64,000 nucleotides of DNA from contig JAKMDI010000023.1 of assembly GCA_022428005.1 (NCBI GenBank), positions 1 through 64,000 on the forward strand, read 5' to 3'. Under the pieces are notes generated by a model. It saw nothing but the letters and a program-made list of their open reading frames with translations. It was not told the origin of the DNA and did no database searches. Below are positions 1-64,000 of the stretch, one piece after another (positions within the stretch are counted from its first letter, which is position 1; every line of letters begins with the position of its first letter). The position numbers and the translations under genes are program-made. The DNA is from Flavobacteriaceae bacterium. Lineage in GTDB: Bacteria > Bacteroidota > Bacteroidia > Flavobacteriales > Flavobacteriaceae.

Positions 1-206
1 GGTGGTACTTTTATTTGTTCTGTGATTGGAATTTCCTCATCGTCATCGTCCTCAACATTCAATCTTTCATATCCATAACCATCTCTATCGTAGGTTTTCC
101 ACTCAATAGCTTGCCAGGATATAAACAAGATGGAACTCAGGCCAATAATGAAGTATAAACCGCTGTTTTTGGATAAATCTGCTTTTTCGTTCTTTTTGGG
201 TTGCAT
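1..206 (-). CDS. TonB-like energy transducer, N-terminus only (cut by window edge)
   Basis: The reading frame starts at an ATG at 206 and runs off the window's left edge after 68 codons. It has a short lysine-rich head, one membrane segment (LYFIIGLSSILFISW), then a charged stretch with a run of acidic residues and EEIPITEQIKVPP. This layout (cytoplasmic head, single anchor, acidic then proline-containing periplasmic region) matches the N-termini of flavobacterial TonB-family proteins, which pass proton-motive force to outer-membrane receptors. The C-terminal TonB domain lies outside the window, so the family call is inferred from the N-terminus and from the gene's position downstream of gcvH. 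Confidence 0.6.
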   Translation of the reverse strand, partial: MQPKKNEKADLSKNSGLYFIIGLSSILFISWQAIEWKTYDRDGYGYERLNVEDDDDEEIPITEQIKVP

Positions 207-282
207 TTTAAGGATATATTATCTTTGCTAAACTAAAAAAAAATCAAGACAAAACAAGTTTTTTTTATGATAGTGTAGGGTT

Positions 283-663
283 TTACGCTTGAATTAGTTC
301 CTTGTATTGGTCAGGACTGAGTAGATTGTTTAATTGACCGGGGTCTTCCATTTTCAATTTTATCATCCAACCCTTGTTGTAAGGATCTTCATTTACTGCC
401 TCGGGAGTATCTTCCAGGGCGGCATTGAATTCGGTTATATCGCCACCGATGGGCATGAATAAATCCGACACGGTTTTTACCGCTTCTACAGTTCCGAAAA
501 CCGCTTCTGCAGCAAGGCTATCGCCTTCAGTTTCAATTTCCACATACACGATGTCACCCAGCTCCTGCTGTGCAAAATCAGTGATTCCTATGGTGGCAAT
601 TTCGCCTTCTACTTTGACCCATTCGTGGTCCTTACTGTAAAGGAGATCGGAAGGAATATTCAT
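283..663 (-). CDS. gcvH: Glycine cleavage system H protein
   Basis: This 126-residue lipoyl carrier shuttles the aminomethyl group from P protein to T protein during glycine cleavage in the cytoplasm. The lipoylation site is visible as AVKTVSD with Lys63, in the usual context (FGTVEAVKTVSDLFMP). The length is normal for the family and the ATG start gives the conserved N-terminus MNIPSDLLYSKDHEW. It lies 44 bp downstream of sprA on the same strand. The genes for P and T proteins are not in this window, so the link to sprA is positional rather than metabolic. Confidence 0.96.
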   Translation of the reverse strand: MNIPSDLLYSKDHEWVKVEGEIATIGITDFAQQELGDIVYVEIETEGDSLAAEAVFGTVEAVKTVSDLFMPIGGDITEFNAALEDTPEAVNEDPYNKGWMIKLKMEDPGQLNNLLSPDQYKELIQA

Positions 664-707
664 TAAATATTTTTTTAATTAGAACAGCAAAGTAATGCAA
701 TTCAACT

Positions 708-3700
708 TTAGTTTCCAAAATTATAACGGATCGTAAATCCAGACCGAATAGAGGTCTGAGGAAAAGCTGTTGATATTGCGAATTCAGAGAAATTGTGGTC
801 GTAAAAAAAGGCGCTGGTTAAGTTTTTTGAAAGATTATAATTCGCTGAGAATTTAATAGACATAAGCGTTTGACCCGCCGTCACTTGGTTGTTGTCGTAC
901 TCTAAATTTCTGAGTATGGTAATGTTTTTCCGATAAGAAAAATCTGCCTTAAGGTTGAGGTCACCGCTGAGCATCACCCTTCTACCGCCCAAGCTGGTTC
1001 TGATTCTCAAATCTTTGAGACGGTATCCCATACCGACTACGTATTCATTTCCAGATTGTTCCGTGAGCAGGCTATTTTCTAAACTCAATGACAATGCGCG
1101 ATCTTTTCTCAATTCAGCAAGAATTTTAAGAGAGTTTTTAAACTCCACATCTAAACGCACCAAGGGATTGAATTGCTCCGCTAAGTTGATGTTGGAATAA
1201 AAATTGGGGTTCATGATGTCGCCCAGCTTGTCCATTAGCAAAGGTTGGGAGGGGTCGTAATCCAGGTTGGACTGGAAGTTGGTTAAGGTATAACTCGATC
1301 TGTAACCATGGGCAATTGAGAATCTGTTAAAAATTCTGCCTAAGGATTTTATTTTGGTGAGTCCTGTATATTTAAGATTCCAATTGGGCAGGGGTGTGCT
1401 TTTAATGGGGTCAAAGGAGACTTTTTCGGGATTGGCGCCAGTGTAAGCTGCCAGGAATGAGGTAACCAAAACTGTTTGGTGATTTTTGCTGTATCCCTGA
1501 GGGAAGCCATCTTCGTCCCTGTTGGCGGTCGAAACACCATTTTCTGCTGCCAAACGGTTGGCGACAACCATGCGGTGCTCCCTGAAATTTTTAAAGTTCT
1601 TATTGACGATGCCAGTACCTCCAGAAAAAGCGGTCTTGATTAAAATGGTCGACATTCCAAAGTTTCCATATTCATTGACATTAAGGGTACTGTAATCATT
1701 TCCATCTACCAGAAAATTTTCAGATAAATTATTTGAAAAATTACGCTCAGCATTCAAATCGATGGTCAAATCTTTCAGGGGATTGACCTGGGCCGAAACG
1801 TTGAGCTTGTTGTTGTGAACTTGAACAAAAGGCTCATTGAAATTCGGGAAATTGGTCAACCAGCCCCTTTTGGCAACTTCATATCGGACATCGGCCTGGC
1901 TTCCAAAAATAAAGCCAAAAGAAGGATCTGTAGTACCCAAAAAACCTACGTTGGGAAGATAGCCTGGAAGTACCTTTCCATTGTTTTCAGAATAGTTAAA
2001 CTGCACCCTTTTAACAGAAGATAAGACATCTATAATCGTGGTTGCTCCTTTTTTAAACAGCTTGTTTTTTGGCTTTTTTTCATCATTTTCGGGCGTTTGT
2101 TTGTCATTTGAATTGGCCAATGCAAAAGGCTGGTTAAAAGGGGATTTTTTAGATTTTAATCCTAAAATGGTGTAGAGTTTATCAAAAGAAATGGATCCAG
2201 TCAACGTTTTTGTATTGGCATTTTGAATGGTGTTTACTTGGCCTAACATCTGCCCGTCGTCGTTGACTACAGCCGCCATGGCATTGGAACCTCTTTGCCA
2301 ACTAAAATCTCCTGTGTAGTTGTAATTGGCGTCGATAAAACTCAAAAATGGTATGAGCCGTAATGGGATTTTATAATTCAGTGATAGCGATTGAAAATGG
2401 CGATCTGTTAGTCCTGTATCCCAAATTCCATCCCAAATTCCCAAGTCTTTATTGACCCTTCCAAAGGGGTTGTTAGGATCGTCCTCAAAAAAGTTTCTTA
2501 CAATATTGTTGTTGGAAGCCGTAAAGTTAAATCGCAAGGATCGGGTTAGATTTTGATTGATGGTATAGGACCAGTCAAAAAGGTAATTTCTCAGCTGGAG
2601 ATCCGGAAGGGGAATCTGTTCACCCGTACTAGCCCCTTCCATGTAAACTTGTCGAAAACGCTGACTGCTAAAATCACGGTTAATGGAAGATGTAATTTCC
2701 AGGTTACTGGGCATCAAATTAAAATTAAGCTCCTTTAGCCACTGCCAATATTTTTTTCTATTCAAAGCCGCCATTTTCCTAAATGGATTGATTTCAAGTG
2801 TTTTAAAGGAATGCCCGTAATTAACCCCCATCTGGAGGTTTTGGTCCCGTTGATTTTCAACTTCATAATCATGGTGAAAAAGTTCATTATAAGCATAAGA
2901 AAAGTCGAAGTTTTCGGGGCTGTAGAAACGCGTAGGCCGCTCTGTGGTTTTATTTTTTCTTATTCCGATCAGGCTGATACTTTTCCTTTGGGTGTAGTCT
3001 ATGGCCTGGTTGTTTATAGAATCTCTTTGACTGCCCCTTTTGGAGGCGTCTAAACGATCTTCCAAGAGTATGTCTTGGTAAAATGGGTCGTATTCAGGGG
3101 TGATAAAAGTTTCTCCCACATTGATGTTCAGGGGAACTTGTAGGCCCCATTTTTTGGGTAAAAGCTGTCCCAAATTGATATTGGTCACCACGTCATATTG
3201 CTTCATGTCCTCCCGATTGCTCTGATTGGGAGTTTGGTCCAAGGCCCCAAAACCAATGGTAGACATTCTCGCGGTTGCAGATAAATTGGCAAAATCGGCA
3301 ACATTAGCATCCATGGCACCCACAGCTGCCCAACCGCCTTTTGAATCTATCCCTGCAATCCGTAATTCGTTAAACCACACCTCCCCACAAAGTTCGTCCC
3401 CCAGTTGTTGTGAAGGGTTTTTAACGCCGATCATCAGGGTTTTTATAGACCCCAATGAGGGGTTTCCTTTTACTGCAAATTTATAACGCTTAAACCCAGG
3501 CAAAGCACTGATAGGGGAAAACTCACTAACAGGGTTGAGCTCTTCATCAAAGTAGGCCACCCTGCTAAAACTCGCATTATTGATGGCAGCAGCTTTTAGT
3601 TTTGCCAGTAGCTTGAGGGGTACCTCCAACGCGTTGGATTCCGGTTGCCAAACCTCCTCTGCTGTGAGCTTGTTGCTGGAGCTCTCTGCGTAGTCCGAGG

Positions 3701-6700
3701 GTTTTAAAGGAATTTCGATTTGATAATAATTGTCTAAAAAGTCGGTTCCCAATCGAATAAAAGCCACCAAGCGACGGTCGTAATCTTCGGCCGTACCTTC
3801 CCCTGGCAAGGGCTCTTGCCCCACGATTGACTCTGCGTGTAAAAACATCTTGAGGTTTTTGTATTGCCGCAGGTCAACATTTACATTTTTATAAACGGCC
3901 CTTGAATCCATAGGCTGAAGATCACAAATTCTAAAGGACAAGGACTGTTCGTTTTGACGGACAATGGTATTGTTGTTGTTGATTTGTTCCCGCTGAATAT
4001 CCGGTGGTAAAACATAATTGATGGGTATTCGGTTTTCATTTTCCAAAATATTCACGGTGCTGATGTCTACTGTTGTGTTGCTATAGTTGGGGAGTTCTTT
4101 GTTAAGCTTTTGATTGTATCGCCTCCAATCTCCCCTGACCAAATCCAATGTACCAAATCGCAGTACTACGGGATGTGAAAACCCCTTGAGCAACATTCTC
4201 ATAAACCTTATGGAACGTAAATCTTCTATGTTATTGACGGCCTCAAAATATTCTTCAAACTGGGTGTCTTCATAATAACCCTTTTGAACAGGCACCTTAA
4301 ACTGAATCCATCGGGTGGTGATTTCATCTCCGTTGGGTACTACGACTTTTACATTTTCACGAACATCGGTAATGAAGGGATGACTGCCCACTCCCATAGA
4401 TTTCGATATGGGGATTCGATATTCAAAGTAACTGTCGATGGTATTCATACTTTGGTCTCGATTGATGTCCTCAGAATCCGGCTCAGTGGTATTTCCTCTG
4501 TCGGTATCAGAAAAACCGATGGGTGCATTCCCTTCGGTGCCATTGTAATTTTTGTAACGGTCTAAAATACCTCCATCTGCTGCTACAAAAAATTGATAGT
4601 TGTCCCGCGCAGGATCTTCTGAGGGGCCATTGGTATAAATCAATCGCTCTTGGCTGTCGTCCAAGCCATCGAACCCAACGTCCTGAACTGCCCTGTCCTC
4701 AGCGACAGTGTTAAAGGCGTAGAGAAGGGACTGTGTGGAAGGTACTTTTCCCCAGGAGGTCTGGTGCACCAAGTTTTGGGCGGTGGGTCCTGGCAAGCCA
4801 TTTTCAAATTGTTTCCGGCCGTCTTTGAGAATATCCTCGGAAATATTCCCCAAATGGAAATACAGCGATCCCAAGTCATCTTGTTCAGAGGGTACTTCGT
4901 CAAAGGTATCCAATAACCAAAATTCAATGAATTCAACATTCGATTGTTCAAAATTGGTCGCATTAATCGCGCGCATAATCCCCCCCCAGTTCTCCTTTTT
5001 ATCTGCTTTAAATTCCGCTGCTGTGACATTGTTATAAGGACCAATTTCATCTGGGTAGTAGGCCAAGTCAAGGGTGTTTTGAACGGTGGTTGTCCCTTGA
5101 ACCAAATCTTGTTCTGGAAAAATCTCTTTGATAAAAATCCTGCGTGTAGTATTGAGGGAAATATCATCGTTGTTGATCCCCGAGGGTCTTCCACCGGCGT
5201 AAAAAATTGGATCAATGGAGTACCAAGCCATTTTTGCCCTTCCAAACCCCGCTTTAAGGTCGTTGTTAAGTGCATCAGCCCCTTTGAAGTTTTTATAGGG
5301 AATACTGGAAAGTTTCCACGAATTAAATCCCTTGATATCGATGTTGGTTTGAGCACCTTCAAAATCATCAATATAGACGTTGGATTCTCCTTGCAGCTGG
5401 GTGTTTTTTGGTTTGCCTGCAATGAGGTTTGCTACTTCACCCCTAAAGGATAAATTGGAGGGAACATTGGTTTTGATGGTTGGTATTTTGTTTACCCAAC
5501 GGGTTAAAAATGGCAGTTCGGTAGAAAAATTGGTATTGAAACCGATCATGGTATTGTTTACAGGCTCCGTCCCATAATTTGCTTTTTGGGTCAGTGGGTT
5601 TTCACTAAGGTTGAGTAGGGTCGCCCCAAAAACAACTTTATCACTGACTTTATGAACCAAGTTGAACCCCGAAAATCTTTTGTTTTGTTGATTGAAAAAA
5701 GAGTTGTTTTCTACCGAAATATTTATGGGAATATTTGAGGCCTCCAATGCAGGATCCAAAATTTTCACCCTTCCTATGGCATAATTTACGGTATAGTCGA
5801 GTCCTTCGCGCAAGACCCTTCCTCCTGCAGTGACTTTTACTGATCCTTGAGGAACATTGAACGCACCAATAGGAATACCATCTCCTCCTTCGGACTTGTA
5901 ACGCCCTTTTAATTGGAATTTATTTTTTTCTGTGGTCTCCAATGCCGCCGCCTTGGTTCTCAGATACATGTCGTTGAAAACATACCGCTTTTGATTTGCA
6001 TTGTAGGATTCAGCGTTTTTATAATCTTCCCTTTGAGAATTTGGGTTGTCCAAAAGATCAAATAAATATTCTCCAAAAGGCTCCACATTTGGAAAAATAA
6101 TTCTTCCGTATTGGGGTTCAATGGTGACCCCCGGCAGATAATCAAAAAATCCATCTCCCTCGGGCTGGGGGTCTTGATAGAAATTGAGTTTGTCTAAATT
6201 AAATGTGTTCAACAGAATTTTTTTATTCATTTCCTCAGGCCAAATCGATTTATCTACCGGTGTCAAGTAATTGATGGGCGAGGGATCTGAGTATAGAATA
6301 CTGAGCCTGAAATCTTCTTCAGATAGTTGAAAAGCCCCAGTATTGTAAATATTTTTCATCATTAAATCCCAGATGGGTTGCCGCACGTCAGTAATATTAC
6401 TTTTTAGAAGTTTTACGACCAAACTGTTGTTGTTGATCGCCTGAGTCCCGCCTTCAGGGTTTTGTGTTACCGATGTGGATTCTATACTGCCATTGGCAAA
6501 TTCCCCTACTTGATATACTTTCCCTCTGTAGGTATATTGAAACGCTACCGCCAATACTTCATCGTTGCTCAACCTTTGGTTTAAAGATATATAGCCCAGT
6601 TGTGGGTGCAGTTTATATTCATTTGAATTCAGTTTTCTTGCGCTTTCTAAAACGGCATAGTCAAATCCTTCGTTGATGGCATTGCTGTTGGCACCAAAAG

Positions 6701-8180
6701 AACGCGCTATCGATGCAATATCTCTAATGTCATTGCTCATTATCCCTCCCCTGCCGATCGACTCTGGATCCAATCGGTTGTTTTCATTGGAAGGAGGGCT
6801 GGTCAAACTTTTTCCGGTAAAAAAATTGGTGATTTTATCGTCGAGGGTGGTTTTGTTGGGATCACTTTCCGCTAAATCTTGAAAACCAACTACATTCCTA
6901 ATATTTTGGGTTTGGGACCCTCGGTTGGTAATCCAAATTTCAATTCTGGTAATCTGAATGGGAGAGTTGATATAGGGATAGTTCTTAAGAAATTTGTCGT
7001 AATTGTCCCTAAAATACTGAGCCAGAAAGTAGTGCCGATCCTCTTCATAATCCAAGGCGAATATATTAAACTCTTGAAGGGTTCCCCCACCTTGCGCTAC
7101 GACGTTTTGGGACTGTGAGCGTTGCTCAGAAAAAACGGCTGACAGGGTGGTTTTACCAAATTTGAGGTCGGTTCTTACCCCAAACAGGCTTTGTGCTCCT
7201 TGAATGAGGTTGCTGTTTAAAGGCATACTTATGTTCCCTATACTTATATTCTGCAAAATGGCGTCTTCAGTAACTTTCCCGTTGAGATAGTCAGCCACGT
7301 TGTTACCGACCCCCATAGCAGTGATATCGGAAGTGTTTTCTGCTTTAGATTTTAGATCGAGTATTTTTTGGCGGGCTTCGTCGTAGGTACTCTGAAAATC
7401 TCCAATTTTTTGCTGCACGCCAGCGGCTTTTTCGGTAATATTTTTGGTTTTATCCAGCGCATTTTGTGCCCTATCTCCCAGCCTACTGCGCTGCGCATCT
7501 CCCAGCTCTGGAATGATCTCCGAAATTTCGGCGATCTGAATCGGATTAAATTCAATTTTAACCAGATTTTGAAAATCAAAAGTAGACTCCGTGTCGTAGT
7601 TGGCGGTGATCTGCAAGCGCTCCCCTATTTTTCCCAGCAAGCTGAGGCTGATTCTTTGATCAAAATCAAAACCAAAACTCCGGCGATTTCTCGGAGAGGC
7701 AGCAGGGTTATCATTTTTCTGATAACGGACTCCTAAGTCAATTCCTACAGATCCTTGGGGAACAATATCAATCACATTACTCCCAAAAACAGATTGAAAA
7801 AATTTGCTGTTTACATAGACTTCTGGAAGAAGATTTTTCTGAGTTTCGCTTAAATTTTCAGCGTTCCCAGAAAGGGCAGCAATTTTTTCTTGGAAATACC
7901 CTTTCATTTGCTCCGCCAACACCATGGCTTGAAATTCTTTAACACTCATCACCAACGGAGTGTTTACTGGATAACCGCCTATGGTTTCGGTGTAAATATA
8001 CATGCCAGATGAGGCATCATAAGTGTATTTTGAACTGATGTTCTTGGTCTGCGTAAGTTTGGATTTGGACAAATCATAGCTGCTTTCCTGCTGTCCCCAC
8101 AGTGTGATACTACATATTAAAAGAAGTGGAAGTAGGAGATAATTTAAGTTTAATTTTTTATCCTTTTTTTTACAGATCAA
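708..8180 (-). CDS. sprA: SprA, type IX secretion outer-membrane translocon
   Basis: This giant outer-membrane protein of 2490 residues forms the beta-barrel channel through which type IX secretion exports gliding adhesins and enzymes. It has an N-terminal signal peptide (hydrophobic LLLPLLLICSITL, then WGQQE) and ends in a phenylalanine-containing beta strand (FTIRYNFGN) typical of barrel insertion. Its length agrees with SprA/Sov proteins, which are about 2400-2500 residues. The only start that keeps the signal peptide is a TTG at 8180, six bases after the ruvA stop; the next in-frame ATG is about 60 codons further in. It is probably co-transcribed with ruvA and followed by gcvH. Other type IX components are not in this window. 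Confidence 0.96.
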   Translation of the reverse strand: MICKKKDKKLNLNYLLLPLLLICSITLWGQQESSYDLSKSKLTQTKNISSKYTYDASSGMYIYTETIGGYPVNTPLVMSVKEFQAMVLAEQMKGYFQEKIAALSGNAENLSETQKNLLPEVYVNSKFFQSVFGSNVIDIVPQGSVGIDLGVRYQKNDNPAASPRNRRSFGFDFDQRISLSLLGKIGERLQITANYDTESTFDFQNLVKIEFNPIQIAEISEIIPELGDAQRSRLGDRAQNALDKTKNITEKAAGVQQKIGDFQSTYDEARQKILDLKSKAENTSDITAMGVGNNVADYLNGKVTEDAILQNISIGNISMPLNSNLIQGAQSLFGVRTDLKFGKTTLSAVFSEQRSQSQNVVAQGGGTLQEFNIFALDYEEDRHYFLAQYFRDNYDKFLKNYPYINSPIQITRIEIWITNRGSQTQNIRNVVGFQDLAESDPNKTTLDDKITNFFTGKSLTSPPSNENNRLDPESIGRGGIMSNDIRDIASIARSFGANSNAINEGFDYAVLESARKLNSNEYKLHPQLGYISLNQRLSNDEVLAVAFQYTYRGKVYQVGEFANGSIESTSVTQNPEGGTQAINNNSLVVKLLKSNITDVRQPIWDLMMKNIYNTGAFQLSEEDFRLSILYSDPSPINYLTPVDKSIWPEEMNKKILLNTFNLDKLNFYQDPQPEGDGFFDYLPGVTIEPQYGRIIFPNVEPFGEYLFDLLDNPNSQREDYKNAESYNANQKRYVFNDMYLRTKAAALETTEKNKFQLKGRYKSEGGDGIPIGAFNVPQGSVKVTAGGRVLREGLDYTVNYAIGRVKILDPALEASNIPINISVENNSFFNQQNKRFSGFNLVHKVSDKVVFGATLLNLSENPLTQKANYGTEPVNNTMIGFNTNFSTELPFLTRWVNKIPTIKTNVPSNLSFRGEVANLIAGKPKNTQLQGESNVYIDDFEGAQTNIDIKGFNSWKLSSIPYKNFKGADALNNDLKAGFGRAKMAWYSIDPIFYAGGRPSGINNDDISLNTTRRIFIKEIFPEQDLVQGTTTVQNTLDLAYYPDEIGPYNNVTAAEFKADKKENWGGIMRAINATNFEQSNVEFIEFWLLDTFDEVPSEQDDLGSLYFHLGNISEDILKDGRKQFENGLPGPTAQNLVHQTSWGKVPSTQSLLYAFNTVAEDRAVQDVGFDGLDDSQERLIYTNGPSEDPARDNYQFFVAADGGILDRYKNYNGTEGNAPIGFSDTDRGNTTEPDSEDINRDQSMNTIDSYFEYRIPISKSMGVGSHPFITDVRENVKVVVPNGDEITTRWIQFKVPVQKGYYEDTQFEEYFEAVNNIEDLRSIRFMRMLLKGFSHPVVLRFGTLDLVRGDWRRYNQKLNKELPNYSNTTVDISTVNILENENRIPINYVLPPDIQREQINNNNTIVRQNEQSLSFRICDLQPMDSRAVYKNVNVDLRQYKNLKMFLHAESIVGQEPLPGEGTAEDYDRRLVAFIRLGTDFLDNYYQIEIPLKPSDYAESSSNKLTAEEVWQPESNALEVPLKLLAKLKAAAINNASFSRVAYFDEELNPVSEFSPISALPGFKRYKFAVKGNPSLGSIKTLMIGVKNPSQQLGDELCGEVWFNELRIAGIDSKGGWAAVGAMDANVADFANLSATARMSTIGFGALDQTPNQSNREDMKQYDVVTNINLGQLLPKKWGLQVPLNINVGETFITPEYDPFYQDILLEDRLDASKRGSQRDSINNQAIDYTQRKSISLIGIRKNKTTERPTRFYSPENFDFSYAYNELFHHDYEVENQRDQNLQMGVNYGHSFKTLEINPFRKMAALNRKKYWQWLKELNFNLMPSNLEITSSINRDFSSQRFRQVYMEGASTGEQIPLPDLQLRNYLFDWSYTINQNLTRSLRFNFTASNNNIVRNFFEDDPNNPFGRVNKDLGIWDGIWDTGLTDRHFQSLSLNYKIPLRLIPFLSFIDANYNYTGDFSWQRGSNAMAAVVNDDGQMLGQVNTIQNANTKTLTGSISFDKLYTILGLKSKKSPFNQPFALANSNDKQTPENDEKKPKNKLFKKGATTIIDVLSSVKRVQFNYSENNGKVLPGYLPNVGFLGTTDPSFGFIFGSQADVRYEVAKRGWLTNFPNFNEPFVQVHNNKLNVSAQVNPLKDLTIDLNAERNFSNNLSENFLVDGNDYSTLNVNEYGNFGMSTILIKTAFSGGTGIVNKNFKNFREHRMVVANRLAAENGVSTANRDEDGFPQGYSKNHQTVLVTSFLAAYTGANPEKVSFDPIKSTPLPNWNLKYTGLTKIKSLGRIFNRFSIAHGYRSSYTLTNFQSNLDYDPSQPLLMDKLGDIMNPNFYSNINLAEQFNPLVRLDVEFKNSLKILAELRKDRALSLSLENSLLTEQSGNEYVVGMGYRLKDLRIRTSLGGRRVMLSGDLNLKADFSYRKNITILRNLEYDNNQVTAGQTLMSIKFSANYNLSKNLTSAFFYDHNFSEFAISTAFPQTSIRSGFTIRYNFGN

Positions 8181-8186
8181 AGAGAT

Positions 8187-8768
8187 TTAGAGTTTATTCA
8201 AAGCTCCTTTAATTGAATCTTCTACGGAAATTTCAGGGTTGCTTTGAATGAGTTTATCAACAACTTTTTCAGAGGCCTTTCTTGAATAGCCAAGAACCTC
8301 TAATGCTGATAACGTTTCTTCTTTGATTGTATTGCTTTTATGAACAGGTATTTCTTCACTTCCTTGGATGGATCTTATTTTATCTTTGAGTTCGATAATA
8401 ACACGCTGTGCTGTTTTTAATCCAATTCCTTTTACCCCTTGTATGGTTGGGACATCCTCTGATCCAATGGCCAACTGAATTTGTGCCGGTGAAAGAGAGG
8501 AAAGCATGGTTCTGGCGGTGCTGGTTCCAATGCCAGAAACGGAGATCAACAATCTAAAAACAGCTCTTTCCTGCACCGTAAAAAATCCATAAAGAATATG
8601 GGCGTCTTCTCTCACCTGTAGGTGGGTGTACAATTGTATGTTTTCATCAGCGGAAATACTGGAAAAGGTATGCAAAGAAATATTGATTTCATAACCTATT
8701 CCATTGCAGTCGACCACCACTTGGGTTGGGTTTTTTTCTATTAATTTTCCTTTGATTTGTGTGATCAT
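8187..8768 (-). CDS. ruvA: Holliday junction DNA helicase subunit RuvA
   Basis: RuvA binds four-way DNA junctions as a tetramer and loads the RuvB motor for branch migration. The 193-residue protein starts [21 protein letters not shown] (OB-fold domain), carries helix-hairpin-helix signatures (ISVSGIGTSTARTML and QGVKGIGLKTAQRVIIEL) at about residues 75-125, and ends in the small domain that contacts RuvB. Its ATG overlaps the maeB stop as ATGA, indicating translational coupling, and sprA starts six bases after its end. Its partner ruvB lies about 5 kb away on the same strand in a separate transcription unit. Confidence 0.97.
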   Translation of the reverse strand: MITQIKGKLIEKNPTQVVVDCNGIGYEINISLHTFSSISADENIQLYTHLQVREDAHILYGFFTVQERAVFRLLISVSGIGTSTARTMLSSLSPAQIQLAIGSEDVPTIQGVKGIGLKTAQRVIIELKDKIRSIQGSEEIPVHKSNTIKEETLSALEVLGYSRKASEKVVDKLIQSNPEISVEDSIKGALNKL

Positions 8769-11050
8769 ATTTTTGACTTAAGTTTAAGTTTTTCTTGGGC
8801 ATCAATTCCAGCGATGGCAGCCATATTTACCATTTCATCGACCGAGGCACCCAATTGGAGGATGTGTGCAGAATTTTCAAGACCCATCAATATGGGGCCG
8901 ATAGAGGATGTTTTTCCCAGTTCTTTTATGATTTTGTAGGTAATATTGGCAGCGTCTAAGTTGGGGAAAATTAGGGTATTTACTTTTTTATTGTTTAGGG
9001 ATGAAAAAGGAAAGCGTTCACCCAACATTTTATTGTTTAGAGCAAAATCTGATTGTATGGGGCCATCGGCAATTAAATTGGGATGAAGACGGTGTAAATA
9101 ACTCACTGCTTGCGCTACTTTTTTTGCCTGTGGGAAAGGCGAAGAACCAAAGTTATTGTAGGACAACAAGGCCACCACGGGATCTACGCCAAACATTTTC
9201 ACCACTTGTGCAGTCATGTGGGCAATCTTGGCCAATTCTTTGGCAGAGGGATCTACGTTGATAGAAGTATCTGCCAAAAAAAGCATCCCTCTTTCGGTGA
9301 GCATAAGGTTGGTCGCAGCAACTCTGTCTACCCCTTTCGCCTTAGCAATGACCTCAAAAATAGGTTTAACCACGGCAGGGTATTTTCGAGAAAACCCAGA
9401 CAACATACTGTCAGCATCGCCTGCCCTGACCATCATTGCCGCATAGTAATTTCGCTCTTTGAGTAAACTTTTACATTCATAGAGGGTTTTTCCTTTTCTT
9501 TTTTGGGTCTCCCAAAAAGCTTCGGCATAGCGCAGTCTGCTCTCACTTTGATCACTGCTCTTAGGGTCAATTATGGTAACCGTATCCTCAAAATCGATGG
9601 ATTTCATCAATTCTTCAATGGTCTCTTTATTTCCCAATAAAATAGGAATCCCAATTTTTTCTTCGTTGACAATTTGGGCAGCCTTGAGCACATCCAGTTG
9701 ATCGGCCTCGGCAAATACAATTCTTTTTGGATCGGACTTGGCCCGATCATGAATCATTCTCAATACCTTTTGATGTCCCCCTAAGCGCTCCGCCAATTCC
9801 GATTCATAGGCCTCCCAGTCATCAATGGGTTCTTGTGCAACACCAGAGGCTATGGCCGCTTTTGCCACTGCAATGGGTACATCAACAATCAGCCTTGGAT
9901 CAAAGGGTTTTGGAATAATATAGTCTTTTCCAAAGTTGAGTTTGGTTTCCTCATAGGCAATATTGACTTGCTCTGGCACAGATTGCTTTGCCAATTTCGC
10001 CAGGGCCTCTACGGCAGCCTTTTTCATGGGCTCGTTGATCTTTGTTGCTCTTACGTCCAATGCTCCTCTAAAAATAAAAGGGAACCCCAGCACATTGTTG
10101 ACTTGGTTGGGGTGGTCGGATCTGCCCGTGGCCATGATAATATCCTTTCTGGTCCTACACGCCAAGTCATAATCGATCTCTGGGGTGGGATTTGCCATTG
10201 CAAAAACAATAGGGTTTTTTGCCATGGACAGCAACATAGCCTGATCTAAAATATTGGGCTGAGACAATCCAATAAAAACATCGGCATCCTCCAAAGCCTC
10301 AGCGAGCGTGTCTAAGGTTCTGTGGGTAGCAAATTCTGCTTTTTGCGGGCTCAGGTTTGGGCGGTTTTGACGGATCACTCCCTTGCTGTCCAGCATTATT
10401 ATATTTTCTTTCTTAGCGCCAAAAGATTGATAGAGCCGTGTGCAAGAGATGGCAGCTGCTCCAGCACCCGAGACAACAATCTTTACCGAATCTATGTTTT
10501 TATTCGACAGCTCTAAAGCATTTAAAAGCGCTGCACATGAGATGATGGCAGTGCCGTGCTGGTCGTCGTGCATCAAAGGAATGTCAAGCTCTTCTTTAAG
10601 TCTGTTTTCTATTTCAAAGGCCTCAGGAGCTTTGATATCTTCCAGATTTATTCCTCCGAAAGTAGGCGCAATGGCCTTTACGGTTTGGATGAATTTTTCA
10701 GGGTCTTTTTCGTTGATTTCAATATCAAAAACATCAATGTCGGCGAATATCTTAAAAAGTAATGCCTTTCCTTCCATCACCGGTTTTGAAGCCTCTGGCC
10801 CAATGTCCCCGAGACCCAAAACGGCTGTTCCGTTGGAAATTACCGCTACCAGATTTCCCTTATTGGTGTATTTGTATACCTGGTCCAGCTGTTTTTCTAT
10901 TTCCTTACAGGGAATGGCTACTCCTGGAGAATATGCCATAGCTAAATCTCTTTGGGATCTATAGCTTTTGGTCGGTACTACTTCTGTTTTTCCAGGACGG
11001 GGCTTGGCATGGTAAACCAAAGCTTGGCGTCTTAGCTGGTTTTTATTCAT
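8765..11050 (-). CDS. maeB: NADP-dependent malic enzyme with C-terminal phosphotransacetylase-like domain
   Basis: It converts malate to pyruvate and CO2 with production of NADPH. The N-terminal half (about residues 1-430) has the malic enzyme core, including [11 protein letters not shown], the HDDQHGTA metal and malate site, and a dinucleotide-binding GAGAAAISC. The C-terminal half (about 430-761) resembles phosphate acetyltransferase ([19 protein letters not shown], ending with IGPILMGL). In the MaeB class of 750-770 residues this domain is regulatory, binding acetyl-CoA-type effectors, rather than catalytic. The gene is followed by ruvA with a 4-base overlap. A perfect TATTTTTG promoter element lies just upstream. 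Confidence 0.95.
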
Positions 11051-11067
11051 AAACGGCTTTTCTATTA

Positions 11068-11075
11068 CAAAAATA
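11068..11075 (-). promoter_or_regulatory. Putative -7 box of maeB
   Basis: The minus strand reads TATTTTTG, an exact match to the Bacteroidota -7 consensus TAnnTTTG, about 18 bases before the maeB ATG. No clear TTTG was seen 19-21 bp further upstream, so only half of the promoter is supported. Confidence 0.4.
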
Positions 11076-11201
11076 GTAAAACATCGGTCGGATTATTGGA
11101 AGAAAGCATTTAGATTCTAACAAGTAAGGGGTATATGTGCTGACCGCTATTGGTCTCAATTTTATGTTCCGTTAAAATATTGAAATGAAGTGGTTTTCTG
11201 A

Positions 11202-12134
11202 TTACTGCTTTAATGATCTGCCGGGTTTTTCTACCCGAAAAGTTTCGAGGTAAGCACGGTCCTGTAATGTTACGAAGGCGGTTCTACCGTCTTTTCCACC
11301 AAATGCAATGTTTGAGGGTTTTTTTCCCTTTAAACTGATTTCTAGTAACAATTCACCCTGTGGAGATAATTTTGCTATGGTTCCTTTTCCATATCGGGTT
11401 ACATAGAGGTTGCCTGCTATATCGCACCGTATCCCATCCATTCCGTGGTCTTTAAATTTGTGAAAGAGTTTTTTATTGGAAATATTCCCTTAGGCATCCA
11501 AATCAAAAGCCCAAATATTTCTTTGAACACTTTCATTGACATACAATGTTTTTTCATCTGGGCTTACCTCTATACCATTGGTAGTTCCTAAATCTTTTAA
11601 GAGCAAGCTTAATTTTCCGTTTTCTGCCTTCCAGAGTTGGCCCGAGCTGTCTTTCCAGTTGGGATCAGAGGCAAACATTCTGTTATTGCAACATATCGCC
11701 AAATCATTGGGTTGATTCATCAAGCTATCGTGGGCATATACTTTCACCTGTTTGGTAGATAGGTTTACCGTTAATATGTTATGATTGGTATAGTCGGCAA
11801 GAAACATTTGCTGATCGCCACCAAAACGTATGCCATTGGCAACACTTCCTTGGGGCAAGTGTTTGATAAACAATGTGAAGTTTCCCTGGATATCTACCTT
11901 ATCTATGGATCCCCTGTGCAGTGGGTTGACAAAATATAGATTTCCTTGATTGTCAACCGCAGGTCCCTCAAGCCCTTTTGTATAGGCGCCAACATAAACA
12001 TAATCCTGGGGCTGATAATATATTTCTTCGGTAATTAGTCCTGGATTGTAAATCTCGCGATCTTGAGAAAACAGTGGCATTGAAAATAAATAAAGCAGTG
12101 CAAAACACTGTTTGACATAATGCGTTCGTTTCAT
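11202..12134 (-). pseudogene. SMP-30/gluconolactonase-like secreted beta-propeller, interrupted by an in-frame TAA
   Basis: One continuous frame of 310 codons plus stop is broken by a single TAA at codon 215 (11490-11492). The frame is the same on both sides, so this is a nonsense change, consistent with AAA (Lys) becoming TAA, and not a frameshift. The first part has a signal peptide (ALLYLFSMPLFSQ) and SMP-30 features: LEGPAVD with Glu56 and TTNGIEVSPDE with Asn186. The second part has MDGIRCD with Asp233, the position of the catalytic base and third metal ligand in this family, plus the last blades. The truncated 214-residue product would therefore lack a key catalytic residue. It may be a decaying gene, a recent mutation or a base-call error. 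No neighbour suggests a substrate. Confidence 0.75.
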
Positions 12135-12210
12135 ATTTGTAAGATTTGGTTACTTAAATATAGCGTAATTTAAACAAATCATTACAGTTATAGGGGCGTA
12201 CAATCTCCAG

Positions 12211-12240
12211 TTGTATAATTCAATTTTTTTTATAAAATTG
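12211..12240 (+). promoter_or_regulatory. Putative promoter of the small lipoprotein gene
   Basis: TTG at 12211-12213 is followed after 19 bp by TAAAATTG at 12233-12240, one mismatch from the TAnnTTTG consensus. It sits about 43 bases before the ATG of the small lipoprotein gene. Confidence 0.35.
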
Positions 12241-12283
12241 GTGTGTTAGAATGATGTTTTAACAAACTCTAAATTCAAAAAAA

Positions 12284-12445
12284 ATGACCCCAAAAATCTT
12301 ACGTCTAATATTCACATTTTGTTTGGGTATGATGGTAATCGGTTGTGGATCACTGAATGTATCGCCACAAAAAAAAGATCAGAAAACCTCCTTACCGCCC
12401 AACGTGGGCTCTAACAAATATTCTCAAAAACGCAATACAAACTAA
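12284..12445 (+). CDS. Small lipoprotein of 53 residues, function unknown
   Basis: The ATG at 12284 opens a 53-codon frame ending in TAA at 12443. The peptide has a positively charged start (MTPKILR), a hydrophobic core, and a lipobox VIGC that puts the acylated cysteine at residue 21. About 32 polar residues follow (many Lys, Asn, Ser and Gln). Small lipoproteins of this type are common in flavobacteria and mostly uncharacterised. It is the only plus-strand gene in the first 25 kb, lying between the divergent SMP-30-like gene and the convergent queG. A plausible promoter precedes it. I do not recognise a specific family. Confidence 0.6.
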   Translation: MTPKILRLIFTFCLGMMVIGCGSLNVSPQKKDQKTSLPPNVGSNKYSQKRNTN

Positions 12446-12461
12446 TTGAATCTGATCTAAA

Positions 12462-13379
12462 TCAGGGGTTTATAAAAGAAAGGTTTCTTTTTAGTCCCTC
12501 ATAACGGGTTCTCTTTACTGCACTATTTTTAAATAGGGTATCAAAAGTTGTTTCCGTAATTTCCTCCCAGTCTTTTTTGCTGTACTGGAGCAATTCAGGT
12601 TTAGGATTAAAAAGAGGTTCGTTGTGGGGTTTAGAAAATCGGTTCCATGGGCAAACGTCTTGACACACATCGCAACCAAAAACCCAGTCGTCCATTTGGT
12701 TTTTAAATTCATTTGGGATTTGGTCTTTTAATTCGATGGTGAGGTAGGAAATACATTTACTCCCATCGATATTGTAAGGGGTCAGGGCCTCCGTAGGGCA
12801 AGCGTCAATACAGGCGGTACAACTGCCGCAGTGATCCGTTACAGGAGTGTCATATTCCAATTCCAGATCTACGATCAACTCCGCGATAAAAAAGAAAGAG
12901 CCTACTCTTTGAGAGATCAGGTTGGTGTTTTTACCCATCCACCCCAAACCGCTTCGGGCGGCCCATGCCTTGTCCATCACAGGAGCAGAATCTACAAATA
13001 CCCTACCGTTAATCTCTCCAATATCTTCTTTGAGTATTTTAAAGAGTTGTTTAAGCTTGTCCTTGATCACATAATGGTAGTCGGTACCATAAGCATATTT
13101 AGATATTTTTGGTGCATCAACGGATTGTTCTTCGGGGCTATAATAATTTAGCAGAAGAGAAATGACACTTTTGGCTCCAGGTACGAGGATACAGGGATCC
13201 AGTCGCATGTCAAAATGATTTTCCATATAGGCCATTTTCCCATGCTTTCCCTCCTTTAGCCATTGTTCTAAACGGGGGGCTTCTTCCTCCAAAAATTCTG
13301 CTTTTGAGATTCCACAGGATAAAAAACCTAACTTTTTGGCTTCAGTCTTGATAAAATGTGTGTGGTCTTTTGGATTCAT
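12462..13379 (-). CDS. queG: Epoxyqueuosine reductase QueG
   Basis: This 305-residue cobalamin- and iron-sulfur-dependent enzyme carries out the last step of queuosine synthesis in tRNA, reducing epoxyqueuosine to queuosine. Two ferredoxin-type cysteine clusters are visible, [12 protein letters not shown] and [12 protein letters not shown]. The N-terminal part includes [23 protein letters not shown], the conserved block of the family. The length is at the short end because the C-terminal HEAT-like region found in some homologues is absent. Its ATG follows the ruvB stop by one base, so the two genes are very likely one transcript. Confidence 0.95.
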
Positions 13380-13380
13380 T

Positions 13381-14400
13381 TTAAAACAACCCTCCCTGAT
13401 TGCCTTTAATTCTTCCCAAGTGACGGTAGGCCAATTCTGTTACTTCTCTACCTCTCGGAGTTCTTACCAAAAATCCCTCTTGGATCAAAAAAGGTTCATA
13501 GACCTCTTCGATGGTTTCACCGTTTTCAGAAACGGCAGTTGCCAAAGTGGTAATACCCACGGGGCCTCCTTTAAATTTATCGATCAGTGTAGTGAGGATT
13601 TTGTTGTCCATTTCGTCGAGACCATGGGCATCGACGTTTAGTGCATTTAAGGCGTAGCGTGTGATTTTAATATCAATTTTCCCATCCCCTTTTATCTGGG
13701 CAAAGTCCCTGACCCTTCTGAGAAGGCCATTGGCAATCCGGGGTGTCCCTCGGCTTCGTCCTGCTATTTCGATGGCGGCATCGCTTTTGATGTCAACCTT
13801 CAGGATGGCTGCGCTGCGCTCAATGATGGTGGACAGCAGTTCTGTGTTGTAGTATTCCAATCGGCTGGTGATCCCAAAACGCGCCCGCATGGGTGCGGTC
13901 AACAAGCCCGATCTTGTAGTTGCCCCTACCAGTGTAAAAGGGTTTAGATTGATTTGAACCGTACGGGCATTGGGACCCGTTTCAATCATTATATCAATTT
14001 TATAATCCTCCATGGCAGAATAGAGGTATTCCTCAACGATAGGGCTTAACCGATGAATTTCATCAATAAACAAAATGTCTCTGGGTTGGAGGTTGGTTAA
14101 AAGTCCGGCCAGGTCTCCAGGTTTGTCCAAAACTGGGCCTGAGGTCATCTTGATCCCGGCTTGTAATTCTCCAGCTAAAATATAGGCCAAGGTGGTTTTT
14201 CCCAATCCAGGGGGTCCATGAAAAAGCGTATGGTCTAATGCTTCCTCCCGCTGGTTGGCGGCCGCCACAAAAACCTTGAGGTTTTCCAAGATAGTGTCTT
14301 GCCCTGCGAAGTCATCGAAGTTTTCGGGCCGCAAGGCTTTATCGACATCTCTTTCCTCGGGGGTAAACTGATCTCCTGAAGGATCTAAGAATTCATTCAT
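13381..14400 (-). CDS. ruvB: Holliday junction branch migration ATPase RuvB
   Basis: RuvB is the hexameric AAA+ motor that works with RuvA to drive branch migration of recombination intermediates. Walker A is [11 protein letters not shown], Walker B is [10 protein letters not shown], sensor 1 is LVGATTRSG, and a winged-helix C-terminal domain follows. I use the ATG at 14400, giving 339 residues starting [10 protein letters not shown]. The frame could be opened three codons earlier at a TTG, but that codon lies inside a perfect TATCTTTG -7 box. The mRNA therefore probably has almost no leader. queG follows immediately. Confidence 0.96.
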
Positions 14401-14406
14401 CTCTAA

Positions 14407-14414
14407 CAAAGATA
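14407..14414 (-). promoter_or_regulatory. Putative -7 box of ruvB, giving a near-leaderless mRNA
   Basis: The minus strand reads TATCTTTG, an exact consensus match, with TTTA in place of TTTG 20 bp upstream. The ruvB ATG begins only six bases after the box, so the transcript start should fall within a few bases of the start codon. Confidence 0.5.
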
Positions 14415-14517
14415 AATGATTAAAAATTAGTAATTAAATCCCCAGATGAGGGAATGATATTTATAACCGTCCTTATTTTTTAAATACCAAAAAGCCTTTT
14501 ATTCAGGTAGTTGTGAC

Positions 14518-14544
14518 AATAAAAAAGGCTGCCCTAAGGCAGCC
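14518..14544 (-). terminator. Intrinsic terminator after coxA
   Basis: On the minus strand a perfect 7-bp stem (GGCTGCC, loop TTAG, GGCAGCC) is followed directly by TTTTTTATT. It lies 24 bases past the coxA stop and is the clearest Rho-independent terminator in the window. It ends the act-cox transcription unit and separates it from ruvB-queG. Confidence 0.92.
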
Positions 14545-14567
14545 TGTTAATTTAATTGTAAGGTAGT

Positions 14568-16361
14568 TTAGTGTTGGAGTTCTTCTTCTCCTTTTTTTAA
14601 GGGGATATGTTGTGGAACAAAGTCCTCTTCATGTCCGGGCTTAGAGTAATCGTAGGCCCAACGGTGTACTTCCGGGATTTTTCCTTCCCAGTTTCCATGT
14701 ATGTGTTCTATAGGTGCAGTCCACTCTAAGGTGTTTGATTTCCATGGATTCTGCTCGGCGGGTTTTCCATAAAAAATACTGTGAATAAAATTGTAGAGGA
14801 ATACCAACTGTGCTGCTCCAGCTACCAAGGCAAATACGGTGATGACCACGTTAATATTGGCAAGGTCGTCAAAATAAGGAAAAGCAGTATTGGTATAATA
14901 CCTTCTCGGGAGCCCCGCCATTCCAATAAAGTGCATGGGGAAAAACACACCATAAGCACATATGGCAGTCACCCAAAAATGGAGATAACCGAGGTTCTTA
15001 TTCATCATCCTTTTAAACATCTTGGGAAACCAGTGATAAACCCCAGCAAAAAGACCATAGAGCGCTGAAATTCCCATCACTAAATGGAAGTGGGCAACAA
15101 CGAAATAGGTGTCGTGAACGTTGATATCGAGTGTGCTGTCCCCTAATATAATACCGGTCAAACCGCCCGAGATAAAGGTTGACACCAACCCTATGGAGAA
15201 TAGCATGGCAGGATTCAACTGAAGGTTTCCTTTCCACAAGGTCGTGATATAGTTAAACGCTTTCACCGCCGAGGGGATGGCGATCAGTAATGTTGTAAAA
15301 GTAAAGACAGATCCCAAGAATGGATTCATTCCAGAGATAAACATATGGTGCCCCCATACGATGGTGGACAAAAAGGCTATCGCCAAAATAGAGGCTACCA
15401 TGGCGCGGTAACCAAAAATTGGTTTTCTAGCGTTTGTTGCTATGATCTCCGAGGTGATTCCCAATGCAGGAAGCAACACTATATATACCTCTGGGTGTCC
15501 CAAAAACCAGAAAAGGTGCTCATAGAGAACGGGAGATCCGCCCTGGTAGTGAAGCACTTCTCCTTGAATGAATATATCCGACAGGAAAAAGGAGGTTCCA
15601 AAACTACGGTCCATAATCAAAAGGAGCGCTGCTGATAAAAGTACTGGAAAAGATACTACCCCAATGACAGCGGTAATAAAGAAAGCCCAAATGGTCAGCG
15701 GCAATCGACTCATGGTCATTCCTTTGGTTCTCAAATTGAGAACGGTAACAATATAATTTAGCGATCCCAAAAGAGAAGAAGCAATGAAAATGGCCATCGA
15801 TACCAGCCATAAGGTCATTCCCAGCCCAGATCCAGGCTGTGCCTGAGGCAGTGCGCTCAATGGAGGATAAATGGTCCATCCGGCAGCGGCCGGTCCAGCT
15901 TCTACAAACAGCGAAGCAACCATGATAACACTGGACAAGAAAAAGAGCCAGTAGGAAATCATATTCAGCAGTCCTGAGGCCATATCTCTGGCACCAATTT
16001 GTAATGGAATCAAAAGGTTACTAAAAGTTCCACTGAGTCCTGCGGTGAGGACAAAAAATACCATAATGGTACCGTGAATGGTCACCAAGGCCAAATAAAC
16101 GTTTGGATCCATGACGCCATCGGGAGCCCATTTGCCCAACAAGGCTGACATAATCCCCATGGGTTGTTCTGGCCACGCCAGTTGTAATCGGAACAAAAGG
16201 GACATTGCAATCCCTATAATTCCCATAAACAGGCCTGTAATTAAATATTGCTTCGAGATCATCTTGTGATCTTGACTGAAGACATATTTGGTAATAAAGG
16301 TTTCTTTATGATGATGTCCGTGATCCTCTCCTTCGTGTACTTGTGCTGCTGCTGTTGACAT
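14568..16361 (-). CDS. coxA: Cytochrome c oxidase subunit I
   Basis: This is the catalytic subunit of an aa3-type oxidase, holding heme a and the heme a3-CuB centre where oxygen is reduced to water. The 597-residue polytopic protein shows the conserved helices: TIHGTIMVFF with a heme a His, FWFLGHPEVYIVLLP (CuB His and the cross-linked Tyr region), WGHHMF (CuB His pair), and HDTYFVVAHFHLVMG with the heme a3 and heme a histidines. The N-terminus has a short histidine-rich stretch before the first helix. It follows coxB by 19 bp and is the last gene of the act-cox unit. Subunits III and IV are not encoded nearby. Confidence 0.97.
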   Translation of the reverse strand: MSTAAAQVHEGEDHGHHHKETFITKYVFSQDHKMISKQYLITGLFMGIIGIAMSLLFRLQLAWPEQPMGIMSALLGKWAPDGVMDPNVYLALVTIHGTIMVFFVLTAGLSGTFSNLLIPLQIGARDMASGLLNMISYWLFFLSSVIMVASLFVEAGPAAAGWTIYPPLSALPQAQPGSGLGMTLWLVSMAIFIASSLLGSLNYIVTVLNLRTKGMTMSRLPLTIWAFFITAVIGVVSFPVLLSAALLLIMDRSFGTSFFLSDIFIQGEVLHYQGGSPVLYEHLFWFLGHPEVYIVLLPALGITSEIIATNARKPIFGYRAMVASILAIAFLSTIVWGHHMFISGMNPFLGSVFTFTTLLIAIPSAVKAFNYITTLWKGNLQLNPAMLFSIGLVSTFISGGLTGIILGDSTLDINVHDTYFVVAHFHLVMGISALYGLFAGVYHWFPKMFKRMMNKNLGYLHFWVTAICAYGVFFPMHFIGMAGLPRRYYTNTAFPYFDDLANINVVITVFALVAGAAQLVFLYNFIHSIFYGKPAEQNPWKSNTLEWTAPIEHIHGNWEGKIPEVHRWAYDYSKPGHEEDFVPQHIPLKKGEEELQH

Positions 16362-16380
16362 GATCTATTTTTATTTAGGT

Positions 16381-17445
16381 TTATTGAATCACCTCAGCAA
16401 AGGTTTGCTGGTCGGTCATCCATTTTTCAAATTCTTCTGGTGTTTCAACGATTATTTTCATCTGCATATTGTAGTGTGATGCACCACAAATTTTATTGCA
16501 AAGTAACAAATAATCAAAGATATAAGGCTCTAAAGCTTCCTCTCCTTTTGCGATAAGTTCTTTACTATTTTCTCGTCTGATGGTATTGATTTTTTTCACC
16601 TTTGCTTTGACGTCTGCTGTTTGTCGCATTTCCTCTGTTGTTACGGTGGGTGTAAAAGCAAATTCAGTGATCATCCCAGGCACACAATTCATCTGCGCAC
16701 GGAAATGTGGCATGTAGGCAGAATGCAAAACGTCTTGCGATCGCATCTTGAAAATGACTTCCCTACCGGTGGGCAGGTGGAGTTCCTGGACCACTACATC
16801 GTCAAAACCATTGGGGTCGGTCGCATCAATACCCACGAGGTTTTTTCCATCAAAGTCTTGTAGAAAGCGTACATTGGCATCGCCGAGTACTCCATCATCA
16901 CCAGCATATCGTGCTTTCCAGTTAAACTGCTGGGCGTAGAGCTCAACAATCAGAGCATCTTCGTTTTCCTCAACAGTCATGATGTCTGTCCAAGTATACA
17001 ATCCATAAAGGATAAGTCCCGCCAATGCAATCACAGGAATGATGGTCCAAATGGCTTCTAATCGATCGTTATCGGCATAAAACAATGCTTTTTTTCCTTT
17101 TTCACCACGGTACTTATAGGCAAAATAATGCAGAAGGGCTTGGGTAATGGTTTGGACAAAGAAAATGATGGCAAATGAAATCCACATCAAATTGTCATAT
17201 TCCATCCCGTGTTCGGATGATGCTCCAGGTAAAAGCACGTCGCCCCACTTCCAAAAAGAAAAAAGGGTAATCCCATAGATGAAAATCAAAAAAGCAAACA
17301 TCAACTGCCCATTCCATCGGTTATCATCATCATCAGCTACCTGGGTGTTCTCTTTTTTGGGTTGAGAGAGTTCAAATATCTTAGTGATTTGCCAAATGGC
17401 AATCGAGATCAATGCTAAAACCGTAAGTGTCAATAAAATCGTCAT
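16381..17445 (-). CDS. coxB: Cytochrome c oxidase subunit II
   Basis: Subunit II accepts electrons from cytochrome c through its CuA centre and passes them to subunit I. The 354-residue protein has an N-terminal membrane segment, two further helices around residues 50-150, and a periplasmic cupredoxin domain. The CuA ligands are visible late in the sequence as CNKICGASHYNMQM (two Cys, His, Met), with an earlier His in DVLHSAYMPHF. It has an extra N-terminal helix and charged linker compared with classical subunit II. There is no C-terminal cytochrome c domain, so this is an aa3 type and not a caa3 type. Confidence 0.96.
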   Translation of the reverse strand: MTILLTLTVLALISIAIWQITKIFELSQPKKENTQVADDDDNRWNGQLMFAFLIFIYGITLFSFWKWGDVLLPGASSEHGMEYDNLMWISFAIIFFVQTITQALLHYFAYKYRGEKGKKALFYADNDRLEAIWTIIPVIALAGLILYGLYTWTDIMTVEENEDALIVELYAQQFNWKARYAGDDGVLGDANVRFLQDFDGKNLVGIDATDPNGFDDVVVQELHLPTGREVIFKMRSQDVLHSAYMPHFRAQMNCVPGMITEFAFTPTVTTEEMRQTADVKAKVKKINTIRRENSKELIAKGEEALEPYIFDYLLLCNKICGASHYNMQMKIIVETPEEFEKWMTDQQTFAEVIQ

Positions 17446-17466
17446 TTATCCTATAACATTAATTAA

Positions 17467-18846
17467 TTAATAGTGAAAGCGCTCACTCTCGCCCATCAAG
17501 GGATCTCCAGATGCGTTGAGCGGTGCTTTCGAAATTTCTTTGAATACGACGTAAATGAATAGACCAAAGAAGAAGGAAAATCCTCCAATCTCAGCAATGC
17601 CAATAAACCACTGGTCACCCACTGCAGAGGGCATGATCATATTAAATACATCCATATAGTGTCCCAACAAAATAACAATACCCGCCATTATGATAAAGTA
17701 GTTGATTCGTTTGTAGTCGCTGTTCATCAAAATCAACAATGGGAAAATAAAATTCATGACCAACATACCAAAAAAGGGCAGGTTGTAGTCTTCAATACGC
17801 GTGATAAAGTAGGTAACTTCCTCTGGTATGTTTGAATACCAAATCAGCATGAATTGCGAAAACCACAGATAGGTCCAAAAAATACTAACGCCAAACATAA
17901 ATTTACCGAGATCGTGAATATGACTGTCATTTACTTTCTCGAGGTATCCTTTGGACTTTAGGTAGATGGTAACCAAAGCAATGGTGGTAATCCCAGAAAC
18001 AAACATACTGGCAAAAACATACCATCCGAATAGGGTGCTGAACCAGTGCGGGTCAATAGACATCACCCAATCCCAAGACATCATGGATTCGGTAACGATG
18101 AAAAAGACCAAAAATCCTGCTGAGATTCTAAAATTCTTTTTGTGGTTTGAAATATCATTAGCTTGGTCTTGCGCCAAGGAAAATTTTCTTGAAAAATAAC
18201 GATAAGTCGCCCATCCGCCAATGTAGATCAGCGCCCGGAATAAAAATCCAGGGACATTTAGAAATCCAACTTTTCCTCGAATAAGTTTGTCGTGGGCCAC
18301 TACCTCTGGGTCCATCCAGATAAACAAGTGATTGAGGTGCATTCCCGAAAGTGCCAGAATTACAAACACGATCAATGCGCCGGGCAATAAATAGGCGGTA
18401 ATCCCTTCCATAACCCTAAAGAGTGCGGGGGACCATCCTGCCTGTGCGGCCCGATTGATCGCGTAGAAAGCCAAAGTTCCTAAGGCGATCATCATAAAAA
18501 AGAAGGCGGCTACATATAGGGCTGCCCATGGTTTGTTTTGTAACTGGTGTAATAAATGTTCTCCATGGTGGTCTTCTCCGTGTTCTCCAGCATGTTCTGC
18601 GTGGTCTGCACCCTGTCCAGCTGCTGCACTGTCATGAGTAGCGTGGGTGTCGTGGTGATCTGCTGTTGTATCGTGGCTGTCGCCGTGGTCTGCGGTATGT
18701 CCTTCACCATGATGTTCATCGGCGACCATGGCCATGGCTTCATCTACGGTGCTGGGGGCCGTTAAAAAACCATAAGTCAACCCTAAAAATCCTATAACCA
18801 TCAATACAATGGAAAAGTTTCTCAGTTTATTAGGAAAAGTATACAT
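17467..18846 (-). CDS. actF: Alternative complex III membrane subunit ActF
   Basis: ActF is one of the two quinol-interacting membrane subunits related to the PsrC/NrfD family in the Act quinol:cytochrome c oxidoreductase. The 459-residue protein has a first membrane segment at about residues 11-30, then about ten helices from residue 105 on. Between them (residues 45-100) is a low-complexity insert with about 16 His among Asp, Glu, Gly, Thr and Ala. The order of genes (actA to actF then coxBA) matches the known arrangement. The start ATG at 18846 gives MYTFPNKLRNFSIV. The His-rich insert is unusual and may bind metal. Confidence 0.93.
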   Translation of the reverse strand: MYTFPNKLRNFSIVLMVIGFLGLTYGFLTAPSTVDEAMAMVADEHHGEGHTADHGDSHDTTADHHDTHATHDSAAAGQGADHAEHAGEHGEDHHGEHLLHQLQNKPWAALYVAAFFFMMIALGTLAFYAINRAAQAGWSPALFRVMEGITAYLLPGALIVFVILALSGMHLNHLFIWMDPEVVAHDKLIRGKVGFLNVPGFLFRALIYIGGWATYRYFSRKFSLAQDQANDISNHKKNFRISAGFLVFFIVTESMMSWDWVMSIDPHWFSTLFGWYVFASMFVSGITTIALVTIYLKSKGYLEKVNDSHIHDLGKFMFGVSIFWTYLWFSQFMLIWYSNIPEEVTYFITRIEDYNLPFFGMLVMNFIFPLLILMNSDYKRINYFIIMAGIVILLGHYMDVFNMIMPSAVGDQWFIGIAEIGGFSFFFGLFIYVVFKEISKAPLNASGDPLMGESERFHY

Positions 18847-18863
18847 ACCGTTTTTTTAACAAA

Positions 18864-19421
18864 TTATTTATCAATTAAGCTTTTTCTCAACGACATCACA
18901 TGTTGGGCAATCTGCCACCGCTCGGTAGCATTTACCTGACCTGCGTGAGATCCCATGGCATTTCTACCATACATCAATACGTGGTATATGCTCCCCGGAG
19001 TAATATCACGATCTGCGTAACTGGGAACCCCTAAATATTTTTCACGAGTAACCAATATCCCTTGGCCAGCGCCCTTGTTTCCATGACAAACGGCACAATA
19101 AATACCATACAATTCTTTTCCTTGTTTGGTATTGTCAGCGTTGACCTCTAGTGGAGAAATCAACCCGGCTTTGGCAGCCTCATACCCATCGGCATTGTCT
19201 GGAAATTCGTAGGGTACCCAACCGCGGTTTATCGATCCCGCTACAGGAAGTTGCGCTTCTACTCCATTGGCAAATGCATCGGAATCCGCATAGGTTTCAT
19301 AACCCACAGGCTCATACATATTGGGGAAATACTGATAGTTGGGCTTTGAGGGGTCAAAACAAGAATGCAAACTCAAAAGCAATACCATTAGCAGCCCAAA
19401 AAAAGTAGTTCTATTCATCAT
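18864..19421 (-). CDS. actE: Alternative complex III monoheme cytochrome c lipoprotein ActE
   Basis: ActE is a periplasmic, lipid-anchored cytochrome c subunit that takes electrons within alternative complex III and passes them toward the terminal oxidase. It carries one heme-binding motif CAVCH, followed by the axial Met region (MYGRNAMGSHAGQV). The lipobox is SLHSC near residue 21. I start it at the ATG at 19421 (a second ATG follows at 19418); both overlap the actD end by 8-11 bases. The longer frame to 19451 would add a charged N-terminus inside actD and push the signal sequence inward. The residues after the cysteine (FDPSKPNYQYFPNMYEPVGYETY) are typical of this subunit. Confidence 0.92.
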   Translation of the reverse strand: MMNRTTFFGLLMVLLLSLHSCFDPSKPNYQYFPNMYEPVGYETYADSDAFANGVEAQLPVAGSINRGWVPYEFPDNADGYEAAKAGLISPLEVNADNTKQGKELYGIYCAVCHGNKGAGQGILVTREKYLGVPSYADRDITPGSIYHVLMYGRNAMGSHAGQVNATERWQIAQHVMSLRKSLIDK

Positions 19422-19950
19422 CTTCCTTTTTTTTAACGGTTTTAATATCAATAGCGCCAGTTTTTTTCAAAAGGGACTTGAGTTCTTTTTCGTCGTTGTG
19501 CAATTCAATTTCAACCAAAAACTTGTCGTCGGTGGTTAAAGGATTTGGGTTTTCCGCTTGTTTAAAAGGCCACAGCTTACTTCTTAAATAAAAAGTAATC
19601 ACCATAAGGTGGGCTGCAAAAAAGACTGTCATCTCAAACATGATAGGAACAAAAGCTGGCATGTTTTCCAAATAGGAGAAACTGGGTTTTCCACCGATGT
19701 TTTGCGGCCAGTCCTCAATCATGATATAATTCATCATCAAGATCGCAACGGTGAGACCGATACATCCATACATAAAAGCCATTATCGAAATTCGGGTTTC
19801 TGCCAAGCCCAAGGCTTTGTCTAAACCATGCACTGGAAAGGGGGTATAAACCTCTTCGATGTGGTGTTTTTTGTCACGGATCGATTTTACTGCAGACAAT
19901 AGTGTGTCATCGTCGTCGTACAAGGCGTGTATTACTTGATTACTGCTCAT
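19411..19950 (-). CDS. actD: Alternative complex III subunit ActD (DUF3341)
   Basis: This 179-residue membrane subunit of alternative complex III has two predicted transmembrane helices (IMAFMYGCIGLTVAILMMNY and MFEMTVFFAAHLMVITFYL). The N-terminal soluble part starts with VIHALYDDDDTLLSAVKSI, characteristic of DUF3341. A charged C-terminal tail of about 45 residues follows. It overlaps actC by 4 bases (ATGA) and actE by about 8-11 bases, consistent with strict co-expression. The subunit has no cofactor; its role in the complex is structural or in proton handling by inference. Confidence 0.93.
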   Translation of the reverse strand: MSSNQVIHALYDDDDTLLSAVKSIRDKKHHIEEVYTPFPVHGLDKALGLAETRISIMAFMYGCIGLTVAILMMNYIMIEDWPQNIGGKPSFSYLENMPAFVPIMFEMTVFFAAHLMVITFYLRSKLWPFKQAENPNPLTTDDKFLVEIELHNDEKELKSLLKKTGAIDIKTVKKKEDDE

Positions 19951-21332
19951 TCGCCGTCTCTTAATTTTTTATATTTTTCTCCAGAGGACTTCAAAATGGT
20001 TTTTACTTCTGCCTGCGCAATTACAGGGAACGTGCGCGAGTAAAGTAAAAACAACACAAAGAAAAACCCTATGGTCCCAATAAATATTCCAATGTCCACA
20101 AAAGTGGGTGAGAACATGGTCCAAGAAGAGGGTAAATAGTCTCTGTGCAATGAAGTCACAATGATCACAAATCTTTCAAACCACATGCCGATGTTCACCA
20201 CTATAGAAATGATAAAAGAAAAGACAATACTGGTTCTTAATTTTTTGAACCACATAAACTGTGGTGAAAAAACGTTACAAGTCATCATAGACCAATAGGC
20301 CCACCAATAAGGTCCGGTGGCTCTATTCAAAAAGGCATATTGTTCAAATTCAACCCCGGAGTACCAGGCGATAAAAAGCTCGGTAATGTAGGCGACCCCT
20401 ACGATTGATCCAGTGATCATGATGACAATATTCATCAATTCGATGTGCTGGACCGTAATATAGTCTTCCAAATGGGAGACTTTACGCATAATGATCAGCA
20501 GAGTATTTACCATGGCAAATCCTGAGAAAATAGCCCCTGCAACAAAGTAAGGCGGAAATATTGTTGTATGCCATCCAGGAATTACTGAGGTAGCAAAATC
20601 AAAGGATACAATGGTGTGCACCGAAAGTACCAGTGGTGTAGCCAAACCGGCCAATACCAAAGAGACTTCTTCAAAGCGTTGCCAGTCTTTGGCCCGGCCC
20701 GACCATCCGAAGCTCAGAAGGCTGTATATTTTCTTTTGAAAGGGTTTGATCGCACGGTCTCGGATCATTGCAAAATCTGGCAACAATCCTGTCCACCAGA
20801 AAACCAAAGAAACCGATAGATAGGTTGAAATGGCAAAAACGTCCCACAATAGCGGAGAGTTAAAATTCACCCATAGAGAACCAAAGGTATTAGGAATGGG
20901 CAATACCCAATAGGCCAACCAAGGTCTTCCCATGTGAATAATGGGAAAAAGACCCGCTTGAATTACAGAGAATATGGTCATGGCTTCTGCGGACCGGTTA
21001 ATGGCCATTCTCCATTTCTGGCGGAACAACAGCAGTACTGCAGAAATCAATGTCCCCGCGTGTCCAATACCAACCCACCATACAAAATTCGTAATGTCCC
21101 AGGCCCATCCGACCGTCTTATTTAATCCCCACGTTCCAATTCCTGTTCCTATGGTGTAAGTAATACAACCTATCCCCCATAAAAATGCGGTAAGGGCAAT
21201 ACCGAAGACAATCCACCATTGGCGGTTCGCTTTTCCCTCTACAGGGGCGGCAACATCAACAGTAACATCGTGATAGGACTTATCGCCAGTTACTAAGGGT
21301 TTTCTTATGGGTGATTCGTAATGAGCTGCCAT
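19947..21332 (-). CDS. actC: Alternative complex III membrane subunit ActC (NrfD/PsrC family)
   Basis: ActC is the 461-residue polytopic subunit of the NrfD/PsrC family that forms the quinol site next to the iron-sulfur subunit ActB. About ten hydrophobic helices are visible, among them WWIVFGIALTAFLWGIGC, FVWWVGIGHAGTLISAVLLL and FIGTIGFFFVLFLLYS. It is homologous to ActF but lacks that protein's His-rich insert. Its stop overlaps the actD start (ATGA). The N-terminus MAAHYESPIRKPLVTGDKSYHDVT is typical of flavobacterial ActC. Confidence 0.95.
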   Translation of the reverse strand: MAAHYESPIRKPLVTGDKSYHDVTVDVAAPVEGKANRQWWIVFGIALTAFLWGIGCITYTIGTGIGTWGLNKTVGWAWDITNFVWWVGIGHAGTLISAVLLLFRQKWRMAINRSAEAMTIFSVIQAGLFPIIHMGRPWLAYWVLPIPNTFGSLWVNFNSPLLWDVFAISTYLSVSLVFWWTGLLPDFAMIRDRAIKPFQKKIYSLLSFGWSGRAKDWQRFEEVSLVLAGLATPLVLSVHTIVSFDFATSVIPGWHTTIFPPYFVAGAIFSGFAMVNTLLIIMRKVSHLEDYITVQHIELMNIVIMITGSIVGVAYITELFIAWYSGVEFEQYAFLNRATGPYWWAYWSMMTCNVFSPQFMWFKKLRTSIVFSFIISIVVNIGMWFERFVIIVTSLHRDYLPSSWTMFSPTFVDIGIFIGTIGFFFVLFLLYSRTFPVIAQAEVKTILKSSGEKYKKLRDGE

Positions 21333-21350
21333 TCGATTGGTTTTTTCTTT

Positions 21351-24300
21351 TTAAGATTCGTCAGTATTTCTTACCAGGGCTTGGTACATCACATTGGGTT
21401 TTGTGCCAACACTTTCCAGTAAATGATACATCCTGTCTTCTTTTCTCAAGGCAGCCACTTTGCTGTCTTTATCGTTAATGTCGCCAAAAACTATTGCACC
21501 ATTACTACAAGCATTGGAACAGGCAGTTTGGAATTCGCCGTCTTCGATCGGTCTTCCTTCCAACTTAGCATCCAATATTGTTTTCTGGGTCATTTGAATA
21601 CACATAGAACACTTCTCCATTACCCCTCTCGAGCGAACTACTACATCTGGGTTCAATACCATTCTGCCCAAGTCATTGTTCATGTGATAGTCGAACTGAT
21701 CATTTTTGTTGTATAGGAACCAGTTGAATCTTCGGACCTTATAGGGACAGTTGTTGGCGCAATATCTTGTACCCACACAACGGTTGTACGCCATGTGGTT
21801 TTGACCTTGTCGTCCATGAGAAGAGGCCGCCACTGGGCAAACTGTTTCACAAGGAGCATGGTTACAATGCTGACACATCACGGGCTGGAATGCTACCTGA
21901 GGATTCTCTGATGCAGTTTCCATTTCACCGAAAGTGGTAAGTGAATCGCCCAATCCAGAAATGTTCTCTTTGGTTTGGTCGTCTTCCTCAAATGTAGTCC
22001 CCGATGAATAATATCGATCGATTCTGAGCCAATGCATGTCTCGTGACTTTCTGATTTCTTTTTTCCCTACCACGGGTACATTATTTTCAGAATGACAAGC
22101 GATCACACAGGCACCACAACCTGTACACGCATTGAGGTCAATAGACATATTAAAATGATGTCCTACCGATCGGTCAAATGCCTGCCACATGTCAACCTCT
22201 GGTGAGGTAACCTCGAACTCCATATGGTTTTTGGACACCTTAGGGATGGCATTCCAGTAGGCTTTGTCTTTAGTGTTAAACACCTCTAAAGTTGTTTCTT
22301 TTATAATGTCACCTCTCCCCATCAATGTATTGTGGAGCTGTACACAAGCAAACTCGTGAAAACCTTCCGCTGGACTCACGCTGACTTCTTGCACTTCATC
22401 AAAATTTTGGTAAAGTAGGAAAGCATTCACCCCAATATTCATTTCTTCTTGCAAACCGCTTCGCACGCCATAACCGAATGCCAATCCTACAGTGCCAACG
22501 GCCTGTCCTGGTTGAATCAAAGCGGGAACTACAAGGCTGTTGTTGCCCACAGTAACTTTTGCATAGCTCCCGTTTAGGGCGCCGTCAGCAACATTCACAT
22601 TCTTTAGTCCAATGGCTTTTGCATCTGCGGCAGAAACGGTGAGGTAGTTGTCCCATGACACTCTGGTAATCGGATCTGGGAATTCTTGTAACCAAGGGTT
22701 GTTGGATTGTTGGCCATCTCCCATACCTGTTTTGCTGTACAAAACCAATGCCATAGGAGCGGAAGATGCTTTTGACAAATTTTGAATCTGTACACTGACC
22801 TCTATCGAGATTGCATCGTTTTCTAAGGTTTCGTTACTTGAGAAAAAACCATCGTGTAGTGTTTGATTCCAGGAACTGCCATTGAGAATTTTTTCCGACC
22901 AGTGGGCTTTTATTTCTTCGTAAAAAGTATTGTTGCTACCAGAGAGTTTTAACAATACATCTTGAAATTGTTGGGTGTCGAATAGTGGGCGTATGGTGGG
23001 TTGTGCCAGTGCATAATGCCCCTTTTTGAATTCATAGTCACCCCAAGCTTCAAGGTAATGAGGAACCGCAGCCACATATTCTGATGCAAGAGCTGTTTCG
23101 TCTTCTTTCATGGCAAATGCCACAGACAATTCCAATTTGGAAAGTGACTCGGTAAAGGCTTTGGCGTTGGGTAGGGTAAAGCCGGGGTTTATACCTGCGG
23201 TAATCAAACCTTTTACCTCGCCATTTTTGATCTGTTCTAATAGCTGCATCACCCCTTGGTCATTCCCTTGTCTGATCAACTTGGGTTGGGCAGTATCAAT
23301 GACATCAGATCCGAGATAAGCATTGATGGCAAGGACTACTTCTTGAACGGCAATATCATCAATTCCAGAAACTACCACTGCTTTGGAACCAGATTTCTTG
23401 AGTTTTATTACAGCATTGTCCACTGCTTTTTTAAACTGCGGAGCTAAATTATTTACTAAAGAAGCGCCCGTTAGCTGAGCATAGATCTGGGCAATGATAT
23501 TTTTTTGGGTGGCAGGGTCGGTAGGAATACGCAAATCGGCTTTGGCCCCTGAAAGGGTCATGTTCGATTCAAACTGAAGGTGATAAGACATTCCAGAATT
23601 CTCCGAATCCTTTTTTGGAATCCTCCCTTGAGAATAACCACTGTCATAACCTCCACCTTGCCAATCGCCTAATAAATCAGCCCCTACAGAGACAATGGTT
23701 TCGGCTTTGGAAAAATCGTAATCCGCCAAAGCGTTTGTTCCGTAAATATTTTTAAAAGCTTGTAGGGCTGCACTTGAAGAAATGGTGTCATAGGCCAGGT
23801 GTTTCACATTGGGAAACTGGGCGATGAAGTTGTCAATAATTGCCTGGGTGGTAGGGCTGGCAAAAGTTTGTGTTAGTAAAACAACGGGCTTGTTGGATAC
23901 CGATAGGGCTTTTAACTTAGCACCAACTTCTGCATAGAAATTTTTCCAGTTAATGTCTTCCCCTCTCGCTTTGGGTCCTTGTAACCTATTGATGTCATAC
24001 ATCGACAGAACCGAAGCGTGAACCCTGGCATTTCCTCCTCCAAGAGTGGGGGCTTCTTTGTTGTTTTCTACCTTAATGGGACGCCCCTCACGGGTTTTTA
24101 TGATGACACTCCTAAAATCAAAACCGTCGGCGATGGCGGTGGCATAATAATTGGCTATTCCCGGAATAATTTGTTCTGGCTGAACCACATAAGGAACCGA
24201 TTTGATGACAGGTCCCTCACAAGCCACCAGGCTCGCAGCAGCTGTACTGAAGCCTACATATTTGAGAAAATCCCTACGGTTGGTATTGGATTCACTCATT

Positions 24301-24431
24301 GTTTTTTCGTCTCCTAAAAATTCATCTACTGGAATCTTGGAAACAAACTCGTTTTGCTCCAGCTTTTGAACCAACTCGTTCTCCTTATCAAGTTGTGCTA
24401 CGCTTTTCCAATAAACTTTATCTGATGACAT
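21351..24431 (-). CDS. actB: Alternative complex III iron-sulfur subunit ActB (Tat-exported, molybdopterin-oxidoreductase-like fusion)
   Basis: ActB is a 1026-residue fusion of a molybdopterin-oxidoreductase-like domain (about residues 60-730), which in this family has lost the cofactor, with a four-cluster ferredoxin domain (about 760-980). A Tat-type motif NRRDFLKYVG lies at about residue 51 after a long N-terminal head, followed by a hydrophobic stretch and Cys (ASLVACEGP). The ferredoxin part shows CTGCGACVIAC, CQHCNHAPCETVCP, CVGTRYCANNCP and CSMCIQMTQ with ACSNACSNGA. These fit three [4Fe-4S] clusters and one [3Fe-4S] cluster. It carries electrons from quinol oxidised at ActC to the heme subunits. 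Confidence 0.96.
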   Translation of the reverse strand: MSSDKVYWKSVAQLDKENELVQKLEQNEFVSKIPVDEFLGDEKTMSESNTNRRDFLKYVGFSTAAASLVACEGPVIKSVPYVVQPEQIIPGIANYYATAIADGFDFRSVIIKTREGRPIKVENNKEAPTLGGGNARVHASVLSMYDINRLQGPKARGEDINWKNFYAEVGAKLKALSVSNKPVVLLTQTFASPTTQAIIDNFIAQFPNVKHLAYDTISSSAALQAFKNIYGTNALADYDFSKAETIVSVGADLLGDWQGGGYDSGYSQGRIPKKDSENSGMSYHLQFESNMTLSGAKADLRIPTDPATQKNIIAQIYAQLTGASLVNNLAPQFKKAVDNAVIKLKKSGSKAVVVSGIDDIAVQEVVLAINAYLGSDVIDTAQPKLIRQGNDQGVMQLLEQIKNGEVKGLITAGINPGFTLPNAKAFTESLSKLELSVAFAMKEDETALASEYVAAVPHYLEAWGDYEFKKGHYALAQPTIRPLFDTQQFQDVLLKLSGSNNTFYEEIKAHWSEKILNGSSWNQTLHDGFFSSNETLENDAISIEVSVQIQNLSKASSAPMALVLYSKTGMGDGQQSNNPWLQEFPDPITRVSWDNYLTVSAADAKAIGLKNVNVADGALNGSYAKVTVGNNSLVVPALIQPGQAVGTVGLAFGYGVRSGLQEEMNIGVNAFLLYQNFDEVQEVSVSPAEGFHEFACVQLHNTLMGRGDIIKETTLEVFNTKDKAYWNAIPKVSKNHMEFEVTSPEVDMWQAFDRSVGHHFNMSIDLNACTGCGACVIACHSENNVPVVGKKEIRKSRDMHWLRIDRYYSSGTTFEEDDQTKENISGLGDSLTTFGEMETASENPQVAFQPVMCQHCNHAPCETVCPVAASSHGRQGQNHMAYNRCVGTRYCANNCPYKVRRFNWFLYNKNDQFDYHMNNDLGRMVLNPDVVVRSRGVMEKCSMCIQMTQKTILDAKLEGRPIEDGEFQTACSNACSNGAIVFGDINDKDSKVAALRKEDRMYHLLESVGTKPNVMYQALVRNTDES

Positions 24432-24449
24432 AATGCTGCTTAAACGAAT

Positions 24450-25781
24450 TTAATAGTGACATTTACCGCACTCTAATCCACCCATTTGGGCGACGGTTAA
24501 TTTTTCAACTCCATATTTCTTGGACAGTTCCTCGTGGATCTTGGCATAGTATTCATTGTCCTCCACCTTGACGTTGGTCTCTCTGTGACAGTTGATACAC
24601 CATCCCATGGTCAGTGAAGAGTGTTGGTACATAATTTCCATTTCCTCTACAGGACCGTGGCAGGTTTGACATTGTACCCCTCCCACTTGTACGTGTTGTG
24701 CATGGTTGAAATATACAAAATCGGGAAGGTTGTGAATTCTCACCCACTTCACAGGTTGGGAATCGCCAGTGTAGGCCTGTTGATCTTCATCCCATCCTAC
24801 TGCTTTGTATAGTTTTTTAATTTCTTTAGTATAAAATTCCTTGGTATAACCATTGTCAAGATCTTCCTCTCCATTGTACTCGGCTATATTTTTGTGGCAA
24901 TTCATACATACATTTAGAGAGGGTATGCCTGAGTGCTTGGAAACCCTTGCTGAGGAATGACAGTATTTACATTCAATTTGATTGGCGCCAGAGTGAATTT
25001 TGTGGGAATAGTGAATGGGTTGTACGGGTGCATAACCTTGATCGATACCAATTTGCATGAGATAACCATAAACGAAGTAGGCGCTGCTGAGTAAGAAGCC
25101 TACCACCATTATGAAAATCAAAAACTGATTTTTAACAATTACTTGCCAGATGGGAGGTCTTTGAACTTTGGCAGGAGGCGCTACATCAACACCACTGGCA
25201 ATGGCAATTCGCTTTAAGGTTCTTTGAACCAATAACAACATGACTACCAGCATCACAAACACCAATGCCAAGGCAGCGAGAATCAGGTTGTTGTTAGATC
25301 CGGAACCAGCGGCAGGAGCAACAGCTTGTTGGGTTCCAGCAGTGGCCACAACTGCAGGTGGAGTATAGTCGGTGTAAGCTAAAATATTGTCTATATCAGT
25401 GTTGGACAACAAAGGGAAGGCATTCATGGCTACTTTGTTGTATTCTTCCCAAACAGCAACTGCTTGAGGATCGCCGTCTTTGATCATGGCGGCACTGTTT
25501 TTGATCCAACTGTATAACCACTCTCGGTCATACTTAGCAGAAACGCCCTTTAATGCAGGACCTACAGCTTTCTTATTGAGCTTGTGACAAGCCGCACAAT
25601 TTGCATTAAATAACTTTTTTCCAGCCTGAACATCAGACTCTTGAGCCCCCAACGAGAAGGAAGCAAAAAATAAAAATAAGGCGATAGTAAAAGTACCGAC
25701 TTTTGCGAGTAAGGGCTGATTCGGTATGGGTCTAATCAATTTATTTGGTAGCGCCAACAAGGTATAGTTTCTAAAATCCAA
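24450..25781 (-). CDS. actA: Alternative complex III multiheme cytochrome c ActA
   Basis: ActA is the multiheme electron-transfer subunit. Six CXXCH motifs are visible: CAACH in an N-terminal class I cytochrome domain, then CKYCH, CMNCH, CQTCH, CINCH and CGKCH in the C-terminal pentaheme domain. Two membrane segments lie between (LILAALALVFVMLVVMLLLV and LIFIMVVGFLLSSAYFVYGY), after an N-terminal signal sequence ending SLGAQES. No ATG exists before the signal peptide, so the start must be a TTG. Candidates are 25781, 25760, 25757 and 25739; the last gives a compact signal peptide (MIRPIPNQPLLAK). The -7 box at 25784-25791 argues against, or for a leaderless use of, the first. It is the first gene of the act-cox unit. 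Confidence 0.93.
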   Translation of the reverse strand: MDFRNYTLLALPNKLIRPIPNQPLLAKVGTFTIALFLFFASFSLGAQESDVQAGKKLFNANCAACHKLNKKAVGPALKGVSAKYDREWLYSWIKNSAAMIKDGDPQAVAVWEEYNKVAMNAFPLLSNTDIDNILAYTDYTPPAVVATAGTQQAVAPAAGSGSNNNLILAALALVFVMLVVMLLLVQRTLKRIAIASGVDVAPPAKVQRPPIWQVIVKNQFLIFIMVVGFLLSSAYFVYGYLMQIGIDQGYAPVQPIHYSHKIHSGANQIECKYCHSSARVSKHSGIPSLNVCMNCHKNIAEYNGEEDLDNGYTKEFYTKEIKKLYKAVGWDEDQQAYTGDSQPVKWVRIHNLPDFVYFNHAQHVQVGGVQCQTCHGPVEEMEIMYQHSSLTMGWCINCHRETNVKVEDNEYYAKIHEELSKKYGVEKLTVAQMGGLECGKCHY

Positions 25782-25783
25782 TA

Positions 25784-25791
25784 CAAATTTA
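25784..25791 (-). promoter_or_regulatory. Putative -7 box of the act-cox operon
   Basis: The minus strand reads TAAATTTG, an exact match to TAnnTTTG. It lies just upstream of the first possible actA start codon, so the operon mRNA has a very short leader or none. No good TTTG was found about 20 bp upstream. Confidence 0.45.
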
Positions 25792-25888
25792 AGTCATAGA
25801 CTTCTTAACTTAAAGACTCCCTTTAGACATTTTTATAATTTATATTAATTCTAAATAGTTGTTTAATTTAATACAACTTTATAAAATC

Positions 25889-25896
25889 TATATTTG
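25889..25896 (+). promoter_or_regulatory. Putative -7 box of the SPOR-domain gene
   Basis: TATATTTG matches the -7 consensus exactly. It lies 22 bases before the ATG at 25918, and its presence excludes the upstream alternative start at 25894. Confidence 0.5.
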
Positions 25897-25917
25897 GTTT
25901 TTTTGTTCTTTTGTGAT

Positions 25918-26304
25918 ATGAGTAAAACTAAATATAACATTCTATTTGCGATCATTTTAACAAACCTTTCTTTCATTGAAATGAAGGCACAACAGGCGGT
26001 GGTCAATGTTCAACAAGATTCTACCATAACACGATTGATGGAGACTAAAAAACAAATTGATTATGAAACTTATGCTACCAGTTTTTTCACCATACAATTA
26101 TTTTATGGTGACAACAAAAGGGCCCAAGAGTTGTTAGAAAATTTAAAAGTAGATTTTCCTGAATGGGAAGTGAACTTGAGTTTCGAAACACCCAATTACA
26201 AAGTTCAGGTAGGCCGTTTTAAAAACTATTATGTCGGCCTCAATAAGCTTAAAGAAATCAAGAAAGCTTATCCGTCTGCTTTCCTACTTGAAACGAAAGA
26301 CTAA
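25918..26304 (+). CDS. Small secreted SPOR-domain protein
   Basis: A 128-residue protein with an N-terminal signal peptide ([19 protein letters not shown]) and a C-terminal SPOR domain. The domain is recognised from [20 protein letters not shown] followed by [25 protein letters not shown] domains bind denuded glycan strands of peptidoglycan and usually place proteins at the division site or wall. I start at the ATG at 25918; an upstream in-frame codon at 25894 overlaps the -7 box. The stop TAA overlaps the infB stop on the other strand (CTAA). Its specific role is unknown. Confidence 0.85.
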
Positions 26305-28973
26305 AGTTTCTTTTTAACAGCAACTTCTTGGAAACATTCCAAGACATCCAGTTCCTTGATGTCGTTAAAGTTTTTGATTTGAATACCACAGTCATAACCT
26401 TTGGCCACTTCCTTGACATCGTCTTTGAAACGCTTTAGAGAAGTCAATTTTCCAGTGAAAACAACCACTCCTTCTCTGATCAATCGAATTCCTGAGTTAC
26501 GGTAAATTTTCCCAGTGCTCACCATACAACCAGCGATGGTTCCTACTTTGGAGATTTTATAAGTTTCTCGAATCTCAGCGGTCCCGGTTATCTCTTCTTT
26601 CATTTCAGGAGATAACATCCCCTCCATAGCATCTTTAACATCGTTGATGGCATCATAAATGATGGAGTAGGATCGGATATCGATTTCTTCCTTTTCCGCA
26701 ATCATCCGAGCGTTGCCCATGGGTCGCACATTAAATCCTATAACAATGGCATCGGAGGCAGAGGCTAACAAAACATCTGATTCTGTAATGGCACCTACAC
26801 CCTTGTGTATGATATTGACTTGAATTTCGTCGGTTGAGAGTTTTTGAAGAGAATCGGTGAGGGCCTCAACAGATCCGTCTACATCGCCTTTAAGAATCAT
26901 GTTTAATTCTTTGAATTCTCCCAATGCAATCCTTCTTCCAATTTCGTCGAGGGTGATATGTCTCTGTGTTCTAACATTTTGCTCCCTAAGCAATTGCGTT
27001 CTTTTTGCGGCAATTTGCTTCGCTTCTTTTTCGTCGTCCAGCACATGGAAATTATCTCCCGCCTGTGGAGCGCCATCCAAGCCCAAAATTGAGACTGGTG
27101 TAGAAGGGGGAACGTGCTCTAAGGGATTTCCTCTTTCATTGAACATGGCTTTGATTTTTCCACTGTGTTTTCCCGCCAAAATATAATCCCCGATTTCGAG
27201 TGTTCCTGTTTGCACCAATATGGTAGAAACATACCCCCGACCTTTGTCCAAAAAGGCTTCGACGACAGTTCCTTTTGATTTTCTATTGGGATTGGCTTTA
27301 AGTTCTAATAACTCTGCTTCTAAGAGAACTTTTTCGAGCAACTCGTCAATTCCTGTTCCTTTTAAAGCGGATATGTCTTGCGATTGAATTTTTCCACCCC
27401 ATTCCTCTACCATAAGATTCATTCCGGCCAATGCTTCTTTGATTTTGTCTGGGTTGGCATTGGGTTTGTCAACCTTGTTGATGGCAAATATCAATGGAAC
27501 TCCTGCAGCCTGTGCGTGACTGATGGCTTCTTTGGTTTGCGGCATAATATCGTCATCGGCCGCGATAACAATAATGGCAATATCAGTGACCTGAGCTCCT
27601 CGCGCACGCATGGCAGTAAATGCCTCGTGACCTGGTGTATCGAGGAAGGTGATTTTCTGATCGTTCTTTAAGGTTACGGAATAAGCGCCAATGTGCTGTG
27701 TGATCCCACCTGATTCCCCCGCTATTACATTCTCTTCTCTGATGTAATCTAACAAAGATGTTTTTCCGTGGTCGACATGTCCCATTACAGTAACAATGGG
27801 CGCTCGGGGTGATAAATCTTCTTCAAGGTCTTGATCCTCATTTATACTTTCTTCCAGCTCTGTTTTGACAAATTCGACTTGGTAACCAAATTCATCTGCT
27901 ACTATACTGAGCGTTTCCGCATCCAAACGCTGGTTCATGGTAACCATAATACCCAAAGTCATACACGCAGAAATGATCTCTGTAGAGCTGATCTCCATCA
28001 GTGTAGCAATTTCTCCTACGGTGATAAACTCAGTAACTTTTATGATCTTGTTGCTGGCCTCTTGTTCCGCCTGTTCGTCTTCTGATTTTTGACGGTGCTG
28101 ATCTCTTTTATCTCTTCGGTATTTGGCTCCCTTAGACTTGTTTGACTTTCCTTGAAGTTTCTCTAAGGTTTCACGAATTTGCTTTTGTACTTCTTCGTCT
28201 GTGGGCTCGGCTTTTACCGGCTGTTGGTTTTGACGATTATTTTGGTTGGGACCCCTTTGATTTCTGTTGTTATTGTTTTTGGATGGAGGTTTGGATGTAG
28301 GCTCCTTACTGATTCTTTTACGCTTTCGCTTACGCGCCTCCTCAACGCCTTTTTCTTTTTTGTTAAACTTATCTAAATCAATGGTTTGCCCAGTTTTTTT
28401 TGGGCCCGTCAAAGTCTTATAGTTGGTTTTTATGGCATTAGGATCACCTACTTCTGGTGCTTTAACAACCTCGCCTTTATCCGCCTCAACGCTTGGGGCC
28501 TCAACTTGTGCAGCCTTTTCTATCTGTTTTTTTTCTACTGGCTCCTGAGCGGGTTCTGCTTTAACTTCTGCTTGACTCTCCGCTTTTTTAGCTGGGGCGG
28601 GGGGCGGCGGCTTTGGACCATCCAAGTCAATTTTTCCTAAGGTTACCGGTCTTTGAATAGAGGCCTTTGCCTTGACAACTTCTTGTCGCTTCAGCTGTTG
28701 TTCCAATCGCTCCTGTTCTTTCTGCTCTTGCAGTAGCTTTAGAGATTCCTTTTCTTTTCGTTTTTCTTCGCTGATCTCGTGTGAGGCATCTTTTTTAGAT
28801 TTATCAGTTTCGAACTCATCCAAAAGTACTTGATAGACCTCCTTTGATATTTTAGAAGTTGGCCTTCCTTCAATTTCAATATTTTGTTGCGACAAAAATT
28901 CTACAGCACGATCCAAGGAAATATTTAATTCCCTCAGGGCTACGTTTAGTCTAATGGTTGAAGTCTCTGCCAT
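26301..28973 (-). CDS. infB: Translation initiation factor IF-2
   Basis: IF-2 is the GTPase that brings initiator tRNA to the small ribosomal subunit. The 890-residue protein has an N-terminal IF2_N domain, a long low-complexity region rich in Lys, Glu, Gln, Pro and Asn (about residues 60-300) and the G domain. Visible G-domain motifs are [19 protein letters not shown] (G1), DTPGHEAFT (G3) and NKVDKP (G4). Domains II-IV follow. It closes the rimP-nusA-infB operon, a widespread arrangement in bacteria. The nusA stop lies 40 bases before the ATG. Confidence 0.98.
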
Positions 28974-29013
28974 ATATTTAAATTCCTTTCAAAAGTAGGA
29001 AAAATCCCCACGT

Positions 29014-30246
29014 TTACTCCTCAAATTCAGCATTTAAAATTTTGAACACCTCTTTCACAGTCTCCTCTTCAAGGTCGGTTCGCTTTATCAAATCTGCCAT
29101 GTCAAGTTCTAAAATACTTTTTGCAGTATCCAGTCCTACCTTTTTAAATTCTTCGATTACCCAAGCATCAATCTCATCGGTAAATTCGGTCAATTCAACA
29201 TCTTCCTCTACTCCTTCACGGTAGACGTCAATTTCGTAGCCGGTCAATTTTCCTGCCAAACGAATGTTGTGACCTCCTCTTCCAATGGCCTTTGAAACCT
29301 CGTCTGGATTAAGAAACACTTGGACCCTTTTGGTGTCTTCATCAATTTTTAAAGAATTTATCTTGGCGGGGCTCAAAGCACGGGTTATAAATAATTGGAG
29401 GTTATTGGTGTAGTTAATTACATCAATATTTTCGTTACCCAATTCTCTGACGATTCCATGAATCCTTGAACCTTTCATTCCGACACATGCTCCTACAGGA
29501 TCAATGCGATCGTCGTAGGAATCTACCGCCACTTTTGCTTTTTCTCCAGGAATTCTGACCGCCTTTTTGATGGTGATCAATCCGTCAAAAACTTCGGGAA
29601 TCTCTTGTTCAAAAAGCTTTTCTAAAAAAACAGGAGAGGTTCTGGAGAGAATGATCCTTGGTTTGTTGCCTCTTAATTCAACCACATCGATAACCCCCCT
29701 AACATTGTCTCCTTTACGGAAAAAATCGTTGGGTATTTGTCGGTCTTTAGGGAGAATAATTTCATTTCCATCGTCGTCTAATAATATGATTTCCCTATTT
29801 CTTATGTGGTGCACTTCGGCAGTAAAGAGTTCTCCCGTTCGGTCTTTAAATTGGTTAAAGGTATTGGTGCTGTCGTGTTCAAATATTTTTGAGATCAAAT
29901 TTTGTCTCAGCGTTTGTATAGATCTCCTGCCCAAATCGATCAACTTCACTTCCTCAGAAACGTCTTCACCTACTTCAAAATCCGGCTCAATTTTATGGGC
30001 TTCCGTCAATTCGATCTCTTGATTGGGATCTTCTACCTCTCCGTCTTTCACAACAATCCTATTTCTCCAAATCTCCAGATCTCCTTTGTCTGGGTTGATA
30101 ATGATATCGAAATTTTCATCGGAACCGAATTTTCTTTTGAGGGTGTTTCTAAACACCTCCTCCAAAATCACCATCAGTGTAACTCGATCAATTAATTTTT
30201 CATCTTTAAACTCTGAAAACGAATCAATTAAAGCTAAATTTTCCAT
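29014..30246 (-). CDS. nusA: Transcription termination/antitermination factor NusA
   Basis: NusA binds RNA polymerase and nascent RNA and affects pausing, termination and antitermination. The 410-residue protein has the N-terminal polymerase-binding domain (about 1-130), an S1 domain (about 135-200, GELFTAEVHHIRNREIIL), and two KH domains (VGACVGMKGSRIHGIVRELG and SKAIGRGGHNIRLAGKLTGY). A short acidic tail lacks the duplicated C-terminal repeats of the enterobacterial protein. It lies 10 bp after rimP in the same operon. Confidence 0.97.
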   Translation of the reverse strand: MENLALIDSFSEFKDEKLIDRVTLMVILEEVFRNTLKRKFGSDENFDIIINPDKGDLEIWRNRIVVKDGEVEDPNQEIELTEAHKIEPDFEVGEDVSEEVKLIDLGRRSIQTLRQNLISKIFEHDSTNTFNQFKDRTGELFTAEVHHIRNREIILLDDDGNEIILPKDRQIPNDFFRKGDNVRGVIDVVELRGNKPRIILSRTSPVFLEKLFEQEIPEVFDGLITIKKAVRIPGEKAKVAVDSYDDRIDPVGACVGMKGSRIHGIVRELGNENIDVINYTNNLQLFITRALSPAKINSLKIDEDTKRVQVFLNPDEVSKAIGRGGHNIRLAGKLTGYEIDVYREGVEEDVELTEFTDEIDAWVIEEFKKVGLDTAKSILELDMADLIKRTDLEEETVKEVFKILNAEFEE

Positions 30247-30256
30247 CTGTGAATTT

Positions 30257-30724
30257 TTAAAATTTAATCAACACCTTGGTTTGACTGATTTCATCAAACA
30301 AGATCGTTTTATTTTTAGTTACTGTTATTTTTCCTTTTCCAATAGGCTTGGGTTCTCTTTGTTTCCACTCCAATTCAATCCCATCTTCTTCAACCTTTTT
30401 CAAGGCGCCTTCGTATTTCAATCCCTCATTTGAGAGGACTTCCAACTTCCTGCCCAAGTTTTTGGAGTACTGTCTTGGTAACTTAAGCGGGCTGCCCACT
30501 CCTGCAGAAGCAACTTCTATACTAAAGTCTTCCTCTTCCCGGTCCAACGAACCCTCTATGGCCCTGCTTATGTTAATGCAATCTTTCACGTTAACTTCTT
30601 CGTCACCGTCTAAGATGACCCGAATAGATTTGTCAGCTGAAATCTTCAATTCCACTAAGAAAATTTTCGGGTATTCTTCCAGCGCCGACGTCAATAATGC
30701 TTCTACTCTGTTGTTAAAATTCAT
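30257..30724 (-). CDS. rimP: Ribosome maturation factor RimP
   Basis: RimP helps assemble the 30S subunit. The 155-residue protein shows the family layout: an N-terminal alpha/beta domain with VELKISADKSIRVILDGDEEVNVKDCINISRAIEGSLD and a C-terminal SH3-like part starting near VGSPLKLPRQYSKNLGRKLEV. It is the first gene of the rimP-nusA-infB operon, as in most bacteria. A TATATTTG box about 56 bases upstream is the likely promoter. Confidence 0.95.
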   Translation of the reverse strand: MNFNNRVEALLTSALEEYPKIFLVELKISADKSIRVILDGDEEVNVKDCINISRAIEGSLDREEEDFSIEVASAGVGSPLKLPRQYSKNLGRKLEVLSNEGLKYEGALKKVEEDGIELEWKQREPKPIGKGKITVTKNKTILFDEISQTKVLIKF

Positions 30725-30779
30725 TTCAAAAAAAAGAGGGACTCAATGGTCGCCTCTGATAGATTTTCATAATGCTGTG

Positions 30780-30787
30780 CAAATATA
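30780..30787 (-). promoter_or_regulatory. Putative -7 box of the rimP-nusA-infB operon
   Basis: The minus strand reads TATATTTG, an exact consensus match. It predicts a leader of about 50 bases before rimP. Confidence 0.45.
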
Positions 30788-31042
30788 ACAAATTTAAGTG
30801 CAATGTCTTGAATTTTAACTTTCAAAGTCCCAGGTTCAGATAAAAGGAGGAAAAAAATCTAAATAATTTCCACCTTTTTTTGAAAGACAGTGATCATATT
30901 TTGAATTATCTTTGATTGAAATTGCTGAGGAAATCCCTTTAGAATTTGCACCCCATCAAATTATTTTTGGATCACATCATATCGATGATTTTAACCAGGC
31001 ATAATCGGTGAAAAAGATTGGAAATCTATAAATATTTATTGA
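30788..31042. other. Gap between divergent rimP and the von Willebrand A gene, with a hairpin and a promoter candidate
   Basis: The intergenic space between the two divergent genes (30725-31042) has no convincing gene. It holds an imperfect inverted repeat (30842-30853 with 30867-30878, arms AAAAGGAGGAAA and TTTCCACCTTTT, one mismatch) followed by a T-run on the plus strand and by an A/T-rich flank on the other. TATCTTTG at 30907-30914 is an exact -7 match on the plus strand, with a TTTG 24 bp upstream; it would give the downstream gene a leader of about 120 bases. The hairpin overlaps the region just before that box, so it could be a regulatory site or a leftover terminator. Neither role is established. 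Confidence 0.35.
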
Positions 31043-32167
31043 ATGAATTTTTCTAATATCAGAACGGGGATTTTATTTCAACAAGCAAAAGAAATAAGCC
31101 AATCACCCTTTGAAAAACTCTTTGAAATATTTAAGGAATTAATTACCCATACCTCTGGTGACTTTGATGAAGCCATTGATTGGCTGCGGGAATTGGATAA
31201 GGAATACCAGCTGACAGATGAAGACTACACTATCGATGATTTTATCGAGGATTTGTTGGAAAAAGGATATGTAAAAGCAGAGATTAAACCCGATGGGAGC
31301 GAACGCTCAATGGGAATCACTGCAAAAACTGAAAAACTGCTTAGAGAATATGCGCTGAATCAAATTTTTGGAAAGCTCAGGAAGTCTGGTCTGGGCAATC
31401 ACAATACCCATCAACTTGGGGTTGGAAATGAAACCTCTGGTGACCTCAGTAATTTTCAATTTGGAGATTCCTTAGAAAGTATTGCGCTTACTGAGAGTAT
31501 AAAAAATGCTCAAATTCATTCTGGTATCGATGAGTTTAACCTTACTCAAGATGATTTAATGGTGGAGAAAAAACACCATAAATCTCAAATGAGTACTGTG
31601 TTAATGATCGACATAAGCCACAGCATGATACTCTATGGAGAGGACCGCATTACCCCTGCCAAGAAAGTGGCCATGGCTTTGTCAGAATTAATCATAACCC
31701 GATACCCCAAAGACACCTTAGATGTTTTGGTTTTTGGAAACGATGCCCGGCCCATCTCCATTCAAGAACTTCCCTATCTTCAAGTAGGGCCTTATCATAC
31801 CAATACTGTAGCGGGCTTGGAATTAGCGATGGACATGCTCCGCAGGAAAAAAAATACCAACAAACAAATTTTCATGATTACCGATGGTAAACCCAGTTGT
31901 CTTAAAATGCCCGATGGGAGTTATTATAAAAACAGTGTTGGGTTGGACAAAACTATCGTTGAAAAATGTTATCTCATGGCACAGCAAGCCAAGAAAACTA
32001 AAATCCCCATCACAACTTTTATGATTGCCTCGGACCCCTATCTCAAACAATTTGTTCAGGAATTTACCAAAGTGAACAATGGAAAAGCATTTTACACTGG
32101 ACTAAATAATCTCGGTGAAATGATTTTCGAAGATTATGAAAAAAACAGAAAAAAAAGATTCGGATAA
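31043..32167 (+). CDS. Von Willebrand factor A domain protein, partner of a MoxR/ChlI-like ATPase
   Basis: This 374-residue protein has an acidic helical N-terminal half (about 1-180) and a C-terminal VWA domain. The metal-ion-dependent adhesion site is complete: D190-x-S192-x-S194 (MIDISHS), a threonine at 253 or 255 (HTNT) and D281 (ITDGKP). There is no signal peptide or membrane segment, so it should be cytoplasmic. The neighbouring ATPase begins 3 bp after its stop. Such VWA/AAA+ pairs act as ATP-driven metal chelatases or cofactor-insertion and remodelling machines (for example ChlD/ChlI and CoxE/CoxD types). The target of this pair cannot be told from sequence. Confidence 0.88.
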   Translation: MNFSNIRTGILFQQAKEISQSPFEKLFEIFKELITHTSGDFDEAIDWLRELDKEYQLTDEDYTIDDFIEDLLEKGYVKAEIKPDGSERSMGITAKTEKLLREYALNQIFGKLRKSGLGNHNTHQLGVGNETSGDLSNFQFGDSLESIALTESIKNAQIHSGIDEFNLTQDDLMVEKKHHKSQMSTVLMIDISHSMILYGEDRITPAKKVAMALSELIITRYPKDTLDVLVFGNDARPISIQELPYLQVGPYHTNTVAGLELAMDMLRRKKNTNKQIFMITDGKPSCLKMPDGSYYKNSVGLDKTIVEKCYLMAQQAKKTKIPITTFMIASDPYLKQFVQEFTKVNNGKAFYTGLNNLGEMIFEDYEKNRKKRFG

Positions 32168-32170
32168 CCC

Positions 32171-33634
32171 ATGGAAAAACCCAAAATAAAAACCCTCAAA
32201 GCACTTCAAAAAACAGAATACCAACCAGAGAGCATTCAAAAAGAACTCGCAAGAAATCTCAGGGAAAAAATTAGAAAAGGAGAAAGCACCTTCGAGGGAC
32301 TTATCGGTTATGAAAACACGGTAATTCCAAACGTTGAACGGGCCATTCTTTCAGGTCACAACATCAATCTTTTGGGATTAAGAGGCCAGGCCAAAACAAG
32401 ACTGGCCAGAAAAATGACTGCCTTGCTCGACGAGTGGATCCCTGTAGTTGCAGGGTCCGATATCAATGACGATCCCCTGCAGCCTATTTCAAAATGGGCC
32501 ATAGAATTAATTGATGAAAAAGGAGGTGAAACACCCATTGATTGGATCCACCGCAGCGAACGTTTTTTTGAAAAATTAGCCACGCCAGATGTTACCGTAG
32601 CAGATTTGATAGGAGATGTTGATCCTATCAAGGCTGCCACCCTGAAGTTGAGTTATGCCGACGAGCGGGTTATACACTACGGGATGATCCCACGGGCGCA
32701 TCGTTGTATTTTTGTACTCAATGAACTGCCCGATTTACAAGCCAGGATTCAGGTGGCACTTTTTTCAATATTGCAAGAGAAAGAAATTCAAATCAGAGGA
32801 TTTAAGCTGAGGCTTCCCCTCGAAGTCCAGTTTGTATTTACCGCCAACCCGGAGGACTACACCAACAGAGGCAGCATCGTTACCCCTCTGAAAGACCGGA
32901 TTGGTTCTCAGATTTTAACGCATTATCCCCACAGTGTGGCCATTGCCAAAAAAATCACAGCACAAGAAGCCAATATTAGCGCAGCAAACGAATCCCAAAT
33001 ATATGTACCAGAACTGGCGAAAGATCTCTTGGAGCAAATTGCTTTTGAAGCCAGAAGAAGTGAATTCGTTGACGCCAAAAGCGGGGTGAGTACCAGAATG
33101 AGTATCACTGCCTACGAAAACTTAATCAGTACTGCAGAAAGAAGATTACTCATTACCCACGACAGTAATACCAACATAAGAATGGGCGATTTTTTGGGGA
33201 TAATTACTGCCATGATTGGAAAAATAGAGCTCGTTTATGAAGGCGAGCAAGAAGGTTCCAATGAGGTGGCTTTTCAGCTCATCACCAATGCTATCAAAAC
33301 CCTGTTTCCTAGCTATTTTCCAAAAATTGAAAAGCTAGAAAAACCCAATGAACCAGGACCTTATGATGCACTATTAGAATGGTTTTTTAAGGAGAATGAG
33401 TTGTTCATCGAGGATGACACTGATGAAAAAAACTATCAGAAATCTTTGGACAGTATTCCCGCCATCAAAAAAATCATAAAAAAAGCGCAGCCGCAACTGG
33501 AAGAAAAAGACTATTACTTTATGGCTGAATTTTTATTGTGGGGATTAGAAGCACATCAGAAACTAAACAAGCTCAGAACCCTGGAAGGAACTCAGTTTAA
33601 AGACAGCCTTGGGAGTTTTATCAATCGGCTCTAA
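32171..33634 (+). CDS. MoxR/magnesium-chelatase-like AAA+ ATPase
   Basis: A 487-residue AAA+ protein related to the ATPase subunits of magnesium chelatase and MoxR. The Walker A loop is degenerate (GLRGQAKT, residues 69-76: Ala in place of the last Gly), and the Walker B motif has Asn for Asp (FVLNELPD, N184-E185). Sensor 1 (FTANPEDY) and the arginine finger region (LKDRIGSQI) look intact. As I recall, close homologues share these changes, so they mark a distinct subfamily rather than a dead enzyme. The C-terminal 130 residues are helical and uncharacterised. It is paired with the upstream VWA gene. Its stop overlaps that of the convergent Rrf2 gene. Confidence 0.88.
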   Translation: MEKPKIKTLKALQKTEYQPESIQKELARNLREKIRKGESTFEGLIGYENTVIPNVERAILSGHNINLLGLRGQAKTRLARKMTALLDEWIPVVAGSDINDDPLQPISKWAIELIDEKGGETPIDWIHRSERFFEKLATPDVTVADLIGDVDPIKAATLKLSYADERVIHYGMIPRAHRCIFVLNELPDLQARIQVALFSILQEKEIQIRGFKLRLPLEVQFVFTANPEDYTNRGSIVTPLKDRIGSQILTHYPHSVAIAKKITAQEANISAANESQIYVPELAKDLLEQIAFEARRSEFVDAKSGVSTRMSITAYENLISTAERRLLITHDSNTNIRMGDFLGIITAMIGKIELVYEGEQEGSNEVAFQLITNAIKTLFPSYFPKIEKLEKPNEPGPYDALLEWFFKENELFIEDDTDEKNYQKSLDSIPAIKKIIKKAQPQLEEKDYYFMAEFLLWGLEAHQKLNKLRTLEGTQFKDSLGSFINRL

Positions 33635-34047
33635 ATTTTTGAACGCATGGTTTCAATAGAGGTGGTTGTAAGAATTTTCAGCGTTTTATCACGAACCTTC
33701 TCAAAGACACTTTTTATTTGACAATGTGCTTCATCACATTCATCACATGAAGAATAATAATTGAGAGAGACACAGGGTAACATGGCGATGGGGCCGTCTA
33801 CCTGTCGGATGAGTTCCGCTAAAAATATGTCTTTTGGATCTTTTATCAATCGGTAACCTCCTGTCTTACCTCTTTGACTTTGTAATAATTTAAAATTCCT
33901 TAATTCTCTTAGTATCGTTTCTAAAAATTTTTTGGGAATCTTTTCTTTTGCTGCTATCTCCGATGAAAATATAGACCGGTCTTCAGACTGATGATCGGCG
34001 AGATACAACAATGCCTTTATGGCGTATTTACATTTTTTTGATATCAT
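33631..34047 (-). CDS. Rrf2-family transcriptional regulator, probable regulator of sulfur assimilation
   Basis: This 138-residue winged-helix regulator starts at the ATG at 34047 (MISKKCKYAIKALLYLAD); an upstream ATG at 34062 is possible but adds an atypical extension. The DNA-binding half has FLETILRELRNFKLLQSQRGKTGGYRL, the Rrf2 wing. Four cysteines lie in the sensory loop, C92, C101, C104 and C109, close to the spacing of iron-sulfur-binding members such as IscR and NsrR. It is transcribed away from the sulfate assimilation operon, with a perfect inverted repeat in the shared promoter region. I infer that it controls that operon and itself in response to iron-sulfur or cysteine status. 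Confidence 0.88.
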   Translation of the reverse strand: MISKKCKYAIKALLYLADHQSEDRSIFSSEIAAKEKIPKKFLETILRELRNFKLLQSQRGKTGGYRLIKDPKDIFLAELIRQVDGPIAMLPCVSLNYYSSCDECDEAHCQIKSVFEKVRDKTLKILTTTSIETMRSKI

Positions 34048-34090
34048 AATTATACAGTACAAGATAATAAATAAAAAATATAATACTTAT

Positions 34091-34113
34091 ATTCCTATAA
34101 ACTTTATAGGAAT
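34091..34113. promoter_or_regulatory. Perfect inverted repeat, candidate Rrf2 operator
   Basis: ATTCCTATAAA (34091-34101), one base, then TTTATAGGAAT (34103-34113): a perfect 11-bp palindrome with a single-base spacer. It lies between the divergent Rrf2 and DUF2061/cys genes and ends two bases before the -33 box of the cys promoter. A dimer bound there would block or guide polymerase at that promoter. Confidence 0.7.
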
Positions 34114-34115
34114 TA

Positions 34116-34147
34116 TTTGTTTTATAGATATTAAGATTATAAATTTG
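34116..34147 (+). promoter_or_regulatory. Promoter of the sulfate assimilation operon
   Basis: TTTG (34116-34119), 20 bp, TAAATTTG (34140-34147): both elements match the Bacteroidota sigma consensus exactly with canonical spacing. The ATG of the first gene follows 22 bases later. This is the best complete promoter in the window. Confidence 0.8.
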
Positions 34148-34168
34148 TACCATCACAAAACAAAGAGT

Positions 34169-34429
34169 ATGCTTTTAGACCTACATTTTGCTCGAAAAAA
34201 GAGTCCTGAAAAAGACACCACCCCAAAAGAATCCATTTCAAGGAGCGCCTTAAAAGCCATCAGTTGGAGGCTGGTGGGCACTTTTGACACCATTCTCATC
34301 GCCTATTTTATCACAGGAACTATTTCTCAAGCCCTATCGATAGGTTTTATTGAATGGGGAACAAAAATAGTTTTATACTTTATTCATGAACGCCTTTGGA
34401 ACCGACTCCGCTGGGGAAAAAATAATTAG
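34169..34429 (+). CDS. DUF2061 membrane protein, first gene of the sulfate assimilation operon
   Basis: An 86-residue protein starting MLLDLHFARKKSPEKD at the ATG at 34169. The frame extends further upstream, but that part covers the promoter and operator and is AT-rich non-coding sequence. The body matches DUF2061: SALKAISWRLVGTFDTILIAYFITG, then IGFIEWGTKIVLYFIHERLWNRLRWG, giving two short membrane segments. The family is often found with sulfate assimilation genes in Bacteroidota, but its function is unknown. A role in sulfate or sulfite movement is only a guess. cysH starts 2 bp after its stop. Confidence 0.88.
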   Translation: MLLDLHFARKKSPEKDTTPKESISRSALKAISWRLVGTFDTILIAYFITGTISQALSIGFIEWGTKIVLYFIHERLWNRLRWGKNN

Positions 34430-34431
34430 AA

Positions 34432-35142
34432 ATGGAAAACCATCGCATTGAAAAACTCAACGCCACATTTAAGGACTATTCGTTAGAGCAAGCTTTTGAA
34501 AAACTTGTAACGCTGGGCTTTTCAAAAATGGCCTTTTCTACATCTTTTGGACAAGAAGACCAAATTATCGCTGATGTGATTTTCAAAAATGATTACCCTA
34601 TAGAGGTATTTACTTTGGATACAGGAAGACTTTTCGAAGCAACCTACAAAGTGTTTGAAGATACCCAAACAAAATATCAAAAAAAGATAACGACCTACTT
34701 TCCAGAGCGCCATGCCGTGGAAAGTCTAATCAATGAAAAAGGCCCCTACAGCTTTTATGATAGTGTAGAAAACCGAAAAGAATGTTGTGAAATCAGAAAA
34801 GTTAACCCACTTCAAAAAGCTCTTAAAGGAGTTGATTTGTGGATTACTGGGTTAAGAGCCTCTCAGAGCACAGCCAGAAATGAAATTAAAATCTTTGGTT
34901 ATGATGCTGCTTTTGGGCTGCCAAAATTCAATCCCCTCGCCCATTGGGAATTGTCCACAGTGGAAAATTACTTGCAAGAAAAACAAGTTCCCCAAAACAG
35001 CCTGCACAAGGAAGGTTTTGTCAGTATAGGGTGTGCTCCCTGTACACGAGCTGTTCAAGAAGGCGAAGACATTCGATCTGGACGCTGGTGGTGGGAGGAG
35101 AGTAAAAAAGAGTGTGGTTTGCACTACAACAAAAAAATATAA
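34432..35142 (+). CDS. cysH: Assimilatory adenylylsulfate (APS) reductase
   Basis: A 236-residue thioredoxin-dependent reductase that produces sulfite. Two cysteine pairs, C118-C119 (KECCEIRK) and C201-x-x-C204 (CAPCT), are the [4Fe-4S] ligands that distinguish the APS-reducing type from the cluster-free PAPS type. The catalytic cysteine C228 lies in the C-terminal KKECGLH motif. The PP-loop-like SFGQED and the LDTGRLF motif bind the nucleotide. No APS kinase gene (cysC) is present in the operon, which agrees with direct use of APS from CysDN. Confidence 0.95.
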   Translation: MENHRIEKLNATFKDYSLEQAFEKLVTLGFSKMAFSTSFGQEDQIIADVIFKNDYPIEVFTLDTGRLFEATYKVFEDTQTKYQKKITTYFPERHAVESLINEKGPYSFYDSVENRKECCEIRKVNPLQKALKGVDLWITGLRASQSTARNEIKIFGYDAAFGLPKFNPLAHWELSTVENYLQEKQVPQNSLHKEGFVSIGCAPCTRAVQEGEDIRSGRWWWEESKKECGLHYNKKI

Positions 35143-35146
35143 TTAA

Positions 35147-36034
35147 ATGAATACCCTATCCTATTTGGAGGAAGAAGCCATCTATATCATAAGAGAGGTG
35201 GTTGGACAATTTGATAAACCTGTTCTTCTGTTTTCGGGAGGAAAGGACTCTATTGTCTTGTTGCACCTATGCAAAAAGGCTTTTCTTCCAGGAAAAATAC
35301 CTTTTCCGTTATTGCACATAGATACCGGTCACAACTTTCCCGAAACCATTTCCCTTAGAGATGAATTGGTGAAAAGATATCAAGTTAATCTTCACATTGG
35401 AAGTGTTCAAGAAAGCATTGACCAAGGAAAGGTCGTGGAAGAAAAGGGGAAATATGCCAGCAGGAATAGCCTCCAAACGACTACACTATTGGAAACCATT
35501 GAAAACTTAAAATTCGATGCCTGTATGGGAGGTGCCAGAAGAGATGAAGAAAAAGCCAGAGCAAAAGAACGGATATTCTCTGTGAGAGACGATTTTGGCC
35601 AATGGAATGAAAAACTACAAAGACCTGAGCTCTTTGACATATTAAATGGACAAATACACTCTGGAGAAAACGTTAGGGTTTTCCCCATCAGCAACTGGAC
35701 AGAACTCGATGTTTGGGAATACATCCGATATGAAAACCTTGAGATTCCCTCCATTTATTTTTCCCATCAGAGAACAGTGTTTTTTAGAGATGGACAATTG
35801 ATGCCCTGCTCTGATTTTATCCATCACAATCCAAACGAAGCCTTCCAAGAACACGTTAGATTCAGAACTGTAGGTGACATGAGTTGTACCGCCGCAGTAC
35901 CATCAAAAGCTGCAGACTTGGATACCGTAATCAATGAAATAAAAGGTTCGTCGATTTCGGAACGCGGCGCCAGGATGGACGACAAGAGGTCCGAAGGCGC
36001 CATGGAGGAACGAAAAAAAGTAGGTTACTTCTAA
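35147..36034 (+). CDS. cysD: Sulfate adenylyltransferase subunit 2 (CysD)
   Basis: CysD is the catalytic ATP sulfurylase subunit, forming APS from sulfate and ATP. The 295-residue protein has the PP-loop LLFSGGKDSIVLLHL, the HIDTGHNFPETISLRDE motif, and a conserved C-terminus rich in Arg and Glu (RGARMDDKRSEGAMEERKK). It needs the GTPase CysN, encoded 13 bp downstream. The start ATG 4 bp after cysH is the only reasonable one. Confidence 0.97.
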   Translation: MNTLSYLEEEAIYIIREVVGQFDKPVLLFSGGKDSIVLLHLCKKAFLPGKIPFPLLHIDTGHNFPETISLRDELVKRYQVNLHIGSVQESIDQGKVVEEKGKYASRNSLQTTTLLETIENLKFDACMGGARRDEEKARAKERIFSVRDDFGQWNEKLQRPELFDILNGQIHSGENVRVFPISNWTELDVWEYIRYENLEIPSIYFSHQRTVFFRDGQLMPCSDFIHHNPNEAFQEHVRFRTVGDMSCTAAVPSKAADLDTVINEIKGSSISERGARMDDKRSEGAMEERKKVGYF

Positions 36035-36047
36035 ACTCTAATCGCCC

Positions 36048-37286
36048 ATGGAAATTTTAAGAATTACAACCGCAGGCAGTGTGGATGACGGAAAAAGTAC
36101 CCTAATCGGACGACTGCTGTACGAAACCGACTCTCTAAAAATTGATCAGGTAGAAACCATCGAAGAGAAAAGTAAATCTTTGGGGTATGATTACATTGAC
36201 TTTTCGTTAGCAACAGATGGTTTACTGACAGAAAGAGAGCAAGGAATTACCATTGATGTATCCCACCTTTATTTCAGTACCCCAAAAAGAAGATTTATTA
36301 TCGCTGATGCACCAGGGCATGTGGAGTATACCCGCAACATGGTTACTGGAGCCTCAAATGTTGACGTTGCCATTATTCTTTTGGATGCAAGAAAAGGAGT
36401 AATGGAACAAACAAAAAGACACTTGTACATCACGCAATTGTTGGGGATTAACCAGCTGGTCATCACCATCAATAAAATGGATCTGATTGACTATGACGAA
36501 ATCCAATTCAATGCCATTCAACAGGAAATCGAAAAGTTGATCAGCGATTATGACTGGACTCCGAACTGCCACTTTATCCCTGTTTCTGCCTTAAAGGGCG
36601 ATAATGTCATCGCCAAAAGTCATAAAATGCCGTGGTACAAAGGAATTGACCTGTTGTCATTAATAGAAAATTTGAACCTCGATGAAACGGTCCACGGTGA
36701 AGGGCTGATGCAAGTACAACACGTCATTCGTCCGAAAACTGAGGAATATCACGACTATAGAGGTTTTGCAGGAAAAATAAAAAGCGGACGTTTCAACCCT
36801 GGAGATGAAATAGAAGTTTTTCCTTCGGGTCAAAAATCTAAAATTAAATCTATTGAAAAATATGGCGTAAAACAAAATACAACCGCCATTGGTGAAAATG
36901 CAACGCTTTTGCTCGAAGATGAAATAGATGCCTCCAGAGGGAATACTCTGGTCATCGCCAACAACAACCTAAAAACCGAAAAACTAATCAACGCCAAAAT
37001 ATGCTGGATGCAAAACGAGTCATTGAATCCAAACGGGAAATATTGGCTACAGCAAGGCGTATACAAATGCTTGATTAAAGTCAAAGAAGTGACTGCCAAA
37101 ATGGATTGGGAGTCATGGAAGTCTGTACCCACCGACAACCTTAACATGAACGACATCGGTGAGGTAGCCCTTCAATTGGCGCAACCGCTCCTACACGCTC
37201 CCTATCATAAAAATAAAAATTTAGGGGCATTCATACTTATAGATTCTCATACCAACAACACCGCAGGTGTTGGTTTTATTCAATAA
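36048..37286 (+). CDS. cysN: Sulfate adenylyltransferase subunit 1, GTPase (CysN)
   Basis: CysN is an EF-Tu-like GTPase that couples GTP hydrolysis to APS formation by CysD. The G1 motif is AGSVDDGKSTLIGRLL, G3 is DAPGHVEYTRNM and G4 is NKMDLIDYDE. At 412 residues it ends after the beta-barrel domains. There is no fused CysC (APS kinase) domain, unlike NodQ-type proteins. This supports a pathway that goes from APS straight to sulfite. Confidence 0.96.
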   Translation: MEILRITTAGSVDDGKSTLIGRLLYETDSLKIDQVETIEEKSKSLGYDYIDFSLATDGLLTEREQGITIDVSHLYFSTPKRRFIIADAPGHVEYTRNMVTGASNVDVAIILLDARKGVMEQTKRHLYITQLLGINQLVITINKMDLIDYDEIQFNAIQQEIEKLISDYDWTPNCHFIPVSALKGDNVIAKSHKMPWYKGIDLLSLIENLNLDETVHGEGLMQVQHVIRPKTEEYHDYRGFAGKIKSGRFNPGDEIEVFPSGQKSKIKSIEKYGVKQNTTAIGENATLLLEDEIDASRGNTLVIANNNLKTEKLINAKICWMQNESLNPNGKYWLQQGVYKCLIKVKEVTAKMDWESWKSVPTDNLNMNDIGEVALQLAQPLLHAPYHKNKNLGAFILIDSHTNNTAGVGFIQ

Positions 37287-37290
37287 ACAG

Positions 37291-39366
37291 ATGCAAAGCT
37301 TTCGTACCGAAATAGAAAACCCCATAGTAGAAAAAGACATCTTGGATTTAGAAAAGAAAATCCATGCCTTTAAAAACAACAAAATAGACGAGGAAAAATT
37401 TAGGAGTCTGCGCTTGGCCAGGGGCGTTTACGGACAGCGACAACAGGGAGTGCAAATGATCCGAATCAAACTCCCCTTGGGTAAATTCACCGCAAAACAA
37501 TTGCTGCGGATGGCAGAAGTTTCTGACGATTTTGCCTCTGGAAATTTACACATCACTACCCGTCAAGATATCCAGCTGCATTATGTCCCCTTGGACCGTA
37601 CCCCCGAGCTTTGGGCCTTATTAGAAAGAGATAAAATCACACTGCGAGAAGCGTGTGGAAATACAGTAAGGAATGTCACCGCATCGGTCTATGCTGGGGT
37701 AGATCCCAAAGAAGCCTTTGATGTGACACCCTATGCCCAGGCTTTTTTTGAATATTTTTTGAGAAACCCATTGTGCCAAGAAATGGGCCGGAAATTTAAA
37801 GTTGCTTTTTCGAGTTCTGTCGATGATCAGGCAATGACTTTTATTCACGACCTGGGGTTCATTCCCAAAATTAAAGAGGGGAAAAAAGGATTTAGGGTTT
37901 TACTGGGAGGCGGTATAGGTTCCCAACCCGAGGGCGCCAAGGAAATCTATGAATTCTTGGATACCGACAGCTATATTCCATTCAGCGAAGCCGTGATCAG
38001 GGTATTTGACCGCCATGGCGAAAGAAACCGAAGGAATAAAGCCAGATTGAAATTTTTGATTAAAGAAATGGGATTGGAAACATTCTTAACCCTTGTCGAG
38101 CAGGAATGGAAGGTTCTTTTAAAACCCAACTTAGTAGTCTCGCCCACAGAGCGATTATTAAAAACCCCACAATATCAGGGAGATACTGACATTGAAATTG
38201 AGGATACTGATTATGAAAATTGGAAACAAACCAACCTGTATTCTCAAAAACAAGAAGGTTATTTTGCTGTTGGTGTACCCATTACTGTGGGCGATTTATC
38301 ATCTGAAAAAGCAAGGCAGTTGGCCGAAGTCATCTTGCTTTTTACCAAAGATGACAATCGCTTTTCCTATGGGCAAAGCATCTTATTAAGGGATGTAAAA
38401 GCGGAGCACCTTCCTGCACTCTACTTATCTCTTAAAGAAATAGGACTCCACCAATCAGGTTTCCACCGCATCAACGACATTGTTGCCTGCCCCGGTACGG
38501 ACACCTGTAACCTTGGAATCGCCAGCAGTATGGGCTTGGCCAAAGCGCTTAAAAAAGTGATCGAAGAGGAGTATTCCGCAATGATAAAAAGCCACAAAAT
38601 TGATATAAAAATAAGTGGCTGCATGAATGCCTGTGGTCAACATACATTAGCGCATATTGGTTTCCAAGGCATGACCATCAAATCCGATGGTAAAATTGCC
38701 CCTGCCACTCAAATTCTTTTGGGAGGGGGTGTGCTCGGAAATGGAACGGGAAGGTTTGCAGATAAAGTGCTTAAAGTCCCCTCCAAAAGAACCCCTGCAG
38801 TATTGCGTTGGATTTTAGATGATTTTGAAAATCATCGCGATCAACAAGAAGACTTTTTTACCTATTACGACCGGAAAACAAAAGACTATTATTATCAAAA
38901 TCTTAAGCATTTCAGCGATGTCAGTAATTTAAGCCCGGATGATTTCATTGACTGGGGCGTAAAAGAAAAATATGAAAAAGCAATTGGTATTGGTGAATGT
39001 GCTGGTGTTACCATCGATTTGGTTCAAACCCTTTTGTTTGACGCCGAAGAGGCATTTGAATGGGCAAAGGAGTCCCTGGTGGAAAAGCGGTATAAAGATG
39101 CTGCCTACCATGCGTATAACGCCAGTGTAAGAGCAGCAAAAGCCATTTTGACCAAAGGCAGTGCCAAGATCAACAGCCATGTTTCAATTATCGAGGCATT
39201 TGATGCCCAGTTTCCAGAATTTAAAACTGAAAATGGGATTGGTTTTAAAGAGGCGGTCTTGAGAATACAAAAAGAAAAGCCCTCAAAACCATTTAGCAAA
39301 AGCTATTTAGAACAATCAAATCAGTTGATCCTGTGGATTAAAAATAAATGTAATGACGAAATATAA
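37291..39366 (+). CDS. Sulfite reductase (siroheme/[4Fe-4S]) with a C-terminal HEPN domain
   Basis: This single-chain nitrite/sulfite reductase should reduce sulfite to sulfide in six one-electron steps. I start at the ATG at 37291 (MQSFRTEIENP, 691 residues), because the upstream TTG frame overlaps cysN. The duplicated ferredoxin-like and reductase domains fill about 1-550, with cluster and siroheme ligands C400 and C406 (CPGTDTC) and C444 and C448 (CMNAC). Residues from about 560 form a helical HEPN domain (YKDAAYHAYNASVRAAKAIL, then NSHVSIIEAF). The place in the operon, next to siroheme synthesis and FNR genes, makes sulfite a better substrate than nitrite. The HEPN tail has no known role here. 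Confidence 0.92.
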   Translation: MQSFRTEIENPIVEKDILDLEKKIHAFKNNKIDEEKFRSLRLARGVYGQRQQGVQMIRIKLPLGKFTAKQLLRMAEVSDDFASGNLHITTRQDIQLHYVPLDRTPELWALLERDKITLREACGNTVRNVTASVYAGVDPKEAFDVTPYAQAFFEYFLRNPLCQEMGRKFKVAFSSSVDDQAMTFIHDLGFIPKIKEGKKGFRVLLGGGIGSQPEGAKEIYEFLDTDSYIPFSEAVIRVFDRHGERNRRNKARLKFLIKEMGLETFLTLVEQEWKVLLKPNLVVSPTERLLKTPQYQGDTDIEIEDTDYENWKQTNLYSQKQEGYFAVGVPITVGDLSSEKARQLAEVILLFTKDDNRFSYGQSILLRDVKAEHLPALYLSLKEIGLHQSGFHRINDIVACPGTDTCNLGIASSMGLAKALKKVIEEEYSAMIKSHKIDIKISGCMNACGQHTLAHIGFQGMTIKSDGKIAPATQILLGGGVLGNGTGRFADKVLKVPSKRTPAVLRWILDDFENHRDQQEDFFTYYDRKTKDYYYQNLKHFSDVSNLSPDDFIDWGVKEKYEKAIGIGECAGVTIDLVQTLLFDAEEAFEWAKESLVEKRYKDAAYHAYNASVRAAKAILTKGSAKINSHVSIIEAFDAQFPEFKTENGIGFKEAVLRIQKEKPSKPFSKSYLEQSNQLILWIKNKCNDEI

Positions 39367-40120
39367 TAAAGGAACTGTTACCCTGGTTGGTGCCGGCCCT
39401 GGTGATCCAGAACTGTTGACCATAAAAGGACTCAAAGCCATTGAAAAAGCGGATGTTATTCTGTATGACGCTCTGATCAACCCTGTTTTATTGGACCACA
39501 ATCCAACAGCTCAAAAAATATTTGTTGGAAAGAGAAGGGGCTTTCTCAAAAAAAAACAAGTTGAGATCAATGAGCTGATCGAAAAATTAGCCAATAAAGG
39601 ACTTGATGTCGTGAGACTAAAAGGAGGAGATCCCTTAGTTTTTGGTCGCGCCTGCGAGGAACTTGAGGTTGCTAAAAAAGCCTTTATATCCACTGAGATC
39701 ATTGCGGGAATTGCTTCTTATACGGGCATTGCTGCCCAGCACCAAATTCCCTTGACCAAGCGGGGAGAACACGAGAGTTTTTGGGTGGTCACTGGCCATA
39801 CCCAAAATGCGAAATTGTCATCAGATATTTCTCTTGCTGCGCAATCTACCGCAACAGTAGTGGTCCTTATGGGCATGCGTTTTCTCGCTGAAATTGTTGA
39901 TATTTTTAAGCAATTCAACAATGGGGATTATCCTGTCGCCGTGATCCAAAATGGTACTACCTCGGCAGAAAAATCATTGCTGGCCGACTTAGATACCATC
40001 ACAGATCTGGTCAAACAGCATCAAATTGACAACCCGTCTGTACTCATTTTTGGTCAGGCAGCAGCAGACCCTGTCACCCATTACAAAAATTTAGTGAAAG
40101 AAGAAGCTTTAGCCCTATGA
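39353..40120 (+). CDS. cobA: Uroporphyrinogen-III C-methyltransferase
   Basis: This 255-residue S-adenosylmethionine-dependent enzyme methylates uroporphyrinogen III twice to precorrin-2, the first step toward siroheme. The diagnostic motifs are TLVGAGPGDPELLTIKGLKA near the start and VRLKGGDPLVFGRACEE at about residue 85. It overlaps the end of the sulfite reductase gene by 14 bases and the next gene by 4 (ATGA). The protein supplies the siroheme branch, whose precursor comes from the hem genes about 17 kb away. Confidence 0.96.
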   Translation: MTKYNKGTVTLVGAGPGDPELLTIKGLKAIEKADVILYDALINPVLLDHNPTAQKIFVGKRRGFLKKKQVEINELIEKLANKGLDVVRLKGGDPLVFGRACEELEVAKKAFISTEIIAGIASYTGIAAQHQIPLTKRGEHESFWVVTGHTQNAKLSSDISLAAQSTATVVVLMGMRFLAEIVDIFKQFNNGDYPVAVIQNGTTSAEKSLLADLDTITDLVKQHQIDNPSVLIFGQAAADPVTHYKNLVKEEALAL

Positions 40121-40695
40121 ACACCCTCTATCCCATATTTCTAAAGGCGGAGCAACTTGAGTTTCTTGTTGTTGGAGGAGGCTATGTTGCCCTTGAAAAA
40201 TTATCTTTTTTATACAAATCCAGCCCCGAGGCAAAGGTAACTTTAATCGCTCCTTTTGTTAGGTCAGAAACTTTGGACTTAATCAAAGAAAAACCTGTTA
40301 CAGTAATAAAAAAGGAATACCAAGAAAGCGATCTTGAAAACAAAAATATAGTCATTGCAACAACGGACAGTGAGGCTGTAAACCTGAAAGTTAATTTGGA
40401 TTGTAAAAAAAGAAAAATACTGGTCAACGTGGCCGATACCCCTGACCAATGTGACTTTTACATGGGAAGCATTGTGACCAAAGGGAATTTAAAAATAGGA
40501 ATTTCCACCAACGGAAAGTCCCCCACCTTAGCCAAGAGAATGCGGCAATTTTTGGAAGATATCTTGCCCGAGGAAATCGACCCGCTGTTGGAGACTCTTA
40601 GAAAATATAGAAAAAATTTAAAAAATGACTTTGCTTATAAAGTAAAAGAGATGAACAAAGTCACAGCATCTTTAATAAAAACAGAAAATGATTAA
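40117..40695 (+). CDS. Precorrin-2 dehydrogenase / sirohydrochlorin ferrochelatase (Met8-like)
   Basis: A 192-residue protein with the Rossmann motif FLVVGGGYVALEKL and the downstream VADTPDQCDFYMGSIVTKGNLKIGISTNGKSP block typical of the CysG N-terminal half and of Met8. It oxidises precorrin-2 with NAD and probably inserts iron to give siroheme. It is a stand-alone protein; with the separate cobA it covers the functions of the enterobacterial CysG fusion. The start is coupled to cobA by ATGA and the stop overlaps the next gene by 8 bases. Confidence 0.93.
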   Translation: MNTLYPIFLKAEQLEFLVVGGGYVALEKLSFLYKSSPEAKVTLIAPFVRSETLDLIKEKPVTVIKKEYQESDLENKNIVIATTDSEAVNLKVNLDCKKRKILVNVADTPDQCDFYMGSIVTKGNLKIGISTNGKSPTLAKRMRQFLEDILPEEIDPLLETLRKYRKNLKNDFAYKVKEMNKVTASLIKTEND

Positions 40696-41710
40696 AACTG
40701 ACATCATCATTATTGGAGCAGGGCCCGTAGGCCTATTTACGATTTTTGAAGCAGGACTTATGAAGCTTCGCTGTCATGTGATCGATGCTATCCCCCAAGT
40801 GGGAGGCCAGCTGAAGGAGATTTATCCCAAAAAACCAATTTATGATATCCCTGGGTTTCCCTCCATACTGGCAGGAGACCTGATCGATAATCTTCAAAAA
40901 CAGGCAGCCCCTTTTCAACCGGGATATACCCTGGGTGAAAGGGCCGAAAAAATTGAAAAGCAAGAGGACGGTACTTTTGTTGTGACCACCAGTGAAGGAA
41001 CTGTTCATAAGGCACCTTCGGTGATTATAGCGGGAGGACTGGGGAGTTTTGAACCGAGAAAACCTCTCATCGAGAAGCTCGAAAAATATGAAAAAAAAGG
41101 TGTTGAATACATGGTCAAAGCGCCATCCGATTTTTTAAACAAACGAATATTTATATCTGGAGGGGGAGATTCTGCACTGGACTGGGCCATCTATTTTGCT
41201 GAAAAAGGCAACCTGCCCGTTGGGTTGGTTCACCGATCCGATATGTTCCGTGCGCACAAAGACTCCGTTGATCAAATTTATCGACTTCAGGAAACTGGAA
41301 AAATTGAATTGTACACCCATGCCGAAATCAAAGGAATAAATGGGGATAAAGAATTGGAATCTGTTGAAGTTCATCAAAAAGATAGCGCTCCAAAAACGAT
41401 CTCCGTGGATTATTGGCTCCCCTTGTTTGGCCTTGCTCCAAAGTTGGGCCCCATTGGAAATTGGGGTCTTGACATTGAAAAAAACGCTATAAAGGTGGAT
41501 CACACTTTGGATTATCAAACCAATATTCCAGGGGTATTTGCTGTTGGGGATGTGAACACCTATCCAGGAAAACTTAAGCTAATTCTTTGTGGATTCCACG
41601 AAGCTACCTTAGCGGTACAATCCTGCTATAAAATAATCCATCCGGAAAAGAAATTCACGATGAAATATACCACCGTTCAGGGTGTACAAGGGTTTGAAAA
41701 AGTAGTATAG
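40688..41710 (+). CDS. Ferredoxin--NADP reductase, thioredoxin-reductase-like type
   Basis: A 340-residue flavoprotein with FAD motif IIIGAGPVGLFTIFEAG, NADP motif ISGGGDSALDWAIYFAE, and the C-terminal FAD contact VFAVGDVNTYPGKLKLIL. It lacks the CxxC redox pair of thioredoxin reductase, so it belongs to the YumC-like ferredoxin-NADP reductases. As the last gene of the sulfate assimilation operon, which has no CysJ-type flavoprotein, it most likely reduces the ferredoxin that feeds sulfite reductase. This link is inferred from context. Confidence 0.93.
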   Translation: MIKTDIIIIGAGPVGLFTIFEAGLMKLRCHVIDAIPQVGGQLKEIYPKKPIYDIPGFPSILAGDLIDNLQKQAAPFQPGYTLGERAEKIEKQEDGTFVVTTSEGTVHKAPSVIIAGGLGSFEPRKPLIEKLEKYEKKGVEYMVKAPSDFLNKRIFISGGGDSALDWAIYFAEKGNLPVGLVHRSDMFRAHKDSVDQIYRLQETGKIELYTHAEIKGINGDKELESVEVHQKDSAPKTISVDYWLPLFGLAPKLGPIGNWGLDIEKNAIKVDHTLDYQTNIPGVFAVGDVNTYPGKLKLILCGFHEATLAVQSCYKIIHPEKKFTMKYTTVQGVQGFEKVV

Positions 41711-41714
41711 TCGG

Positions 41715-41798
41715 CTATAATCTCGACTTAACGACGGCTACAACACCCAACACAATACAAACCAATAAAGAAGCGATTACAATATTTCCTACGCCCAT
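41715..41798 (-). CDS. Candidate 27-residue single-span membrane microprotein
   Basis: The ATG at 41798 opens a 27-codon frame ending in TAG at 41715. The peptide begins MGVGN, has about 18 hydrophobic residues in a row (IVIASLLVCIVLGVVAVV) and ends KSRL, so it would be a single membrane helix with a positive C-terminal tail. It starts 21 bases after the stop of the upstream gene on the same strand and fills the short gap before the convergent FNR gene. Small single-helix proteins often attach to larger membrane complexes. It could be chance; no homologue is recognised. Confidence 0.35.
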   Translation of the reverse strand: MGVGNIVIASLLVCIVLGVVAVVKSRL

Positions 41799-41819
41799 TT
41801 TTTTTTATTAAAAATACAA

Positions 41820-43478
41820 TTAATTTAAAATTTCCAAACTATCTATGGCAGAAAAAGATGTTTCTTCTGAAGGTATACTGAGTTGCTGATTGATTTCCCA
41901 ATTGGCCCTTAAATCAATGGTATCTTTTGAATAATAAACCATTTCAGGTTGGATTTTTTTTAAGTAGCTTCCCGTATCCCATTTTTTATTTCCGTTATTG
42001 TCACGGGTATAACGAAAAAGATATTTACCCGGAGGCAGAAATTTAAACTCAAAAGCATCCAATTCATTTGGCTCATCATATCGCCGAATCGCTTCTCCAT
42101 CCAAATCGACCAACTCTAATATAAAAGGATCTTGATCCTCGCGAAGGATTTGCAGTATAACCTCTCCATAATCTTCAATCGGTTTTGTCTTGGCCCTAAA
42201 CCTTAAAGTATCGTGTGTGCTCCCCCAAAAGTCGACCAACGCGTTGGGAAGTAATTCAATTTTATAATCGTCGTTGGGCAGCCATTCATAAAAAAGAGAG
42301 AGCCTGTCATAGTTTTTATCCAATGAGGCTTTAAAGGAAACAGGGAGGGAGTCCAAGCCTTTGATTTTGATCAGGTCTAAATCAATTTTTACTAAAGGTA
42401 AATTCGATTCTATTTTAAAACTGTCCAAAAGGCCCATGGTCTGAGACGTAATTGGGCTAATCACCAAAGAATCCCTCAGGACCTTTCCAAACTTAATGGT
42501 GTATTGTTTGGTGGTGTCCTTTTCCTTGATGCCCACTTTCAAAGAGTCCCTGTCTGGACCTCTAAACCAAAAATTTAAGGTATCCATCTCCCGGTTTTTA
42601 TTGATTAAATACCTAAAATTACGGTCCACTTTGCTCTTCACTTGAATCGCGCTGGGATCGGCCTCACCATAGTATCCAAAACCAATTTGATTTTTGTTAA
42701 TGAAAAAAGGGCGCGCCCAAAATAAATTTGGCGTCTCTTTAAAGATTCTAAAGTTGACAATACTGTCTTGAGGAAGTGTGATGGGTCGCTCCAAAAAACC
42801 TATTTTGTCTTGATTTTGATCGAATAAATAATTCCTTGCTTCATCCTTGATCGCAATGATTTCGTAGGTATCTGGTCTAATATTTTTAAAATTATAAATT
42901 ACAGAGTCCAAAGTACTCGTAACATAAAATGGTTTTTTGAGAAAAATAGTGGAGTCCGAATGGGTGCTGTCCACAGGATACAAATGTAGAGAGATAAAAG
43001 GTTCGGTTTCATAATTGAACGCATCGGTTACCCGTCCTTTGATTTCGAGAGAATCTATAACCGAACCAGTAGAAAGGGTATACTGAAAAAATGGTAAGCG
43101 ATTTCCTTCATTATTATCCTCTATACTTTGACCAAAATTAAAAGTGTAAGTGGTATTCTCTACCAGTGAATCCATCAACTCAATTTGAATTTTTTTTGAA
43201 ACAGTTCCCTGGGGTTTTACCTTGTATTGATCCTGCTCCATGGGTGGGGAAATGATCAGCTGGTTGTTGAGATCACTCAACTTAATGTACTCGTCAAATG
43301 TGATGGTGATTTTTTCTTTATCGAAAAAAGTAGTATTTATTTTGGGGGAAGTATTTAAAAGCACAGGGGGGAGTGTATCCCTTAAACCTCCGGTTGGGTT
43401 GGTTCTTTTGGCGCATTGCGTAAAAAAAAACACCCCCAGTAAAAGAAAAAAATGCTTTCCGAATTTTAACATGCTCAT
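41820..43478 (-). CDS. Lipoprotein with an Ig-like (Big_5) domain
   Basis: A protein of about 552 residues starting at the ATG at 43478 (MSMLKFGKHFFLLLGV). The frame can be opened upstream at a TTG inside comF, which I reject. The lipobox ends in FFFTQC, and the mature protein starts CAKRTNPTGGLRDTLPPVLL, as in a common flavobacterial lipoprotein family. An Ig-like Big_5 domain follows (INTTFFDKEKITITFDEYIKL), then several beta-rich repeats without catalytic motifs. It is probably anchored in the outer membrane or on the surface. The function is unknown. comF is upstream on the same strand. Confidence 0.85.
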   Translation of the reverse strand: MSMLKFGKHFFLLLGVFFFTQCAKRTNPTGGLRDTLPPVLLNTSPKINTTFFDKEKITITFDEYIKLSDLNNQLIISPPMEQDQYKVKPQGTVSKKIQIELMDSLVENTTYTFNFGQSIEDNNEGNRLPFFQYTLSTGSVIDSLEIKGRVTDAFNYETEPFISLHLYPVDSTHSDSTIFLKKPFYVTSTLDSVIYNFKNIRPDTYEIIAIKDEARNYLFDQNQDKIGFLERPITLPQDSIVNFRIFKETPNLFWARPFFINKNQIGFGYYGEADPSAIQVKSKVDRNFRYLINKNREMDTLNFWFRGPDRDSLKVGIKEKDTTKQYTIKFGKVLRDSLVISPITSQTMGLLDSFKIESNLPLVKIDLDLIKIKGLDSLPVSFKASLDKNYDRLSLFYEWLPNDDYKIELLPNALVDFWGSTHDTLRFRAKTKPIEDYGEVILQILREDQDPFILELVDLDGEAIRRYDEPNELDAFEFKFLPPGKYLFRYTRDNNGNKKWDTGSYLKKIQPEMVYYSKDTIDLRANWEINQQLSIPSEETSFSAIDSLEILN

Positions 43479-43507
43479 ACTTGTCCACACAAAATAAAAC
43501 AATATTA

Positions 43508-44212
43508 TCAAGACAACCTACTGGCAAGGGCCACAAAACTAATGGATCCTCCACATGTCTCCAATAGGGCATTGGCGCAACTGGAGAGGGTCGCCCCTGT
43601 GGTGATGACATCATCGACCAAAAGGAAATGTTTAAAGGTGTTATTCTGGTATCCTTTAACTGCAAAAGCGTTATCCACTTCCTCCCATCTGTCTGTATTT
43701 TTCATCTTCACCAACGGTCTGGTTTTTTTCTTTCTAACGACCAAATCATTGACCACGGGAAGCCCCAAGTGATGGGCCAAACAATCCGAAAACTTTTGAA
43801 CTTGGTTGTAGCCCCGCTGCCGGAATCTTTCTGGATGGAGCGGTAAGGGCAAGACGGCATCTACTTCTGAAAACACCTTTGAAGTCATGATTTGAGGTGC
43901 AATCCAATTCCCCAAAAACTCGCCTATTTCCTGTTGACCTTTATATTTCAATTGATGCAACAGCGACTGGACCCTGCTATTTTTATGAAAATCAAAAAGC
44001 GAAACAACCCGTTCGACCCTGCCGAATTGATTCATTTTTTCCCATAGTTCGTTTTGAAAATCCCAAGGGTGGTCTGTTTGGGGAAGCGCTAATTGACAAC
44101 CCCAACAAATGACCCTTTCGGTCTCATGGAGGGGATTCATGCAGCCAGGGCAAAGCTTAGGAAAAAAGATAGCAGCAAAAGAACGAAGGCTGGGTAAAAC
44201 AAGATTTTTCAT
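43508..44212 (-). CDS. comF: ComF family phosphoribosyltransferase-like protein
   Basis: A 234-residue protein with an N-terminal zinc-ribbon of four cysteines (CPGCMNPL then CWGCQ) and a phosphoribosyltransferase fold with HFLLVDDVITTGATLSSC. ComF is needed for DNA uptake and processing during natural transformation in several bacteria. Many flavobacteria carry it without proof of competence. It is divergent from glyS across a 55-bp gap. Confidence 0.92.
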   Translation of the reverse strand: MKNLVLPSLRSFAAIFFPKLCPGCMNPLHETERVICWGCQLALPQTDHPWDFQNELWEKMNQFGRVERVVSLFDFHKNSRVQSLLHQLKYKGQQEIGEFLGNWIAPQIMTSKVFSEVDAVLPLPLHPERFRQRGYNQVQKFSDCLAHHLGLPVVNDLVVRKKKTRPLVKMKNTDRWEEVDNAFAVKGYQNNTFKHFLLVDDVITTGATLSSCANALLETCGGSISFVALASRLS

Positions 44213-44252
44213 GGAAAAAGATTTGAGTGACTTCTAAAATACGAAAAAGACT

Positions 44253-44260
44253 TATTTTTG
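44253..44260 (+). promoter_or_regulatory. Putative -7 box of glyS, giving a near-leaderless mRNA
   Basis: TATTTTTG matches TAnnTTTG exactly and ends seven bases before the glyS ATG, so the transcript would have at most a few bases of leader. No well-spaced TTTG was found upstream. Confidence 0.45.
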
Positions 44261-44267
44261 CCACACT

Positions 44268-45806
44268 ATGCAACAAACTGAGAATTTTAAGAAAGTAATC
44301 TCCCACGCCAAAGAATACGGATTTATTTTCCAGTCCAGTGAAATTTATGACGGTCTGAGTGCTGTTTACGATTATGGACAAAATGGCGTTGCCCTCAAGA
44401 AAAACATTCGCGATTATTGGTGGAAAGCCATGGTGCAACTCCACGAAAATATTGTAGGCATCGATGCAGCGATATTCATGCATCCCACAACCTGGAAGGC
44501 CTCTGGCCACGTGGATGCTTTTAATGATCCCTTAATCGACAATAAGGATTCTAAAAAAAGATACCGCGCCGATGTCCTTATTGAAGACTATGTTGCTAAA
44601 ATCGAAAATAAAATCAATAAAGAGGTTTCCAAGGCAGCCAAACGTTTTGGGACTGCTTTTGATAAAGATCAGTTTTTATCGACCAACCCAAGGGTTGTAG
44701 ACTATCAAACCAAAGCCGACCAAATCATAAAAAGAATGTCCCAATCTTTAGAAAACGAGGATTTGGCAGATGTAAAAGCGCTCATCGAGGAGTTAGAAAT
44801 TGCTTGTCCAGAATCTGGTTCTCGCAACTGGACTGACGTAAAGCAATTCAACTTGATGTTTGGCACAAAACTCGGAGCCTCTGTAGATTCTGCAATGGAT
44901 CTTTACCTGAGACCCGAAACTGCTCAGGGGATTTTTGTGAACTTCCTCAATGTTCAAAAATCTGGGAGGATGAAGCTTCCATTTGGGATTGCCCAAATTG
45001 GAAAAGCCTTTCGGAACGAAATTGTCGCCCGACAATTCATCTTTCGCATGCGCGAGTTTGAGCAAATGGAAATGCAATTTTTTATTCCGCCGGGAACCCA
45101 AAAAGAATGGTACGAACACTGGAAGGAAAAAAGATTAAAATGGCACCAATCCCTGGGATTGGGAAATGAACAATACCGGTTTCATGACCATGAAAAGTTA
45201 GCCCACTATGCAGATGCTGCCACCGATATAGAATTCAATTTCCCTTTTGGATTTAAAGAACTGGAGGGGATTCATTCCCGAACGGATTTTGACCTGGGTA
45301 ACCACGAAAAATTTGCCGGTAAAAAACTACAATATTTTGATCCAGAAAGGAATGAAAACTACGTCCCCTATGTGGTTGAAACCTCCATAGGTTTGGACAG
45401 GATGTTCTTGGCTGTTTTCTCAAAATCACTTACCGAAGAAACCCTAAAAGATGGGTCTTCCCGAACGGTATTAAAGCTCCCTCCTGTTTTGGCCCCCAAC
45501 CAACTGGCCGTTTTTCCGTTGGTAAAGAAAGATGGGCTTCCCGAGATGGCCAGAAAAATTGTAGATGATCTCAAATGGGATTTTACTGTAGTCTATGATG
45601 AAAAAGATGCCGTGGGACGTCGTTACCGGAGACAAGATGCGCTGGGAACCCCTTTTTGTGTAACCGTTGATCACCAGTCAATTGAGGATTTAACCGTAAC
45701 CATCAGAGAAAGGGACCACATGACCCAAGAGAGAATTCCCATTGCTGCATTGGGAAAAATGCTCAATGAGCAACTTTCTATGAGTGAATTGTTGAAAAAG
45801 CTTTAA
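44268..45806 (+). CDS. glyS: Glycyl-tRNA synthetase, dimeric class II type
   Basis: This 512-residue enzyme charges tRNA-Gly and is the alpha2 type found in Bacteroidota rather than the alpha2-beta2 type. Class II motifs are visible: motif 2 FRNEIVARQFIFRMREFEQMEMQFF and motif 3 SIGLDRMFLAVF, with LRPETAQGIFVNF before motif 2. The C-terminal anticodon-binding domain begins at about residue 400 (LAPNQLAVFPLV). The ATG at 44268 gives a standard N-terminus. Confidence 0.97.
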   Translation: MQQTENFKKVISHAKEYGFIFQSSEIYDGLSAVYDYGQNGVALKKNIRDYWWKAMVQLHENIVGIDAAIFMHPTTWKASGHVDAFNDPLIDNKDSKKRYRADVLIEDYVAKIENKINKEVSKAAKRFGTAFDKDQFLSTNPRVVDYQTKADQIIKRMSQSLENEDLADVKALIEELEIACPESGSRNWTDVKQFNLMFGTKLGASVDSAMDLYLRPETAQGIFVNFLNVQKSGRMKLPFGIAQIGKAFRNEIVARQFIFRMREFEQMEMQFFIPPGTQKEWYEHWKEKRLKWHQSLGLGNEQYRFHDHEKLAHYADAATDIEFNFPFGFKELEGIHSRTDFDLGNHEKFAGKKLQYFDPERNENYVPYVVETSIGLDRMFLAVFSKSLTEETLKDGSSRTVLKLPPVLAPNQLAVFPLVKKDGLPEMARKIVDDLKWDFTVVYDEKDAVGRRYRRQDALGTPFCVTVDHQSIEDLTVTIRERDHMTQERIPIAALGKMLNEQLSMSELLKKL

Positions 45807-45858
45807 AATCTTCTTGTCTTAACGATCGATTTAAATTTTCTGCTCAATCTTGTTTTTA

Positions 45859-45866
45859 TATTTTTG
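45859..45866 (+). promoter_or_regulatory. Putative -7 box of the exonuclease III gene
   Basis: TATTTTTG is an exact -7 match. It lies over the upstream in-frame TTG (45850) and 14 bases before the TTG at 45880, supporting the latter as the true start. Confidence 0.45.
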
Positions 45867-45879
45867 TAAAAAACAAAAA

Positions 45880-46644
45880 TTGAAAATTCTCTCCTACAAT
45901 GTTAACGGTATTCGGGCTGCCCTCAACAAAGGTTTTGCCGAATGGCTAAAAGCCTCCAATCCCGATGTTGTCTGTATTCAAGAAACCAAAGCAATGGAGG
46001 AACAAGTGGACACCAGTCTTTTTGAGGAACTGGGGTACCACCATTTCTGGCATTCTGCCCAAAAAAAAGGATACAGTGGCGTGGCCATATTGACCAAAAT
46101 CAAGCCCCTACAAATTCAAAAAGGGACTGGTATAGAACACATGGATTTTGAAGGCAGGGTTATCCGTGCTGATTTTGAAAAAGTTTCCGTTATCAGCCTC
46201 TACCTCCCCTCGGGCACCAACTTGGATCGGTTGGATTACAAATTTAAATTCATGGAGGACTTCCAAAACTACATCGATGATTTAAAAAAAGAATACCCCC
46301 ATTTAGTCATCTGTGGAGACTACAATATTTGTCACCGTGCCATCGACATACACGACCCTGTTCGCAATAAGAATGTTTCTGGTTTTTTGCCAGAGGAACG
46401 GGAGTGGATTGATCATTTTATCAACAGTGGTTTTGTCGATTCTTTTCGTTTCCTCAACCCAGAACCACATCAATACAGCTGGTGGAGCTATCGCGCTAAT
46501 GCCAGAAACAACAACAAAGGGTGGCGCATTGATTACAACCTTGTCAGTGAAGATCTTAAAAAAAATATTTCCCGTGCATTTTTACTCCCCGACGCAAAAC
46601 ACTCAGACCATTGCCCCGTTGGAGTAGAACTCAAATTAAATTGA
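45880..46644 (+). CDS. xth: Exodeoxyribonuclease III / AP endonuclease
   Basis: This 254-residue EEP-fold nuclease cuts at abasic sites and degrades DNA 3'-5' during base excision repair. Motifs include ILSYNVNGIRAA, VCIQETKA (metal-binding Glu), CGDYNICH, and the C-terminal KHSDHCPVG. Homologues begin at the methionine of MKILSYNVNGIR, which corresponds here to a TTG at 45880; no ATG is available near it. The gene is followed by the OmpA-family gene with 2 bp between them. Confidence 0.94.
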   Translation: MKILSYNVNGIRAALNKGFAEWLKASNPDVVCIQETKAMEEQVDTSLFEELGYHHFWHSAQKKGYSGVAILTKIKPLQIQKGTGIEHMDFEGRVIRADFEKVSVISLYLPSGTNLDRLDYKFKFMEDFQNYIDDLKKEYPHLVICGDYNICHRAIDIHDPVRNKNVSGFLPEEREWIDHFINSGFVDSFRFLNPEPHQYSWWSYRANARNNNKGWRIDYNLVSEDLKKNISRAFLLPDAKHSDHCPVGVELKLN

Positions 46645-46646
46645 TC

Positions 46647-47546
46647 ATGAAGAAAAAAATTCTATCCTTAAGTATCCTTTTACTTTCGCTCAGTGCCTGT
46701 GTTTCCAATCGGGTTTTTAATGATTTAGAATCACGATATGCAGAACTCAAAGACAACTTCAATCGACAGACCAAAACCATTGAATCCCTCAATGAAGAGC
46801 TGAAAGATTTGACAGAAAAATATGTATCCCAAGAAGCCTCCTTACAGCAAACAGAAGACAGCCTCAATCTAAAGCAACAAAAGTTGGAGCAGTTAGAATC
46901 GTCATTGGATTTATTAAAACTTCAGAGTGAGTCTGCCCTCAAAGAGCGGATTACGGAAAACGAGGGATTACTAAAAAAAATTGCTGAAAGAGAAAATGAA
47001 TTGGCAGACAGAATGGCTCGAGTAGTAGAGCTCGAAGGTCTCATCGCAAGACAAAAACAGGCCATGCGGAATCTCAAGGAACGCCTTTCGGATGCCCTGC
47101 TTAATTTTGAGGACAAGGGACTCACCGTGGAGGCAAGAGATGGTAAAGTTTATGTTTCTATGGAAAATAAGCTTTTATTTAAATCGGGAAGTTGGACCGT
47201 AGAAGCTGCAGGACAAAACGCCATTAAAAGTTTGGCTGGGGTTTTGGCAGAAAATCCAGATATCGCCATACTCATCGAAGGGCACACCGACAATGTCCCC
47301 TACCGGGGCAAAGGCCCCCTTAAAGGAAATTGGGATTTGTCGACCAAGCGGGCTACTGCAATTGTAAATCAATTACTTGAAAACCCCGACATACTTCCTC
47401 AAAATCTTACTGCGGCGGGCAGAGGCGAGTACCTCCCCATAGCGCCCAATTCAACCCGATCGGGGCGGGCTGCAAACAGAAGAATTGAAGTGGTGCTGAG
47501 TCCACAGTTAGATGAAATCTCACAAATCATCAATACTTTAGATTAA
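46647..47546 (+). CDS. OmpA-family lipoprotein with coiled coil
   Basis: A 299-residue protein starting at the ATG at 46647. It has a signal sequence with lipobox LLSLSAC, a coiled coil at about residues 25-150 (heptad-rich ELKDLTEKYVSQEASLQQ and similar), and a C-terminal OmpA domain (IEGHTDNVPYRG, then NLTAAGRGEYLPI and NRRIEVV) that binds peptidoglycan. It would span from the outer membrane to the cell wall. The upstream part of the frame lies within xth and is not used. The next gene starts 2 bp after the stop. Confidence 0.92.
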   Translation: MKKKILSLSILLLSLSACVSNRVFNDLESRYAELKDNFNRQTKTIESLNEELKDLTEKYVSQEASLQQTEDSLNLKQQKLEQLESSLDLLKLQSESALKERITENEGLLKKIAERENELADRMARVVELEGLIARQKQAMRNLKERLSDALLNFEDKGLTVEARDGKVYVSMENKLLFKSGSWTVEAAGQNAIKSLAGVLAENPDIAILIEGHTDNVPYRGKGPLKGNWDLSTKRATAIVNQLLENPDILPQNLTAAGRGEYLPIAPNSTRSGRAANRRIEVVLSPQLDEISQIINTLD

Positions 47547-47548
47547 GA

Positions 47549-48586
47549 ATGGATTATAATTTTTTACCCAATACAGACATAAAAGTCAGTAAAATATGTC
47601 TTGGGACTATGACCTATGGGAATCAAAATACCGAGGCAGAAGGTCACCAACAGATGGATTATGCAGTGGAGCAAGGGGTCAATTTTTTTGATACCGCTGA
47701 GCTTTACCCCGTTCCCGCAAACAAACATACACAAGGCGATACCGAATCCATAATGGGTAGCTGGTTTAAAAAAAATGGCCGCCGCGATAAAATAATTCTC
47801 GCCTCAAAAGTTGCAGGCCCAGGTGACTACACCAAGCACATCCGTAAAAATCTCAGCTTCAAAAAAGATCATATCGATGAGGCCGTTAACAAAAGCCTTA
47901 AAAGACTTCAAACCGATTACATCGATCTGTATCAGTTGCACTGGCCTGAACGTAAGACGAATTTTTTTGGAAAAAGGGGATACAAGCACGAACCCGACGA
48001 TCCCTGGGAGGAAAATTTTGAAGCGATACTCGAGGCTTTAGAAGAAAATATAAAAGCGGGAAAAATCAGATACATAGGGCTTTCTAACGAAAATCCTTGG
48101 GGGATCATGCGGTTCCTCCAGGCAGCAAAAACCCCCGCGACCAAAATAATCACTGTTCAAAATCCCTACTCCCTCCTCAACCGACTTTTTGAAGGGGGCA
48201 GCGCAGAGATATGCCATCGGGAAAATATAGGCCTTTTACCCTACTCCCCCCTGGGTTTTGGTGTACTTTCAGGAAAATATCGCCATGGAAAATTACCCCC
48301 CAATAGCCGGCTGGCGCTTTTTGAAAGGCTGGCGCGTTACAGTGGAAAAACATCTTTTGAAGCCACTGAACGCTATGCTCAGTTGGCAGAAGAGGTAGGA
48401 CTTTCACTTACTGATTTATCGCTCGCATTTGTCAATGACCGCTCTTTTGTCACCTCCAATATCATTGGCGCTACGACCCTGGAGCAGCTTAAAGAAAATA
48501 TCGCCTCCCACAGGGTGAGGCTATCTCCAGATATCCTCGAAGCCATTGAAGCCATCCATGAGGAAATTCCAAATCCTGCCCCCTAA
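47549..48586 (+). CDS. Aldo/keto reductase (Tas-like)
   Basis: A 345-residue NADPH-dependent oxidoreductase with the TIM-barrel catalytic tetrad visible: Asp and Tyr in FDTAELYPVP, Lys in IILASKVAG and His in YQLHWPE. The extended loop EPDDPWEENFEAILEALEENI and the sequence LSNENPWGIMRFL match the Tas subgroup. The natural substrate is unknown. It follows the OmpA gene closely, probably in one transcript with xth. Confidence 0.93.
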   Translation: MDYNFLPNTDIKVSKICLGTMTYGNQNTEAEGHQQMDYAVEQGVNFFDTAELYPVPANKHTQGDTESIMGSWFKKNGRRDKIILASKVAGPGDYTKHIRKNLSFKKDHIDEAVNKSLKRLQTDYIDLYQLHWPERKTNFFGKRGYKHEPDDPWEENFEAILEALEENIKAGKIRYIGLSNENPWGIMRFLQAAKTPATKIITVQNPYSLLNRLFEGGSAEICHRENIGLLPYSPLGFGVLSGKYRHGKLPPNSRLALFERLARYSGKTSFEATERYAQLAEEVGLSLTDLSLAFVNDRSFVTSNIIGATTLEQLKENIASHRVRLSPDILEAIEAIHEEIPNPAP

Positions 48587-48684
48587 ACGGGGAGTTTCAG
48601 TGAAGGTGTTTTTTAAGTAAAGTCTAATCTATTTTAAAAACGCCTTATATTACCATTACAATTGCAAACAATCAAAATCTGAAT

Positions 48685-49926
48685 TTGAAAATCATCACAA
48701 GAAATATTGCAATCATTTTTATGATGGTCTTTATTGTGCCACTAAAAGCACAAAATAAGATTTGGAAAAGACATATTATAGACTCCTGCTGCAGCGGAGC
48801 CGATGGTGTTAGGATTGCAGATATAAATGGCGACAATCTTCCAGACATCGCAACGGGCTGGGAGGAAGAAGGGTTTACAAAGGTTTACCTCCACCCAGGT
48901 AGACGGCACGTCAAGGAACTCTGGCCTGCCCTTAGGGTGGGAAACACCCCAGATGTTGAAGATGCTTTTTTTGCTGACTTGGATAACGATGGCGCCATGG
49001 ATGTGATTACCAGCGCTGAGGGGGAAACTAAAAAAATATACATCAACTGGTCCCCCACAGATCCCTCCAACTTGATGGATATCAGCCAATGGGAAAGTCG
49101 GGTCCTCCCAACTTCTGAAGGATTAATGCAATGGATGTTTGGTATTCCCATTCAAATCGACAGTTTACACGGGATAGATTTCGTTGTGGGAGCAAAAAAT
49201 AGAGAAGCTGAAATTGGATGGTTTAAAGCGCCAAAAAAACCGCGAGAATTAGGACAATGGACCTGGAATACAATAAGCAATGCTACCTGGGTGATGTCAT
49301 TGATTTCCAGTGACATGGATCATGACGGAGATTTTGATATCATAACCTCCGATCGAATGGCCGGAAAAACAAATGGTGTGCGATGGTTGGAAAACCCGGG
49401 AAAGGGGAGCAAGGTGAATCAGAAATGGAAAAATCATTATATCGGCGCAAGGGGAAAGGATGTTATGTTTATGGATTTGGCTGATTTGGACAAAGACGGA
49501 TTGGAAGATGCCATAGTGACCCAATACACTGACCAAGAAATAATATATATGCGCAGACTTGACACCACGGGGACGCAATGGGAAAGTTACTCCATAGATA
49601 TTCCTGCCAAGACCGGTAGGGCCAAAGCGGTCAAAGCAGGAGATATTAATGGTGATGGGAAAATTGACTTGGTTCACAGTACCAACACCCAAAGGGATGA
49701 AAATAGATCGGGGGTATACTGGTTGTCCTATCCCAATACCCCTATGGATGCCGTTTGGGAATGGCATAATATCAGTGGACCCATAGGCTATAAATATGAC
49801 CGAATAGAACTTTTAGATCTCGATGGAGATGGAGATCTGGATGTTGTCACCACAGAGGAAAACTATGGACAAAACAGTTCGGGTCTGGGGCTATTGTGGT
49901 TCGAAAATCCACTCAATAATCGTTAG
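48685..49926 (+). CDS. Secreted FG-GAP/VCBS repeat protein
   Basis: A 413-residue exported protein with repeated calcium-loop-like motifs (RIADINGDNLPDIATGW, FFADLDNDGAMDVITSA, SDMDHDGDFDIITSD, DLADLDKDGLEDAIVTQ, GDINGDGKIDLVHS, DLDGDGDLDVVTTE). These are blades of a beta-propeller of the FG-GAP/VCBS type. The start is a TTG at 48685, which gives a normal signal peptide ending PLKAQ. The first ATG (48721) would leave too short a leader. There is no type IX C-terminal sorting domain. Its ligand or substrate is unknown. Confidence 0.85.
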   Translation: MKIITRNIAIIFMMVFIVPLKAQNKIWKRHIIDSCCSGADGVRIADINGDNLPDIATGWEEEGFTKVYLHPGRRHVKELWPALRVGNTPDVEDAFFADLDNDGAMDVITSAEGETKKIYINWSPTDPSNLMDISQWESRVLPTSEGLMQWMFGIPIQIDSLHGIDFVVGAKNREAEIGWFKAPKKPRELGQWTWNTISNATWVMSLISSDMDHDGDFDIITSDRMAGKTNGVRWLENPGKGSKVNQKWKNHYIGARGKDVMFMDLADLDKDGLEDAIVTQYTDQEIIYMRRLDTTGTQWESYSIDIPAKTGRAKAVKAGDINGDGKIDLVHSTNTQRDENRSGVYWLSYPNTPMDAVWEWHNISGPIGYKYDRIELLDLDGDGDLDVVTTEENYGQNSSGLGLLWFENPLNNR

Positions 49927-49975
49927 ATTGTATTACCAAAAAAATACTTCTATGTGCCTGTAGGGGTGTGATGTT

Positions 49976-51655
49976 CTAAACTTTTGGAAGGGAGGCAATC
50001 AATTTCTGAGTATAAGGCTGCTGGGGATTAAAATACAATTCATCTGCTTCACCTTCTTCAATCAAACTGCCCTGTTCCATGACCAAAATCCTATCCGACA
50101 TATATTTTACCACATTCAGATCATGGGAGATAAAGAGGAAAGACAGCTGTAATTTATCTTTTAGGTCGTTGAGTAAATTGAGTACTTGGGCTTGAACTGA
50201 AATGTCCAATGCAGCAACGGATTCATCCAGCACCAAAAGTTTTGGATCAGTGGCGAGTGAACGGGCAATGACCACTCTTTGTCTTTGTCCTCCCGACAAC
50301 TGATGGGGGTAGCTGTGGTAATACGCTGGCCCCAAGCCCACTTGCTCCAACAATTGAAAGGCCCTTTCTTTTTGGGCTTCCTTTCCATCAATAAGGCCAT
50401 GGACATAACTTGGCTCAACGATGGCATCGCCAATTTTTTTTAATGGGTGGAGCGCTGCGAAGGGATCTTGGAAAACCAATTGGATATCTTTTCTCAGTGC
50501 TCTCAATTCCTCTTCATTAAGCCCGTCTATACGTCGTCCTTTATATCGAATTTCTCCCGATGTTGGCGTATCTAAACGCATCAGCGTTCTGCTGATGGTA
50601 GATTTTCCGCAACCCGATTCTCCAACCAAACCTAAAGTCTCCCCAGGAAAGAGATCAAAACTCACCTCATTGACGGCTTTGAGACTTTTCTGTTCCTTGA
50701 ACCAATAGTTTGTCAGGGGATATTCCTTGGTCAAGCCTTTGACTTCCAACAAGGGTTTTTGGACATATAATTTTTTGTGATTTTTGATTCGAGATGTTTT
50801 AGAAACAGCGGGGAAATCTTTTTCCTTTTTTGCAAAGTCGGCGACAGTAGGTAAACGCCTGAGGCGTTGATCTGGTTGGGGGCGCGCAAATAGCAAACCC
50901 TTTGTATAATCCTGTTTTGGGGAATCAAAAATTTCTTTTACCTTACCACTTTCCACAATTTTTCCTTCCCGCATAACCAATACCCGGTCTGCAAACTGCG
51001 CTACCAAACTCAGATCGTGGGAGATAAATAAAATACTCATCTTACTGGTACTTTGACGCGCTTTTATCAACGTCAGTATCTCTTTTTGGACGGTTACATC
51101 CAAGGCGGTGGTGGGCTCATCGGCAAGCAACAAGTCGGGCTTTCCGATTAATGCCATGGCAATCATAACGCGCTGTTTCTGTCCTCCGCTGAGTTCATGT
51201 GGATAGGCCTTAAAAATCCTTTCTGGCTGTGGTAATTGAACTTGTTCAAAAGCCGAAAGCACTTGAGCTCGGTAAGACTTTTTATCACCCAGTTGGTTAT
51301 TTCTTAGTCGTTCCAATACTTGAGGACCACACCGCATACTGGGGTTCAAACTTGATTGAGGTTCTTGAAAAATCATCCCCAAATGTTTGCCCCTTAGTGC
51401 TTGCCATTCTTTTTTAGTCAAACTGAGGAGGTTGCTTTTCCCCAGCTGCATTTTTTTACAGCTCTGGGACAAGGGTGCATTAAATAAAAGTCCCGCTACT
51501 GAAAGTGCAGTCAAAGACTTACCACTCCCAGACTCTCCGACTATGGCTACAATTTCTTGAGTCTTAACCTCAAAGGAAATCCCATTTAAAAGCAGTCGTT
51601 CATTGGATGACAAAGACAAATCCGATACTTCCAATAATGTTTTCTGGTCTTTCAT
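49976..51655 (-). CDS. Peptide-type ABC transporter, two fused ATP-binding domains
   Basis: A 559-residue protein with two complete ABC ATPase domains in tandem. The first has [31 protein letters not shown] and [11 protein letters not shown]. The second has [31 protein letters not shown] and [11 protein letters not shown]. The arrangement is like YejF or fused DppD-DppF of oligopeptide or dipeptide importers. No permease or binding protein gene lies nearby, so the rest of the transporter is elsewhere. Its start overlaps the exonuclease stop (ATGA). Confidence 0.93.
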
Positions 51656-52365
51656 GAATGCATTATTTCATGAGGTTCCAGCAGTGGTTCATTTCGCAAT
51701 CGCAGGACCACTTGAGCGATAGTAATTACATCTTTTTCGCAATAAGTTACAATCCTTTCAATATCCTTTTCCTGATAATATACATGGGCAACCCTACTGC
51801 CATCGATGTCATCCTTTGGGCTGGGTATCCCGAGAACATGTGCTAAAAGTGACAGGGAGGTATAGTTTTTATAATCCCCAAAACGCCACAGGTGCAGGGT
51901 ATCTAAATGGGGGACCTCCCAGGGCTTTTTATTAAAAAGATTTAATTTAGAAGGCAGATCTATTCTGTTAATGATCATCCTTCGGGCGATATAAGGGAAG
52001 TCAAATTCTTTTCCATTGTGGGCACACAGAAGGTGAGCGGCTTTACTAAAGTGTGTTTCCAAAAGAGATTTAAAATCACTTAAAAGGGTTGCTTCGGTGC
52101 CAGAAAAACTTTTGATTCTAAACTCACGATCCGTTTTTAGGACGTTAAAAAAACCTACAGAAATACATATTATTTTTCCGAATTCGGCCCATATACCCGC
52201 CCTTTCGTAAAAGGATGCTGGACTTTGATCTTCTTTTCTCTGGTATTGTGTTTTGGAAGCAAAAAAATCCTTTTCCTCAGCGGAAAGTAAATCAAAATTC
52301 TCCTTTTCTGGGACCGTTTCTATATCGAGAAACAACAATTTTGTAAGATCAATTTTTTGTAACAT
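51652..52365 (-). CDS. DEDDy-type 3'-5' exonuclease
   Basis: A 237-residue RNase H-like nuclease. The three exonuclease motifs are visible: FLDIETVPE (Asp and Glu), CAHNGKEFDFPYIARR (Asp) and YCEKDVITIAQV (Tyr-x3-Asp), defining the DEDDy subgroup. The protein is related to the proofreading domain of family B polymerases but is stand-alone. Its substrate is unknown. It is coupled to the downstream ABC gene by ATGA, and it overlaps the upstream serine hydrolase gene by 17 bases. Confidence 0.9.
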   Translation of the reverse strand: MLQKIDLTKLLFLDIETVPEKENFDLLSAEEKDFFASKTQYQRKEDQSPASFYERAGIWAEFGKIICISVGFFNVLKTDREFRIKSFSGTEATLLSDFKSLLETHFSKAAHLLCAHNGKEFDFPYIARRMIINRIDLPSKLNLFNKKPWEVPHLDTLHLWRFGDYKNYTSLSLLAHVLGIPSPKDDIDGSRVAHVYYQEKDIERIVTYCEKDVITIAQVVLRLRNEPLLEPHEIMHS

Positions 52366-53527
52366 TTTTAATCATTTCCAGTCCCGCATCAAGGTAAACA
52401 TAAATGTCATTTGTAAAGGGGTCCCCACCAGTGCTTTTGCCCCTAAGTGTGCTTTTTTTGTCCTTGAGGTGGCCCAAGCGAACCACTATCAGGTCTTCGT
52501 CGGGAACCACCAGAACATACTGTCCCAGGTGCCCGCGCATCATGTATACTTTCCTGTCCTTGTAATTGTCTAACCACCAACCATAGCCATACTCTGGACT
52601 CTCCTGAAATCTTGGTTTAAGGGCAAGGGCTACAAAACTTGAATCCAACAGTTGTTGGCCATCCCACTGTCCATTGTTTTTAAAAAGTTTTCCAAAACGA
52701 GCAAAGTCCCGCGCATTACTTGCGAGGCAACAAAAGGCTTTTTCCATACCACTTTCATCACTGTCCAACTGCCAGAGTGCAGGGTGTTCAGCCCCCATGG
52801 ATTTCCAAAGTTTTTCACTGAGGTAGTCGCTTAATTTTTTCCCTGTTGCCCTTTTTATAACCATCCCTAACAGCTGTGTGGTTCCACTTTGGTAATGGAA
52901 TGTCTGCCCTGGTTTCTTGTGAATGGGTTGATTCAAAATCAGGGTATCTAAACTGTTTACAAAATAGGCAGCTGAGGTAACAGAAAATGGATTGTAGTAG
53001 GCCTCACCCCATTTTTGTCCAGAAGCCATACTGGAGAGGTCGCCCACGGTGACACTGCTGGCATAGGGTCCTTTTAGTTCAGGAATAAACTCAATTACTT
53101 TCTGATCCAAGCTCTTGATAGTTCCCTCTTTTAGGGCAATTCCCAACATGGCGGTTACCATACTTTTTACGACTGAAAAGGAATTACTTCTGGTGTCTTT
53201 ATCAAAACCATCGTAATATTTTTCATAAAGGATGCTGTCGTTTTTTATGATCAGGTAAGCCACTGTCCTTTGGTTTTTATGATAGTCCTCCAAGTCTTCG
53301 GGGGTTGGGTACTTATTGTAACTTTTATGAAAAGGCCACGGCTGTGTTGTATTCGAAGTGTTTACTGTGTCGTTCGAAAAACGATTGTAGTCCTCCAGAA
53401 AGGCAGTAGTATGTCCCGAAAGGTAAATGGTCTGGATTCCCTTCAACAGGTAACTGTATTTAGAGATGTACAAGAGCGAAAAGAGAACGCACAAGACAAT
53501 ACCTGAACGGAGGAAAAAATTCTTCAT
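52349..53527 (-). CDS. Serine hydrolase of the beta-lactamase/class C PBP family
   Basis: A 392-residue protein with an N-terminal membrane anchor or signal (GIVLCVLFSLLYISKYSYLL). The nucleophile motif is SVVK (S118-x-x-K121), a Tyr follows in TFHYQSGTTQ, and the third element is RGHLGQYV, in place of KTG. It may act on peptidoglycan fragments, esters or amides outside the cytoplasm. True beta-lactamase activity is not implied. It overlaps the exonuclease gene and follows ogt on the same strand. Confidence 0.9.
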   Translation of the reverse strand: MKNFFLRSGIVLCVLFSLLYISKYSYLLKGIQTIYLSGHTTAFLEDYNRFSNDTVNTSNTTQPWPFHKSYNKYPTPEDLEDYHKNQRTVAYLIIKNDSILYEKYYDGFDKDTRSNSFSVVKSMVTAMLGIALKEGTIKSLDQKVIEFIPELKGPYASSVTVGDLSSMASGQKWGEAYYNPFSVTSAAYFVNSLDTLILNQPIHKKPGQTFHYQSGTTQLLGMVIKRATGKKLSDYLSEKLWKSMGAEHPALWQLDSDESGMEKAFCCLASNARDFARFGKLFKNNGQWDGQQLLDSSFVALALKPRFQESPEYGYGWWLDNYKDRKVYMMRGHLGQYVLVVPDEDLIVVRLGHLKDKKSTLRGKSTGGDPFTNDIYVYLDAGLEMIKNVTKN

Positions 53528-53536
53528 TATTATTAG

Positions 53537-54010
53537 CTAAAGTACGGCTATTTGCTTTGGAAAACCTTCGAGTTCCAAAAGTTGTCGCTTCTTGTCAATT
53601 CCTGCGGAATAACCAACGAGAGAGCCATCACTTCCCATTACCCTGTGACAAGGAATAAGAATAATTAGGGGATTCTTTGCTAAGGCAGCTCCAACAGCCC
53701 TGACCATTTTTGCGTCACCATAGGCTTGGGCTACTTTGACATATGCAAGGGAGGTGCCATAAGGAATACGAGAAACCAGCTTCCATATTTTTACTTGGAA
53801 ATCTGTTCCAACCCACCGGTATGGAAAATCAAACTCAGACCGCTTTCCGTTAAAATATTCTTCAATTTGTTTAAGGGCTTTTTGTAAGACAGGAGAAGGG
53901 GACGCAGAAGTTTTTTCGATTTCATCTACAAAACTAATACTTATAACCTCCTGATTATGAGTTGATACAGATAAAATTCCAATATCGCTTTCAAAATAAC
54001 CTATCTCCAT
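53537..54010 (-). CDS. ogt: Methylated-DNA--protein-cysteine methyltransferase
   Basis: A 157-residue suicide repair protein that removes alkyl groups from O6-alkylguanine. The active-site motif is IPCHRV with Cys121; the helix-turn-helix RAVGAALAKNP and the C-terminal KRQLLELEG complete the family signature. The gene starts at an ATG 87 bp after the end of hemB and is separated from it by a likely terminator. Confidence 0.96.
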   Translation of the reverse strand: MEIGYFESDIGILSVSTHNQEVISISFVDEIEKTSASPSPVLQKALKQIEEYFNGKRSEFDFPYRWVGTDFQVKIWKLVSRIPYGTSLAYVKVAQAYGDAKMVRAVGAALAKNPLIILIPCHRVMGSDGSLVGYSAGIDKKRQLLELEGFPKQIAVL

Positions 54011-54047
54011 ACAGTTGAATTACAAAGCATTTGAAAGATAGTAAAAA

Positions 54048-54083
54048 TTAAACAAAAGTGCTTTTTAAATATACTTTGTTTAA
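54048..54083 (-). terminator. Probable terminator of the heme operon (AT-rich hairpin)
   Basis: Arms TTAAACAAAAGT (54048-54059) and ACTTTGTTTAA (54073-54083) form an 11-bp stem with one bulged base. On the minus strand the stem is followed by TTTTTAC. It lies between the hemB stop and ogt. The stem is weak because it is AT-rich. Confidence 0.4.
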
Positions 54084-54097
54084 ACTAACGTTCCTTT

Positions 54098-55072
<975 letters not shown>

Positions 55073-55097
55073 CTATCAAATCATTTTTAGTTATCAT

Positions 55098-56000
55098 TTA
55101 TGCCCACGGCCGAGGTTTTCTGAGCACGTTTAGTAATTCTTCTTCCTTGCTGTTTTCTTGGGGCTGGTGGTTGTATTCCCACTGAACGTGTGGGGGTAAA
55201 CTCATTAAAATACTTTCAATCCTGCCATTGGTTTTTAACCCAAATAGGGTTCCTTTATCGTGCAAGAGATTGAATTCAACATATCTCCCTCTGCGTATCT
55301 CTTGCCATTTTCTTTGGCTGGCAGTGAATTTCATTGATTTTCTCCGCTCCACTATGGGCACATAGGCGTCCAAAAAACTGTCTCCAACTTCCGTTACAAA
55401 ATTATACCAATCTTGGACGGAATGTTTAGGGTCGGGTCTGAGGTAATCAAAAAATAAGCCTCCCACCCCTCTTGCCTCTTCTCGATGACCATTCCAAAAA
55501 TATTCATCACATTTTTTTTTGTAAAGGGGATACAATTCTTTATCGTGGGCATCACATGCATTTTTACAGCGCTGATGAAAGTGGCGCACATCCTCTTCAA
55601 AAAGGTAATAGGGGGTCAGATCGAGTCCTCCTCCAAACCATTGATCTTTTAATTTACCCACATCATCGTAAAGCTCAAAATACCTCCAATTGGCGTGGAC
55701 CGTGGGAATAAATGGATTTTTAGGGTGAAGTACCAGGCTGAGACCACATGCAAAAAAGTTTCCCGATTTGATATTAAAATAGGCTTTCATTTGCTCTGGC
55801 AATACGCCGTGTACCGCAGAAATATTGACCCCTCCTTTTTCAAAAATACCCCCATTTTCTATAATTCTGGTGCAGCCACCACCCCCTCCAGAACGCTCCC
55901 ATAAATCTTCCTTAAAATGGGCTTCCCCATCCAGATCAGCTAACTTTTGAGTTATGCTGTCCTGAAGATTTTTAATGTAATGGTTAAATTTTGTTTTCAT
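55098..56000 (-). CDS. hemF: Oxygen-dependent coproporphyrinogen III oxidase
   Basis: A 300-residue enzyme that converts coproporphyrinogen III to protoporphyrinogen IX with oxygen. Motifs include WERSGGGGGCTRIIENG, WFGGGLDLTPYYLFEEDV and RGRYVEFNLLHDKGTLFGLKTNGR. It needs aerobic conditions, in line with the aa3 oxidase encoded in this window. An oxygen-independent HemN is not seen here. It lies between hemE and hemB, 75 bp after hemE. Confidence 0.97.
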   Translation of the reverse strand: MKTKFNHYIKNLQDSITQKLADLDGEAHFKEDLWERSGGGGGCTRIIENGGIFEKGGVNISAVHGVLPEQMKAYFNIKSGNFFACGLSLVLHPKNPFIPTVHANWRYFELYDDVGKLKDQWFGGGLDLTPYYLFEEDVRHFHQRCKNACDAHDKELYPLYKKKCDEYFWNGHREEARGVGGLFFDYLRPDPKHSVQDWYNFVTEVGDSFLDAYVPIVERRKSMKFTASQRKWQEIRRGRYVEFNLLHDKGTLFGLKTNGRIESILMSLPPHVQWEYNHQPQENSKEEELLNVLRKPRPWA

Positions 56001-56075
56001 TTAAAAACCAATTTTGGTTATGTTAAGCGAAACACTAATCAGTATTCGATATAGTGGGGTATGATAATATATGGA

Positions 56076-57098
56076 TCATGATTGAAATTCTTTTACGGCA
56101 TCCACAAAAGCCTTGGCGTGGTCCACCGGAATATTAGGTAAAATACCGTGACCTAAATTTACAATATAGCGGTCTTTGCCAAAGGCATTGATCATTTGCT
56201 TTACCTGGGTTTTGATTTGAGGTATTGGAGACAGCAACCGAGAGGGATCAAAATTTCCTTGTAAGGTGATTTGTCCACCAGACAGATAGCGTGCATTTCT
56301 TGCAGTACAATTCCAATCAATTCCCAGAGCGGCAGCCCCCGACTTGCTCATTTCTTGCAATGCAAACCAGCATCCTTTTCCAAATACAATAACGGGAACA
56401 CTTCCGCTGAGCGCATCAATTATTTGTTGGATGTAGGGCCATGAAAATTCCTGATAATCTGCGGGTGATAGTATGCCCCCCCAGGAGTCAAATAGTTGGA
56501 TAACATCTGCCCCTGCTTTTACCTTTTCCCTCAGATAAGCAATGGTGGTTGTGGTAATTTTTTGTAATAACTCTTTGGCCATTTCTGGTTCTTGGAAACA
56601 AAAACTTTTTGCTTTATCAAAGTTTTTTGACCCTTGACCCTGAACCGCATAACACAACATGGTCCACGGTGCTCCAGCAAACCCGATAAGAGGTACCTGG
56701 TTGTTGAGTTCGTGTTTGGTCATTTTGACCCCTTCAAAAACATAGCCTAAGCGCTCCTGAACGTCCGGCAATATTACTTTTTCTAAAGCCCCTTGATCAC
56801 GAATGGGTTGTGGGAGGTAGGGACCAATTCCATCTCGCATTTCTACCTTGATGTCCATGGCTTGCAACACCACCAAAATATCACTAAAAATAATGGCGGC
56901 ATCAACCCCAATTTGATCAATCGGCATTAAGGTAATTTCAGTAGCTAATTCCGGAGTTTGACAACGCGTAAAGAAATCGTATTTGTCTTTTAATTTCATA
57001 AAATCAGGGAGGTAGCGACCAGCCTGACGCATCATCCAAACTGGAGGACGGTCAACGGTTTCCCCTTTAAGAGCTTTTAGTAATAGATCATTCTTCAT
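56076..57098 (-). CDS. hemE: Uroporphyrinogen decarboxylase
   Basis: A 340-residue enzyme that removes four carboxyl groups from uroporphyrinogen III. I start at the ATG at 57098 ([13 protein letters not shown]), which gives the standard N-terminus followed by [17 protein letters not shown]. The longer frame to 57251 runs through hemD and is not used. Active-site segments IIFSDILVV and [12 protein letters not shown] are present. The start overlaps the hemD end by 11 bases. Confidence 0.97.
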
Positions 57099-57759
57099 GA
57101 GGGATATTATGATTTTTGATGGATAGTAATAGTTGAGATTCGGTAGGTGTTTTCGCCACAGTAAAATTTGGAGTGTGAAGTGCCACTTCTTTGGCGGTAG
57201 AAGGACCAATGCAAAAGCTATGTGTATTCTCAAAATTGTTGTCCAGTGCATAACCCCTCACCCCACTGGGGCTAAAAAAAAGTACCCCGTCAAAATGACC
57301 CTTTACTCTTTTACCTTTTAATTGGGTCTCATAGAGTTCAACAGCCTCTATAGTATTATTATTTTGTGGTAAAATTTCTTCTAAATTGGGAGTTCTCAGT
57401 TTTCCGCAGAAATACGAAAATGCTTCATTTTTGTAATTTTTTGACAAAAAATGAGCCAATTCTGAAGAATTTTGAGTCATTTTAGTCACTTTTTGGCCAT
57501 TTTTAGACAAAAGTAGAGCTGTCTTTTCACCCACGCAATAAATGGTTTTGTCTTTGATCATTTTTAAAATACGAGGAATCGACAAAACTATCTTTACTGC
57601 GTTCTGACTGGTAAAAATGACATTGTCACAAATAGCGTTGACATTGGGATTTTTAATGGGAATAATCTCGATAAATGTTTGTTCCACCAAACTGAATTGA
57701 TGCGATAGCAAACGTGCTTTAAATGCTCCGGACAATTGTTTTGTAGCGAGTAATCTCAT
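57088..57759 (-). CDS. hemD: Uroporphyrinogen-III synthase
   Basis: A 223-residue enzyme that closes and inverts ring D of hydroxymethylbilane. The family is poorly conserved, but the call is supported by the layout ([55 protein letters not shown]) and by the position between hemC and hemE. The product feeds both heme and, through cobA, siroheme. It follows hemC by 2 bp. Confidence 0.93.
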
Positions 57760-57761
57760 CT

Positions 57762-58670
57762 CTATTGGTTCCTAATGGTTTCCAAAATTTTATCACCTCC
57801 GGCAGTCAATAACTCCTCAGCCATGTGTTGGGCCAAGTCAGCGTGATCGTTCAGCTCACCGTCCTTCACAGCAGTAACAGCCGCCTGCCCATCCAATGAA
57901 AACACACCTGCCATGAGCTTTATTCTATTTTTATTTATGACGGCATGCGCGCCAATGGGTGTCGAACACCCCCCCTCCACTGTCCTCAGAAGCGTTCTTT
58001 CAACGTTGACACAAATCTCCGTCGGATGGTGATTAATTTTCTGTAATTCTTGGATAAGGGGGTCGTCTTCAGCTCTACAAACTACGCCTATCGCGCCTTG
58101 AGCGGGAGCAGGAATCATCCAATCCAGTTCCCGATAAGCAGATCCTAATAAGCCCGAACGCTGCAACCCAGCTTTCGCAAAAATAGCGCCGTGCCAATCA
58201 CTTGCGCTTAGTTTTTTGATTCGTGTTTGAACATTTCCTCTGATGTCTACCAATCGGTGATTTGGAAAACGATGTAGCCATTGTGCTTTTCTCCGCAGAC
58301 TGCTGGTAGCAATTGTAGCGGTATGGTCAAAATCCTTTTGGTCTTTGGTAATCAAAACATCTTGGGCACTGCCCCGTTCCAAAACAGCCGCCAAAACCAG
58401 CCCCTCGGGGAGTTGGGTGGGCACATCTTTAAGGCTGTGGACGGCCAAATCAATCTGATGGTCTAAAAGTGAAATATCTAAAGCTTTGGTAAAAACCCCT
58501 TGAATACCCAGGCTATAAATCGGTTGATTTAAATTCAGATCTCCCTCGCTTTTGGTAGGGATTACCTCGGTGTTGTGACCGAGCTTTTTGAACATTGACT
58601 CGACTTGGCGGGCTTGCCAAAGGGCCAACTGACTATCACGGGTCCCTATTCTATAAGGGGGATTAATCAT
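57762..58670 (-). CDS. hemC: Porphobilinogen deaminase (hydroxymethylbilane synthase)
   Basis: A 302-residue enzyme that links four porphobilinogens. The dipyrromethane cofactor cysteine is in VEGGCSTPIGAHA; substrate-binding RIGTRDSQLALWQA, HSLKDVPT and TSSLRRKAQ are all present. It overlaps the end of hemA by 8 bases, indicating coupling. Confidence 0.98.
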   Translation of the reverse strand: MINPPYRIGTRDSQLALWQARQVESMFKKLGHNTEVIPTKSEGDLNLNQPIYSLGIQGVFTKALDISLLDHQIDLAVHSLKDVPTQLPEGLVLAAVLERGSAQDVLITKDQKDFDHTATIATSSLRRKAQWLHRFPNHRLVDIRGNVQTRIKKLSASDWHGAIFAKAGLQRSGLLGSAYRELDWMIPAPAQGAIGVVCRAEDDPLIQELQKINHHPTEICVNVERTLLRTVEGGCSTPIGAHAVINKNRIKLMAGVFSLDGQAAVTAVKDGELNDHADLAQHMAEELLTAGGDKILETIRNQ

Positions 58671-59868
58671 TTAATTCAGAATCCAATTGATAAACGTCTT
58701 GCAAAAGTGCCATGGTCTGATCCACTTTGGTAGGGTTTTCTTTTAAATAACTCGCGACTTTTCCGGTGAGTCTATAGACCACCTGAGAAAACTCTTGTGG
58801 ATTGCCCAATTCCTTTTGTTGACCGTTGAGTAATTTTTTCTTAAGGGCTTTGAGCATCGGAGCAAATTTTCGATGATCGACCCACTGTAAAAAATCGGCT
58901 TCGACTTGTCTAAGAATATCGTTTGCTTGAGGTATAAATTGTTTTCTTTGTTCGAGGGTGTTGTTGGTTAGCTGAGACAGTTCGTCTAGGTTAACCAAAG
59001 TAATATTATCCAAGTCTTTGAGTTTTGGATCTACATTGGAGGGAACGGATAAATCTAAAATCAGCAAGGGTTTGTTCTTGGGAACCAAAGTGTTATCAAC
59101 GGTAACGTCTAGTGCGCCAGTTGCTACGATCATAATATCAGCATGGGCGATTTCTGATTTTAATTCTTTTATATTTTTGACCACCAGATTAAATTTCCCA
59201 GCTACTTTTTGCGCACTTTCCTCGGAGCGGTTCACGAGAACGATATGGTCATTTTGGGTGTGTTTGATCAGGTTTTCACAAGTATTTCTCCCAATTTTTC
59301 CTGTACCGAACAGTAGAATATTTTTATTTGAAACTTCTTTGACCTTATTTAAAATGTAATGAACAGAAGCAAATGAGACGGAAGTGGCGCCTGAGGATAA
59401 TTTTGTTTCTGTTTTGATTCGCTTACTCGACTGGATCACCGCGTTGACCAAGCGCTCAGAAAATCCATTGACCATTTGATGTTTTTTCGAATTCTGAAAA
59501 CTCTTTTTGAGTTGGCCTATGATTTCAAAATCCCCCACGATTTGACTCTCCAAACCACAACCAACGCGGAATACATGATGAAGGGCGGCCTTGTTGGTGA
59601 GCACATAACCTTTGTCGCTGAAAAGTTTGGGGTCTCCACCAGAGAAGGTGCAGAGGTAGTTTATTAAGATCTCAGGATTTTCAACCCTGCCCATGAGCTC
59701 AGTACGGTTACAGGTAGAAATTACCATTAACTCCTCAACCCCATCGGCTTTAGCGCGAGAGAGCAGCAGGTCGGTTTTAGATTTGTTAAGACTAAAACGT
59801 CCACGAACGCTCAGGTCAGCATTTTTATAGCTTAAACCTACTACACAGTAATAAGTATTATTTCTCAA
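58663..59868 (-). CDS. hemA: Glutamyl-tRNA reductase
   Basis: A 401-residue NADPH-dependent enzyme that starts heme synthesis by reducing glutamyl-tRNA to glutamate-1-semialdehyde. The catalytic Cys is in MVISTCNRTELMG; the NADPH site reads ILLFGTGKIGRNTCENL; SSGATSVSFASV is the usual linker. The start must be a TTG at 59868: a stop codon lies 12 bases upstream in frame, and the next ATG (codon 48) is past essential residues. It is the first gene of hemACDEFB. hemL, needed for the next step, is not in this window. Confidence 0.96.
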   Translation of the reverse strand: MRNNTYYCVVGLSYKNADLSVRGRFSLNKSKTDLLLSRAKADGVEELMVISTCNRTELMGRVENPEILINYLCTFSGGDPKLFSDKGYVLTNKAALHHVFRVGCGLESQIVGDFEIIGQLKKSFQNSKKHQMVNGFSERLVNAVIQSSKRIKTETKLSSGATSVSFASVHYILNKVKEVSNKNILLFGTGKIGRNTCENLIKHTQNDHIVLVNRSEESAQKVAGKFNLVVKNIKELKSEIAHADIMIVATGALDVTVDNTLVPKNKPLLILDLSVPSNVDPKLKDLDNITLVNLDELSQLTNNTLEQRKQFIPQANDILRQVEADFLQWVDHRKFAPMLKALKKKLLNGQQKELGNPQEFSQVVYRLTGKVASYLKENPTKVDQTMALLQDVYQLDSELND

Positions 59869-60020
59869 AAGTCTGGTCTAAATTCAAAAGCTAAATTATA
59901 AACAGGACGTTTTAAAAAACAACGCTAAGAGAACTATTAATAACCAAGAAGGTTTTTTAATAGATTTTTTTTTAAATACCCATAAATATAATAATTTTGA
60001 ATAGATGTTATAAGATTTAA

Positions 60021-60035
60021 TTAGAATTATTCTAA
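60021..60035. promoter_or_regulatory. PerR-box-like palindrome between hemA and the AraC-type gene
   Basis: TTAGAAT, T, ATTCTAA: a perfect 7-bp inverted repeat around one base. It matches 12 of the 14 fixed positions of the Bacillus PerR box (TTATAATnATTATAA), with a symmetrical pair of differences. It lies in the 201-bp divergent region, 34 bases before the regulator's start and about 150 bases before hemA. Confidence 0.4.
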
Positions 60036-60069
60036 ATAGCGATTTTTTAAAAACAACGACAAAAGTACA

Positions 60070-60927
60070 ATGGATCAAACAGTAATTGAGAATGGTTTTT
60101 ATCTGCTAAAATACACCAATGAGCGGGACACCCTTCAAAAGCATGAAAAAGAGGTTAGCGAGGAGTTTATCCAGTTTCATTTTTGCTTAAGGGGAAACGC
60201 CACATTTGAGTTCAATGGTGGGAGTTATCAATTGCCCTTGATGTCTAAAAACGTGATTTTACTGTACAACCCGCAAAAAGCCCTGCCCATCGATCTAAAT
60301 TTAACCCCTGATTCGGCTGTGGTAAGCTTGGTCATTTCCATAAAAAGATTTCACAGTTTGTTTTCCGAAGATGCGGACCACATCCATTTCCTAAGTCCCG
60401 AAAACAACACCAAAAAATATTATGACACCAAACCCGTAAGTCCAGCCATGAGCGTGGTGCTCAGCCAAATTATGGAAACTAAGGTCCATGAGAGTATCCG
60501 CGGATTGTACTTTAAGGGGAAAGTTTATGAACTCCTGTGTTTGTTATTCAACAAGAGTGAAGACGCTGATGTAGAACAATGTCCCTTTTTGGTCGATGAG
60601 GAAAATGTAAGGAAAATCAGAAAAGCCAAAGAAATTATATTGAGTCAAATGACAGAACCCCCTACCCTCCAAGTACTTTCTGCTGAAATTGGATTGAATA
60701 TAAAAAAGCTCAAAGAAGGATTCAAACAAATTTATGGAGACACCGTCTATGGGTATTTATTGGACCACAAGATGAATGAAGCACGAAACATGCTCAATTC
60801 AAAAAGATACAATATCAACGAAATCAGTTTAAAATTGGGGTACAGTACCTCGAGTCATTTCATTGCAGCCTTCAAAAAGAAGTTTGGGACTACTCCCAAA
60901 AAATATTTAATGTCAGTATCTTCGTAA
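60070..60927 (+). CDS. AraC-family transcriptional regulator
   Basis: A 285-residue regulator with an N-terminal cupin-like sensing half (FHFCLRGNATFEFNGGSYQL) and a C-terminal AraC double helix-turn-helix (about 185-285): LQVLSAEIGLNIKKLKEGFKQIYG, then YNINEISLKLGYSTSSHFIAAFKKKFGTTPKKYL. It is similar in shape to PchR-type regulators that answer to iron chelates. It stands between the divergent heme cluster and hemH, so a role in heme or iron control is likely but not shown. hemH follows after 10 bp. Confidence 0.92.
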   Translation: MDQTVIENGFYLLKYTNERDTLQKHEKEVSEEFIQFHFCLRGNATFEFNGGSYQLPLMSKNVILLYNPQKALPIDLNLTPDSAVVSLVISIKRFHSLFSEDADHIHFLSPENNTKKYYDTKPVSPAMSVVLSQIMETKVHESIRGLYFKGKVYELLCLLFNKSEDADVEQCPFLVDEENVRKIRKAKEIILSQMTEPPTLQVLSAEIGLNIKKLKEGFKQIYGDTVYGYLLDHKMNEARNMLNSKRYNINEISLKLGYSTSSHFIAAFKKKFGTTPKKYLMSVSS

Positions 60928-60937
60928 AAAAATTCAG

Positions 60938-61972
60938 ATGAAAGGTGCGTTATTAATCAATTTGGGCTCTCCTGAAAGCCCTAACCCCAAAGACGTTAAA
61001 AAATATTTAGGTGAATTTCTCATGGATGAGCGTGTAATAGATCTCGCCAAACCCCTGAGAACTTTTTTGGTCAAAGGAATCATTTTAAACACGCGCCCCA
61101 AGAAATCCGCAAAGGCCTACAAAAAAATCTGGTGGAAAGAAGGGTCACCCCTTATTGTTTTGTCCCAACGGCTTCAAGAAGCCGTCCAAAAAAAAGTTTC
61201 TGTCCCCATTGGTTTGGCCATGCGATACGGGACGCCATCAATAGAGCAGGGCATAAAAGAGCTGGTGGACCAGGGAGTAGACGAGATCATGTTGATCCCA
61301 TTATACCCACAGTTTGCGATGGCCACCACGGAAACTATTTTGGTGTTGGCCGAAAACATAAGAGACGAAAAATACCCTGATTTGGAATTTACTGTCCTTC
61401 CTCCCTTTTACAATCATCCCGACTATGTTAGGGTCCTTTCGGAAAGCATCCAGGAATATCTGAGTGACAAGGACTGGGAACACTTATTGTTCTCCTATCA
61501 TGGGATCCCCGAAAGGCACATTCGCAAGTCTGATGTCACCAAGTCCCATTGTAAAATCGACAAAAGTTGTTGCCAAACCGCGTCAAAAGCCCATCAATAT
61601 TGTTACCGTCACCAGTGTTATGAAACCACCCGACAGGTAGCCGAATACTTGGGGTTAAAGGAAGATCGTTTTTCCACCAGCTTTCAATCGCGGCTGGGCG
61701 TTGACCCATGGCTTCAACCCTACACGGATCAAACCGTTGCTCGTTTTGCAAAAAAAGGAACTAAAAAAATGGCCATCGTTACCCCTGCATTTGTCTCTGA
61801 TTGTTTAGAAACATTAGAAGAGATTGGGATGGAGGCCGTAGAGGATTTTGAGGAAAAAGGAGGTGAAGAACTTCATGTGGTTCCTTGTATCAACACGAGA
61901 AAAGACTGGGTAAACGTTATGAGCCGCTGGATTGACCAATGGGCAAAAGCTGAAATGGCTTCCACTGGATGA
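60938..61972 (+). CDS. hemH: Ferrochelatase
   Basis: A 344-residue enzyme that inserts iron into protoporphyrin IX. Family motifs: LLINLGSPESPNPKDVKKYLGEFL, the catalytic histidine in FSYHGIPERHIRKSD, and the C-terminal VTPAFVSDCLETLEEIG. It has an insert rich in Cys and His (KSHCKIDKSCCQ ... HQYCYRHQCYE) that could bind metal or an iron-sulfur cluster, as in some bacterial ferrochelatases. The stop overlaps the MATE start (ATGA). Confidence 0.97.
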   Translation: MKGALLINLGSPESPNPKDVKKYLGEFLMDERVIDLAKPLRTFLVKGIILNTRPKKSAKAYKKIWWKEGSPLIVLSQRLQEAVQKKVSVPIGLAMRYGTPSIEQGIKELVDQGVDEIMLIPLYPQFAMATTETILVLAENIRDEKYPDLEFTVLPPFYNHPDYVRVLSESIQEYLSDKDWEHLLFSYHGIPERHIRKSDVTKSHCKIDKSCCQTASKAHQYCYRHQCYETTRQVAEYLGLKEDRFSTSFQSRLGVDPWLQPYTDQTVARFAKKGTKKMAIVTPAFVSDCLETLEEIGMEAVEDFEEKGGEELHVVPCINTRKDWVNVMSRWIDQWAKAEMASTG

Positions 61973-63309
61973 AAAGTGGATCTGCTACCTTTGGTACCCA
62001 ACCCATCCCCCAACTTCTCATAAAACAGGCAGTACCTGCCGCAGTAGGTATTTTGGTAATGTCCCTAAATGTGTTGATAGACACCATTTTTGTAGGACAG
62101 TGGATTGGCGCTAATGCCATCGCCGCCATCAACGTTGTTTTACCTGTTTCTTTTTTTATTGCAGCGTTGGGAATGGCCATTGGTTTGGGTGGGGGATCTA
62201 TAATTTCCAGGGCGTTAGGAAAAGATAATTTAGCCAAAGCAACAAAAACTTTTGGCAACCAAATTGTACTCAACTTCTCCCTAACCATAAGTTTTGCATT
62301 GGTAGGTTTACTTTTTATGGACAGCATTATCCCTGCGTTTGGCGGTAAAGGTGCGCTATTTGAACCCGCCAAAATATACTACACCATTGTCCTTTATGGT
62401 GTCCCCATTCTCGGGTTTTGTATGATGGGTAATAATGTCATTCGTGCAGTAGGAAAACCCAAGTATGCCATGTATGCAATGATGCTCCCTTCCATTTCCA
62501 ACTTGATTCTGGACTATCTTCTGATCTATATTTTCGATTTTGGAATGTATGGCGCAGCATGGGCCACCACCCTGTCCTATGGTGTTTGCGGTATTTATAT
62601 TCTCTACTTTTTTACTTCTAAAAACGCTGAATTAAAACCATTGCTCAGTGATTTTAAAATTGAATGGAGCATCACCAAAGAAATCGGTGCGTTGGGATCG
62701 GTAACCCTCGCCCGCCAGGCTGTGGTCAGCATATCAGTACTGCTGGTAAACAACTTACTTTACCGTCTGGACGGTGAATCGGCAGTGGCTGTCTATGCCA
62801 TAATCAGTAGGCTCTTGATGTTTTCCTTATTCCCAATATTGGGTATCACGCAGGGTTTTATTCCTATTGCAGGGTATAACTACGGAGCAAAAAACAAAAA
62901 AAGGGTAGAACAGGTCATAAGAACTGCAGTGCTTTATTCTTCTGGCTTGGCGACCTTAGTGTTTATGATGATTTATGCCTTTTCAAATTCTATTGGAACT
63001 ATTTTTACCAGTGAGCCATTGGTATTGCAAAAGACGCCTGCAGCCATAAGGTGGGTGTTTGCGGCAACGCCCATTGTGGGCATTCAACTCATAGGTGCAG
63101 CCTACTACCAAGCTATTGGAAAAGCCCTGCCAGCTTTGCTTCTTACCCTGACCCGTCAAGGATTTTTCTTTATACCATTGCTCTATATTTTACCTGGATT
63201 TTTGGGGATCGATGGGGTGTGGATCGCTTTTCCCATTGCCGAATTATTAGCAGCTATTGTTACAGGAGGGTTTTTGATTTATGAACTTAAGAAGTATTTA
63301 AATTCTTAA
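61969..63309 (+). CDS. MATE-family efflux transporter
   Basis: A 446-residue protein with about twelve membrane helices, starting MKSGSATFGTQPIPQLLIKQAVPAA. MATE features include the repeated MSLNVLIDTIFVGQWIG and GITQGFIPIAGYNYGAKNKKR. Family members export cationic or organic compounds using sodium or proton gradients. It is coupled to hemH by ATGA, so export of a porphyrin-related or unrelated compound is possible; the substrate cannot be read from the sequence. Confidence 0.92.
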   Translation: MKSGSATFGTQPIPQLLIKQAVPAAVGILVMSLNVLIDTIFVGQWIGANAIAAINVVLPVSFFIAALGMAIGLGGGSIISRALGKDNLAKATKTFGNQIVLNFSLTISFALVGLLFMDSIIPAFGGKGALFEPAKIYYTIVLYGVPILGFCMMGNNVIRAVGKPKYAMYAMMLPSISNLILDYLLIYIFDFGMYGAAWATTLSYGVCGIYILYFFTSKNAELKPLLSDFKIEWSITKEIGALGSVTLARQAVVSISVLLVNNLLYRLDGESAVAVYAIISRLLMFSLFPILGITQGFIPIAGYNYGAKNKKRVEQVIRTAVLYSSGLATLVFMMIYAFSNSIGTIFTSEPLVLQKTPAAIRWVFAATPIVGIQLIGAAYYQAIGKALPALLLTLTRQGFFFIPLLYILPGFLGIDGVWIAFPIAELLAAIVTGGFLIYELKKYLNS

Positions 63310-63407
63310 TTTTCCCATGCGAAACAAGACACCGATTTGTTTAAGTTTTTGTACTTTGGAGTATTATTTATTGTTTCCAAACCATTGATTAAAATAGCAT
63401 CTGGCGA

Positions 63408-63962
63408 ATGGAATATTACAATTATATCAAATCATTACATTTAATATTTGTCATTACATGGTTTGCTGGTTTGTTTTATGAACCTCGATTGTTTATTTAT
63501 CACATTGAGGCGTCCAAAAAAAAATCTCCTGAAAAAGAAATTTTAGAGGAACAACTAAAGGTGATGGAGCGCAGGTTGTGGTACATAATTACCTGGCCTT
63601 CAGCTATTTTAGCAAGTATTTTTGCAACATGGCTTTTGATATTAATGCCCGAATTACTCTCCCAGTCTTGGATGTTAGTCAAAATTGGATTCCTGTCTTT
63701 ACTATTTGCCTACCACCTTAAAACCCATCAAATTTTCTTGGCATTACAAAAAAACCAGATCAAATATTCTTCCAATTTTATGCGTATCTGGAATGAAGGA
63801 GCTACCCTGTTTTTGTTTGCAATTGTTTTTTTAGCCATAGTAAAAAGCGCGATTCACTGGATTTTTATGGTGATAGGAAGTTTTGGACTTATTGCTTTTT
63901 TGATGCTAGCAATTAAGTTATACAAACGGCTAAGAGAGAAATCTTCTGTCAAAAATGATTAG
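63408..63962 (+). CDS. hemJ: Protoporphyrinogen IX oxidase HemJ
   Basis: A 184-residue membrane protein with four or five helices that oxidises protoporphyrinogen IX to protoporphyrin IX. The HemJ/UPF0093 signature is clear: YIKSLHLIFVITWFAGLFY with a conserved His, RLFIYHIEA, MERRLWYIITWPSAIL and MLVKIGFLSLLFAYH. Together with HemF and HemH it completes the protoporphyrin-dependent end of the pathway. A probable kinase gene overlaps its end by 8 bases. Confidence 0.93.
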   Translation: MEYYNYIKSLHLIFVITWFAGLFYEPRLFIYHIEASKKKSPEKEILEEQLKVMERRLWYIITWPSAILASIFATWLLILMPELLSQSWMLVKIGFLSLLFAYHLKTHQIFLALQKNQIKYSSNFMRIWNEGATLFLFAIVFLAIVKSAIHWIFMVIGSFGLIAFLMLAIKLYKRLREKSSVKND

Positions 63963-64000
63963 TCTTTTAAGAAGAATTTCCCTGAGAACCCAAATCTTTA
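63955..64000 (+). CDS. Start of a probable sensor histidine kinase (cut by window edge)
   Basis: An ATG at 63955, overlapping the end of hemJ, opens a frame that stays open to the window edge: MISLLRRISLRTQIF. This basic pre-helix sequence resembles the N-terminus of flavobacterial HAMP-type sensor kinases (ISLRT followed by a membrane helix). With only 15 codons visible the call is tentative. Confidence 0.35.
   Translation, partial: MISLLRRISLRTQIF

Follow-up and report, generated by a model that had tools for sequence, protein, structure and literature searches.

Our study confirmed a 23 bp palindrome between a divergently transcribed rrf2 gene and a sulfate-assimilation (cys) operon of a Flavobacteriaceae genome, in a stretch of 64 000 nucleotides (hereafter the window). 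The palindrome is very probably the binding site of a dimer of the neighbouring Rrf2 protein, which, when bound, would repress the sulfate-assimilation operon as well as, in this genus, the divergent gene that encodes it. As the site recurs before the same genes in many flavobacteria, it is probably a switch for making reduced sulfur. The genomes compared directly show the site and its frame, the association with the regulator, the positions at predicted promoters and two groups of target genes. Flavobacteriaceae make up a large share of the communities in soils, seas and fresh waters (PMC9723704), and a named regulator, operator and target list make the control of sulfate assimilation testable.

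The palindrome and its locus

The palindrome, ATTCCTATAAACTTTATAGGAAT, is an exact 11-1-11 inverted repeat with arms ATTCCTATAAA and TTTATAGGAAT around a single C, as the initial annotation had noted, and holds a CCTA-N9-TAGG core. Both boxes of the full promoter that had been placed beside it are present, with TTTG lying two bases after the palindrome and followed, 20 nucleotides on, by TAAATTTG. This fits the sigma-A -7 box of Flavobacterium psychrophilum, TAnnTTTG, which occupies -12 to -5 (PMC9723704). A scan for Escherichia coli-type promoters performed no better than it did on shuffled sequence. The rrf2 gene has a weaker candidate -7 box, with four of six bases matching in the window compared to five or six of six at other divergent loci. 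The features are as follows.

33631-34047, minus strand: Rrf2-family regulator, 138 aa, with a conserved ATG at 34047
34059-34066, minus strand: candidate rrf2 promoter -7 box TATCTTGT, inferred and weak (4/6 bases match)
34091-34113, no strand: candidate Rrf2 operator, a palindrome with a CCTA-N9-TAGG core; top match in the window (14.3 bits) to the motif from other genera
34116-34119, plus strand: predicted -33 box TTTG for the cys genes, 2 bp past the operator
34140-34147, plus strand: predicted -7 box TAAATTTG for the cys genes
34169-34429, plus strand: DUF2061 membrane protein, at the head of the operon
34432-35142, plus strand: cysH, APS/PAPS reductase
35147-36034, plus strand: cysD, sulfate adenylyltransferase small subunit
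36048-37286, plus strand: cysN, sulfate adenylyltransferase large subunit
37291-39366, plus strand: sulfite/nitrite reductase-type hemoprotein with a C-terminal HEPN domain; named sulfite reductase from context
39353-40120, plus strand: cobA, uroporphyrinogen-III methyltransferase (siroheme)
40117-40695, plus strand: cysG N-terminal domain, precorrin-2 dehydrogenase (siroheme)
40688-41710, plus strand: pyridine-nucleotide disulfide oxidoreductase, ferredoxin-NADP reductase-like by inferred name

The HEPN domain scored 26.5 bits against a Pfam cut-off of 22, and its fusion to a sulfite/nitrite reductase-type protein looks unusual.

The intergenic region is AT-rich and contains several partial inverted repeats, a setting in which a palindrome could arise by chance. 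Against this, 60 windows of 64 kb simulated with a first-order Markov model gave no perfect 11-1-11 palindrome, and pooling spacers of 0–8 gave a mean of 0.2 perfect palindromes per Markov window; together with the conservation across genera described below, these controls make chance scarcely credible. No second copy was found at up to three mismatches in the 64 kb window, nor did the genome search suggested by the initial annotation recover one at that threshold in the 1.72 Mb assembly (82 % complete). Sites with a looser core (two to three mismatches) were set aside as noise, as a backward control gave 17 matches compared to 12 for the pattern itself.

Conservation at divergent rrf2-cys loci

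A search with the window Rrf2 gave matches in 86 of 149 genomes (E ≤ 0.001). Close relatives, called orthologs by identity alone (44–91 %), accounted for 62 matches in 60 genomes, with 44–100 % identity over most of the protein when the window's own is included; the remaining matches were paralogs of 20–37 % identity and short fragments in three genomes (G001, G011 and G015). Neighbourhoods were taken for 60 of the 61 non-window matches (L063–L122), omitting a second copy in G050 that carries a stop codon.

The divergent layout was seen at nine other loci (L063–L071), which weigh less as evidence because eight belong to the window's genus and are not independent; the ninth is from another genus (G063). 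At these nine loci the site lies 64–67 bp before the rrf2 start and scores 12.4–18.1 bits. Alignment with relatives, which had been proposed as a check, showed that the CCTA-N9-TAGG core mostly persists in the ten divergent rows, with core columns more conserved than the flanks, and that symmetry is perfect in three (the window, L064 and L065). It is thus the core, rather than perfect symmetry, that is conserved. TTTG occupies the same position in eight of the ten rows (the window and L064–L070) and is absent from L063 and L071.

Among the 22 genomes of the window's genus, many of which are incomplete, 9 carry a full-length rrf2, and cysD was found in exactly those 9. From two others (G011 and G015) the cys genes are absent between conserved flanks, and at L169 a 26-residue tail of rrf2 directly adjoins the tail of the last gene; these junctions indicate that the rrf2-cys unit is lost as a block in two genomes of the genus (L169 and L170). 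The 13 of 22 genomes in which cysD had no match may depend on reduced sulfur, although the assemblies are incomplete. The loss of the whole unit from some relatives with small genomes also has a bearing on which of them need to import reduced sulfur.

A motif learned from other genera

The usual arrangement in other genera is tandem, with rrf2 ahead of the cys genes. We searched 51 regions past the rrf2 stop, all from outside the divergent set, for a palindromic motif of width 23 and obtained tAtCCTAttaAaTtaaTAGGaTa with a log-likelihood of 593, compared to 51–59 in six mononucleotide shuffles. Its frame is CCTA-N9-TAGG, the same as that of the window palindrome. The motif exceeded 14 bits in 43 of the 51 regions, an in-sample figure, compared to 0.07 % of 20 000 Markov-1 regions of 200 bp. 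Trained without the window's genus, it ranked position 34091 top in the window at 14.3 bits (runner-up 10.8), and with another background at 16.9 bits (runner-up 6.9).

A control search on 51 regions upstream of rrf2 yielded a different motif with a log-likelihood of 211, which is probably conserved coding sequence; an unrelated motif at this level means that shuffles alone understate chance. A non-palindromic model fitted better (log-likelihood 760), indicating that the half-sites differ outside the window's genus, with half-site consensus CTAcTAA compared to GATAGGAT.

A first, looser pattern was rejected, as it matched 79 genomes among the 149 relatives while its backward control also matched many. 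The pattern derived from the learned motif pointed to unlinked cys operons and to a peroxiredoxin gene. Some of its matches lie inside genes or have no explanation (L173 and L178).

The candidate operator follows the regulator and the cys genes

A site was found for 58 of the 60 close relatives, beside rrf2 in 52 and at a more distant cys operon in six. The tandem-type set had a site for 49 of 51; eight of the 51 lacked a credible one beside rrf2, counting a 12.1-bit match at L102 as none. The site is found before the cys genes even where rrf2 stands at least 1.4 kb away from them or on a separate contig, as seen in six genomes (G032, L087; G023, L088; G053, L102; G024, L163; G070, L165; G067, L166). 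No site was found at the cys genes for L101 (G083) or L107 (G127); G083 has no cysD match, and the cysD of G127 is only 61 % identical and located elsewhere. In G127, a site of 19 bits also precedes a predicted oxidoreductase gene (L164:5560).

Of the 43 tandem-type loci that carry a site beside rrf2, 37 continue with an identified cys gene, three with a PAPS-reductase ORF (L072, L103 and L113) and one, L108, with an unrelated ORF. L074 and L121, which represent a second type of rrf2 locus within one family, have the site before a TauE/SafE sulfite exporter ORF and not before an intact cysH. Across the 60 neighbourhoods (0.91 Mb) there were 72 sites above 14 bits, of which 61 lie no more than 800 bp before DUF2061, cysH, cysD or sulfite reductase. 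Of the others, 7 are next to rrf2 only, and 4 lie elsewhere (L076, L097, L107 and L121).

If the site belonged to another regulator, its nearness to rrf2 would be incidental. Many relatives do carry additional Rrf2 paralogs, which would allow for this, but the window's Rrf2 is the only PF02082 protein found in its 82 % complete assembly, and 20 paralog neighbourhoods (86.6 kb) yielded a single site above 14 bits, with three exceeding 12. Control cysD loci were sampled from 20 of the 38 cysD-positive genomes without a close Rrf2 relative, and none had a site above 12 bits before its cys genes, including two that keep the same DUF2061-cysD operon with a CysD 69–70 % identical (L313 and L314). 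Two control loci have a site elsewhere (L320 and L322). Judged from these sequences, the site co-occurs with the regulator and not merely with the operon, and ownership by another regulator is quite improbable.

The initial annotation had proposed the palindrome as the operator of this Rrf2 group in the control of sulfate assimilation, and had held that a palindrome not conserved upstream of cys genes in species that keep the regulator would speak against it. The site is kept upstream of the cys genes where the Rrf2 is kept, and the proposal is strongly supported at the sequence level.

Position at predicted promoters and probable mode of action

We tabulated 49 operators in 43 tandem-type loci against their predicted -7 boxes. 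The largest group (31 of 49) begins 10–14 bp after the start of the -7 box, at approximately -2 to +3, and so lies over the start point. A further 11 begin 27–37 bp before the start of the box, over the -33 region; six of these were measured to GATATTTG, a relaxed -7 box added for this tabulation. Five operators, all second operators of their loci, begin 70 bp before the box (approximately -82 to -60), and two, both at L118, have no clear -7 match. Since the start point or the -33 region is covered in most tandem loci, repression is the likeliest mode of action.

In the window the operator occupies approximately -61 to -39 for the cys operon, starting 49 bp before its -7 box, and approximately -59 to -37 for rrf2, 47 bp before the weak rrf2 box. 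Lying upstream of the -33 region, this position would also suit an activator, and the Rrf2 protein might bind the palindrome and activate the cys promoter in this genus, given an operator just upstream of the -33 box and centred at approximately -50. The constant 49 bp between operator start and cys -7 box start in the window and seven of the nine other divergent loci agrees with such a role, as do the five tandem-type loci with a second operator 70 bp before the -7 box, and within the Rrf2 family IscR is already known to activate, at suf (PMC9973013). Against activation, the start point or -33 region lies under 42 of the 49 tandem-type operators (the relaxed box was used for six of them), and the offsets of -10, -14, 27, 35 and 49 bp do not fall on a common face of the helix, as would be expected of occlusion more than of contact activation. 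We consider activation in this genus unlikely.

That 31 of the 49 operators coincide with the point where the cys transcript is predicted to begin would also be expected if the palindrome acted as RNA, in the form of a leader hairpin, attenuator or terminator. However, the window site lies upstream of both predicted promoters, and the site covers the -33 region at other loci. The lone Rfam match was far under its gathering score and located elsewhere, as was the lone terminator-like match (34011–34025). A role in RNA is therefore very improbable.

Six loci have paired operators 80–81 bp apart around the promoter (L090, L096, L097, L100, L110 and L118), and pairs with the same spacing occur in G070 and G032 (L165 and L167); at L088 and L099 the two sites are instead separated by 115 and 260 bp, respectively. 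In seven of the eight genomes with 80–81 bp pairs, a further site lies 48–58 bp before a sulfite reductase match (L090, L097, L100, L110, L165, L167 and L168; L168 is a further contig of G057, to which L118 belongs).

Under repression, the preferred reading, a dimer of Rrf2 would bind the operator and, lying over the start point or the -33 region, block transcription; in the window's lineage it would do so from a position against the -33 boxes of both divergent promoters. The initial annotation had suggested a redox or iron–sulfur sensor, of which the comparison shows the conservation of the four cysteines. With least certainty, these four conserved cysteines may hold a metal or an iron–sulfur cluster, or act as a thiol switch, and a shortage of reduced sulfur or thiols, or oxidation of the cysteine centre, may release the repressor. 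Release would then turn on sulfate reduction together with thiol-protection genes.

Peroxiredoxin and bacillithiol transferase as possible additional targets

Pattern matches in three genomes (G022, G032 and G076) precede the same gene, a peroxiredoxin with a 1-cysPrx_C domain. We scanned 30 of the 37 peroxiredoxin matches listed as loci, all from genomes with an Rrf2 relative. A site of at least 17 bits was found before the 1-Cys peroxiredoxin at 14 of the 30, at -35 to -73 and in two families; the other 16 scored -7.3 to 11.5 bits. The 1-Cys peroxiredoxin is thus a probable second target on the basis of these matches. The window genome had no peroxiredoxin match at E ≤ 1e-60 in its 82 % complete assembly. 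In all three genomes, a gene of the DinB superfamily lies divergently across the same site (L177:4855, L179:4848 and L180:4926), and the copies at L177 and L180 are YfiT-family bacillithiol transferases, with scores of 248.5 and 252 compared to an NCBIfam cut-off of 160. Targets of these two kinds hint at a common sulfur and thiol signal.

The Rrf2 protein

The window protein matched PF02082 over residues 2–134 with 119 bits, compared to a gathering score of 30. Its cysteines are C6, C92, C101, C104 and C109, so that the four reported by the initial annotation (C92, C101, C104 and C109) are present and C6 is a fifth. The spacing C-x8-C-x2-C-x4/5-C is kept in 139 of 140 relatives, comprising all 60 close-relative loci and 79 of 80 loci sampled across Bacteroidota (two of which, L203 and L204, are probably repeats and not independent of G009 and G005), and in none of 20 paralogs. 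The exception is L205, from a MAG, where an rrf2 gene (4001–4414) has an in-frame stop right after C92; the operator persists there. A tyrosine at position 8 is invariant in alignment A1 (19 sequences).

A fold was modelled as an AlphaFold monomer from an alignment of the window protein with 39 of the 80 Bacteroidota loci, omitting L205 with its stop codon. The model (mean pLDDT 86.9; helices 28–35, 39–51 and 110–128, strands 55–58 and 64–67) has a winged helix-turn-helix and a long dimerization helix; the cysteine loop (residues 91–100) is its least certain part, with a pLDDT of 60. The top matches in the PDB were Rrf2 proteins, the best by E-value being Bacillus subtilis CymR (2y75), with a TM-score of 0.80 by query. 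Scores fell below the cut-offs of all four specific models: NF047409 (CymR), the best specific NCBIfam model by E-value, gave 66 bits (cut-off 195), TIGR02010 (IscR) 62.6 (207.55), PRK11920 (RirA) 54.6 (193) and PRK11014 (NsrR) 40.3 (182).

Taking protein and targets together, we tentatively suggest, at somewhat less than even confidence, that this is a separate Rrf2 subfamily of Bacteroidota. Its connector, with the C-x8-C-x2-C-x4/5-C spacing, might provide all four metal or iron–sulfur ligands within one subunit, making a combined sulfur-and-thiol sensor. One operator family would then couple sulfate reduction to the 1-Cys peroxiredoxin and, through the shared divergent promoter region, to the bacillithiol transferase, and one group of genera would repress via an operator pair 80–81 bp apart.

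Reach beyond Flavobacteriales

A site above 13 bits was found at rrf2 or after it in 15 of the 80 Bacteroidota loci (7 divergent and 8 tandem). Such a site is missing from almost all loci of Sphingobacterium, Mucilaginibacter and Pedobacter; the orthologs of these three genera (L210–L282) keep the four cysteines but mostly not the operator. Outside Flavobacteriales, the operator was mostly not found. A separate motif search on these 73 loci gave a weaker, AT-rich pattern with a log-likelihood of 224, compared to 52–62 in three shuffles, of which a variant near ATTTCCATATACTATATATAT occurs mostly where sulfite reductase follows. Being weaker, this pattern is not claimed as the same operator.

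Comparison with known systems

CymR is the repressor of cysteine metabolism in Firmicutes; it belongs to the Rrf2 family and forms a complex with CysK as its corepressor. The flavobacterial protein resembles CymR in its fold family, in the sulfur pathway that comparative genomics suggests for it and in its best specific NCBIfam model by E-value, but differs in scoring well short of the cut-off of that model. B. subtilis CymR binds no iron–sulfur cluster, according to the available text of PMC9338935, whereas the flavobacterial group has four kept cysteines.

Searches of one open-access library found no paper on this regulator, its operator or the control of sulfate assimilation in flavobacteria. 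This agrees with the view of the initial annotation that the operator is undescribed, within a literature from which most subscription papers are missing; an earlier prediction of the regulator or operator may exist in such papers or in RegPrecise. In the parts available, PMC9218516 mentions three large uncharacterized Rrf2 clusters, and PMC9239112 mentions the Rrf2-family ywnA in a redox response, with nothing on sulfate.

The iron–sulfur regulators IscR, NsrR, RirA and RsrR share with the flavobacterial protein the Rrf2 fold and conserved connector cysteines, and its operator has the same length as that of ScNsrR, 23 bp (PMC9338935). Its C-x8-C-x2-C-x4/5-C with Tyr8 differs from the spacings of IscR, NsrR and RsrR as given in the available text of PMC9218516, where IscR has Cys-X5-Cys-X5-Cys-X2-His and ScNsrR has D8, C93, C98 and C105. 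RirA has four invariant cysteines in an arrangement reminiscent of NsrR (PMC9218516); the flavobacterial protein scores below the RirA cut-off. The operator of the thiol-type Rrf2 repressors SifR/HypR, TGTAA-N9-TTACA, has its arms nine bases apart, as does CCTA-N9-TAGG, but the arm sequence is different, and those proteins have one or two cysteines and targets in quinone or HOCl response (PMC9218516, as far as available). Set beside these systems, the regulator would add a Bacteroidota counterpart to CymR.
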